In this document: positions 1 to 47,558 of the stretch, one piece after another
How the letters are laid out: each line of letters opens with the position of its first letter
How positions within the stretch are numbered: the first letter of the stretch is position 1
Origin: Acetobacteraceae bacterium
GTDB taxonomy: Bacteria > Pseudomonadota > Alphaproteobacteria > Acetobacterales > Acetobacteraceae
NCBI GenBank assembly: GCA_025055335.1
Contig: JANWXJ010000096.1
Span: 1 to 47,558 of the forward strand
Reading direction: 5' to 3'
Length of the DNA: 47,558 nucleotides
Position numbers and translations under genes: made by a program
Notes under the pieces: model-generated
The model's database searches: none
Told to the model about the DNA's origin: nothing
The model's input: only the letters and a program-made list of their open reading frames with translations

Positions 1-33
1 CGCGCCGGCGATCAGGACTCGACGGCGCATCAT
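1..33 (-). CDS. 5' tip of a minus-strand gene, probably an exported protein (partial)
   Basis: Two adjacent ATG codons read leftwards from 33 and 30 and open an uninterrupted frame to the window edge (MMRRRVLIAGA). An arginine-rich start followed by small hydrophobic residues looks like the beginning of a signal peptide or membrane anchor. Only about 11 codons are visible, so the product cannot be named. A purine-rich stretch (CAGGGGC on the minus strand) lies just upstream of the first ATG. The gene would diverge from the tRNA-Ser gene to its right. This may also be a chance short frame. Confidence 0.3.
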   Translation of the reverse strand, partial: MMRRRVLIAGA

Positions 34-148
34 GCCCCTGACTGCCATGCCGGCGGGGCGTGGCGCAACGGCGGCACGGGGCGAAGGGTTGAACGGTGCC
101 GCGGGAGCGGGCAGGAACATGCGGCGGCCGGCGGCTGCCGGACAGCGC

Positions 149-233
149 GGACGGGTGGCCGAGCGGCTGAAGGCAGCGGTCTTGAAAACCGCCAGGGGGA
201 GACCCCTCGTGGGTTCGAATCCCACCCCGTCCG
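149..233 (+). tRNA. tRNA-Ser (anticodon TGA)
   Basis: A full class II tRNA cloverleaf can be folded. The acceptor stem GGACGGG (149-155) pairs with CCCGTCC (226-232), with discriminator G at 233. The anticodon stem GCGGT/ACCGC encloses the loop CTTGAAA, giving anticodon TGA at 183-185. A long variable arm follows, and the T arm is GTGGG-TTCGAAT-CCCAC. The long variable arm and G discriminator agree with serine. The tRNA reads UCA and probably other UCN codons by wobble. CCA is not encoded. A possible -35 (TTGAAC, 89-94) lies upstream, but the -10 is unclear. tRNA-Ser genes are common integration sites, and the DNA to the right holds a broken gene. Confidence 0.97.
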
Positions 234-329
234 GTGCGCCGCCTGCGGCGGGACGGCCGCCGACCGGCCGCCGGTGAACTTCCAACCGGCCGCGTCACAG
301 GATCCGGACCCTACAGCCTGGCGAGACCC

Positions 330-1150
330 ATGCACCCGCCCTGCCCGGCCGGCCGCGATCCTCCTTGCGGTATTGGGCGTCGTGGTTGACCCGCCGAAGG
401 TCGAACGGCGGCTGCCCAGCCAGGATGTTGCGCGGGGCAAGCACCGCCCTCACCATCGCATGGTCATGGTGGGTATGCTTGTGCACCGCGTCGCGGCCGA
501 CGAGGTGCGGGCCTGAGCAATGCCCGGCGAGCCCGCGGCTGTCACGCCGACAAGCCGTTCGTACTCGGCGTCATACACAGAATAGGCCTTCGGCTGGCGG
601 ATCCCTGTGCCATCCCGGATGCGTGAGGCCGCGGCGCGGCCAAGCCGGACCAGATCTGCGTTCGACGATGTCCCCGGCCCGTCGCCCTCGAGGCAGAAGT
701 TCTCCATGGGGCAGCACTTCAGCGCGGGGTCGGGGACCATCGCCGGCAACAAGGACGTGAAGTTCCAGATTCTGCGCACCTTCACCGCAGGATGGCGGGT
801 GCAGGTCCAGGTGTCGTCGAAGCGCTCGCGGCCGCCCAGGATCAGCGCCAAGCCGGGGAAATCCTCGCAGCGCAGTGTCTTGCCCGAGTCTCGATCACTA
901 GGCCGCGCCGCGCAACCCCTTCTGCGGCAGGACGGACGGCCGTGGAACGGGTCCGCCCCCCTGATGCGCTGCGCTGCCCGGTCGGCCGATGTCTCTCCCC
1001 GGGGCATGCCCAGACCTCCTCCGGCTGGGTCTTGAAGAAGATCCCGAACGGCCGGCGCCCGAAGCGAGACTCCACCCACTCCTCGAAGCTGCGGAACCGG
1101 CGCGGCGGGTCCGGCACGACCGCGAGGCGGGAGGCGAGGGAGCGCCCGGC
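330..1150 (-). pseudogene. Decayed remnant of an FAD-dependent protoporphyrinogen-oxidase-like oxidoreductase
   Basis: No intact gene occupies 234-1252, but three minus-strand frames in succession carry consecutive pieces of one recognisable family. The first (about 1105-1000) reads SFEEWVESRFGRRPFGIFFK and then EEVW. The second (about 1010-540) continues with SADRAAQRIRG, FDDTWTC, VKVRRIWNF, MVPDP, ENFCLEGDGPG and QPKAYSVYDAEYERL. The third (about 486-350) gives MHKHTHHDHAMVRAVLAPRN and then VNHDAQYRKE. These correspond in order to the C-terminal half of NAD(P)/FAD-dependent oxidoreductases often annotated as protoporphyrinogen-oxidase- or UDP-galactopyranose-mutase-like, usually found in sugar or polysaccharide loci. 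The N-terminal FAD-binding half is missing and at least two frameshifts are needed, so no functional product is expected. The family assignment is from memory of its conserved motifs. The boundaries are approximate. Confidence 0.75.
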
Positions 1151-1252
1151 CTCCGCCGGGCCGGGATGCGCCGGCCGGTCTTTACCCCGCCCCGCCGCTT
1201 CGCCTACGCCTCGTCCCGCGGCACACAGCCGCCAGCCCTCGCGGAGCCGAGC

Positions 1253-1921
1253 ATGCCGGACCCCTCCCCGACCCGCATCGTGCCGATCTGGGATCCCTGG
1301 GTCCGGGTCGTCCACTGGGCGATCGTCGTGCTCTTCGCCGTCTCGGTGGCAAGCGGCCTTGCGCACCGGCTCGACCTGCACTTCGCCTCGGGCTACGCGC
1401 TGCTCGCGCTGGTGCTGTTCCGCATCGCCTGGGGCATCGTCGGGTCGGAAACCGCGCGTTTCAGGAGTTTCCTGCGCGGTCCAAGGGCGGTGCTCGATTC
1501 GCTCGCCGGCTTCCTGAAGCGGACGCCGGACCACAGCCCGGGCCACTCCGCGGCAGGCGGATGGTCGGTCGCGGCGCTGCTCCTGCTGCTGCTGGCCCAG
1601 GCGGGCACCGGACTGTTCGCGGACGATGCCATCTTCACCCGCGGGCCGCTGGCGCGCCTCGTGCCGCCGGCCGTGTCGGACACCGCGACATGGTTGCACC
1701 TTCGCCTCTGGATGGCGCTTGCCGCGATGGTCGCGCTGCATGTGCTGGCGGTGGCGCTCTATGCGCTCTTGCGCCGCACCGACCTGATCGGGCCGATGAT
1801 CACCGGCCGCAAGCGGCTGCCGCCGGGGACGCGGCCTCCGACCATGGGTTCGCCCTGGCTGGCCGCGGCGCTGATGATCGCGGCTGCGGCGGCTGTTTGG
1901 GGGATCAGCCGCCTCGGCTGA
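1253..1921 (+). CDS. Cytochrome b561-type membrane protein
   Basis: A 222-residue inner-membrane protein of the cytochrome b/b561 type (Ni,Fe-hydrogenase cytochrome b subunit-like group). Hydrophobic spans lie near residues 20-38, 45-63, 103-121 and 152-172, and a further C-terminal span near 200-217. Histidines at 21, 38 or 43, 149 and 163 sit in or beside membrane helices and are candidate haem b ligands. Such proteins pass electrons between quinol and a periplasmic partner. The start ATG follows GGAGCCGAGC and gives the usual short N-terminus before the WDPWVRVVHW motif. The gene converges with a cytochrome c' gene 18 bp away, and the two proteins could be redox partners. Confidence 0.85.
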   Translation: MPDPSPTRIVPIWDPWVRVVHWAIVVLFAVSVASGLAHRLDLHFASGYALLALVLFRIAWGIVGSETARFRSFLRGPRAVLDSLAGFLKRTPDHSPGHSAAGGWSVAALLLLLLAQAGTGLFADDAIFTRGPLARLVPPAVSDTATWLHLRLWMALAAMVALHVLAVALYALLRRTDLIGPMITGRKRLPPGTRPPTMGSPWLAAALMIAAAAAVWGISRLG

Positions 1922-1939
1922 TTCGCGTTCGCGCCCGGC

Positions 1940-2389
1940 TCAGCGCGCCCGGAACTGCCGGTGGCAGTTCGAGCAGGCCCCGCCCGTCGCCTGCACGGCG
2001 GCGGCGAAGACGGCTGGCGTGCCTGTCTCGGCCGCCGTCCGAAGCTCGGCCAGCCGTGGCCCCAGCGCGGCATAGGCCTCGAGGAACCCCGCCCGGTTCT
2101 GCCACACCGCCGGCAGCGCCCGGGTGTCGCCCGAATCGGTTCCGGGCGGGAAGCGGTCGGGGAAGGTCTGGAAGAAGGCCTGGACACGCGCGATTCGCTC
2201 GGCCGCCGGACGCGGGTCGCCCCCTGCGCGGGCGATCGCCACCATCGCCTCCATCTCGGTCTGCACGGCCCGAAGGCCCTCGCGCCGCTCGGCGATGACG
2301 CGCGCAGCATCCTGCGCCAGCACCGGCGCCGCCGCGCCGAACAGGGCGGCCGCTCCGGCCGCCAGGATCAGGGGAAGTCGAACCCGCAT
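1940..2389 (-). CDS. Cytochrome c' (class II c-type cytochrome)
   Basis: A 149-residue periplasmic protein with a clear signal peptide (MRVRLPLILAAGAAALFG..., cleaved near AQDAA). The body is helical, and a single haem-binding CSNCH motif at residues 139-143 sits almost at the C-terminus, as in class II cytochromes c. This family binds NO and CO, and members may buffer NO or carry electrons. The second ATG is chosen because GGAGGG stands seven bases before it. An ATG five codons upstream would place charged residues ahead of the signal peptide. It is convergent with the b561-type gene. Confidence 0.88.
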   Translation of the reverse strand: MRVRLPLILAAGAAALFGAAAPVLAQDAARVIAERREGLRAVQTEMEAMVAIARAGGDPRPAAERIARVQAFFQTFPDRFPPGTDSGDTRALPAVWQNRAGFLEAYAALGPRLAELRTAAETGTPAVFAAAVQATGGACSNCHRQFRAR

Positions 2390-2492
2390 TCCGTCGCCCT
2401 CCACGATTCCGCGCTCCGCCCGACGGGTAGCAGCGCCCGACGGGTCGCGCCAGGGCCGATACGATCCGATGCAGCCGCCCGGGGCCCCGGGG

Positions 2493-3014
2493 CTACAGGC
2501 TCGCCGCCGCCCGCGCCGCTTGGTCGTAGGTGCCGGACAGCGCCCGCAGCATGGCCGCGACCTCCGACAGGCGCTGCGGATCCACCCCCGTCCCGAGCAC
2601 GGGGGCGACCAGGAGCTTCTCGCGCACCTCGCGGTAGCGCAGGCAGAGGGCGCGCCCGGCCTCGGTGACCACGACGACCTTCTCCTTCCCCGACCGCCCC
2701 GTCCTCACGAGGCCGAGGGAGGCGAGCTTCTTCACCGCGTAGTTGACGAGGTGCACGTCCTCGACGTTCAGCACGAGCGAGATGTCGGCGAGCCTCTTCG
2801 CGGTGCCGCGGTGGTTCACGTTGTGCAGGACCAGGATGGCGAGCGGCGAGAGCCCCGGCATCCCCGCCGCCGCCATGCAGCGCACCATCCAGCGCTCGAA
2901 GGCGTGGCCCATCAGGATCATGCCGAACTCGAGTTCGGACAGCGCCGGCAGCGCGCCGGCGGCCAGATGGCCGGAGGACACCACCGGCCCGACCGGGGCG
3001 CCGGCGCGGCTCAT
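2493..3014 (-). CDS. MarR-type winged-helix transcriptional regulator
   Basis: A 173-residue protein whose middle has the MarR-like winged-helix layout: SPLAILVLHNVNHRG, a recognition region near LADISLVLNVEDVHLVNYAV, and a wing (GLVRTGRSGKEKVVVVTEAG). It is the last gene of the TRAP operon, and its ATG overlaps the dctM stop by four bases (ATGA), so translation is probably coupled. The natural target is the palindrome at 5960-5978 between the operon and the divergent oxoprolinase gene. The effector is unknown but may be the transported or hydrolysed compound. It resembles the predicted MarR group annotated only as 'winged helix DNA-binding protein'. Confidence 0.85.
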   Translation of the reverse strand: MSRAGAPVGPVVSSGHLAAGALPALSELEFGMILMGHAFERWMVRCMAAAGMPGLSPLAILVLHNVNHRGTAKRLADISLVLNVEDVHLVNYAVKKLASLGLVRTGRSGKEKVVVVTEAGRALCLRYREVREKLLVAPVLGTGVDPQRLSEVAAMLRALSGTYDQAARAAASL

Positions 3015-4315
3015 CCGTCCAGCATCTGGCGCGGCAGCCAGAGGGCGATCTCGGGAAAGAGGAACAGGATCACCACCATCAGCACCATCAGCAGGAAGAA
3101 CGGCAGCGCCCAGAGGCCGAGGCGGAAGATGTTCTCGCCCGTCATGCTCTGCAGCACGAACAGGTTGAAGCCGACGGGGGGCGTGATCTGCGCCATCTCC
3201 ACCACGATCACGAGGAAGATGCCGAACCAGATGCGGTCGATGCCGGCGGCGTCGATCATCGGCATCACCACCGAGGTGGTGAGCACGATCATCGAGATGC
3301 CGTCCAGGAAGCAGCCGAGGATGACGAAGAAGACCGTGAGCGCCAGGATGAGCTGCCAGGGCTCGAGCCCGAGCGAGCCCACCCACTGCGCGAGCCCGCG
3401 CGGGATGCCGGTGAAGCCCATCGCCACCGTCAGGAACGCCGCCCCCGCCAGGATGAAGCAGATCATGCAGGAGGTGCGCGCGGCGCCGACCAGCGCTGCC
3501 TTCAGGCTCTCCCAGGTGAGGGTTCCCTGCCGCCAGGCGATCAGCAGCGAGAGGAAGACGCCGACCACCGCCGCCTCGGTTGCGGAGGCGAGCCCGCCGT
3601 AGATCGAGCCGATGATGCCGAGGATGAGAAGCGTGACGGGCACGAGGCGGAGTGTCGCGTCCAGCCGGTCGCGGATGCTCTCGCGCGGCTCCTCGCGCGG
3701 CATCGCCTTCGGGTTCAGCGCCGCCCAGGCCATGATGTAGAGCATGAACAGCCCGGCCAGGATCAGCCCCGGGATCACCCCGGCGATGAACAGCCGCGCC
3801 ACGCTCTCGTCGGTGGCGGCGGAATAGACGATCATGATCAGCGAGGGCGGGATGAGGAGCCCGAGCGTGCCCGCGCCGGCGAGCGAGCCGATCGCGACAT
3901 TCTGCGGGTAGCCGCGCCGCCTCAGCTCCGGCACCGACATGCGCCCGATGGTGGCGCAGGTCGCGGCGGAGGATCCGGAGACGGCCGCGAACACCGTGCA
4001 GCCCACCACGTTGGTGTGGATCAGCCGCCCCGGAAGCCGCTGCAGCCACGGCGCAAGCCCGCGGAACAGGTCCTCCGACAGGCGCGTGCGGAACAGGATC
4101 TCGCCCATCAGGATGAACATCGGCAGCGCCGTCAGGCTCCAGGAGATCGAGGAGGACCAGACCGCGGAGGCCATGATCGGCCCGGGCGGCGCGGGGGCCG
4201 CCACCGCCATCGCGACGAAGCCCACGATGCCGAGAGCGATGGCGATCCACACGCCTGCCGCCAGGAACGCGAAGAGCAGGACGATCAGCACGAGCGAGAG
4301 CGAGAGCAGATCCAT
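3011..4315 (-). CDS. dctM: TRAP transporter large permease subunit DctM
   Basis: A 434-residue polytopic inner-membrane protein with about 12 hydrophobic spans. This is the normal size and pattern of the TRAP large subunit, which carries the substrate path and is driven by a sodium or proton gradient. Typical family stretches include PMFILMGEILFRT, GYPQNVAIGSLAGAGTLG, IPPSLIMIVY and ITPPVGFNLFVLQ. The start at 4315 is chosen because AAGGAGGG lies just upstream, inside the end of dctQ. An earlier ATG at 4348 would add an unlike arginine-rich leader. It lies between dctQ (four-base gap) and the MarR-like gene (four-base overlap). Confidence 0.95.
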   Translation of the reverse strand: MDLLSLSLVLIVLLFAFLAAGVWIAIALGIVGFVAMAVAAPAPPGPIMASAVWSSSISWSLTALPMFILMGEILFRTRLSEDLFRGLAPWLQRLPGRLIHTNVVGCTVFAAVSGSSAATCATIGRMSVPELRRRGYPQNVAIGSLAGAGTLGLLIPPSLIMIVYSAATDESVARLFIAGVIPGLILAGLFMLYIMAWAALNPKAMPREEPRESIRDRLDATLRLVPVTLLILGIIGSIYGGLASATEAAVVGVFLSLLIAWRQGTLTWESLKAALVGAARTSCMICFILAGAAFLTVAMGFTGIPRGLAQWVGSLGLEPWQLILALTVFFVILGCFLDGISMIVLTTSVVMPMIDAAGIDRIWFGIFLVIVVEMAQITPPVGFNLFVLQSMTGENIFRLGLWALPFFLLMVLMVVILFLFPEIALWLPRQMLDG

Positions 4316-4319
4316 CGCT

Positions 4320-4877
4320 TCAGCCCTCCTTGCCCAGCGCGATCGCATCTTCCGGCGCGCGGTAGGAGGGCTCTGCCCCGCCGAGAACGCGGAAGAACTC
4401 GTCGGCGAGAGCGAGCGCGAGCAGCGCCGCGCCTGCGAAGGTGGCCGCCTGCGGGATCCAGAGCGGGATCGGGATGATGCCGACGGAGAGTTCGTTGAAG
4501 CGCCAGGAATCGTAGGCGAGCGCGCCGAGGAACCAAGCCGCCCAGGCGGCGGAGAGGGTCGCCACCGAAAGCGCCAGCGCCTCGGCCGCGCGGCGCGCCC
4601 CGGGCGGCAGCACGGCGAGCGCGAGCGTCACGCGGACATGCGCCCCGGCCTTCAGGCTGCCGGCGAGCGCGAGGAAGGTGGCCGCCGCCAGCAGGAAGCC
4701 CGCGATCTCGGGCAGGGAGAGGATGTTGAAGCCGTAGCGCGGCCGCCCCAGGGCGACGAGCAGCGCATCGAACAGCCGCCCCCCCACCTGCAGCATCACC
4801 AGCACGGCGATCGCGACGAGGCAGGCGACGGACAGCCAGAGCGCCGCCCCAAAGAGCGTGTCGAGGGCACGGCGCAT
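4320..4877 (-). CDS. dctQ: TRAP transporter small permease subunit DctQ
   Basis: A 185-residue membrane protein with four hydrophobic segments, near residues 12-32, 55-75, 95-118 and 138-160. This is the standard DctQ topology. It forms the membrane complex with DctM and is needed for transport from the DctP-delivered state. The motif LKAGAHVRVTL matches the conserved small-subunit stretch (usually R/K-x-G-x-H-I/V-R-V). It sits between dctP and dctM in the usual order. It ends only four bases before dctM, whose ribosome-binding site lies in its last codons. Confidence 0.93.
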   Translation of the reverse strand: MRRALDTLFGAALWLSVACLVAIAVLVMLQVGGRLFDALLVALGRPRYGFNILSLPEIAGFLLAAATFLALAGSLKAGAHVRVTLALAVLPPGARRAAEALALSVATLSAAWAAWFLGALAYDSWRFNELSVGIIPIPLWIPQAATFAGAALLALALADEFFRVLGGAEPSYRAPEDAIALGKEG

Positions 4878-4927
4878 GGCCAGCCTCCGGCGTCAGGCCG
4901 GGGGCGCGGGGCCCCCGGCGAGGGTGG

Positions 4928-5920
4928 TCACGAGGAGGCGCGGAACCGCGCCAGCACCTGCCGCCCGACCTCTCCGGCCGAGGCTTCCCATTCCTGCGCG
5001 ATCTGCGCGCCGATGCGGCGCAGCCCCTCGCGGAGCGTCGGCGAGGGCTCGACCACGGTCATGCGGTTCTCGCGCAGGATCTGGGTGCGGGCCACCGTCT
5101 CGCGCTCGGCGGTCTCCCAGCCGCGCGTCTCGGCGGCGGCGGCGGCCTCGCGCAGCGCCGTCTGCTGCGCCGGCGGCAGTCCCTGAAACATGCGGCGGTT
5201 CACGATCACCATGTTGCGCGGGATCCAGGCCTGCAGGTCGTGGTAGTGGGTGGTGAACTCCCAGATGCGGGTGTCCACCCCCGTCGCCGCCGAGGTGATG
5301 GTGGACTGCACGCGCCCCGTGGCGAAGGCGGTCGAGAGGTCGGCCGCCTCCACCTGCACCGGGGTTGCGCCGGCAAGGGCGGCGATGCGCGCCGTGCCCG
5401 GGTTGTAGGTGCGGAAGCGGTTGCCGCGCAGGTCTTCCACGCTGGTGATGAGCTGGCGGGCGAACAGCCCCTGCGGCGGCCAGGGGACGGAGAACAGGAG
5501 CAGCAGCTCCTCCTCTGCCAGCCGCGCTTCCAGCGCCTCCTTGGACGCGGCGTAGAGGCGGCGCGCCTCGGCGAAGTTGGAGACGAGGAAGGGCACGGAA
5601 TCGAGGCCGTAGATCGGCGCCTCGTTGGCGTGCAGCGAGATCAGCACCTCCCCGATCGGTGCGAGGCCCTGGCGCACGTTGCGCTTGATCTGCGGGTGCG
5701 GGAACAGGCTGCCGTTCGAATGGACGGTGATTCGCAGGCCGCCGTTCGTCGCGGTGGCGACGGCCTCGGCGAAGGCGCGGATGTTCTGGGTGTGGTAGTT
5801 CCCGTCGGCATAGGGGGTGGGCATGTTCCACACCGTCTGCCCCGCCGCCCCGCGCGGCAGGATGGCGGGAAGGGCCAGCGCCGCGGCGCCGAGGCCGAGG
5901 GTCCGTCGCGTGAAGCTCAT
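4928..5920 (-). CDS. dctP: TRAP transporter solute-binding protein DctP
   Basis: A 330-residue periplasmic binding protein, the first gene of the TRAP operon. The N-terminus ([20 protein letters not shown]) has twin arginines followed by a hydrophobic stretch and an alanine-rich cleavage region, so Tat export is possible. The body has the DctP pattern, including [28 protein letters not shown] and [20 protein letters not shown], a region usually near the carboxylate-binding arginine. The ligand cannot be read from sequence. Because the adjacent divergent gene is an oxoprolinase/hydantoinase, a cyclic amide or its carboxylate product is a reasonable guess. GGGAG precedes the ATG. Confidence 0.93.
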
Positions 5921-5959
5921 CGGTCCGATCTCCCTGCTGGTGGGCTGACGCTGAAAGAT

Positions 5960-5978
5960 CGTTGACGATTTGTCAACG
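5960..5978. promoter_or_regulatory. Perfect palindrome between divergent TRAP and oxoprolinase genes; candidate MarR operator with both -35 boxes
   Basis: The sequence CGTTGAC-GATTT-GTCAACG is a perfect 7-bp inverted repeat with a 5-bp spacer. It sits in the 98-bp gap between dctP (minus) and the oxoprolinase gene (plus). Each arm contains a -35-like box: TTGACG on the plus strand, followed 17 bp later by TACTCG (5985-5990), and a perfect TTGACA on the minus strand. A dimeric repressor bound here would block both promoters. The MarR-like protein encoded at the end of the TRAP operon is the obvious candidate. The inverted repeat and spacing are seen directly; the binding is inferred. Confidence 0.6.
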
Positions 5979-6018
5979 TCCTCCTACTCGTCCCGGGCAC
6001 CACGGCCCGGAGCCCAGC

Positions 6019-9633
<3,615 letters not shown>

Positions 9634-9703
9634 CGTTCCCGTGACGGGCTTCCCGCCCCCCGCGGCCGCGCGGTAGAGCGGCGGCGCGCAGCAGGGGGTC
9701 CGC

Positions 9704-10546
9704 ATGGCCGTCCGCCTCGTCCACATCAGCGACACGCATCTTTCGCCGGTGCGCCCGCTGTTCCTCGACAACCACCGCCGCATGGCGGAAGCCCTGGCGG
9801 CCGACCCGCCGGACCTCATCGTCAACACCGGCGACATCTCGCTCGACGGCGCCGACCGCGAGGCCGACCTCGCCTTCGCCAAGGCCGAGCACGACCGGCT
9901 GCCCGCGCCCTGCCTGATGATCCCGGGCAACCACGACGTCGGCGACTACGCCGAACTCGGCGCCTCGCAGCCCGCCACCTCCGCCCGCGTCGCCCGCTGG
10001 CGCGCCCTGGTCGGGCCGGATTTCTGGATGCATGACCTGCCGGGGTGGCGGCTGATCGGCCTCGACACCCAGATCCTCGGCAGCGGCATCCCGGAGGAGG
10101 AGGAGCAGTGGGCCTTCCTCGCCCGCGCCCTGTCCGGCGCCGGGGCCCGCAGCGTCGCGCTGTTCCTGCACAAGCCGCTCTGCATCGAGCGGATGACGGA
10201 CACCACGATCGACTACTGGCCGGTGCTGCCGCCCGCCCGCCGCCGCATCCTGCAGGCCCTGGCCGCGAAGCCGCCGCTGCTCGTCGCCTCCGGCCACATC
10301 CACCAGTGGCGGGACCGGGAGGCGGACGGATACCGCCAGGTGTGGGCGCCGCCCGTCTCCTTCATCGTCGGCGAGGAGGCGCAGCCTTCCATCGGCACCA
10401 AGCTCGTCGGCGCGGCGGAGCACCTGCTGCATGCGGATGGCACCTTCTCGACGCGCCTTCTCACGGTGGACGGGCTGAAGCTGCACGACGTGGTGCGGAT
10501 GCGCGCGGCCTATGCGCCGGAGCCGGAGCCGCCCCCCGCCGGCTGA
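9704..10546 (+). CDS. Calcineurin-like metallophosphoesterase (CpdA-like, class III cyclic nucleotide phosphodiesterase family)
   Basis: A 280-residue cytosolic protein with all the blocks of the dinuclear metallophosphoesterase fold in order: HISDTHLS (residues 7-14), VNTGDISLDG, IPGNHDVGDY, a histidine in ALFLHKPL, and ASGHIHQW. This set is typical of the CpdA/Rv0805 group, which cleaves 3',5'-cAMP or related phosphodiesters, though many members act on other phosphoesters. The AGGGGG run before the ATG is a good ribosome-binding site. It follows the oxoprolinase gene by 70 bp in the same direction and may be read with it, but no functional link is evident. Confidence 0.88.
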   Translation: MAVRLVHISDTHLSPVRPLFLDNHRRMAEALAADPPDLIVNTGDISLDGADREADLAFAKAEHDRLPAPCLMIPGNHDVGDYAELGASQPATSARVARWRALVGPDFWMHDLPGWRLIGLDTQILGSGIPEEEEQWAFLARALSGAGARSVALFLHKPLCIERMTDTTIDYWPVLPPARRRILQALAAKPPLLVASGHIHQWRDREADGYRQVWAPPVSFIVGEEAQPSIGTKLVGAAEHLLHADGTFSTRLLTVDGLKLHDVVRMRAAYAPEPEPPPAG

Positions 10547-10607
10547 GGCTTGGCAGGGGCCGCGGCGCGGGCGCAGCATCCGCCCGACCTGATCCGGAGC
10601 CCGCCGC

Positions 10608-11585
10608 ATGCCGCCCCGCATCTCCCGCCGCGCCGCCCTCGCCGCCGCCGCAACCATCGGCCTGCCGGCACAGGGCCGGGCGCAAGCCCCCTGGCCGACC
10701 CGCCAGGTGACGATCCAGGCCCCCTTCACCCCGGGCGGCCCGGTGGACATCCTGGCGCGGATGCTGGCCAGCCACATCCAGGCCACGACATCGCAGCCGG
10801 CCGTGGTCGAGAACCGCGCGGGTGCGGCCGGCAACATCGGCATCGAGATCGTCCGCCGCGGCCCGCCCGACGGCTCTTCGCTGCTCGTCATCCCCGCCGG
10901 CAACTTCACCATCAACCCGACGCTGCTGCGGGGCCTGAGCTGGGACGTCGAGCGCGACTTCGCCCCCATCCTCATGCTGGCCGCCACCCCGAACCTGATC
11001 CTCGCCAACCGGGAGAGCGGGATCCGGGATCTCGCCACGCTTGCCGCCGAGGCGCGCCGGCGGGGCGATCTGCCCTACGGCACGCCCGGTGTGGGCAGCC
11101 AGCTGCACCTGACGATGGAGGTGCTGAAGCGCCGCCTGGACCTGCCGCTGACGCATGTGCCCTACCGCGGCACGACGCAGGCGGTGCCGGACCTGCTCTC
11201 CGGCCAGATCCCGCTGATGGTGAGCAACCTGCCGGTCGCGCTGCCGCTCCTCGCCAACGGCCAGGTCAACGCGGTGGCGGTGACGACCGCGGCGCGCTCC
11301 CCGCTCGCGCCGGAGATCCCGACGCTGGCGGAACAGGGGCTGCCGGAGCTGGACGTCGCCTCCTGGTACGGGCTGTTCGCCCCGCGCGCGACGCCGGCTG
11401 CCATCCAGGAGGCGATCCGCCGGCTGGCCGCCGAGGCGCTCCGCACCCCGCAGAACGCCGAGGTGCTGCGGGCCCAGGGCATGACCGTCTCGGACGAGGC
11501 GGGCGAGGTCTTCGCCGCCCGCATCCGCCGCGAGACGGCGCAATGGGGCGAGATCATCCGGGCGCTGAACATCCGGGCGGAGTGA
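10608..11585 (+). CDS. Tripartite tricarboxylate transporter (TctC/Bug) solute-binding protein, orphan
   Basis: A 325-residue exported binding protein. The first 25 residues form a signal peptide with paired arginines (ISRRAALAAAATIG) ending at AQAPWP. Family signatures follow: PTRQVTIQAPFTPGGPVDIL, VVENRAGAAGNIG, GTPGVGSQLHLTMEVL, THVPYRGTTQAVPDLLSGQI and PTLAEQGLPELDVASWYGLF. Bug proteins bind small carboxylates or amides through backbone contacts, so the ligand cannot be predicted. No TctA or TctB membrane gene is nearby. It follows the phosphoesterase by 61 bp. Confidence 0.93.
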   Translation: MPPRISRRAALAAAATIGLPAQGRAQAPWPTRQVTIQAPFTPGGPVDILARMLASHIQATTSQPAVVENRAGAAGNIGIEIVRRGPPDGSSLLVIPAGNFTINPTLLRGLSWDVERDFAPILMLAATPNLILANRESGIRDLATLAAEARRRGDLPYGTPGVGSQLHLTMEVLKRRLDLPLTHVPYRGTTQAVPDLLSGQIPLMVSNLPVALPLLANGQVNAVAVTTAARSPLAPEIPTLAEQGLPELDVASWYGLFAPRATPAAIQEAIRRLAAEALRTPQNAEVLRAQGMTVSDEAGEVFAARIRRETAQWGEIIRALNIRAE

Positions 11586-11654
11586 TCGCTCAGTCTTCGC
11601 TTGGCGGTGCGGCGGGCGGGTGGTTTGATGCCCGGGTCAAGCGGGAGGCGGAAC

Positions 11655-13034
11655 ATGCCGGACAGGCTCGGGTTGCTGCGCAAGGGGGCCGCGGCGGCGC
11701 TCTTGTGCGCGGGCGCGATGTGGGGCGCCTACACCGCCGCGCAGACCGCGGCGGAACAGGCCTTCGCCCAGGCGGTCGAGCGGCTGCGCGCCGCCCTGCC
11801 GCCAGATGTCGTGCTGGAGCATGGGGCGGTCGCAGCCGATCCTGTCAGCGGGCGAATCACCGTCGCAGACGTCGCCTTCGGCCCGCGCGCCGATCCGCAG
11901 GAGAGGATCCGGGCGCCGCGGGTGGTGCTCGAGGGGCTGCGTGCGAATGGCGGCGGCATCGGCAGCCTGAACGCCGAGAACATCACCCTCACGATCCTCG
12001 ATCTCGGCCGTCCGCACCGCATGGCGGCCCTCGGGTCGCTCCGCGCAACCGGCCTGTCCCTGCCGGAGCGGGGGCAGCCCTTCGATCCTGCCGCGATGCT
12101 GCTCGACAGCCTCGAGGCCGCCGACATCTCGCTGACGCCGGTCAACCGGAATCGCGAGCCTTCGGGGCGGATCGGCCGCATCGCCATCGCCGGGATCGGC
12201 GGCGACCGGCCCGACCGCATCGAGATCGAGGGCCTCGACCTCCGGATCCCCGAGCTGGGATTCGGGGATGGCCTCCGCATCGGCCGTGCCGGCGCCGAGA
12301 ACATGCGCGCCCTGCCGCTCGTGCTGGCGCTCGCCGCCGGCACGCCGCCGCAGCCGCCGCCGGGCGTGTCGCGCCTGTCGGTGGAGGGCCTCTCGGTGCA
12401 GGACGGGTCTCGCGCGGTGCTGTCGGTCGGGCGTGTCGCGAGCGAGGGCGAGGCCATCGGCGGGAGCCCCACCCGCCTGCGCGGCCGCCTCTCGGTCGAG
12501 GGGGTGGAGATCGCGATCCCGCCCGAACTCGGCCCCTTCTCCCTCGGCTACAGCAGCATCCGCGCCTCGATCGGCCTTGCGGTCGAGGCCGAGACGGCGG
12601 CCGGGGATTGGAACCTTCAGGAGTTCCGCCTCGCGCTGCCGGATGTCGGCACGCTCGAACTCGCCCTGCAGATGACGGGCCTCGGGGCCGATCCGGCGGT
12701 GGATGCCATGCGGACGGGCCGGCTGCACGGCTTCACCCTGCGCTACACCGATGCCGGGCTGGTCGCCCGCGCGCTGGAGCAAGGGGCGAAGCAGGGCGGG
12801 ATGCGGGCAGAGGAGTTGCGACGGCAGATCGTCGAGGCGGCGCCGATGCTCTTCTCCGGGCCCGGGGCCGATGGCAACGTCGCGGCGCTGCGCCGCTTCC
12901 TCGAAAGGCCGGGCACGATCGAGCTTACGGCGCGTCTTCCCGCCCCGGTGCGCTTCAGCGACCTCGAGCGGGAAGGCAATGCCGGCCCCGACAGGCTGCT
13001 GCGCCTCTTGAACATCGGCGTCACCGCCCGCTGA
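11655..13034 (+). CDS. Exported protein of unknown function (YdgA/AsmA-like character)
   Basis: A 459-residue protein with an N-terminal hydrophobic anchor or signal (residues 8-27, LRKGAAAALLCAGAMWGAYT), followed by a long beta-rich region without cysteines. Its alternating pattern (SGRITVADVAFGP, GRIAIAGIGGDRPDRIEIEG, LSVEGLSVQD) resembles YdgA/AsmA-type envelope proteins, but no domain is clear enough to name. The start at 11655 follows GGGAGG. An upstream ATG in the same frame would put about 18 unlike residues before the signal. The next gene is a shorter, frameshifted relative, so a tandem duplication is likely. Function unknown. Confidence 0.75.
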   Translation: MPDRLGLLRKGAAAALLCAGAMWGAYTAAQTAAEQAFAQAVERLRAALPPDVVLEHGAVAADPVSGRITVADVAFGPRADPQERIRAPRVVLEGLRANGGGIGSLNAENITLTILDLGRPHRMAALGSLRATGLSLPERGQPFDPAAMLLDSLEAADISLTPVNRNREPSGRIGRIAIAGIGGDRPDRIEIEGLDLRIPELGFGDGLRIGRAGAENMRALPLVLALAAGTPPQPPPGVSRLSVEGLSVQDGSRAVLSVGRVASEGEAIGGSPTRLRGRLSVEGVEIAIPPELGPFSLGYSSIRASIGLAVEAETAAGDWNLQEFRLALPDVGTLELALQMTGLGADPAVDAMRTGRLHGFTLRYTDAGLVARALEQGAKQGGMRAEELRRQIVEAAPMLFSGPGADGNVAALRRFLERPGTIELTARLPAPVRFSDLEREGNAGPDRLLRLLNIGVTAR

Positions 13035-13067
13035 GGGCACGAGCGACCACGCCGCAGGAGGACGGCC

Positions 13068-13987
13068 ATGCGGCGCAGACCCCTCCCCATCGCCGTGCCG
13101 CTTGCGGCCGCCCTCCTGCTCGGTGGCGCCTATGCGAGGGCGCAGGCCGTCGCCGAGGCGGCGGTGCGGGAGGCGCCGAGCACCTGCGCGCGGCCCTCGG
13201 GCCGGAGGCGGTGGTGGAGCCCGGACGGATCCGGATCGAGCCGATCGTCGGGCGGCTGCGCCTCGACAGCCTGGCCATCGGCCCCTCGGCCGCGGCGCCG
13301 CAGCGCATCGTCATCGCCGATGTGGTGGCGGACGGCGTCCGTCCGGGCACGGCCGCGGTCGGGCGCCTCAGCCTGCACGGCATCCGTCTGCTCGACGGCG
13401 GGCAGGAGATCGGCCGGATCGGCAGCGTCACGCTTGACGGGCTTGCCCTGCCGGCCGGGCCCGACACCGCCCTTGCCGGCCTGTCGCTCGACCGGCTGGA
13501 CGTCCTCGATGTCGGGCTCCGTTTCCCGGGCCTTCTTTCTCTGCACGTGGCCTATCTGATGGCGGAGGGGATCGGCGGGGATCGGCGCGACTCCTACGAG
13601 ATCCAGACCCTGGTGCTGGACCTCGAAGCCGGCTCGCCGGTCGAGCGGCTGGCATTCGCCACACTCTCGGCGGAGAATTTGCAACTCGTCCCGGCTATGC
13701 TCGCTGTCCCGGCTATGCTCGCTGTCCCGGCCATGCTCGCTGTCCCGGCCATGCTCGCTGCGCTCGAACGCCGTCCGCCGCCGCTGCCGCCCGGCAGCAA
13801 GCTTGGCCCCGCCACGGGCGCGGCACCCGCCGGCGGGCCGCTCCGCGGCTTCCTCGAACGCGGCGGCGCCATCGAGATCACGCTCGAACGCCGCGCGCCC
13901 ATCGGCCTGCAGGAGGGTCTCGACCTGCTCGGCGACGATCCGGGGGCGGTTGCGCGGCGGCTCGGCCTTCGCCTTCGCTTGCCCTGA
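13068..13987 (+). pseudogene. Frameshifted relative of the preceding exported protein
   Basis: The ATG at 13068 has a GGAGG site and opens a signal peptide (MRRRPLPIAVPLAAALLLGG) that runs on to VAEAAVREA. Similarity then moves to another frame, starting at EHLRAALGPEAVVEPGRIRI and continuing to the stop at 13987. This mirrors VERLRAALPPDVVLEHG in the upstream gene. The break is near 13168-13180. One missing base there would explain it and would restore a product of about 306 residues. The second part contains YEIQTLVLDLEAGSP and a four-copy VPAMLA repeat. It is either a real pseudogene or a sequencing error in a GC-rich run. Function unknown. Confidence 0.75.
13688..13759 (+). repeat. Four-copy 18-bp tandem repeat encoding VPAMLA
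   Basis: The unit GTCCCGGCTATGCTCGCT occurs four times head to tail. Copies three and four have GCC in place of GCT at the third codon. Each unit is six codons, so copy-number change would not alter the frame. It lies in the C-terminal third of the frameshifted exported-protein gene and encodes a short hydrophobic run, VPAMLA times four. Near-identity of the copies implies recent expansion by slippage. Confidence 0.95.
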
Positions 13988-14024
13988 GCCTGTCGGCGGC
14001 GCCGCCCCAGGCCGCGCGAGCGGC

Positions 14025-14078
14025 TTGACACGGTTCCGGCCGAGGCCTAGCGTTCGTTCGCCGGCAAAACGTCGTTTT
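14025..14078 (+). promoter_or_regulatory. Promoter and candidate operator for the ABC/extradiol operon
   Basis: A perfect -35 box TTGACA (14025-14030) is followed after 17 bp by TAGCGT (14048-14053), a passable -10. This would start transcription near 14060, about 23 bases before the first ATG of the operon. Just downstream, 14066-14078 reads AAAACG-T-CGTTTT, a perfect 6-bp inverted repeat about a single base. Its AT-rich arms stand out in this GC-rich DNA. Its place over the transcribed leader suits a repressor site. No regulator gene lies in this operon, so the binding protein is unknown; the IclR- or LuxR-type proteins of the facing operon are possible. Confidence 0.55.
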
Positions 14079-14082
14079 ATCC

Positions 14083-14931
<849 letters not shown>

Positions 14932-14949
14932 AGCAAGGGAGTTCGGGAG

Positions 14950-15939
14950 ATGATGATCGGACGTCGTGTTCTGGTTCGCGGGGTTGCCGCGGCGGCGCTG
15001 GCGCGGCCCCAGGTGATCCGCGCGCAGAGCCTGATCCGGGTGAACTTCCTGCTTCCCGCGCCGCGCTTCCTCACCGCCTTCGCCCCCCACAACCTCGCCG
15101 AGGCGCGCGGCTACTACCGCGAGGCGGGGGTGGAGATGGAGTTCACCACCGTCGCCGGCGGGGCCCAGGTGGCAACCCAGGTGGGGGCGGGCAATGCGCC
15201 GCTCGGCGGCGGCACAGGCGATACCCCGATCATCGTCCGCGCCAACGGCGTGCCGATCCGCGGCGTCAGCCTGCTCGGGGGGGGCACGCTCATCTCGGTG
15301 GTGGCGAGGCCCGACCGCGGCATCGCCTCGCTGCGCGACCTGCGCGGCAAGCGGATCTCCGTCACCGGCTTCCAGGATACCGCCTATTTCACCCTGCTCG
15401 GCGTGCTCGGCTCGGTCGGGCTGACGGCGCGCGACGTGGACATCCAGGCCCATGGCCCGACCGGCGTGTGGCAGCTCTTCGTCCAGGGCCAGGTGGACGC
15501 GATGGCCGGGGTGCCGGACTGGATCGTGGACGCCCAGGCCTCGGGCGTGGCCCCCATCCGCCTCTCCACCGAGCGGGACTTCCCCTCGATGGCGCAGGCG
15601 ATCATCTCCTCCGACCGTGCGATCCGCGAGAACGCCGCCGGCATCCGCGGCTGCGTGCGCGCGATCAACCGCGCGCTTGCCGACCTGATCCGCGATCCGG
15701 CGGGCTCGGCGCGGGATCTGATCGCCTGGCTGCAGGCGCGCAACATGCCGGCCAATATCGAGCGCCTGCCCGCCGTGATCGCGATGTATGCCGAGCGCGT
15801 CTATGCCGGCCAGCAGGTGATCGGCGCCTTCGACGCCCAGCGGATGGACGCCGTCCAGCGCTTCTACGCCGATGCCGGGATCATCCGCCGCACCACGCCG
15901 GTGGCGGAACTCTTCACCAATGAGTTCGTCCAGGGCTGA
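14950..15939 (+). CDS. ABC transporter substrate-binding protein, NMT1/THI5/SsuA-like
   Basis: A 329-residue periplasmic protein. The signal peptide (MMIGRRVLVRGVAAAALA) has a weak twin-arginine look and is probably cleaved after IRAQS. The mature part has the SsuA/NMT1 pattern: FLTAFAPHNLAEARGYYREA, VGAGNAPLGGGTGDTPIIVR, the hinge-side stretch LRDLRGKRISVTG, and FVQGQVDAMAGVPDW. These proteins feed sulfonates, pyrimidine-like compounds or aromatic acids to NitT/TauT importers. The ligand is unknown; the neighbouring ring-cleavage genes favour an aromatic or heterocyclic acid. It starts 18 bp after the ATPase gene, and its last 20 bases overlap the permease gene. Confidence 0.92.
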   Translation: MMIGRRVLVRGVAAAALARPQVIRAQSLIRVNFLLPAPRFLTAFAPHNLAEARGYYREAGVEMEFTTVAGGAQVATQVGAGNAPLGGGTGDTPIIVRANGVPIRGVSLLGGGTLISVVARPDRGIASLRDLRGKRISVTGFQDTAYFTLLGVLGSVGLTARDVDIQAHGPTGVWQLFVQGQVDAMAGVPDWIVDAQASGVAPIRLSTERDFPSMAQAIISSDRAIRENAAGIRGCVRAINRALADLIRDPAGSARDLIAWLQARNMPANIERLPAVIAMYAERVYAGQQVIGAFDAQRMDAVQRFYADAGIIRRTTPVAELFTNEFVQG

Positions 15940-16753
15940 AGCGGCGCCCGCAGCGGCGCCGCTCTCCCGCCTGCTGTCGCTGCTCGCCTCGCCGCAGGTC
16001 GGGGGAAGCCTCGCGCTGCTCGTCGTGATCCTCGCCGCCTGGGAATGGGGGCCGGGGGCGCTCGGCATCCCGGCCTTCATCGTTCCGCCCGTCTCCGACG
16101 TGTGGGCCGAGACCCTCTTCCAGCTCCGCCGCGGCGACCTGCTGCGCCAGACGCTGGACACGACGCTTCTGGTCATCGGCGGCTTCCTGCTCGGCTCGGC
16201 GCTCGGGGCGGCGATCGGCTACGTCCTCGGCATGAGCCGCACCGCCGAGGTGGTGCTCTCGCCCTATCTGCTAGCGCTGCAGATCGCCCCCAAGGTCGCC
16301 TTCGCGCCGCTGTTCGTGCTGTGGTTCGGCTACAACTTCGTGCCCAAGCTGCTGGTTGCGGTGCTGATCGTGTTCTTCCCCGTGCTGATCAACGTGCTCG
16401 GCGCGGTGCGGGCGGTCGAGCAGGCGCAGATCGACCTCGCGCGGTCCTTCAAGGCCACGCGGGCCCAGATCTTCTGGAAGATCGAGTTCCCCGCCTCCAT
16501 GCCGGCCCTCTTCGCCGGCCTCCGGATCGGCGCCACCCTCGCCGTGATCGGGGTGGTGGTGGGCGAGTTCGTCGGCGGCAACACCGGCCTCGGCTATCTG
16601 CTCACCTTCGCCCAGGGCCAGGCGAACACGCCCGCCGTGTTCGTCGCCATCATCATGCTGACGCTGATCGGCATCGCGCTCTACCTCGCCGTGGTGTGGG
16701 CGGAAGGGCGGGTGCTGCACTACCAGACGCGCCGCGCACTTCCCGGCGCCTGA
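15920..16753 (+). CDS. ABC transporter permease, NitT/TauT (SsuC/TauC) type
   Basis: A 277-residue inner-membrane protein with about six hydrophobic spans. The EAA loop that docks to the ATPase is near AVEQAQIDLARSFKATRAQIFWKIEFPASMPALFAGLRIG. The first segment ends with the typical IPAFIVPPVSDVWAETLFQL. The start at 15920 overlaps the end of the binding-protein gene by 20 bases. An earlier in-frame ATG lies deep inside that gene and is less likely. It ends 25 bp before the cupin gene, closing the transporter part of the operon. Confidence 0.92.
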   Translation: MSSSRAEAAPAAAPLSRLLSLLASPQVGGSLALLVVILAAWEWGPGALGIPAFIVPPVSDVWAETLFQLRRGDLLRQTLDTTLLVIGGFLLGSALGAAIGYVLGMSRTAEVVLSPYLLALQIAPKVAFAPLFVLWFGYNFVPKLLVAVLIVFFPVLINVLGAVRAVEQAQIDLARSFKATRAQIFWKIEFPASMPALFAGLRIGATLAVIGVVVGEFVGGNTGLGYLLTFAQGQANTPAVFVAIIMLTLIGIALYLAVVWAEGRVLHYQTRRALPGA

Positions 16754-16778
16754 CGGATCCAAGCCCAAGGAGAACCCC

Positions 16779-17378
16779 ATGTCCGCCTCCCACACGCACC
16801 CCGACGCCCCGGCGATCCCCTACCCGGAGCAGGAGAATCCCCCCTTCCCCACCTGGAAGCGGCCGAAGGACAAGACGCTCGGCGAATGGCTGGAAAGCCG
16901 CACCGCGAGGCGCGCGACCCGCACCTACGACTGGAACGCGCTTGCCTGGCAGGCGGAGGTGGATCCGAAATACCGCCGCGCGCAGACGCGCTACATCGGG
17001 GTGGGTGCTGCCGGCGCGACGCATGACCCGAACACCGTGCCGGCCGAGCACTTCACCTTCTCCACCATGATCCTGCCCGCCGGCTGCGAAGGCCCCCTCC
17101 ACGTCCACCACGACACCGAGGAGGCCTTCTTCATCCTCAAGGGCCACGGCCTCCGGTTCTTCTTCGAGTACAACGGCGAGAGGTGGGAGACCGAGCTCAA
17201 CGAGCGCGACATCATCTCCGTCCCCCCCGGCATCTACCGCGGCCTCAGGAACACCGGGCAGGAGGAGGCGCTGATGGTGGTGATGCTCGGCGCCAACAGG
17301 CCCGACCTGCCCGACTATCCGGAAGACCACCCGATCGCGCTCGCCAAGGCGGCGCGGAAGAAGAAGGCGGCGGCCTGA
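16779..17378 (+). CDS. Cupin-domain protein
   Basis: A 199-residue cytosolic protein with one conserved cupin barrel. Motif 1 is G102-x5-H108-x-H110-x4-E115-x6-G122, giving three metal ligands. Motif 2 (PPGIYRGLRN, 149-158) has arginine (R154) where the fourth ligand histidine normally stands, so metal binding or activity may differ. The N-terminal 90 residues are an extension without a known motif, and the C-terminus is lysine-rich. AAGGAG precedes the ATG. It is followed four bases later by the SDR gene. A dioxygenase, isomerase or binding role in the pathway is possible. Confidence 0.85.
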   Translation: MSASHTHPDAPAIPYPEQENPPFPTWKRPKDKTLGEWLESRTARRATRTYDWNALAWQAEVDPKYRRAQTRYIGVGAAGATHDPNTVPAEHFTFSTMILPAGCEGPLHVHHDTEEAFFILKGHGLRFFFEYNGERWETELNERDIISVPPGIYRGLRNTGQEEALMVVMLGANRPDLPDYPEDHPIALAKAARKKKAAA

Positions 17379-17381
17379 CCC

Positions 17382-18143
17382 ATGGCCTTCCCCGCCGTCA
17401 GCCTGTCGGGGCGCAGGGTGCTCGTCTCCGGCGCGGGGCGCGGGCTCGGCCGCGCCTTCGCCGAGGCCTGCGCCGAGGCGGGCGCGCGGGTGATCCTCTG
17501 CGACCTCGACGCCGCCGCCGCCGAGGCCGCGGCCGCGGAGCTTCGCGCCGCCGGCCACGAGGCGGCGGCGCTGCCGGTGGACATCGGCGAGCCCGACAGC
17601 ATCGCGGCGCTCGCCGCCGCCGTGCGGGAACGCTTCGGCACCCTGCACGGGCTGCTGAACAACGCCGCCATCGCCACCGGCATCGGCGGCAAGACCTTCG
17701 ACGAGATCGACATCGAGACCTGGGACCGCGTCTTCCGCGTGAACGTGCGCGGCACCTGGCTGATGGTGAAGCATCTCGCGCCGCTGATGGCCGATGGCGG
17801 GGCGATCGTGAACCTCGCCTCGGACACCGCGCTGTGGGGCGCGCCGCGGCTCCTGCACTACGTGGGCAGCAAGGGCGCGGTGATCGCCATGACGCGCAGC
17901 CTCGCGCGCGAACTCGGCCCCCGCGGCATCGCGGTGAACTGCATCGCGCCCGGCCTCGTGCGGGTGTGGGCCACCGAATACGTGCCGAAGGAGCGCCACG
18001 ACCTCTACGAGCAGGGCCGCGCCATCCCGCGCGCCCAATACCCCGAGGACGTGACGGGGGCCGCCGTGTTCCTGCTCTCTCCGGCGGCGGCCTTCGTCAC
18101 GGGGCAGATGCTGCCGGTCAACGGAGGCTTCGTGTTCGGCTGA
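17382..18143 (+). CDS. Short-chain dehydrogenase/reductase (SDR family)
   Basis: A 253-residue classical SDR. The NAD(P)-binding loop is SGAGRGLG (16-23), followed by Asp41-Asp43 (CDLDA) at the end of beta-2, which favours NAD over NADP. The structural motif NNAA is at 93-96. The catalytic triad or tetrad includes Ser147, Tyr160 and Lys164 (YVGSK), with Asn121 in VNVRGTW. It probably oxidises an alcohol or dihydrodiol intermediate made in this pathway. The stop overlaps the next start (TGATG), so it is translationally coupled to the hydrolase gene. Confidence 0.93.
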   Translation: MAFPAVSLSGRRVLVSGAGRGLGRAFAEACAEAGARVILCDLDAAAAEAAAAELRAAGHEAAALPVDIGEPDSIAALAAAVRERFGTLHGLLNNAAIATGIGGKTFDEIDIETWDRVFRVNVRGTWLMVKHLAPLMADGGAIVNLASDTALWGAPRLLHYVGSKGAVIAMTRSLARELGPRGIAVNCIAPGLVRVWATEYVPKERHDLYEQGRAIPRAQYPEDVTGAAVFLLSPAAAFVTGQMLPVNGGFVFG

Positions 18144-18916
18144 TGCAGGCGCGCGAGATCATCCTTCCCGGCCCCGTCTCCGCCATCGCCGCCGAGGGCG
18201 AGGGCCCGCCGCTCGTGCTGCTGCACGGCATCGGCTCCTCCGGGCGGGGCTTCGCCCCCGCCCTGCCCTTCCTGCCGCGGCGGCGAATCCTCGCCCCCGA
18301 CATGCCGGGCTATGGCGGGTCGGCGCCGCTCGCGGCGGAGTTCCCCGCCCCCGACGATTTCGCCGACTGGCTCGCCGCGGTGCTCGATTCCGCCGGCATC
18401 GGCAGGGCCGATCTGCTCGGCCATTCGCTCGGCGGGGTGATGGTGGCGGCCTTCGCCCGCCGCCACCCGCATCGCCTCGGGCGGATCGTGCTCTCGGCGC
18501 CGGCGCGCGGCTACGCGGTGGCCGACCGGCAGGAGTGGCCCCCCGGCGCCTGGAAGCGCCTCAGGGACTTCGAGGCCATGGGCGCCGAGGCCTATGCCGC
18601 CGCCCGCGCCCCGCGGCTCGTGCACCGGCAGGAGGCGGCCGAGGCCGTGCGGGCGGAGATGGCGCGGCTGACGCGCGCGGGGCTTGCCGCCTCGACCGCG
18701 CTTCTTGCGCGCGGCGACACGATCGGCTGGCTCGCCGCGCACCCGCCGGTTGCCGTCATCACCGGCGACGAGGACGCGATTGTGCCGCCCGACGCCTCCC
18801 GCGCGCTCGCGGCCCATCTCGGCAGCCGCTTCGTCCTGCTGCCGGGCGCGGGCCACGCGCCCTACGCCGAGGATCCCGAGGCCTGGGGCCGCGCCGTCTC
18901 CGCCGCCCTTCCATGA
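18143..18916 (+). CDS. Alpha/beta hydrolase
   Basis: A 257-residue alpha/beta-fold hydrolase. The oxyanion-hole region is LLHGIGSSG (27-35), the nucleophile elbow is GHSLGG with Ser95, the acid is probably Asp in GDEDAIVPP, and the base is His in GAGHAPYAEDPE near the C-terminus. The fold and length match meta-cleavage-product hydrolases and esterases. Its place directly before an extradiol dioxygenase gene favours C-C or ester hydrolysis of a ring-opened product. The ATG overlaps the SDR stop by one base. Confidence 0.88.
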   Translation: MQAREIILPGPVSAIAAEGEGPPLVLLHGIGSSGRGFAPALPFLPRRRILAPDMPGYGGSAPLAAEFPAPDDFADWLAAVLDSAGIGRADLLGHSLGGVMVAAFARRHPHRLGRIVLSAPARGYAVADRQEWPPGAWKRLRDFEAMGAEAYAAARAPRLVHRQEAAEAVRAEMARLTRAGLAASTALLARGDTIGWLAAHPPVAVITGDEDAIVPPDASRALAAHLGSRFVLLPGAGHAPYAEDPEAWGRAVSAALP

Positions 18917-18926
18917 GGACACGACG

Positions 18927-19823
18927 ATGAGCGAGAAACGCATGTGGCTCCGCGGCCTGGAATACGGCTGCCCGGGCGCGATGACGCAGGTCGAGTTCTA
19001 CACCGCCCTGTGGGGGCTCACCGAGGTCGCGCGCAGCAACGATGCGGTGTTCTTCCGCGCAACCGGCCCCGAGTTCTACATCCTCGCCCTCCACGAACGG
19101 CCCTGGCGGGGCATCGTGCGCATCAACCTCGGCGTGGCGGACCGGGCCGGGGTGGACGCGCTGCATGCCTCGCTCTCGGCCAAGGGCGTGCCGATCCTCG
19201 ATGCCCCGCGCGAGCTCACGACGCCCGGCGGCGGCTACGGCTTCGAGTTCCTCGACCCCGACCGCCGCGTCTTCCGCCTCTCGGCCGATGTGGCCCGCCA
19301 CGCCGACGTGGCCGACGCGCCGGACCGCCCGCGCAAGCCCTCCCACATCGTGCTGAACACCGTGGACATGGAGCGGATGGTCGCGTTCCTGACGGATGCG
19401 CTCGGCTTCAAGGTGTCGGACTGGAGCGAGGACGTGATGACCTTCCTGCGCTGCAACGCCGACCACCACTCGATCGCGCTGGTCCGCGCCGACCGCAACA
19501 GCGTGAACCACATGGCCTTCGAGATGCCCTCGATAGACGCCTACATGCGCGGCATCGGGCGGATGCGGACCGGCGGCTACCCGGTCAACTGGGGCCCCGG
19601 CCGCCACGGGCCGGGCAACAACCCCTTCGCCTATTACGCCGGCCCCTCGGGCTTCGTGATCGAATACACGGCCGAGGTGCAGCAGATCGACGAGGCGACG
19701 CACCAGCCGCAGGTGTGGCCGCGCACGCCCGAGAAATCCGACCTCTGGATGACGGCGGGCCCGCCGTCGCGCCAGATGCGCACCGCCATGGCCGGAGACC
19801 CCGACCCGGGCTGGAAGGGCTGA
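18927..19823 (+). CDS. Type I extradiol ring-cleavage dioxygenase (VOC superfamily)
   Basis: A 298-residue two-domain vicinal-oxygen-chelate protein. The N-terminal module is non-catalytic. The C-terminal module keeps a complete Fe(II) site: His140 (PSHIVLNT), His195 (NSVNHMAFE) and Glu246 (GFVIEY). It also keeps His180/His181 (DHHSIALV), His227 and Tyr237, which match the second-sphere acid/base residues of 2,3-dihydroxybiphenyl dioxygenases. It should open a catechol-like ring next to the diol. The ATG at 18927 lies 10 bp after the hydrolase stop, with GAGGA upstream. This is the best single indication that the operon degrades an aromatic compound. Confidence 0.93.
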   Translation: MSEKRMWLRGLEYGCPGAMTQVEFYTALWGLTEVARSNDAVFFRATGPEFYILALHERPWRGIVRINLGVADRAGVDALHASLSAKGVPILDAPRELTTPGGGYGFEFLDPDRRVFRLSADVARHADVADAPDRPRKPSHIVLNTVDMERMVAFLTDALGFKVSDWSEDVMTFLRCNADHHSIALVRADRNSVNHMAFEMPSIDAYMRGIGRMRTGGYPVNWGPGRHGPGNNPFAYYAGPSGFVIEYTAEVQQIDEATHQPQVWPRTPEKSDLWMTAGPPSRQMRTAMAGDPDPGWKG

Positions 19824-19827
19824 GGCG

Positions 19828-21474
19828 ATGGCGGATGCCGGGGCGGCCGCGCACACCATGACGGTGGGCGAGGCGGTGGTGGAGGTGCTGGAGGCGCACG
19901 GGGTCGAGCTCGGCTTCGGCGTGATCTCGCTGCACAACATGCCGCTGCTGGACGCGATCCTGCGCCGCCCGCCCGGCATCCGCTTCATCCCCGCCCGCGG
20001 CGAGGCGGGGGCGATGAACATGGCGGACGCGGCGACGCGCGTCTCGGGCCGGCCGGCGCTCTGCCTCACCTCCACCGGCACCGGTGCGGGCAACGCCATG
20101 GGCGCGCTGATCGAGGCGCAGACGGCCGGCACGCCCCTCATCCACATCACCGGCCAGATCGACACGCCCTGGCTCGACCGCGGCTGGGGCTTCATCCACG
20201 AGGCGAAGGATCAGCTCGCGATGCTGCGGGCCTGCGGCAAGGCCGCGTTCCGCATCTCGCGGCCCGAGGACGCGCGCAGCACGCTGCGCGAGGCGCTCTG
20301 CGTCGCCCGGACGGCGCCGACGGGCCCCGTCTCGGTCGAGATCCCGATCGACATCCAGCAGGCCCCCTGTCCGCCCGGGGATCCCTCGCCGCTGCCGCTG
20401 CCGCTGCTTGCGCCGGATGCCCGCGCGCTGGCGGACGCCCGCGCCCTGCTTGGCGGGGCGAGGCGCCCTGTGCTGCTGGCCGGCGGCGGCGCCCGCCACG
20501 CGGGGGAGGCGGTGGCCGCCTTCGCCGCCGCCGGCGTGCCCATCCTCACCTCGGTGAACGGGCGCGGGGTGATCGCGGAAACCCACCCGGCCTGCCTCGG
20601 CGCCTTCGCAACCAGCCCCCCCGTCGCCGAACTGCTTGCCGAGAGCGACTGCCTGATCGTAGCCGGATCACGCCTGCGCTCGAACGAGACGCGCACCTAC
20701 GGCCTTGCCCTGCCGCGCAGCCTGATCCGGATCGACGCCGACCCGGCCGCCTCCGGCCGCGGCTATCCGGAGGCGCTGCTGATCGTCGCGGATTGCGCCG
20801 CCGCGCTCTCCGCCCTGGCCGGGGCCGCCCGGCCCGAACCCGGCTGGCTCGCCCGCGCCGGGGCGGCGCGCGATGCGGCCGTGGCCCGCACGAGGCAGGA
20901 AGCGGGCGCCTACGTCGCGCTGATCGAGGCGCTTCAGGCGCGCTTCCCGCGGCACGCGCCCTGGGTGCGAGACATCACCCTCTCCAACTCCATCTGGGGC
21001 AACCGGCTGCCGCCGCTCTCCGACCCGCGCCAGGGCGTGCATGCGCTCGGCGGGGGCATCGGCCAGGGGCTGCAGCACGCGATCGGCGCCGCCCTGGCGC
21101 GGCCCGGCGTCAAGACCGTCGCGCTCTGCGGCGATGGCGGCTTCATGCTGAACCCGGGCGAACTCGCCACCGCCGTAGAGGCGGGCTGCGACATCCTGCT
21201 GCTGCTGATGAACGACGGCGGCTACGGCGTGATCCGCAACATCCAGGACGCCGCCTATGGCGGCCGCCGCGGCTTCACCGACCTGATGAACCCGGATTTC
21301 GCCGCGCTCGTCGGCGCCTTCGGCGCGCGGCACGCGAAGGCGGGCGACGCCGACTCGCTCGCCGCCGCGATGGATCGGGCGTTCTCCCGCCGCGGGGTGG
21401 ACGTGATCGAGGTGGACATGGCCGCCTTCGGCGCCTTCGGCATCAGCTTCGCCGGACCGCCGAGGACGGCGTGA
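19828..21474 (+). CDS. Thiamine-diphosphate-dependent enzyme (acetolactate synthase / benzoylformate decarboxylase-like)
   Basis: A 548-residue ThDP enzyme with the usual three domains. The N-terminal pyrimidine-binding domain has the catalytic glutamate Glu59 (IPARGEAGAM). The central domain includes PVLLAGGGARHAGEAV, and the C-terminal pyrophosphate-binding domain has the ThDP motif beginning CGDGGF (434-439) and ending MNDGGYG. Relatives include acetolactate synthase, 2-oxoacid decarboxylases and sulfoacetaldehyde acetyltransferase. There is no small regulatory subunit nearby, so a catabolic decarboxylase or carboligase is more likely than a biosynthetic IlvB. It lies 4 bp after the extradiol gene and probably handles a 2-oxoacid released by ring cleavage. 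Confidence 0.9.
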   Translation: MADAGAAAHTMTVGEAVVEVLEAHGVELGFGVISLHNMPLLDAILRRPPGIRFIPARGEAGAMNMADAATRVSGRPALCLTSTGTGAGNAMGALIEAQTAGTPLIHITGQIDTPWLDRGWGFIHEAKDQLAMLRACGKAAFRISRPEDARSTLREALCVARTAPTGPVSVEIPIDIQQAPCPPGDPSPLPLPLLAPDARALADARALLGGARRPVLLAGGGARHAGEAVAAFAAAGVPILTSVNGRGVIAETHPACLGAFATSPPVAELLAESDCLIVAGSRLRSNETRTYGLALPRSLIRIDADPAASGRGYPEALLIVADCAAALSALAGAARPEPGWLARAGAARDAAVARTRQEAGAYVALIEALQARFPRHAPWVRDITLSNSIWGNRLPPLSDPRQGVHALGGGIGQGLQHAIGAALARPGVKTVALCGDGGFMLNPGELATAVEAGCDILLLLMNDGGYGVIRNIQDAAYGGRRGFTDLMNPDFAALVGAFGARHAKAGDADSLAAAMDRAFSRRGVDVIEVDMAAFGAFGISFAGPPRTA

Positions 21475-21578
21475 GCGGCCTGCCGCCGCGCCCTTCCCCC
21501 CGCGCCGATTGACCGCCGGGCGGACCCGCGCAACGGTTCCCGGCAGGCCCCAGCCGGCCGAAGGCGGGAGGATGCGTC

Positions 21579-22538
21579 ATGATCGGTCGCCGCGCCCTGG
21601 CGCTTGCCGGGCTGCTTCCCTTCGCCCCCTTCCGCCCCCGCGCCGAGGCGCCCTGGCGGCCGGACCGGCCGGTGCGCTTCATCGTCGGCTTCGGGGCGGG
21701 CGGGCCGTCCGACACCGTCTCGCGCCTCGTCGCCGCCGGCATGGCGGCAAGCCTCGGCCAGCCGGTGGTGGTGGAAAACCGCGCCGGCGCCTCGGGCAAC
21801 ATCGGCATGCAGGCGGTGCTGCAGGCCCCGGCCGACGGCCACACCCTGGGCTTCGCGGGCATCCATCTCGCCACCAACCCGGCACTGCTGCCGAGCCTCG
21901 GCTACGATCCCCGCGCCGATGTGCAGATGGTCGGCCGCTTCGTCGCGCTGCCGATCCTGGTCCTGGCCTCGGCGCAGAGCGGCATCGGCTCCATCGCCGG
22001 GCTCCTGGCGCGGGCGCGGGAACGGCCCGTGGTGTGCAGCACGGCCGGGGTCGGCACCTCCTCGCATCTCGGGCCCACGCTGCTCTTCCGCACCCTGGGC
22101 GGCGCCTTCGAGGCGGTGCAGTACCGCAGCGGCGCCGACGCCTTCGCCGCCCTGCTCGCCGGCGACACCGAGGCGATGTTCGACCCGCCCGCGCCGTACC
22201 ACGCCCCGGCGGCGGCGCAGGGGCGGGTGCGGCTGCTCGGCGTGATGCAGAACGAGCGCAGCACGGCCCTGCCCGAGGTGCCCTCCTTCGGAGAGCTCGG
22301 CCTGCCGGAGGCGGCGCAGATGCGCTCCTGGAACGGCGCCTGCGTGCGCGCCGGCACGCCGGCCCCGGCGGTTGCCGCGCTGCATGCGGCGATCCTCGCC
22401 GCGCTCGGCGGCGCCGAGCTTCGCCAGCGCCTCTCAGCCCTCGGGATGGAGCCGGCGCCGAGCGAGAGCCCCGCCGCCGCCCAGGCCCATTACCTCTCCG
22501 AGGTGGAGCGCTGGGGCAGGCTGCTGCGCCAGGGCTGA
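21579..22538 (+). CDS. TctC/Bug-family solute-binding protein, orphan
   Basis: A 319-residue exported binding protein. The signal peptide (MIGRRALALAGLLPFAPF) is followed by the family signatures RPVRFIVGFGAGGPSDTVSR, VVENRAGASGNIGM, STAGVGTSSHLGPTLLF and EVPSFGELGLPEAAQMRSW. GGGAGG lies upstream of the ATG. It is the last gene of the ABC/extradiol operon and gives that operon a second uptake-type protein without TctA/TctB. It ends 13 bp before the stop of the facing P450 gene. Confidence 0.93.
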   Translation: MIGRRALALAGLLPFAPFRPRAEAPWRPDRPVRFIVGFGAGGPSDTVSRLVAAGMAASLGQPVVVENRAGASGNIGMQAVLQAPADGHTLGFAGIHLATNPALLPSLGYDPRADVQMVGRFVALPILVLASAQSGIGSIAGLLARARERPVVCSTAGVGTSSHLGPTLLFRTLGGAFEAVQYRSGADAFAALLAGDTEAMFDPPAPYHAPAAAQGRVRLLGVMQNERSTALPEVPSFGELGLPEAAQMRSWNGACVRAGTPAPAVAALHAAILAALGGAELRQRLSALGMEPAPSESPAAAQAHYLSEVERWGRLLRQG

Positions 22539-22551
22539 GGAGGCCCGGCCC

Positions 22552-23736
22552 TCACGCCGGCACGAGGCGGAGCGGCAGGCTCGCGAAGCCGCGCAGGGTG
22601 TTGTTCCGGCGCCGGCGCACCTCGCCCGCGATCTCGATCCGCGCCACCCGGCGAACGAGCGCCGACAGCACCGCCTCCCCCTCCATCCGCGCCAGCGCCA
22701 TGCCGACACAGGCGTGGATCCCGGCGCCGAACCCGACATGGCCTGCGGTCCTGCGCGTCACGTCGTAGTCGTCGGGGCGGTCCCAGCGGCGCGGATCGCG
22801 GTTGGCCGAGCCGAGGAACATCAGCACCTTCTCGCCCTCGCCGATCGTCTCGCCGCCGATCTCGACGGGGCGCGTCGTGGTGCGGAAGAAGGTCTGCACC
22901 GGGCTCTCGTGGCGCACCGCCTCCTCGAAGGCGTTGCGGATCAGCCGGGGTTCCGCCCGCACCCGCTCGTACTGGCCGGGGAAGCGGGCGAGGCAATGCA
23001 GCATCGCCCCGATCGCCGAGACCGTCGTGTCCACCCCCGCCGTCAGCACCGAGCGGACGACTTGCGGCGCCTCCTCGGCGGTGATCTCGCCGCGGTCTGC
23101 GGCGGCGTGGATCTCGGCGCCGAAGCCCTGTGGCGCCAGGTTCTCCCGCAGGGATTGCGCCTGCACCCAGGCGATCACCGGCGCGGCGTCCTGCACCGCC
23201 GCCTCGAAGTTGGCGTTGCGCGGGCCGAAGCTGTTGAACACCATGTTGCCGTAGGGCAGCAGGAAGCGCCGGTTCTCCCGCGGCATGCCCATGGCGTCCG
23301 GGAACACCGTCAGCGGATAGGCCTCGGCAAGCTCGGGCACGGCGTCGAACTCGCCGACCCCGACGAGCCGCTCGACCAGCTCCTCGGCCGCCGCCGCGAA
23401 AGGCTCCTTGAGCGCCGAGAGCGCGAGCGGCGAGAGCACGCGCGACTGCACGCCGCGCGTGCGGTCGTGCAGGGGAGGATCGGTCTCCAGCACCACCGAG
23501 GGCAGGCGCCAGGGCTTCGTGCGGGCGAAATCCTCGATCCCGACGCCGCGGGCGGAGGAGAAGGCCTGCCAGTCCTCGAGCACCGCCCGCACCTCGGCGT
23601 AGCGCGCCACCGCATGCACGCCGTAGCGCGAAAGCCGCACCACGGGCCCGAGGTCGCGCAGCACCGCATGCGCGGGGTGGGGGTTCTCCAGCACCTCGTC
23701 GCTGTAGGGATCGATGTCGCTTTCCGGGATGGCCAT
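22552..23736 (-). CDS. Cytochrome P450, CYP199-like (para-substituted benzoate monooxygenase type)
   Basis: A 394-residue soluble bacterial P450. The I-helix oxygen-binding motif is AGVDTT, the ExxR motif is EAVR, and the haem loop is FGAGIHACVG with the axial thiolate Cys343. Stretches such as FPDAMGMPRENRRFLLPYG, ESPVQTFFRTTTRPVEIGGE and VLMFLGSANRDPRRWDRPDD closely resemble the CYP199A group, which O-demethylates or hydroxylates para-substituted benzoates such as 4-methoxybenzoate. CYP199A enzymes use a dedicated 2Fe-2S ferredoxin; none follows here, so partners may come from the Rieske genes upstream or elsewhere. The ATG is 5 bp after the TctC stop. It is the last gene of the minus-strand catabolic operon. 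Confidence 0.9.
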   Translation of the reverse strand: MAIPESDIDPYSDEVLENPHPAHAVLRDLGPVVRLSRYGVHAVARYAEVRAVLEDWQAFSSARGVGIEDFARTKPWRLPSVVLETDPPLHDRTRGVQSRVLSPLALSALKEPFAAAAEELVERLVGVGEFDAVPELAEAYPLTVFPDAMGMPRENRRFLLPYGNMVFNSFGPRNANFEAAVQDAAPVIAWVQAQSLRENLAPQGFGAEIHAAADRGEITAEEAPQVVRSVLTAGVDTTVSAIGAMLHCLARFPGQYERVRAEPRLIRNAFEEAVRHESPVQTFFRTTTRPVEIGGETIGEGEKVLMFLGSANRDPRRWDRPDDYDVTRRTAGHVGFGAGIHACVGMALARMEGEAVLSALVRRVARIEIAGEVRRRRNNTLRGFASLPLRLVPA

Positions 23737-23741
23737 GGCGG

Positions 23742-24716
23742 TCAGGTGTCGAGGGTGATGCCGAGTTCGCGGATCAGCGGCACCCAATAGGCGCGGTCCT
23801 CGGCCATGGTGCGGTCGAACTCGGCCGGGCCCTGCGCCATCGGCTCCACCCCGATCTCGACGAGGCGGGCGCGGATCGCCGCATCGGCCAGCACCGCCGA
23901 AAGCACCTGCCACAGCCGCGCCACCGCCGGATCCGGCGTGGCCCGCGGGCACACGAGGCCCTGCCACGCGGGTGCCCGGTACTCCGGCAGGCCGGATTCG
24001 CGCAGCGTCGGCACATCCGGCAGCCAGTGCCAGCGCGAAAGCCCGGTGGTGGCGAGCGCCCGCACCCGTCCCGCCCGCAGCGCCCCGCCGGCCGAGGCCA
24101 CATCCACCATCATGCTCTCGAGCGTGCCGGAGATCAGGTCGTTCACCCCGGGCGCGCCGCCGCGATAGGGCACGTTCTCGAGCCGCACCCCGGCCTCGCG
24201 CTGCAGCCGCTCGAGCGCCAGGTGATGCGGCGATCCCACCCCCGGCGTGCCGCAGGCGATCCGCCCCGGGGCGGCGCGCGCGGCATCCAGGAACTCGCCG
24301 ATGGTGCGGAAGCGAGAGGCGGCGGGAACCGCGATCACCAGCGGGAAGTCGGCGAACATGCCGATGCCGCGGAAATCCTGCACCGGATCGTAGGCGAGGC
24401 TGCGGAACAGGCCGATCGCGTTCACCATGCTGCCGGAATCGCCGCTGAACACGGTGTGCCCGTCGGGGGCGGCGCGTGCGGCGGCGATGGCGCCGAGCGT
24501 GGCGGCCGCCCCCGGCCGGTTCTCCACCACCACGGGCTGGCCGAGCGGGCCTGCCATCTGCGCGGCGAACAGCCGCGCCAGCGCGTCCGATCCGCCGCCC
24601 GCCGGATAGGCGACGATCCAGCGCACCGGGCGGTCGGGGAAGGCGTGGGCAAGACGCGCGGCCAGCGCCGCCCCGATCAGCCCGAGCGCCGCGCGGCGCG
24701 CCAGCATCCCGTCCAT
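23742..24716 (-). CDS. TctC/Bug-family solute-binding protein, orphan
   Basis: A 324-residue exported binding protein with a signal peptide (LARRAALGLIGAALAARLAHA). Family signatures are FPDRPVRWIVAYPAGGGSDA, VVENRPGAAATLGAI, GTPGVGSPHHLALERL, ENVPYRGGAPGVNDLISG and PTLRESGLPEYRAPAWQGL. GGAGGGAGCC precedes the ATG. No membrane components are present. It sits between the broken LuxR-type regulator and the P450, so the P450 substrate or a related acid is a plausible ligand. Confidence 0.93.
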   Translation of the reverse strand: MDGMLARRAALGLIGAALAARLAHAFPDRPVRWIVAYPAGGGSDALARLFAAQMAGPLGQPVVVENRPGAAATLGAIAAARAAPDGHTVFSGDSGSMVNAIGLFRSLAYDPVQDFRGIGMFADFPLVIAVPAASRFRTIGEFLDAARAAPGRIACGTPGVGSPHHLALERLQREAGVRLENVPYRGGAPGVNDLISGTLESMMVDVASAGGALRAGRVRALATTGLSRWHWLPDVPTLRESGLPEYRAPAWQGLVCPRATPDPAVARLWQVLSAVLADAAIRARLVEIGVEPMAQGPAEFDRTMAEDRAYWVPLIRELGITLDT

Positions 24717-24835
24717 GGCTCCCTCCCCCTCTCCCTTGTGCCCGGAGAGCGAAGGCTGCACGCGCGCCCGCCGCGCGGTCTGTCGCCACCGGATGTGACG
24801 GGCGCAGGGAGGGCCGAGCCGGGGTGTCGCCCGCC

Positions 24836-25573
24836 TCAGCCCGGCCCGAACACGCGCCGGAACAGCTCCGCCTGCGAGGAGATGCCGAGCCGCGCATAGG
24901 CCCGCCGCCGCAGCGTGAGCACCGTGTTGCGCGACACCCCGAGCGACAGGGCGATCCCCTCCGAGGAGAGGCCGGAGAGGATCCCCCGGCACACCTCCCG
25001 TTCCCGCCGTGTGAGGGGGGAGAGCATGTCCGCCTCCCGCCGGGCGGAGGCGCGGAGCGCCCTGTCGCGCGACAGGGCGGCGCCGATCGCCGGCAGCGCC
25101 TCCACGAGGCGCCGGCGCGCCTCTCCCGGGAAGCCGCCCGATCCCTCCAGCCGGTGGAAATTGGCATAGAGGATCCAGCCGTCCGGGGCGCGCAGGCACA
25201 GCGCGAGCTTGTCCACGATGCCCGAGGCGGCGAAGAAGCGACGGTAGTAGTCGGCCGCATAGGCGGAGGCGTCGAGCCGCGCGCACACCTCACGCGCCGC
25301 CGGGCCGGCGCGGCGCAGCCTTGGCAGGTTGGGATCGCGGCGGAACCAGCCGCGCTCGGCCTAGTCGGCGGCCAGCACGGCGGCGAGCCGCCGGTCGATC
25401 CGGCCGAGTGTGGCGAAGGCGCGCGCACCCTCGGCCTCGGACAGCCCGAACAGGCAGATGTGGTCCACCCCGAAACCCGCCGAGAGGGATTCCGCGAGGC
25501 GGTCGCAGAAATCGGGCGCGCCGATGCCGCCGATCAGAGTCGCGATCCAGGGCTGTTCCGCCCCCCCGGACAT
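24836..25573 (-). pseudogene. LuxR-type transcriptional regulator interrupted by an in-frame TAG
   Basis: One continuous reading frame runs from ATG 25573 to the stop at 24836 (245 codons), broken only by a TAG codon at 25361-25363. Before the TAG is a 70-residue N-terminal sensor part (PWIATLIGGIGAPDFCDRLA). After it, AERGWFRRDPNLPRLRRAGP leads into DYYRRFFAASGI and a C-terminal LuxR helix-turn-helix (LSPLTRREREVCRGILSG, LGVSRNTVLTLRRRAYARLG). The whole has the usual size for solitary HTH-LuxR regulators of about 250 residues. A one-base change from a sense codon such as TAC or CAG would create the stop. A GTG at 25288 could reinitiate and give a 150-residue protein that keeps the DNA-binding domain. 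It lies in the catabolic operon between ALDH and TctC. Confidence 0.8.
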
Positions 25574-25666
25574 CCTTCCCCCCCTTCCGGCCCGGCAGGG
25601 CGGGCCGGCCACGCGGAGAGATGGACCGGACGCCGCGTCGGCGCAACGGCGGCAGGGGCTTCCCCT

Positions 25667-27133
25667 TCACCCCGCCCAGGGGATCGGCGTGCCGGAAAGG
25701 TCCCAGTAGAGCGATTTCTGTCGCAGATAGCCGCGCAGCCCGAGGCGCCCCTTCTCCAGCCCCGGCCCCGAGGCCTTCCACCCTCCGAAGGGGGTAGAGA
25801 TCGAGAACTGCTTGTAGGTGTTGATCCACACCGTGCCGGCCTCGAGCGCCCGCGCCACGCGCCAGATGCGGCGGTAGTCGGCCGACCAGATGCCGGCGGC
25901 GAGGCCGTAGGCGCTGTCGTTCGCCTGGGCGATCAGGTCGGCCTCGTCGGCGAAGGGCAGCACGACGAGGACGGGGCCGAACACCTCCTCCTGGCAGATG
26001 CGGGCGCTGTTCGGCAGGCCGGAGAGGATGGTGGGCAGGTAATAGGCGCCGCGGGAGAAGGCCTCGCCCTCCGGCGCCCGGCCGCCGGCGAGCAGCGTCG
26101 CGCCATCGGCCAGCGCCTGTTCGACCTGCGCCGCGACCGAATCGCGATGCGCGTGGCGGATCAGCGGCGCCACCTGGGTGGCCGGATCCTCGGGGTGGCC
26201 GACGCGCAGGGCCCTGGTGCGCTCGACCAGCCGGGCCAGGAAGGGTTCGCGGATCGCCTCCTGCACGAACAGCCGCGATCCGGCGATGCAGGACTGGCCG
26301 GTGGAGGAGAAGATGCCGAACAGCACCCCGGCGATCGCCTGCTCCATGTCGGCATCGGCGAACACGATCGTCGGGGACTTCCCGCCGAGCTCGAGGCTGA
26401 CGGGCATCAGCTTCTCCGCCGCCAGCCGGGCGATGGCCCGCCCCGTCGCGGTGCCGCCGGTGAAGGAGATCTTCTGCACGAGCGGATGGCGCACCAGCAC
26501 ATCGCCGACTTCCGCCCCCGCGCCCGGCAGGACGGACAGCAGCCCCTCCGGCAGCCCCGCCTTCTCGGCCACGCGCGCGAGCCTGAGGCCGACCAGGGGC
26601 GACCAGCCGGAGGGCTTCACCACCACCGCATTCCCGGCGGCCAGGGCCGGCGCCACCTTCTGCGCATCCGAGGCGATGGGCGAGTTCCAGGGCGTGATGG
26701 CCCCGACCACCCCCATCGGCTCCCACAGCGACATCGTCGCATAAGGCCCGCGCGGGGCGGTGATCTCCTCCTCGTGCGTCTCGGCGGCGGCGGCGAAGAA
26801 GCGGAAGGTGCCGGCGGCGGAGGCGACGAGGGCGCGCGTCTCGGCCAGGGTCTTGCCGGTGTCCCGCGTCTGGGTGCGGGCGATGTCCTCCGCCTCGGCC
26901 TCGAGCCCGTCGGCGATCCTGAGAAGCACGCGCGCCCGGTCGCGCGGCAGCGCCGCCCCCCAGCCGGACTCCCGCTGCGCCCTGGCGGCGCGCTCGATCG
27001 CCTCCTCGGCATCGGCGGCCGAGGCGGCCGCCACCACGGCATTGAGGGATCCGTCGTGCGGGAAGCGGGATTCGATCGGCGCGCCGCGCCCCTCCACCCA
27101 ACGCCCGGCAAGGAAGATCGGCAGCGGGCTCAT
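25667..27133 (-). CDS. NAD(P)-dependent aldehyde dehydrogenase
   Basis: A 488-residue aldehyde dehydrogenase of standard length. It has PWNSPIASDAQKVAPALAAG and KPSGWSPL near the cofactor pocket, the nucleotide-loop region SFTGGTATGRAIA, the general base in SLELGGKSP, and the catalytic Cys282 in STGQSCIAGSR. The C-terminal EEVFGPVLVV and NTYKQFSISTPFGGWKASG are typical. It would oxidise an aromatic or ring-opened aldehyde to its acid. The ATG overlaps the ferredoxin-reductase stop by four bases (ATGA). Confidence 0.93.
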   Translation of the reverse strand: MSPLPIFLAGRWVEGRGAPIESRFPHDGSLNAVVAAASAADAEEAIERAARAQRESGWGAALPRDRARVLLRIADGLEAEAEDIARTQTRDTGKTLAETRALVASAAGTFRFFAAAAETHEEEITAPRGPYATMSLWEPMGVVGAITPWNSPIASDAQKVAPALAAGNAVVVKPSGWSPLVGLRLARVAEKAGLPEGLLSVLPGAGAEVGDVLVRHPLVQKISFTGGTATGRAIARLAAEKLMPVSLELGGKSPTIVFADADMEQAIAGVLFGIFSSTGQSCIAGSRLFVQEAIREPFLARLVERTRALRVGHPEDPATQVAPLIRHAHRDSVAAQVEQALADGATLLAGGRAPEGEAFSRGAYYLPTILSGLPNSARICQEEVFGPVLVVLPFADEADLIAQANDSAYGLAAGIWSADYRRIWRVARALEAGTVWINTYKQFSISTPFGGWKASGPGLEKGRLGLRGYLRQKSLYWDLSGTPIPWAG

Positions 27134-28329
27134 CGCAGCGCCGCCTTCAGCGCGAAGCCGGGATCGGCGAGCGCGGATGCCGGCACGGCGATCCCGCGCT
27201 CGACCAGCCGCCGCGCCAGCTGGAACTCGCGGCTGTTGTTGACGGCGATCGCCTGGGCGATGCGGTCGCCGGCCATCAGGAACATCAGGAAGGAGCCGGA
27301 GGCGGGGTCGCCGCGCGTCACCGTCGCGGTCGCGCCGTCCGGCAGGCCGGCCATCTGGATCAGCGTCTTGCCCTGGGTGGACCAGAACCAGGGCAGCGGC
27401 GGCGGCGTGTCCGGCAGGCCGAGGATGGCGCGCGCCGCCGCCGCCCCCATGGCGTTCGCCTGCGCCCAGGATTCCAGGCGGATCGGCGGCAGCCCCTCGC
27501 GCCGCAGCGCCACCGCGTCGCCGATCGCGAACACGGCCGGATCCTCGGTGCGGCCGGCGGCATCGGCGAGGATCCCGCCCGCGGCCGCGCAAGGGAGGCC
27601 CGCTTCGCGCGCAAGCTCGTCGTTGGGCTTGAGGCCGGTGGCCACCAGCACCGCATCGGCGGCGATCCGCGTGCCGTCGGCAAGCGTCACGCCGTCCGGG
27701 GCGAGCAGGGCGGCGCGGGCGGAGAGCAGCACGCGCACGCCGCTCGCCTCGTGGGTGGCGCGCAGCCACTCCGACAGCGCGGGCGGCAGGGCGCGGGCGC
27801 AGAGCCGGTCGGCCGCCTCGATCACGGTCGCCTCGACGCCGAGCAGCCGCGCCGCCGCCGCCACCTCGAGGCCGATGAACCCCCCGCCCAGGATCGCGAG
27901 ATGCCGCCACCCCCCGCGCAGCCCGGCGCGAAGCCGGCGCGCATCGGCGATGTCGCGCAGGACCGGCAGGCGCGGATCCTCCGCCCCCGGAACGGGCGGA
28001 CGCGCGGCGCGGCCGCCTGTCGCCAGCACCAGCGCGTCGTAGCCGATCGTCTCGCCGTGGCGGGTGTGCACGCGCCTTCCCGCGCGATCGAGCGCCACGA
28101 CCTCGACGCCGCCCCGCCAGGAGACGCCCGGCTCGATCGGCGGCAGACGCCCGGGCAGATCGGGCAGCGCCTCCTCGAGCAGCACCTCCTTCGAGAGCGG
28201 CGGGCGTTCGTAGGGCGGATCCGGCTCGGCGCCGAGCAGCAGCACCTCGCCCGCGAAGCCCTCGGCCCGGAGCGCCCGGGCACAGGCATGGCCGGCCTGG
28301 CCGGCGCCGACGATCACCACCCTCTCCAT
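27130..28329 (-). CDS. FAD-dependent ferredoxin reductase (putidaredoxin reductase / Rieske-oxygenase reductase type)
   Basis: A 399-residue flavoprotein. It has two dinucleotide-binding motifs, GAGQAGHACARALRAEGF near the N-terminus for FAD and GGGFIGLEVAAAARLLG near residue 150 for NADH. It also has the PPYERPPLSKE stretch typical of oxygenase-coupled reductases, and the second FAD motif VFAIGDAVALR. It passes electrons from NADH to a 2Fe-2S ferredoxin, here most likely the Rieske ferredoxin of the same operon. The ATG at 28329 follows AGGAG by six bases and is preferred over a TTG two codons earlier. It overlaps the ALDH gene by four bases. Confidence 0.93.
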   Translation of the reverse strand: MERVVIVGAGQAGHACARALRAEGFAGEVLLLGAEPDPPYERPPLSKEVLLEEALPDLPGRLPPIEPGVSWRGGVEVVALDRAGRRVHTRHGETIGYDALVLATGGRAARPPVPGAEDPRLPVLRDIADARRLRAGLRGGWRHLAILGGGFIGLEVAAAARLLGVEATVIEAADRLCARALPPALSEWLRATHEASGVRVLLSARAALLAPDGVTLADGTRIAADAVLVATGLKPNDELAREAGLPCAAAGGILADAAGRTEDPAVFAIGDAVALRREGLPPIRLESWAQANAMGAAAARAILGLPDTPPPLPWFWSTQGKTLIQMAGLPDGATATVTRGDPASGSFLMFLMAGDRIAQAIAVNNSREFQLARRLVERGIAVPASALADPGFALKAALR

Positions 28330-28341
28330 CGGCAACTCCTG

Positions 28342-29142
28342 TCAGGCCGCCGCCTCGCCCTCGGCGTGGCCGAGCGCGCGGGAGATCTCGGCGGCCGCGC
28401 GCTTCACCTCGGCCACGAGAGGATCCGTCACCTTGGCACCGCCGAACAGGGTCGCGTTGATGCTGGCGACGATGCGGCCCGTGGCGTCGCGCACCGGCGC
28501 GGCCACCGCCGAGACGCCGCTTTCGAAATAGCCTTCGCTGACGCCGGCGCCGCGGGCGCGGTCCTCGGCGATCCTCGCCTTCAGCGCGGCGAGCGTCGTC
28601 GGCGTCTGCGGCGAGAAGGCGCGCAGCGGCTCGGCGGGGAAGAGTGCGCGAAGCTCCGCGTCGCTCAGGTCCATCAGCAGCATGCGCCCGAGCACCGAGG
28701 CGTGCGTCGGCACCCGCGTGCCGACGGAGAAGGAGCCGGTGAGTGCGCCCTTGCCCGGGGCGCGCAGCACCACCACCGCCTCCGCCCCGTCGCGCACGGC
28801 GAGGTGGCAGGAATGTCCGGTGCGGTCGCGCAGCCCATCGAGCGGGGCGCGCCCGGCCACCGTCACGTCGCCCGAGGCGAGCCAGGCGAAGCCGAGCCGC
28901 GTGACGCCGGCGGCAAGGCGGAAGGCGTTGCCGTGCTCGGTCCGCCCGATCAGCCCGTAGGCCTCGAGCGTCTGCAGCAGGCGGAACACGGTCGAGCGCG
29001 GGATGCCGAGGGCGCGGGCCATGTCGGAGGGCGCGACCGCCTCGCGCGAGGCGGCGAGCAGCTCCAGCACCTCGATCCCGCGCGCGAGCGCAGGCACGAT
29101 GTAGCGCCCCTGGCGCGGATCGTGCGTGCGCCCGTCAGGCAT
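28342..29142 (-). CDS. IclR-family transcriptional regulator
   Basis: A 266-residue regulator with an N-terminal winged helix (ALARGIEVLELLAASREAVA, then DMARALGIPRSTVFRLLQTL as the HTH near residues 39-58). The C-terminal effector-binding IclR domain contains GTRVPTHASVLGRMLLMDLS and SINATLFGG. IclR proteins often control aromatic-acid catabolism genes beside them. It lies inside the Rieske operon, overlaps the oxygenase gene by 8 bp, and ends 12 bp before the reductase gene. A candidate target is the inverted repeat upstream of the Rieske ferredoxin gene (30826-30860). Confidence 0.92.
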   Translation of the reverse strand: MPDGRTHDPRQGRYIVPALARGIEVLELLAASREAVAPSDMARALGIPRSTVFRLLQTLEAYGLIGRTEHGNAFRLAAGVTRLGFAWLASGDVTVAGRAPLDGLRDRTGHSCHLAVRDGAEAVVVLRAPGKGALTGSFSVGTRVPTHASVLGRMLLMDLSDAELRALFPAEPLRAFSPQTPTTLAALKARIAEDRARGAGVSEGYFESGVSAVAAPVRDATGRIVASINATLFGGAKVTDPLVAEVKRAAAEISRALGHAEGEAAA

Positions 29143-30148
29143 GCGCCACCTGGCGGGCGGCTTCCTGCTCGAGGATGCGGCGCACGCGGCTCATGCCCAC
29201 ATCGTGCTGGTAGAGATACTCCTGCTCGCGGGCGCGAGGCGCCATGTCCTCGAGCACGACGCGGTCCTGCTCCAGCACCTGCCAGTGCAGGCCCTCGAGC
29301 CTGGTGCGGTAGAGGAAGCGCCACACGTGGCGCTGCCAGCCCTGCACCTTGCGGATGCGCCAGAAGAACACGCGGCAGGAGGTCTCCGTCACCGGGGTGA
29401 CGAAGCCGACGATGGTGAAGGGCCCGCCCGGGCCGAACTTCCTGCGGTAGGGGATGGACAGGCGGAGCCAGATGGCGCCCGAGTTGCCGAACTCCACCCA
29501 GTCGAAGTTCACGCCCATCTGGCCGGTCTTCTCGAACACGAGGCCGGTTTGCGTCTTGCGGGTGCGGAACTCGGCCTGCTTGTCGCCTTCCGCCATGGAG
29601 TGCGACTGCGCGTGCAGATAGGCCCCGTGCATCGGGTCCATCACGTTGTCCACCGCGTAGCGCCAGTTGCACTTCCAGTGCGCGGTGCAGAGCATCCGGC
29701 TGTAGGCGTCGGAGGTCATCTCCTCCGGCAGGTCGAGCGGCGGCGGCGGCTCGTCGGCGATCGGGAAGTAGAGGAAGATCGCGCCCTCTATCTCCTTCGC
29801 GGCATAGGCCGGGAGCGCCTTCTGCCCCTCGAGCGGGCAGCCCTGCACCGCCGGCACCGACGCCACGACGCCGTCGCCCCGCACCTCTATGCCGTGGTAC
29901 CAGCAGGCCACACGGTCGCCGAGGTTCCACCCGAGCGAGAGCCGCGCGCCGCGGTGGGGGCAGCGGTCCTCGATGGCGTGCACGGCGCCGTCGGCGTCGC
30001 GCCAGATGGCGATGTTGCGCGACAGGCGGGTGATGCCGACCGGCGTGCCCTGCACCGCCCAGGAGGGCAGCACCGGATACCACAGGCCGAGCAGCCCCTG
30101 GTTCAGGCGGGCTTCCGCCTCGGGGCTCAGGCGCTTGATCTCGTTCAT
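29135..30148 (-). CDS. Rieske non-haem iron oxygenase, alpha subunit
   Basis: A 337-residue oxygenase. The Rieske 2Fe-2S site is C63-P-H65 and C82-WY-H85. The mononuclear Fe(II) site is Asp167 (bridging), His174 and His179 in DPMHGAYLHAQSH, with a later aspartate near VLEQDRVVLE as the probable third ligand. The size matches the homomeric alpha-3 group (vanillate demethylase, phenoxybenzoate and similar oxygenases), and no beta-subunit gene is nearby. With the Rieske ferredoxin and FAD reductase it makes a complete three-component system. It hydroxylates or demethylates an aromatic acid; which one is unknown. AGGAGG precedes the ATG. Confidence 0.93.
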   Translation of the reverse strand: MNEIKRLSPEAEARLNQGLLGLWYPVLPSWAVQGTPVGITRLSRNIAIWRDADGAVHAIEDRCPHRGARLSLGWNLGDRVACWYHGIEVRGDGVVASVPAVQGCPLEGQKALPAYAAKEIEGAIFLYFPIADEPPPPLDLPEEMTSDAYSRMLCTAHWKCNWRYAVDNVMDPMHGAYLHAQSHSMAEGDKQAEFRTRKTQTGLVFEKTGQMGVNFDWVEFGNSGAIWLRLSIPYRRKFGPGGPFTIVGFVTPVTETSCRVFFWRIRKVQGWQRHVWRFLYRTRLEGLHWQVLEQDRVVLEDMAPRAREQEYLYQHDVGMSRVRRILEQEAARQVAHA

Positions 30149-30158
30149 CGCCTCCTCC

Positions 30159-30506
30159 TCACCAGCCGAGCCGGGCGATTTCCGCGGTGAAGCTTGCCTC
30201 CGTCCAGGGCTCGCCGGACGGGGCGCGGGAGCCGCGGGCGTTCAGCGCGGCGACGAGGTCGGGCAGCTCCTCCGCACCGGCCTCGAAGCAGGCGATGAGG
30301 CTGTCCGCCAGCGCGTTCTCGTATTCCGTCGGCGGTGCGGGGCGCGTCTGCCACACGAGGTTCACCACCTGGTCCGGGCGTTCGAGCGCGCCCTTGCCGG
30401 CGGCGGAGCCCGGCTCCGGGCGCCGCCAGGGCTTCAGCTGCGGGTTGTGGTCCGCCGCCCAGGCCGGGCTGTCCGAGTCATGCACGGACGAGGATGTTTC
30501 CGCCAT
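30159..30506 (-). CDS. Small recombinase-like helix-turn-helix protein
   Basis: A 115-residue protein. The C-terminal half (ENALADSLIACFEAGAEELP, DLVAALNARG, EPWTEASFTAEIARLG) looks like the short DNA-binding-type domain of serine recombinases, without any catalytic part. I recall such small proteins beside Rieske oxygenases, annotated as 'recombinase-like helix-turn-helix domain-containing'. The N-terminal half is low complexity but includes NPQLKPWRRP, a stretch also seen in these relatives. The ATG at 30506 lies in the end of the Rieske ferredoxin gene with AGGTGA six bases before it; a GTG at 30485 is an alternative. The role is unknown. Confidence 0.75.
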   Translation of the reverse strand: MAETSSSVHDSDSPAWAADHNPQLKPWRRPEPGSAAGKGALERPDQVVNLVWQTRPAPPTEYENALADSLIACFEAGAEELPDLVAALNARGSRAPSGEPWTEASFTAEIARLGW

Positions 30507-30798
30507 CGATCTTCACCTCGTAGGTCTTGAGGTCGCGCTGCCCGATCTCCCGCAGGCATTTTCCCGTCGGGATGTGGAAGAGCGCCTCGTGCAGCGGGCA
30601 TTCCACCGTCTCGCCGTCCACGAACCCCTCGGAGAGCAGGGCGAAGGCATGCGGGCAGACGTCCTCGATCGCGTGGACGGCGCCCGACACCCGGTACAGC
30701 CCGATCCGCTGGCCGCCGAGCGTGACGGAAAGGGGCTGGTCCTCCGTGAGCGCCTCGTCGCGGGCGACGACGTGCCATGTGCCTTCGGTGTCGGTCAT
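30478..30798 (-). CDS. Rieske 2Fe-2S ferredoxin (oxygenase electron carrier)
   Basis: A 106-residue soluble Rieske protein with cluster ligands C48-P-H50 and C67-PL-H70, the NirD/BphF-like type. It carries electrons from the FAD reductase at 27130-28329 to the oxygenase at 29135-30148. It is the first gene of the minus-strand catabolic operon and overlaps the small recombinase-like gene by 29 bp. The stretch DVCPHAFALLSEGFVDGE is typical of these ferredoxins. The upstream 127-bp gap carries an inverted repeat and probably the operon promoter. Confidence 0.92.
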   Translation of the reverse strand: MTDTEGTWHVVARDEALTEDQPLSVTLGGQRIGLYRVSGAVHAIEDVCPHAFALLSEGFVDGETVECPLHEALFHIPTGKCLREIGQRDLKTYEVKIDGGNILVRA

Positions 30799-30825
30799 GC
30801 AAGCTCCGCCCCGGGGACCCGGGTT

Positions 30826-30860
30826 GTTTCATGGATAAGACTTTGGTCCGTAGATGAAAC
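30826..30860. promoter_or_regulatory. Inverted repeat upstream of the Rieske operon; candidate IclR operator
   Basis: GTTTCAT (30826-30832) and ATGAAAC (30854-30860) form a perfect 7-bp inverted repeat separated by 21 bp. The centres are 28 bp apart, about 2.7 helical turns. The arms are AT-rich for this genome and lie 28-62 bp upstream of the Rieske ferredoxin ATG. The spacer holds the minus-strand hexamer TTATCC, a weak -10 candidate. The IclR-type protein in the operon is the most likely binder. The repeat is seen directly; its function is inferred. Confidence 0.45.
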
Positions 30861-30890
30861 GCTACTGCGGGCCAGGGGCGGCTGTCAACC

Positions 30891-30919
30891 GCGACAAGCC
30901 CCGCCCAGCACGCTATCCT
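30891..30919 (+). promoter_or_regulatory. Promoter for a probably leaderless DsbA-family transcript
   Basis: GCGACA (30891-30896, four of six bases of the -35 consensus) and TATCCT (30914-30919) are spaced by 17 bp. Transcription would begin at about 30925-30926, exactly at the GTG proposed as start codon of the DsbA-like gene. That would make a leaderless mRNA, and no ribosome-binding site is seen before the GTG. Supported by spacing only. Confidence 0.4.
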
Positions 30920-30925
30920 GTGGCA

Positions 30926-31591
30926 GTGAACCTTGTCGCCCCGCCCCGCCTCCGGCTGCAGGTCGAGATCGTGCTCGATCTCGTCTGCCCCTGGTGCTAC
31001 CTCGGCACGCGTCGGCTCACCCGCGCCCTGCGCGCCCGGCCGGACATCGCCGCCGAACTTTCCTGGCTCCCCTTCCTGCTCAACCCGGATCTTCCGGTCT
31101 CCGGCCTGCCGCGGCAGGAGTACCTCGTCCGCAAGTTCGGCGGCGAGGAGCGCGCGCGCCGCCTGCAGGCGACACTGGCCGATCTCGGCCGTGCCGAGGG
31201 CATCGGCTTCCGCTTCGACCTCATCCGCCGGATGCCGAACTCGCTCGACGCGCACCGCCTCGTGCGCTGGGCGGCGATGCACGGCATGGCGGGGGAGATG
31301 GTGGAGCGCCTCTTCACCGCCTTCTTCACCGAAGGCCAGGACATCGGCGATCCTTCGGTGCTGACGCTGCTCGCCGCCGAGATCGGGCTCGATCCGCTGC
31401 ACAGCCGCCGCTTCCTCGCCTCCGGCGCCGAGGCGGCGACGGTCCACGCCGAGAACCTGCGCGCCCACCGCATCGGCATCAGCGGCGTGCCCTGCTTCGT
31501 GCTGAACGGCCGCCACGCGATCGCCGGCGCCCAGGAGGCCGAGGTGCTCGACCGGATGTTCGACGTGGCGCTGGCCGACCAGGCGCCCTAG
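30926..31591 (+). CDS. DsbA-family oxidoreductase (FrnE-like)
   Basis: A protein of about 221 residues with a thioredoxin fold and a CPWC redox motif near residue 20 (LDLVCPWCYLG). It has the DsbA-type helical insert and a C-terminal cis-proline loop (GISGVPCFVLNGRHAIAGAQ). There is no signal peptide, so it works in the cytosol like the FrnE / polyketide-related group and is not a periplasmic disulfide donor. The GTG at 30926 is preferred because it puts the motif at the usual distance. An ATG at 30854 falls in the inverted repeat and would add an unlike leader. The gene converges with mfd. Confidence 0.85.
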   Translation: MNLVAPPRLRLQVEIVLDLVCPWCYLGTRRLTRALRARPDIAAELSWLPFLLNPDLPVSGLPRQEYLVRKFGGEERARRLQATLADLGRAEGIGFRFDLIRRMPNSLDAHRLVRWAAMHGMAGEMVERLFTAFFTEGQDIGDPSVLTLLAAEIGLDPLHSRRFLASGAEAATVHAENLRAHRIGISGVPCFVLNGRHAIAGAQEAEVLDRMFDVALADQAP

Positions 31592-31599
31592 CGCCCCCG

Positions 31600-35036
<3,437 letters not shown>

Positions 35037-35040
<4 letters not shown>

Positions 35041-35345
35041 GCCCGGCCGAGGCCCTGCCGCGCCCCCTCCGGCACGCCGCCGCCCGCCGCGCCGCATTCG
35101 TCGAGCATCCGCTCGAGCATCGGCGTCGCCGCCTCGGGCGGCACCGGCTTGCGGCGCATCAGCCAGTCCGTCAGGTCGGCGTCGCTGTGCGCCAGCACGG
35201 CCTCGAGCGCGTCGAGCTCCGACTCGTCCATCGCCGCGATCCGGCGGGAGACGAAGCCGCCGATCATCAGGTCGGCCTCCCTGGTGCCGCGGTGGGTGGC
35301 GCGGAACAGGATCCTGCGGGCGCGGGGGGAGAGGGGTTCGGTCAT
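35037..35345 (-). CDS. sdhE: Succinate dehydrogenase flavinylation factor SdhE
   Basis: A 102-residue DUF339/SdhE protein that helps attach FAD covalently to SdhA. It has the conserved motif H18-RGTREADLMIGGF, with the family R-G-x-x-E at residues 19-23, and the acidic region ESELDALEAVLAHSDADLTD followed by WLMRRKPVP. The start at 35345 follows AAGGA by eight bases; a longer frame from 35381 would run into the recG start. The gene leads the sdhE-mfd pair and diverges from recG across 34 bp. Confidence 0.95.
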
Positions 35346-35366
35346 GCGGCGTCCTTCGGGCGCTGG

Positions 35367-35374
35367 CATATAGA
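35367..35374. promoter_or_regulatory. Shared -10 region in the recG / sdhE divergent gap
   Basis: The 34-bp gap holds one AT-rich stretch, CATATAGA. On the plus strand TATAGA (35369-35374) stands five bases before the recG ATG, so recG would be leaderless. On the minus strand the overlapping hexamer TATATG (35372-35367) would start transcription near 35360, leaving about 15 bases that include the AAGGA site of sdhE. No convincing -35 is seen on either strand. One -10 element therefore may serve both directions. Confidence 0.4.
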
Positions 35375-35379
35375 CGGCC

Positions 35380-37482
35380 ATGGAGTCCGCGCCAGCCCGC
35401 GACGATCAGGCCGCCCATGCGCTGCTCGCGGCGCGGGAGTCGCTGCCCGGCGTGCCGGCGGCCGCCTGGGGGCGGATCGCGGCGCTGGTCGGCGGGCGCA
35501 GGCTTGCCGACCTCCTGCTGCATCTGCCGGAACGCTTCGAGTCCCGCCTGGCCGTGGCCCGCCCGGACCAGGCCGCCCCGGGGGCGCGAATCCGCATCCG
35601 CGCCTCGGCCGAGAGCCACCGCGCGGCCCGCGCGCGCTCGGGGCGCCCCTATGTCGAGGTGCGCGTCCGCGCCGGCGGGGCGCCCCTGCTGCTGCGCTTC
35701 ATGAACGGCCGCCTGCCCTGGCTGCTCAAGCTCCTGCCCCCCGGAGAGGAGCGGGTGCTGGCCGGCGAGCTTCGTACCGATGCCGAGGGCTTCCAGCTCA
35801 TCAACCCGGAGGTGGCGGCAAGCGAGTCCGATCTGCCGCTGACCGAGCCGGTCTGGCCGCTTTCCGCCGGCGTCACCCACCGGATGGTTGCCCGGGCGGT
35901 CCGCGCGGGGCTTTCCCTGCTGCCGCCCGTGCCGGAATGGCAGGATGCCGCGCTGCTGCGGCGGGAGGGCTGGCCCGGCTTCGCCGAGGCGCTGCGCGCC
36001 CTGCACGCCCCCGACACCCCGCCCGGCCCCGCGCCGCGCCGCCGCCTGGAATACGACGAACTCCTCGCCGGCCAGGTGGCGATCGCCCTGCTCCGCCGCC
36101 GCGTGCGCGGCGAGCCGGGGCGGAGCCTCACCGGCGACGGGCGGCTGCGCGCCGCCGCACTCGCCGCCTTCGGCAAGCCGCTGACACCCTGGCAGCAGGC
36201 GGCGGTGGCCGAGATCGACGCCGATCTTGCCGCCCCGCGCCGTATGCTGCGGCTGCTGCAGGGCGATGTGGGCTCGGGCAAGACGCTCGTAGCGCTTCTT
36301 GCCATGCTGCGCGCGGTGGAGGCCGGCGCCCAGGCGGCGCTGATGGCGCCGACGGAACTTCTCGCCCGCCAGCACCACCGCTCCATCGCCCCGCTCGCCG
36401 CCGCCGCCGGGGTTCCGGTCGTGCTGCTCACCGGCAGCCTCTCCACGGCCGAGCGGCGGCGCGCGCTGCGCGCGATCGCCGAGGGCTCGGCCAGGATCGC
36501 GATCGGCACCCATGCGCTGTTCCAGAAGGGGGTCGCGTTCCGAGACCTCGCGCTCGCCGTGGTGGACGAGCAGCACCGCTTCGGCGTGGCCGAGCGCCTC
36601 GCCCTGGCTTCCAAGGGCGCGCAGCCGGTGGATGTGCTGGCGATGACGGCAACCCCCATCCCCCGCACCCTGCTGCTCACGCAATGGGGCGAGGTGGCGG
36701 TGACTCGGCTGCTCGGCAAGCCGGCCGGGCGGCAGCGGATCGCGACCGGCATCGTGAGCCAGGAGCGCCTGCCCGAGGTGGTGGAGCGGCTTGCCGCCGC
36801 GCTCGCCCGCGGCGAGCGCGCCTACTGGGTGGTGCGCGCGATCCAGGGCGGAGAGCACGACGACTCGGTCGCCGCCGAGGACCGCTTCGCCGAGCTTTCC
36901 GCCCGTTTCCCGAGCCTTGTGGGGCTTGCCCACGGCGAGCAGGAGACGGCGGTGCGCGAGGCGGCGCTCGCCGATTTCGCCGCCGGGCGCACGCGGCTGC
37001 TCGTCGCCACCACCGTCGTCGAGGTCGGGGTGGATGTGCCGGAGGCGACGATCATGATCATCGAGCAGGCGGAGCGCTTCGGCCTCTCCGCGCTGCACCA
37101 GCTGCGCGGGCGGGTCGGGCGCGGGGCGGCGCGTTCCTCCTGCCTGCTCGTGCATTCGCCGGGGCTGTCGGAGTCCGGCAGGCGCCGCCTGCTCGTGCTG
37201 CGCGACACCGAGGACGGCTTCGAGATCGCCGAGCAGGACCTGATCCTGCGCGGCGGCGGCGATGCGCTCGGGGCGCGGCAGTCCGGCCGGATGGGCTTCC
37301 GGCTGGCCGATCCCGAAGCCGATCCGGCCGAGTTCTCCCGCCTTGTCGCCATCGCCCACCGGGATGCCGAGCTGCTGCTCGAGCGCGATCCCTCGCTCGC
37401 CTCGGCGCGCGGGCGGGCGATGCGGCTCTGCCTCGCCCTCTTCGGCCATGACGTTTCGATGGCGGTGCTGAACGCCGGCTGA
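35380..37482 (+). CDS. recG: ATP-dependent DNA helicase RecG
   Basis: A 700-residue RecG, which drives stalled replication forks and Holliday junctions into reversible branched forms. The N-terminal wedge/OB part spans residues 60-150. The helicase motifs are GDVGSGKT (295-302), LMAPTELLARQHHRSI, the DEQH box (396-399, VVDEQHRFG), and TATPIPRTLLLTQWG. The C-terminal helicase part has ATTVVEVGVDVPEAT and QLRGRVGRGAARSSC. Length and order match the family. It probably lacks a 5' leader (see the shared -10). Its motor is related to that of the nearby Mfd. Confidence 0.96.
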   Translation: MESAPARDDQAAHALLAARESLPGVPAAAWGRIAALVGGRRLADLLLHLPERFESRLAVARPDQAAPGARIRIRASAESHRAARARSGRPYVEVRVRAGGAPLLLRFMNGRLPWLLKLLPPGEERVLAGELRTDAEGFQLINPEVAASESDLPLTEPVWPLSAGVTHRMVARAVRAGLSLLPPVPEWQDAALLRREGWPGFAEALRALHAPDTPPGPAPRRRLEYDELLAGQVAIALLRRRVRGEPGRSLTGDGRLRAAALAAFGKPLTPWQQAAVAEIDADLAAPRRMLRLLQGDVGSGKTLVALLAMLRAVEAGAQAALMAPTELLARQHHRSIAPLAAAAGVPVVLLTGSLSTAERRRALRAIAEGSARIAIGTHALFQKGVAFRDLALAVVDEQHRFGVAERLALASKGAQPVDVLAMTATPIPRTLLLTQWGEVAVTRLLGKPAGRQRIATGIVSQERLPEVVERLAAALARGERAYWVVRAIQGGEHDDSVAAEDRFAELSARFPSLVGLAHGEQETAVREAALADFAAGRTRLLVATTVVEVGVDVPEATIMIIEQAERFGLSALHQLRGRVGRGAARSSCLLVHSPGLSESGRRRLLVLRDTEDGFEIAEQDLILRGGGDALGARQSGRMGFRLADPEADPAEFSRLVAIAHRDAELLLERDPSLASARGRAMRLCLALFGHDVSMAVLNAG

Positions 37483-37551
37483 GGTGGCGCGGGCCTTGCC
37501 AAGCCCGGGGCGGCGGGTAAACGAACGCGCTCCGGAAGCGGGAGGCCTGCC

Positions 37552-38277
37552 TTGACCGCGCTGATCGAGATCGAGCGGCTGTCCAAGCGATTCGGCGCCT
37601 TCGTGGCGGTGGACCAGGTGTCGTTCCAGGTGGCGAAGGGCGAGGTGCTCGGGTTCCTCGGGCCGAACGGCGCGGGGAAATCCACCACCATGCGGATGCT
37701 GGCCGGCTTCATGGCGCCCACCTCCGGCACCGCGCGGATCTGCGGCCACGACGTGCAGGATTCGCCCGTGCAGGCCAAGCGCAACCTCGGCTACCTGCCG
37801 GAAGGCGCCCCCACCTACCCCGAGATGACGGTCGAGGGCTTCCTCGCCTTCTGCGCCCGCGTGCGCGGCTATGACGGGCGGGCCCTCGCCCGACGCGTCG
37901 AGGGGGCGATCGCGCTCGCCCAGCTCGAAGGCGTTCGGCTGCAGCCGGTCGAGACGCTCTCCAAGGGCTTCAAGCGCCGCGTCGGGCTCGCCCAGGCGCT
38001 GCTGCACGACCCGCCGGTGCTGGTGCTGGACGAGCCGACCGACGGGCTCGACCCCAACCAGAAGCACGAGGTGCGCGAGCTGATCCGCCGCATGGCGCCG
38101 GAGAAGGCGATCGTGATCTCGACCCACATCCTCGAGGAGGTGAGCGCCATCTGCACCCGCGCGATCATCATCGCGCGCGGGCGGGTCGTCGCCGACGACA
38201 CCCCGGCCGGGCTCGCCGCCCGCGGCGCCAGCCTCGATGCCGTGTTCCGCGGCCTGACGCTCGGGGACGCCGCATGA
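37552..38277 (+). CDS. ABC transporter ATP-binding protein (GldA-like, ABC-2 type)
   Basis: A 241-residue ATPase with Walker A GPNGAGKST, the signature region TLSKGFKRRVGLAQALL, Walker B VLVLDEPTDGLDPNQ and the switch histidine in STHILEEVSAIC. The non-canonical signature (SKGFKRR) is typical of GldA-like and other ABC-2 ATPases. The start codon is TTG at 37552, preceded by GGGAGG at six bases. It is the first gene of a five-gene unit with permease, GldG-like, DUF4340 and Nudix genes. The 4-bp overlap with the permease supports a single complex. Confidence 0.93.
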   Translation: MTALIEIERLSKRFGAFVAVDQVSFQVAKGEVLGFLGPNGAGKSTTMRMLAGFMAPTSGTARICGHDVQDSPVQAKRNLGYLPEGAPTYPEMTVEGFLAFCARVRGYDGRALARRVEGAIALAQLEGVRLQPVETLSKGFKRRVGLAQALLHDPPVLVLDEPTDGLDPNQKHEVRELIRRMAPEKAIVISTHILEEVSAICTRAIIIARGRVVADDTPAGLAARGASLDAVFRGLTLGDAA

Positions 38278-39005
38278 GGGGCCTCCTCGCCGTGTTCCGC
38301 CGCGAGTTCGCGGCCTATTTCGCCACCCCCGTGGCGACGGTGTTCATCGTCATCTTCCTCGCCCTCTCCGGCACCCTCACCTTCACCCTCGGGCAGTTCT
38401 TCGCGCGCGGCAGCGCCGATCTCGCGCCGTTCTTCCAGTTCGTGCCCTGGCTGTTCCTGTTCCTCGTGCCCGCCATCACCATGCGGCTGTGGGCGGAGGA
38501 GCGGCGGCTCGGCACCATCGAGCTGCTGCTGACGCTGCCGCTCGCCCTGTGGCAGGCGGTGGCGGGCAAGTTCCTCGCCGCCTGGGCGTTCTGCGCCGTG
38601 GCGCTCGTCCTCACCTTCCCGCTCGTCGTCACCGTCAATGTGCTGGGCGAGCCGGACAACGGCGTGATCGCCACGGGCTATCTCGGCTGCCTGCTGGTGG
38701 CCGGGGCCTATCTCTCGGTCGGGGCGGCGATCTCGGCGCTGACGAAGAACCAGGTGATCGCCTTCGTGCTCGCGGTTGCCGTCTGCTTCGTGTTCGCCGC
38801 CAGCGGCAGCGGCATCGTGATCGAGTTCCTCTCGCGCAACCTGCCCTTCCTGTCGGAGACGGCGCGCGCGCTGTCGGTGACGGAACGTCTGAACGGCTTC
38901 TCCCGCGGCGTGGTGTCGCTCGCCGATCTCGTGTTCTTCGCCTCCTTCATCGCGGTGTGGCTGTTCGCCAACACGCTCGCCGTCGAGCACCGGAAGGCCG
39001 ACTGA
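38274..39005 (+). CDS. ABC-2 type permease (GldF-like)
   Basis: A 243-residue membrane protein with about six hydrophobic spans. It has the typical ABC-2 opening FRREFAAYFATPVATVFIVI, a WAEERRLGTIELLLTLPL loop after the second span, and LSVTERLNGFSRGVVSLADL near the last. GldF-like permeases pair with GldA ATPases in gliding bacteria, but the same set occurs in many non-gliding proteobacteria, where its role is uncertain. The ATG overlaps the ATPase stop by four bases. Confidence 0.92.
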   Translation: MRGLLAVFRREFAAYFATPVATVFIVIFLALSGTLTFTLGQFFARGSADLAPFFQFVPWLFLFLVPAITMRLWAEERRLGTIELLLTLPLALWQAVAGKFLAAWAFCAVALVLTFPLVVTVNVLGEPDNGVIATGYLGCLLVAGAYLSVGAAISALTKNQVIAFVLAVAVCFVFAASGSGIVIEFLSRNLPFLSETARALSVTERLNGFSRGVVSLADLVFFASFIAVWLFANTLAVEHRKAD

Positions 39006-39007
39006 CC

Positions 39008-40903
39008 ATGCGCCACCCCTTCGCCCGCTCGCCCGCCTTCGCGCTGCTCGGGCTCGCCGCGGCGGTGGCGCTCGCGGTCGGCGTCAACATGCTGGTCGCG
39101 CGCTTCGCGCCCCATGCCCGGCTCGACCTGACGGAGCAGCGGCTCTACACCCTCTCGGACGGCACGCGGCAGATCGTCGGCGGCCTGACAGATCCGGTCA
39201 CGCTGCGCCTGTTCTATTCCCGCCGCCTCGGCGCCACCATCCCGGCCTATGGCGCCTTCGCCGAGCGCGTGCGCGCCATGCTCGACGAATACGTCGCGAT
39301 CTCGGGCGGGAAGATCCGGCTCGAGCTGTTCGACCCCGAGCCCTTCTCGGAGGCGGAGGACCGCGCGCTCGGCTACGGGCTGCAGGGCGTGCCGGTGGAC
39401 CAGTCGGGGGAGCAGGTCTATTTCGGCCTCGTCGGCCTCAACCTGCTGGACGACGAGCGCAGCATCCCCTTCTTCCAGCTCGAGCGCGAACGCTTCCTGG
39501 AAGCCGACCTGACGCGCCTGATCTACGAACTCTCCAACCCGCGCCGGCCGGTCCTCGGCATCCTCACCTCGCTGCCGCTGTCGGGCGATCCGCGGGCGAT
39601 GATGATGCGCATCCCGGGCGCCGGGCAGCCCTTCGTCGTCGCCACGCAGCTGCGGCAGTTCTTCACCGTGCGCGAGATCGCCGCCGATGCCCGCGCGATC
39701 GACCCCGAGATCCAGGTTCTGCTCGTCGCCCATCCGCCGGAACTGCCGGAACCGACACTCTACGCGATCGACCAGTTCGTGATGCGCGGCGGGCGCCTGA
39801 TGGTCCTGACCGACCCGCACAGCGACGGCCAGGCCTTCCGCCCGGCGGCGGGCGGCGGCGAAACCTCCTCGAACCTCGACCGCCTGCTGAACGCCTGGGG
39901 CATCGAGACGCCGCGCGGGCAGGTGATCGGCGACCTCTCGGGCGCCTGGCGGGTGCGCGCCTCCCCGCAGGACCGCGTGCAGGCGGTGGACTATGTCGCC
40001 TGGTTCACCCTGGGGCGGGAGGCGATCAACCGCGACGATCCGCCGGTGGCGCAGCTCGAGAGCGTGACCTTCGCCTCCGCCGGGGAGGTCCGGCTGCGCG
40101 AGGGCGCGGCGGTCGAGATGGTGCCCCTCGTCCTCTCCTCCGACCGTTCGGCGCCGATCCCGGTCGAGCGCGTGCGCCAGAACCCCGAGCCGGCGCGCAT
40201 CCTCGCCGAGTTCCGCCCCGACGGGCAGCGGCGCGTGCTGCTCGCCCGCTTCCGCGGCGTGCTGGACAGCGCCTTCCCCCTCGGCCCGCCCGAGGACCCG
40301 GACCGCCCCGCCGACCTGCCGGCGCATCTCGCCCGCAGCTCGGGCCCGGCCAATCTCGTCGTCGGCAACGACGCCGACATCCTCGAGGACCGCTTCTGGG
40401 TGCGGGTGCAGGATTTCTTCGGCCAGCAGGTGGCAACCCCCTTCAGCGGCAACGGCGCGCTGGTGCTCAACCTCCTGGAAGCCCTGGCCGGCGGGGATGC
40501 GCTGATCGGCCTGCGCAGCCGCGGCGAGGCGCTGCGGCCCTTCACCCTGGTCGAACGCATGCGCCGGGACGCCGAGGCGCAGTTCCGCCAGCGCGAGCGG
40601 GCCCTGGCCGAGCGCCTGCAGGCCACCGAGCAGCGGCTGCGCGAACTCCGCCAGGGCGGCGGCCAGCAGGCGCAGGCCGCGATCACCTCCGAGACTCAGG
40701 CCGAGATCGACCGCGCGCGGCAGGAGATCCTGCGCACCCGCGCCGAGCTCCGCGCCGTGCAGCGGGCTCTGCGGCAGGACATCGAGGCGCTGGAGACCTG
40801 GCTCCGCATCGCCAACATCGCCGCGGTGCCTGCGCTGCTTGTCGTGCTCGCCGTGCTGATCGGGCTCGCCCGCGCCCGCAGGCGGGCCGCGGCGCGGGGC
40901 TGA
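39008..40903 (+). CDS. GldG-like ABC-system auxiliary membrane protein
   Basis: A 631-residue protein with one N-terminal span (residues 12-32), a large periplasmic region, and a C-terminal span (about 600-622). Its soluble part has the GldG/ABC-type uncharacterised pattern: HARLDLTEQRLYTLSDGTRQ, RLFYSRRLGATIPAYGAFAE, VYFGLVGLNLLDDER and FVMRGGRLMVLTDPHSDGQ. Residues around 540-595 (FRQRERALAERLQATEQRL, ...) predict a coiled coil just before the last span. It lies 2 bp after the permease gene and probably extends its periplasmic reach. The substrate is unknown. Confidence 0.9.
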   Translation: MRHPFARSPAFALLGLAAAVALAVGVNMLVARFAPHARLDLTEQRLYTLSDGTRQIVGGLTDPVTLRLFYSRRLGATIPAYGAFAERVRAMLDEYVAISGGKIRLELFDPEPFSEAEDRALGYGLQGVPVDQSGEQVYFGLVGLNLLDDERSIPFFQLERERFLEADLTRLIYELSNPRRPVLGILTSLPLSGDPRAMMMRIPGAGQPFVVATQLRQFFTVREIAADARAIDPEIQVLLVAHPPELPEPTLYAIDQFVMRGGRLMVLTDPHSDGQAFRPAAGGGETSSNLDRLLNAWGIETPRGQVIGDLSGAWRVRASPQDRVQAVDYVAWFTLGREAINRDDPPVAQLESVTFASAGEVRLREGAAVEMVPLVLSSDRSAPIPVERVRQNPEPARILAEFRPDGQRRVLLARFRGVLDSAFPLGPPEDPDRPADLPAHLARSSGPANLVVGNDADILEDRFWVRVQDFFGQQVATPFSGNGALVLNLLEALAGGDALIGLRSRGEALRPFTLVERMRRDAEAQFRQRERALAERLQATEQRLRELRQGGGQQAQAAITSETQAEIDRARQEILRTRAELRAVQRALRQDIEALETWLRIANIAAVPALLVVLAVLIGLARARRRAAARG

Positions 40904-40916
40904 GGGAGGCGCGACG

Positions 40917-41972
40917 ATGAGCCCCGCCCGCGTCCTCGCCCTCTCGGTCGCCGCCGCCGCCGCCATCGGCGCGGCGGTCCTGTTCGCGCCCGACCGCACC
41001 GCGCCGCCGCCGCTCGACCAGCATGTCGCCGCCTTCCCGGGGCTTGCCGAGCGGCTCGCCCGCGCGGCGACGATCGAGGTGGCGCGCCACGACGGCCGCA
41101 CCACCCTCCGCCGGGACGGCGAGCGCTGGACCATCGCCGAGCGCGGCGGCTACCCGGCGCGGCCGGAGCGGGTTCGGGAACTTCTGGTCGGCCTTGCGGA
41201 ACTCCGCCTGACGGAGCCGCGCACCGCCAACCCAGACCTGCTGCCGCGCCTCGGGGTCGAGGATCCGCTGCAGCCCGGGGCCACCGGCACGCTGCTCCGC
41301 GTGCTGGACGGCTCGGGGGCGCCGCTCGCCGAGCTCGTCATCGGCCGCCGCCGTGTCCGGACCGGCGGTAACCTGCCGGAGACGGCCTATGTCCGCCGCC
41401 CCGGCGAACCCCAGGCCTGGCTCGCCGAGGGCCGCATCCCCGCCGACCACGACCCGAATCTCTGGCTGCCGCGGGAGATCGCGAGCCTGCCGCGCGAGCG
41501 CTTCCGCGAGGCGGTGATCATCCGCCCCGGCGCCGAGCCCTTCGCCGTCCGCCGCGGCCCCGATCCTGACGGGGAACTCTCGCTCGACCCGCTGCCCGAG
41601 GGCGCGGAGGCGGATCCCGACCACCTCGCCTCCGTCGCCCGCGCCTTCGAGGCGCTGACGCTGACCGATGTGCGCCCCGAGGCCGAGGCTTCCGGCCAGC
41701 CGGCCGGCGAGGGCCGCTGGACCTTCACCGACGGCCTCGTCATCCATGTGCGGCTGCGCCGGGACGGGCAAACGCTCTGGCTGCTGCCGCGCGCCGAGGG
41801 CGGCGAGGAGGCCTCGCGGCTGGATGCGCGCTGGCGGGGCTTCGCCTTCCAGATCGGCTCCTGGCAGGAGGAGACGTTCTCCCCCGAGCATGCGACGATG
41901 TTCCGCGCCGCCCCGCCGCGCGACGCGCCCGGGCCGGACCCGGCCCCCCCCGCCCCGCCGCGCGCCGAGTGA
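40917..41972 (+). CDS. DUF4340-domain protein
   Basis: A 351-residue protein with an N-terminal membrane anchor (ARVLALSVAAAAAIGAAVLF) and a periplasmic body containing the repeated DUF4340 features: IEVARHDGRTTLRRDGERWT, RPERVRELLVGLAELRLTEP, and LIGRRRVRTGGNLPETAYV-like segments. DUF4340 proteins regularly follow GldG-like genes in this kind of unit and may assist the ABC complex in the envelope. The C-terminus is proline-rich and low complexity. The gene starts 13 bp after the GldG-like stop. Confidence 0.88.
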   Translation: MSPARVLALSVAAAAAIGAAVLFAPDRTAPPPLDQHVAAFPGLAERLARAATIEVARHDGRTTLRRDGERWTIAERGGYPARPERVRELLVGLAELRLTEPRTANPDLLPRLGVEDPLQPGATGTLLRVLDGSGAPLAELVIGRRRVRTGGNLPETAYVRRPGEPQAWLAEGRIPADHDPNLWLPREIASLPRERFREAVIIRPGAEPFAVRRGPDPDGELSLDPLPEGAEADPDHLASVARAFEALTLTDVRPEAEASGQPAGEGRWTFTDGLVIHVRLRRDGQTLWLLPRAEGGEEASRLDARWRGFAFQIGSWQEETFSPEHATMFRAAPPRDAPGPDPAPPAPPRAE

Positions 41973-42415
41973 GCGACGCCCGCGAATACCCCTCCCGCCC
42001 CTGGGTCGGCATCGGGCTGATCGCCTTCCGTGGCGAGGAGGTGCTGCTGGTGCGGCGCGGCCGGCCGCCGCGGCTCGGCGAATGGTCCATACCGGGCGGC
42101 GCGCAGCGTCTCGGCGAGACGGCCGAGGCCGCCGCGCGGCGCGAACTGCGCGAGGAGACGGGGGTCGAGGTCGGGCCGCTTCGGCTCGCCTGCGTGGTGG
42201 ACGCGATCTCGCGCGATGCCGCCGGCGCCCCCCGCTTCCACTACACCATCGTGGATTTCTGCGGTCTGTGGACCGCCGGAGAGCCGCGCCCCGGCGACGA
42301 CGTGTCGGAGGCCGGCTGGTTCCCGCCCGAGGCCCTGCCGCAGCTCGGGCTGTGGGAGGAGGCCCGGCGCGCCATCGCCGCCGCCCGCGCCGCCCTCGGC
42401 CTGCCGCCGCGCTGA
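41969..42415 (+). CDS. Nudix hydrolase
   Basis: A 148-residue protein with a perfect Nudix box, G44-x5-E50-x7-REL-x-EE-x-GV (residues 44-66). It hydrolyses a nucleoside diphosphate linked to another group; the substrate cannot be told from the box. The sequence from GIGLIAFRGEEVLLVRRGRP to PPRLGEWSIPGG suggests the ADP-ribose or mutator type. It starts with GTG and overlaps the DUF4340 stop by four bases (GTGA), so it is coupled to the ABC unit, possibly only by chance. It converges with the NtrC-type regulator gene at one base. Confidence 0.92.
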   Translation: MSDAREYPSRPWVGIGLIAFRGEEVLLVRRGRPPRLGEWSIPGGAQRLGETAEAAARRELREETGVEVGPLRLACVVDAISRDAAGAPRFHYTIVDFCGLWTAGEPRPGDDVSEAGWFPPEALPQLGLWEEARRAIAAARAALGLPPR

Positions 42416-42416
42416 G

Positions 42417-43787
42417 CTACGCCACCCTCCAGGCCGCCCGCTTGCGGTAGAGCGTCGAAGGGCTGATCCCGAGCGCCGCCGCCGCGCGGGTGATGTTGCC
42501 GCCGGAGGCCGCGATGGCCGCCTCGATCGCGCGCCGCTCCACCTCGGCCAGCGGCAGGATCGGGCCCGCCTCGGCCGCCGCCGGCGGCTGGCGGCGCGGC
42601 GGCGGTGGCGCCCGCACCGTGGCCGGCAGCATCTCCGCCGTCAGTTCCTCGCCGTCGGCCAGCACCACTGCGCTGCGGATCGCGTTCTCGAGCTCCCGCA
42701 CGTTCCCGGGCCAGGAATGCGAAAGCAGCGCCGCCTTCGCATCGGGCGAAAGGCGCCGGAAGCGCCTGCCTTCCTCGGCTGCCGACCGGGCGAGGAACGC
42801 CTCGGCCAGCAGCACCACGTCCTCGCCGCGCTCGCGCAGCGGCGGCAGGCGCAGCGGCACGACATGCAGGCGGTAGTAGAGGTCCTCGCGGAAGCGCCCG
42901 GCCTTCACCTCCGCCATCGGGTCGCGGTTGGTGGCGCAGACGAAGCGCACATCCACCGACACGAGCCGCGTCGAGCCGACCGGCGTGAACTGCCCGGTCT
43001 GCACGAAGCGCAGCAGCTTGCCCTGCAGCGAGAGGTCCATCTCGCAGATCTCGTCGAGGAACAGCGTCCCGCCGTCCGCCGCCTGGGCCGCGCCCTGCCG
43101 GTCTGCCACCGCGCCGGTGAAGGCGCCGCGGACATGGCCGAAGATCTCGCTCTCGATCAGCTCGCGCGGGATGGCGGCGCAGTTGATCGGCACGAAGGGG
43201 CCCGAGGCGCGAGGGGACAGGCGGTGCACCGCGGCGGCCGCGAGTTCCTTGCCCGTGCCGCTCTCGCCGGTGACGAACACGGTCGCGCGCGAGGGTGCGG
43301 CCGCCTCGATCACCCGGTACACCGCCTGCATGGCCGGCGAGGCGCCGAGGAAGCCGGCGAAGCCCGCGCGCGTGCGAGCCGCCGCCAGGTCCTTCACCTC
43401 GCGCGCCAGCGCCGCCGTCTTGAGCGCGTTGGTCAGCGTCACCAGCAGGCGCTCGGCCGGGAAGGGCTTCACCAGGAAGTCGGCGGCACCGGCCTGCATG
43501 GCGGCGACCGCCGTCGCGACCGACCCGTGCGCGGTGATCACCACCACCGGCAGGTCCGGCTGCCGCGCCTTCAGGCGCCTGAGCAGCGCAAGGCCGTCGC
43601 CGTCCGGCAGCCTGAGGTCGAGCAGCACGCCCTGCGGCTGGCGTTCCGCGGCCAGCCGCTCGGCCTCGGCGACGCCCCGCGCATGCAGCACCTCCCACGG
43701 CCCGTTGCGGAGATATTCGAGATAGACCGCGGCGAGGCTCGCGGTGTCCTCGACCAGGAGGATCCGCTCCGGCAGCGCCTCACCCAC
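42417..43787 (-). CDS. NtrC-family sigma-54-dependent response regulator
   Basis: A 456-residue three-domain regulator. The receiver has acidic residues Glu13/Asp14, phospho-acceptor Asp57 (LLDLRL) and Lys107 (VKPF). The AAA+ domain has Walker A GESGTGKE (174-181) and the sigma-54 contact loop GAFTGA (221-226), with [13 protein letters not shown] as Walker B. The Fis-type HTH at the C-terminus is [20 protein letters not shown]. The start is GTG at 43787, overlapping the small membrane gene by eight bases. No histidine kinase gene is seen nearby. It is the third gene after msrP, which suggests control of, or coupling to, envelope redox stress. Confidence 0.93.
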
Positions 43788-44037
43788 GCCGCGCCCACAG
43801 CCCCGCGGCCAGGAACAGGACGCCAAGCGACGCCGGGACGGCCCAGGACGGGGACTCCAGCACGGGCAGCAGCGCCTCGTCCCAGACCCAGGGGCCGAGA
43901 TTGCGCTGGATGCCCGCCTGCAGCGTGTTGAGGAACGGCGGATCGGCCGCGTAGATCACCGCGCCGAGCGGCGCCAAGCCGAACGCCACCGCAAGCAGGA
44001 CGGCCACGCAGAGCATCACGACCGCCAGGATCAGCAT
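43780..44037 (-). CDS. Small membrane protein of unknown function, between msrP and the NtrC-type regulator
   Basis: An 85-residue protein with a long N-terminal hydrophobic segment (residues 2-32) and a second near the C-terminus (residues 62-81), joined by a short loop ([20 protein letters not shown]). The ATG at 44037 overlaps the msrP stop (TGATG), and its end overlaps the regulator start by eight bases. No haem histidine is present, so it is not MsrQ. A membrane anchor, sensor or redox-linked role is possible; nothing in the sequence decides. Confidence 0.75.
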
Positions 44038-44987
44038 CAGGCCCACAGCCTTTCGTGCTGGAGGCCCGTGTAGAGCCCCGCGACGAACTCACCGTAGCCG
44101 TTGAACAGCCGGGTCGGAACCCGCTCGTTGGTGCCGAGCAGGCGTTCCGTCGCCTGGCTCCAGCGCGGGTGGGGCACCTCCGGGTTCACGTTCGCCCAGA
44201 AGCCGTATTCGTTGCCCTGCAGACGCTCCCAGAAGGAGACCGGCCGCTCCGCCGCGAAGCGCACGGCAACGATGCTCTTGCCGGACTTGAAGCCGTATTT
44301 CCACGGGAACAGGATCCGGACGGGGCCGCCGTTCTGCGGCGGCAAAGGCCGCCCGTACATGCCGGTCGCGACGAAGGCGAGTTCGTTCGCCGCCTCGGCG
44401 ATCGTGCAGCCCTCGGTGTACGGCCACGGATACCAGGACTGCCGGAGCCCCGTCATGCTCGGGCGGTGCATCGCCGTCTCGAACACCACGTAGCGGGCGG
44501 AGGAGAGCGGCGAGGCGAGCCGCAGCAGCTCGGACATGGCGAAGCCGGTCCAGGGGACCGTCATCGCCCAGGCCTCGACGCAGCGCAGCCTCAGCACACG
44601 CTCCTCGGCCGGGATGCGGAGGATCTCCTCGATGCCGATCTCGCGCTCCCGCTCCACCAGGCCTTCGATGCGGATCGTCCAGGGGCGCTGCGGCAGCCGC
44701 TGCGCCGCCGGCCAGATGCCCTTGTGGCTGCCGAACTCGTAGTAGTTGTTGTAGGTCGCCGCCTCGCGCATCGCGGTGATGTCGCGCTCGGGGCGGAAGC
44801 GCGGGTTGCGCATGGCGGTGAAGGCGGGGTCGGGAGCGGGAGCGATCGGCGGGCCCTGCTGGGCCAGGGCCGGGGCGGCAAACAGCGCCGCGCCCGCGCC
44901 GAGCGCGGCGCGCCGCCCGACCACCAGGGCCTCCGGGGTGGCGTGGGCCTCGGGCGTTTCCCATCCACGGCGGCGGCGGATCAGCAT
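44037..44987 (-). CDS. msrP: Protein-methionine-sulfoxide reductase catalytic subunit MsrP (YedY-like)
   Basis: A 316-residue molybdopterin protein of the sulfite-oxidase fold. Export is by Tat: GRRAALGAGAALFAAPALAQ holds the twin arginines. The Mo-ligand cysteine is Cys136 in LRLRCVEAWAM, followed by VPWTGFAMSELL, and near the C-terminus PVRILFPWKYGFKSGKSIV. MsrP repairs oxidised methionine in periplasmic proteins, usually with membrane haem partner MsrQ. MsrQ is absent here; an unrelated 85-residue membrane protein takes the next place. Upstream DNA (44988-45078) shows no clear promoter. Confidence 0.93.
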   Translation of the reverse strand: MLIRRRRGWETPEAHATPEALVVGRRAALGAGAALFAAPALAQQGPPIAPAPDPAFTAMRNPRFRPERDITAMREAATYNNYYEFGSHKGIWPAAQRLPQRPWTIRIEGLVEREREIGIEEILRIPAEERVLRLRCVEAWAMTVPWTGFAMSELLRLASPLSSARYVVFETAMHRPSMTGLRQSWYPWPYTEGCTIAEAANELAFVATGMYGRPLPPQNGGPVRILFPWKYGFKSGKSIVAVRFAAERPVSFWERLQGNEYGFWANVNPEVPHPRWSQATERLLGTNERVPTRLFNGYGEFVAGLYTGLQHERLWA

Positions 44988-45078
44988 GGCCTCGGTCCTG
45001 TCCGGCTGCGGGCGCGATGCCCGGCTGGGGGCGAAGATTGGCTCCCTCTCCCGGCGGCGCAAGGAACCTTCCGGCCGG

Positions 45079-46518
45079 TCAGTCCCGGTAGCCGCGGAAG
45101 CCCTCCACACGCCAGGCCGAATAGGCCAACACGGCGTTGACATGCGTCCGCACCTCGATCTCGGCCAGCCGCTCCGCGCTGGCGAAGCGGGAGAGCACAT
45201 GCGAGGGGTCCCGCTGCCGCGTGACGTAGAGGAACGGCCCCGCCATGCCGGGCCGCAGCGGGGCGGACATCTGGAACTCGTTGCGCGGCCGCGGCCCGGG
45301 CGCCCAGATCCGCGCGTCGAACGGGTGCGGCCGCATGTAGTAGACGAGGGAGGCCATGTCCCGCCGCTGGTCGAACAGCAGCGTGAGCCCGGGGTTCGCC
45401 GCCGCCACCTCCGACAGCCGCGCGCCCAGCCTGTCCCACCCCGTCTGGCGCATCCACGGATCGAGCCGCCGCGGCAACTCCACCCCCGCGGCGGCAAGCG
45501 CGGGCGGCAGCAGGAAGATCGCCGCCCCCGCCGCGACATGCAGCGCGACCGACAGCCCGAGCAGCCGCCGCCGCGCCGCGCCGAGCGCCACCGCCACCAC
45601 GAGCACCGTGCCCGCCGCGTAGATCGGCGCCGCCCAGTTGGCGTTGGCGCGCGAGAGGAAGGACTGCGCCAGCATCACCGCGCCGAGCGGCACGACGAAC
45701 AGCGCAAGCAGCCTGAGGCGCGGCTCCGTCCATGTCTGCCGCCGGAGGAGCGCCCCCAGCAGCAGCGCGAAGGTGACGGGCCCGAACACGCCGAACTGCG
45801 CGCCGAGGAACTCCGCCGCCTCGAGGGGGTTGAAGCGCACGCCCTGGTCGAGGTTGGTGTTCTCCCCGACATGCAGGACGGTCGCCATGCCGTTCCGCAG
45901 GTTCCACAGCAGGTTCGGCGCCAGCACGAGAAGCCCGAGCCCGGCCGCGATCCATGGCCCCGGCCCGCCGAGCGCCGCCCGCATCGGCCGGTCGAGCAGG
46001 AGGAGCAGCAGCAGCGAGGCGAGGAACCCCGCCATCGCGTATTTCGCGAGCATGCCTGCGCCGAAGGCCGTGCCGAGCAGCGCCCACCAGCCGATCCCGC
46101 CGCCCTCCCGCAGCCGCACCACGGCGTAGAGCGCCGCCGCCCAGAAGGTGAGCAGCGGCGCGTCGGTCGAGGCGATAGTGGAGGAGACGAACACCGCGGG
46201 CAGCGTGGCGTAGAGGACGGCGGCCCAGAACCCGGCGCGGTCGTCGAACAGCCGGCGCGCCACGGCGCCGAGGATGAGCGCCGTCCCGGCGTGATAGAGG
46301 GGGGAGGTGAGGCGGATGCAGCCCTCCCCGTTCCCGCAGAGCGCGGTGCTTGCGGCGATGGACCAGGCGATCAGCGGCGGCTTCGAGTAGTAGCCCCCGC
46401 GCAGCTCCTGCGCCCAGATCCAGTACTGCGACTCGTCGGCGTAGAGGTTCGGCTCGTTCGTCGCGAGCCAGAGGAGACGGAGGGCCGTGATGGCCGCGAC
46501 GGCGAGCAGGGCGGGCAC
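45079..46518 (-). CDS. GT39-family (ArnT-like) membrane glycosyltransferase
   Basis: A 479-residue polytopic protein with about 11 hydrophobic spans. The first periplasmic loop has the family's acidic motif ADESQYWIWAQELRGGYYSK and the following KPPLIAW; the catalytic aspartate is probably in this DE pair. It would transfer a sugar from a polyprenyl-phosphate donor in the periplasm to lipid A, protein or another acceptor. The start is GTG at 46518, preceded by AAGGA. It is read on its own; the neighbours give no clue to the acceptor. Confidence 0.88.
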   Translation of the reverse strand: MPALLAVAAITALRLLWLATNEPNLYADESQYWIWAQELRGGYYSKPPLIAWSIAASTALCGNGEGCIRLTSPLYHAGTALILGAVARRLFDDRAGFWAAVLYATLPAVFVSSTIASTDAPLLTFWAAALYAVVRLREGGGIGWWALLGTAFGAGMLAKYAMAGFLASLLLLLLLDRPMRAALGGPGPWIAAGLGLLVLAPNLLWNLRNGMATVLHVGENTNLDQGVRFNPLEAAEFLGAQFGVFGPVTFALLLGALLRRQTWTEPRLRLLALFVVPLGAVMLAQSFLSRANANWAAPIYAAGTVLVVAVALGAARRRLLGLSVALHVAAGAAIFLLPPALAAAGVELPRRLDPWMRQTGWDRLGARLSEVAAANPGLTLLFDQRRDMASLVYYMRPHPFDARIWAPGPRPRNEFQMSAPLRPGMAGPFLYVTRQRDPSHVLSRFASAERLAEIEVRTHVNAVLAYSAWRVEGFRGYRD

Positions 46519-46587
46519 GGCGTCCTTCTAGCGCCGGCGCCCGGGGCGGTCGACCTGCCGGGGCGGCGGCTTCCGGCGCGGGCATGG

Positions 46588-46612
46588 CGGGGCGGGAAGC
46601 CGTCCCGCCCCG
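46588..46612 (-). terminator. GC-rich hairpin downstream of the chemotaxis gene
   Basis: CGGGGCGGGA (46588-46597) and TCCCGCCCCG (46603-46612) make a perfect 10-bp stem with a 5-base loop, 43 bp past the stop of the chemotaxis gene. No U-run follows on the minus strand, so it is not a textbook rho-independent terminator. It may end or protect the message, and it also lies 70 bp upstream of the glycosyltransferase start. Confidence 0.4.
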
Positions 46613-46654
46613 GCACCGTGGAAGGGGCGAAGCCGGAGCGCCGAAAGCGCGGGA

Positions 46655-47558
46655 TCAGGCGGCGCGCAGCCTGGCGAGCGTGTCGCCGAGGGCGCCCGTC
46701 AGCGCCTCGGCGTCGGCACGGAGGTCCTCGGCCAGCCGCCCGAGCCCCGCCGTCGCCCCCGCGATCCGCCCGATCCCCTCGGCCGAGGCCGCCACCGCGC
46801 CGGCGGCCCCATCCGTCCCGCGCGCGACATGCGCCGCGGCGCCGGCGATCTCGCGCGTCGCCGCCGTCTGCTCCTCCACCGCGGCGGCGATCCCGGCGGC
46901 CATGCCGCTCATCTCCCCGATCACTTCGGCGATGCCGCGGATGGTGCCCGCCGCCTGCTCCGTCGCGCTCCGCATGGCGGCGACCTGGGCGGCGATCTCC
47001 TCCGTCGCGCGGGCGGTCTGGCCGGCCAGGGCCTTCACCTCGCTCGCCACCACGGCGAAGCCCTTGCCCGCCTCTCCGGCGCGCGCCGCCTCGATCGTGG
47101 CGTTCAGCGCCAGCAGGTTGGTCTGGCTTGCGATCTCGCCGATCAGCCGCATCACCTCGCCGACCCGGGCGGCCCCGTCCGACAGCCCCTCGACGATGCG
47201 GCTTCCCGCCTCGGCGCGCTCTTGCGCCGTGCGTGCGACGGCCGAGGCGCGCTCCACCTGGCGGGCGATCTCGCCGATCGTGGCGGAGAGCTGTTCCGCC
47301 GCCGCCGACAGTTCCCGCACTCCGGTCGCGGCCTCCCCCACGGCATTCCGCGCCGCGGCGGATTGCGCCTCCGCGCCGCCCGCCTCGCCGGCGATGTCCC
47401 GCGCCGCCCCGTCCAGCCCGCGGGCGGCCGCGGCGAGGCGGCCGGCGATCGAGCCCAGCCTCTCCTCGACATCGGCGGCGAGGGCGGTGCGCTCGCTCCG
47501 CCCTGTCTCCGCCGCCTGCCGCTGCGCGGCAAGCCGCGCCTCCGCCGCCTCCCGTTCC
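46655..47558 (-). CDS. Methyl-accepting chemotaxis protein, signalling region (partial)
   Basis: The frame is open from the window edge at 47558 to the stop at 46655, about 300 residues of the C-terminal part. It has the cytoplasmic hairpin tip common to all receptors, [20 protein letters not shown] followed by [20 protein letters not shown]. Alanine-rich coiled-coil helices on both sides carry likely methylation sites. The start, sensor domain and any membrane spans lie to the right of the window. A GTG at 47341 is internal to the coiled coil and is not the start. Confidence 0.9.

Follow-up and report, generated by a model that had tools for sequence, protein, structure and literature searches.

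A LuxR-type regulator gene interrupted by one in-frame TAG codon, and probably inactivated by it, in an Acetobacteraceae genome bin

The window analysed here, the whole 47,558-nucleotide stretch of contig JANWXJ010000096.1 from an Acetobacteraceae bacterium, contains on its minus strand a LuxR-type regulator gene that is interrupted by a single in-frame TAG. We consider it probable that a single nonsense substitution, in the region encoding the sensor domain, has cost this accessory LuxR-type solo gene its function.

The interrupted gene

From 25573 down to 24836 the minus strand carries a frame of 245 codons, beginning with ATG and closed by a TGA stop, and the TAG at codon 71 (25363–25361) is its sole break. 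The features of the gene are:

24836..25573, minus strand: LuxR-type regulator gene of 245 codons, interrupted once (frame, profile, model and fold matches)
25361..25363, minus strand: in-frame TAG, codon 71, in sensor-domain helix 61–72 (frame, model and alignment)
25364..25573, minus strand: 70-aa N-terminal fragment with the beginning of the sensor domain (Shine-Dalgarno -12.0 kcal/mol; profile E 6.3e-8)
24857..25018, minus strand: GerE helix-turn-helix domain, the only GerE found in the genome bin

The sequence-only reading, which named no strand, had described a LuxR-type regulator split by one TAG with frame and similarity running on past it, and both statements were borne out. The coding score was 0.31 per codon before as well as after the TAG, the third-position GC of the two sides was 0.90 and 0.93, and a strong, purine-rich Shine-Dalgarno sequence (-12.0 kcal/mol against the 16S tail) stands before the ATG at 25573. 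Against a family profile of 60 relatives, from which the window protein was left out and for which E-values refer to a search space of one sequence, the 70-aa N-terminal piece matched positions 12–58 (E 6.3e-8) and the 174-aa C-terminal piece matched positions 73–253 (E 3.7e-44), the two matches being colinear and free of overlap. Because both pieces matched one family profile in order and the coding signal was equal on the two sides, we regard the split gene as confirmed, and on the strength of these sequence matches chance would seem to be no serious explanation of it. The frame has no second lesion, and the TAG is a premature stop relative to intact homologues with the same frame on both sides, as in a nonsense pseudogene. 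As given, the DNA encodes two pieces parted by the TAG and no single chain of sensor and GerE domains; only the read-through chain has that build.

Among the genomes compared, this bin is the only one of its genus, and comparisons were made at the level of the family. Its fragmentation into 256 contigs, at 84% completeness, makes the bin most likely a metagenome assembly. The best family-level matches were about 33–37% identical to the LuxR protein, and all of the relatives' matches listed by these searches were without an internal stop. It had been said earlier that relatives encoding two separate proteins at this place would speak against a split gene; every relative compared proved to be one unbroken chain, which rules out a pair of separate proteins. 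Plasmid copies were distant matches only (34–47% identity), and the 84%-complete bin yielded no further GerE domain.

Protein family and predicted fold

The GerE domain (PF00196, residues 186–239) scored 41.9 bits against a curated cut-off of 23.5, and the ligand-binding domain covers about residues 4–175 of the intact protein. By sequence and model, the intact protein would be a LuxR regulator of the VqsR/LasR type, composed of a ligand-binding domain and a GerE DNA-binding domain. For the read-through chain, an AlphaFold model (mean pLDDT 85, built on an alignment of 36) showed the two-domain build of LuxR proteins. The sensor part of the model has the alpha-beta-alpha fold typical of LuxR ligand-binding domains, and fold matches to the model included VqsR, LasR and RhlR. 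VqsR of Pseudomonas aeruginosa (PDB 5xhx) matched over 161 residues with a Z of 14.9 and an rmsd of 3.4 and outscored the other solved ligand-binding domains in sequence comparison (profile E 2.7e-28), but its identity to the window protein is low (14%), and the window gene is interrupted. The ligand-binding domain of LasR likewise matched the model with a Z of 14.9.

The two-domain build, the fold and a DP motif after the tyrosine helix are common to the window protein and to autoinducer receptors of the LasR/TraR/RhlR/SdiA type. Unlike those receptors, the window protein had no match to the Pfam autoinducer-binding domain at E-values up to 10, and none was found in 36 family members. With no match to this model in the gene or in its relatives, the sensing of acyl-homoserine lactones cannot be claimed for the protein. 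A search of the bin for an autoinducer synthase gave no match, and a control search was likewise without matches anywhere, which leaves the negative result uninformative.

In the family alignment the column of the stop is itself variable among relatives. In the column next to it, each of the 59 relatives that are not gapped there has tyrosine and the window protein has alanine, and an alignment shift of one residue would place the TAG on the invariant tyrosine column.

Gene neighbourhood

The LuxR gene belongs to a minus-strand run that encodes a Rieske ferredoxin, an HTH_62 protein, a Rieske oxygenase, an IclR regulator, a ferredoxin reductase, an aldehyde dehydrogenase, the LuxR regulator, a TctC protein and a P450. 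Converging on this run, the plus strand encodes an ABC transporter set, a short-chain dehydrogenase, a hydrolase, a glyoxalase-family protein, a TPP enzyme and a second TctC. The neighbours that bear on the LuxR gene are:

30478–30798, minus strand: Rieske ferredoxin
28342..29142, minus strand: IclR-type regulator, intact, in the same gene run (PF09339 and PF01614; PcaR/PcaU/PobR-like)
25667..27133, minus strand: aldehyde dehydrogenase, intact, upstream neighbour (PF00171; start by coding score)
23742..24716, minus strand: TctC-type substrate-binding protein, intact, downstream neighbour (PF03401)
22552..23736, minus strand: cytochrome P450, intact, downstream neighbour (PF00067)

Judged by its gene families, the region looks like one of the aromatic-catabolism type. 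We examined the surroundings of P450, Rieske and LuxR matches in related genomes, 35 neighbourhoods in all, and in none of them did a LuxR gene of the window family stand beside TctC, P450 or Rieske genes. Rieske and HTH_62 genes of the related genomes travel with TPP, SDR, hydrolase, IclR or ABC genes, and relatives of the P450 in the family are up to 74% identical to it. With no LuxR gene of this family at the matching place in related genomes, the gene looks accessory in the lineage, and as an accessory gene it could be lost tolerably. Its role as main regulator of the operon is putative, and so is the constant expression of the operon that had been suggested earlier; the same run holds the intact IclR-type regulator. 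A promoter and terminator scan around the LuxR gene found none; if the genes are co-transcribed, polarity from the early stop could lower the expression of the TctC and P450 genes.

Three smaller observations were made on these genes. The TctC and P450 genes (22552-24716, minus strand) recur as an adjacent pair in two related genomes, where each is about 72% identical to its counterpart in the window and no LuxR gene accompanies them, and the keeping of this pair suggests that the binding protein and the P450 are functionally linked. Between the Rieske ferredoxin and the Rieske oxygenase (29135-30798, minus strand) a small HTH_62 ('recombinase-like') protein is encoded. Many related genomes keep HTH_62 paired with the oxygenase, so that in this setting HTH_62 may be part of the oxygenase system and have no role in recombination. 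At one locus (L195, 26-1983) about 210 bp separate a relative of the LuxR gene (35% identity) from a divergently oriented gene that is weakly similar (24%) to the Rieske oxygenase of the window.

Stop codon usage, internal starts and alternative explanations

A sample of about 300 kb of the bin was surveyed for stop usage and split frames; one of its contigs (L235) has no G or C and so reads as N or as withheld sequence. TAG closed 42 of the 254 gene ends in this sample (~17%), and four other genes in the window end in it. Among the 30 tRNA loci read, from 33 tRNA genes found in the 84%-complete bin, none had a CUA anticodon. Neither a CUA tRNA nor a TAG unused as a stop was thus seen, and recoding of TAG was rejected on these grounds.

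Two internal start codons in the frame are relevant to what might be made downstream of the TAG:

24836..25288, minus strand: open frame from GTG 25288, residue 96 (-5.0 kcal/mol; fold position)
24836..25027, minus strand: open frame from ATG 25027, residue 183, GerE domain only, 63 aa (GGGAGG; -10.3 kcal/mol)

The main rival to a nonsense mutation is an error of assembly, or a consensus base of the bin that stems from a minority or a mixture of strains, the regulator of the organism itself being intact. Such an origin would suit a fragmented bin that is most likely a metagenome assembly, and a frame in which nothing else is damaged. Split frames, however, are rare in the ~300-kb sample apart from one prophage contig (they comprise the LuxR gene, four stops on that contig and two unclear cases), which argues that this assembly does not often make spurious stops, and we consider an error of this kind possible but rather unlikely. 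The sequence-only reading had also allowed that the TAG might be read through. Readthrough at a useful rate, by way of regulation or recoding and with low levels of the full-length regulator, would agree with the full maintenance of the frame past the stop and with the conserved in-frame stops that have been reported in bacterial genes (PMC7918605), but it found no positive support: TAG is a normal terminator here, no amber-reading tRNA was among the loci read, and the stop is common to no relative compared. We regard readthrough as highly unlikely.

The third suggestion made earlier, reinitiation at GTG 25288 to give a DNA-binding domain without its sensor, was not supported. The site is average, its Shine-Dalgarno value of -5.0 kcal/mol being matched by 38% of the internal start codons in the window, and the codon lies in the middle of the sensor domain and not at its end, the product (residues 96–245) keeping half of the sensor fold in the model. 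Start codons are common in this zone among the relatives, with a good ribosome-binding match in 6 of 60 only. For a protein that only binds DNA, ATG 25027 is the better internal start, with GGGAGG at five-base spacing (-10.3 kcal/mol) just before an intact GerE domain, and free-standing GerE-domain proteins exist (GerE itself, PDB 1fse). Internal initiation, likelier there than at the GTG, would yield a ligand-independent regulator or a competitor, but roughly 5% of the internal start codons reach the score of ATG 25027 and a comparable start occurs in this zone in only 4 of the 60 relatives, so that the site is not conserved and chance is likely the reason for it. We therefore consider internal initiation distinctly unlikely. 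A search of the literature on reinitiation turned up only eukaryotic expression work with little bearing here (PMC4648390). It would be highly improbable that the nonsense codon has been kept because it yields, from ATG 25027, a DNA-binding-only regulator that acts on the neighbouring aromatic-catabolism-type genes without ligand.

Loss by nonsense mutation

If the regulator was lost by a single nonsense substitution, as we think probable, translation would run from ATG 25573 to the TAG and end there, the product would be a 70-aa fragment with neither a complete ligand pocket nor a DNA-binding domain, and the cell would be left without a working copy of the regulator, no other GerE protein having been found in the bin. 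With no second lesion in the rest of the frame, the mutation looks recent. Nonsense outcomes make up 48 of the 2196 possible single changes, and one more would be expected at ~6% neutral divergence; on these grounds the loss, if real, should be recent, or else the gene is intact in the population. The undecayed frame past the stop also fits the latter, which counts against the explanation by nonsense mutation. We infer that the base is real, the gene inactive and the change recent, and the earlier suggestion of a newly dead regulator is probably right, given the lack of a second lesion and the single proteins of the relatives.

In-frame stops are widespread in bacterial genes and are not always inactivating, some persisting under purifying selection (PMC7918605). 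The cases in that study, from many bacterial genomes, likewise involve frames that are intact but for one nonsense codon; they differ from ours in that shared stops and dN/dS were testable there, whereas the window gene is one sequence only. Most likely the present case is an ordinary event, in which an accessory VqsR-like LuxR gene has recently acquired one nonsense mutation. If real, it adds one more LuxR solo lost by point mutation where such a regulator is carried as an accessory gene. In annotation, the two fragments are best entered as one interrupted gene and not as two proteins, and the intact GerE domain alone gives no ground for crediting the genome with a quorum-sensing function.

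A prophage-like contig with several stops

The clearest other split frames in the ~300-kb sample are on a prophage-like contig of the same genome (L234), which has four in-frame stops at 189, 7053, 7593 and 8422 (TGA, TAA, TAG and TAG, respectively). Its portal-protein frame has a TAA break between Pfam portal positions 165 and 173 and a TAG near the end. Capsid and DNA-methylase genes lie near this split frame, and the contig is probably a decaying prophage.
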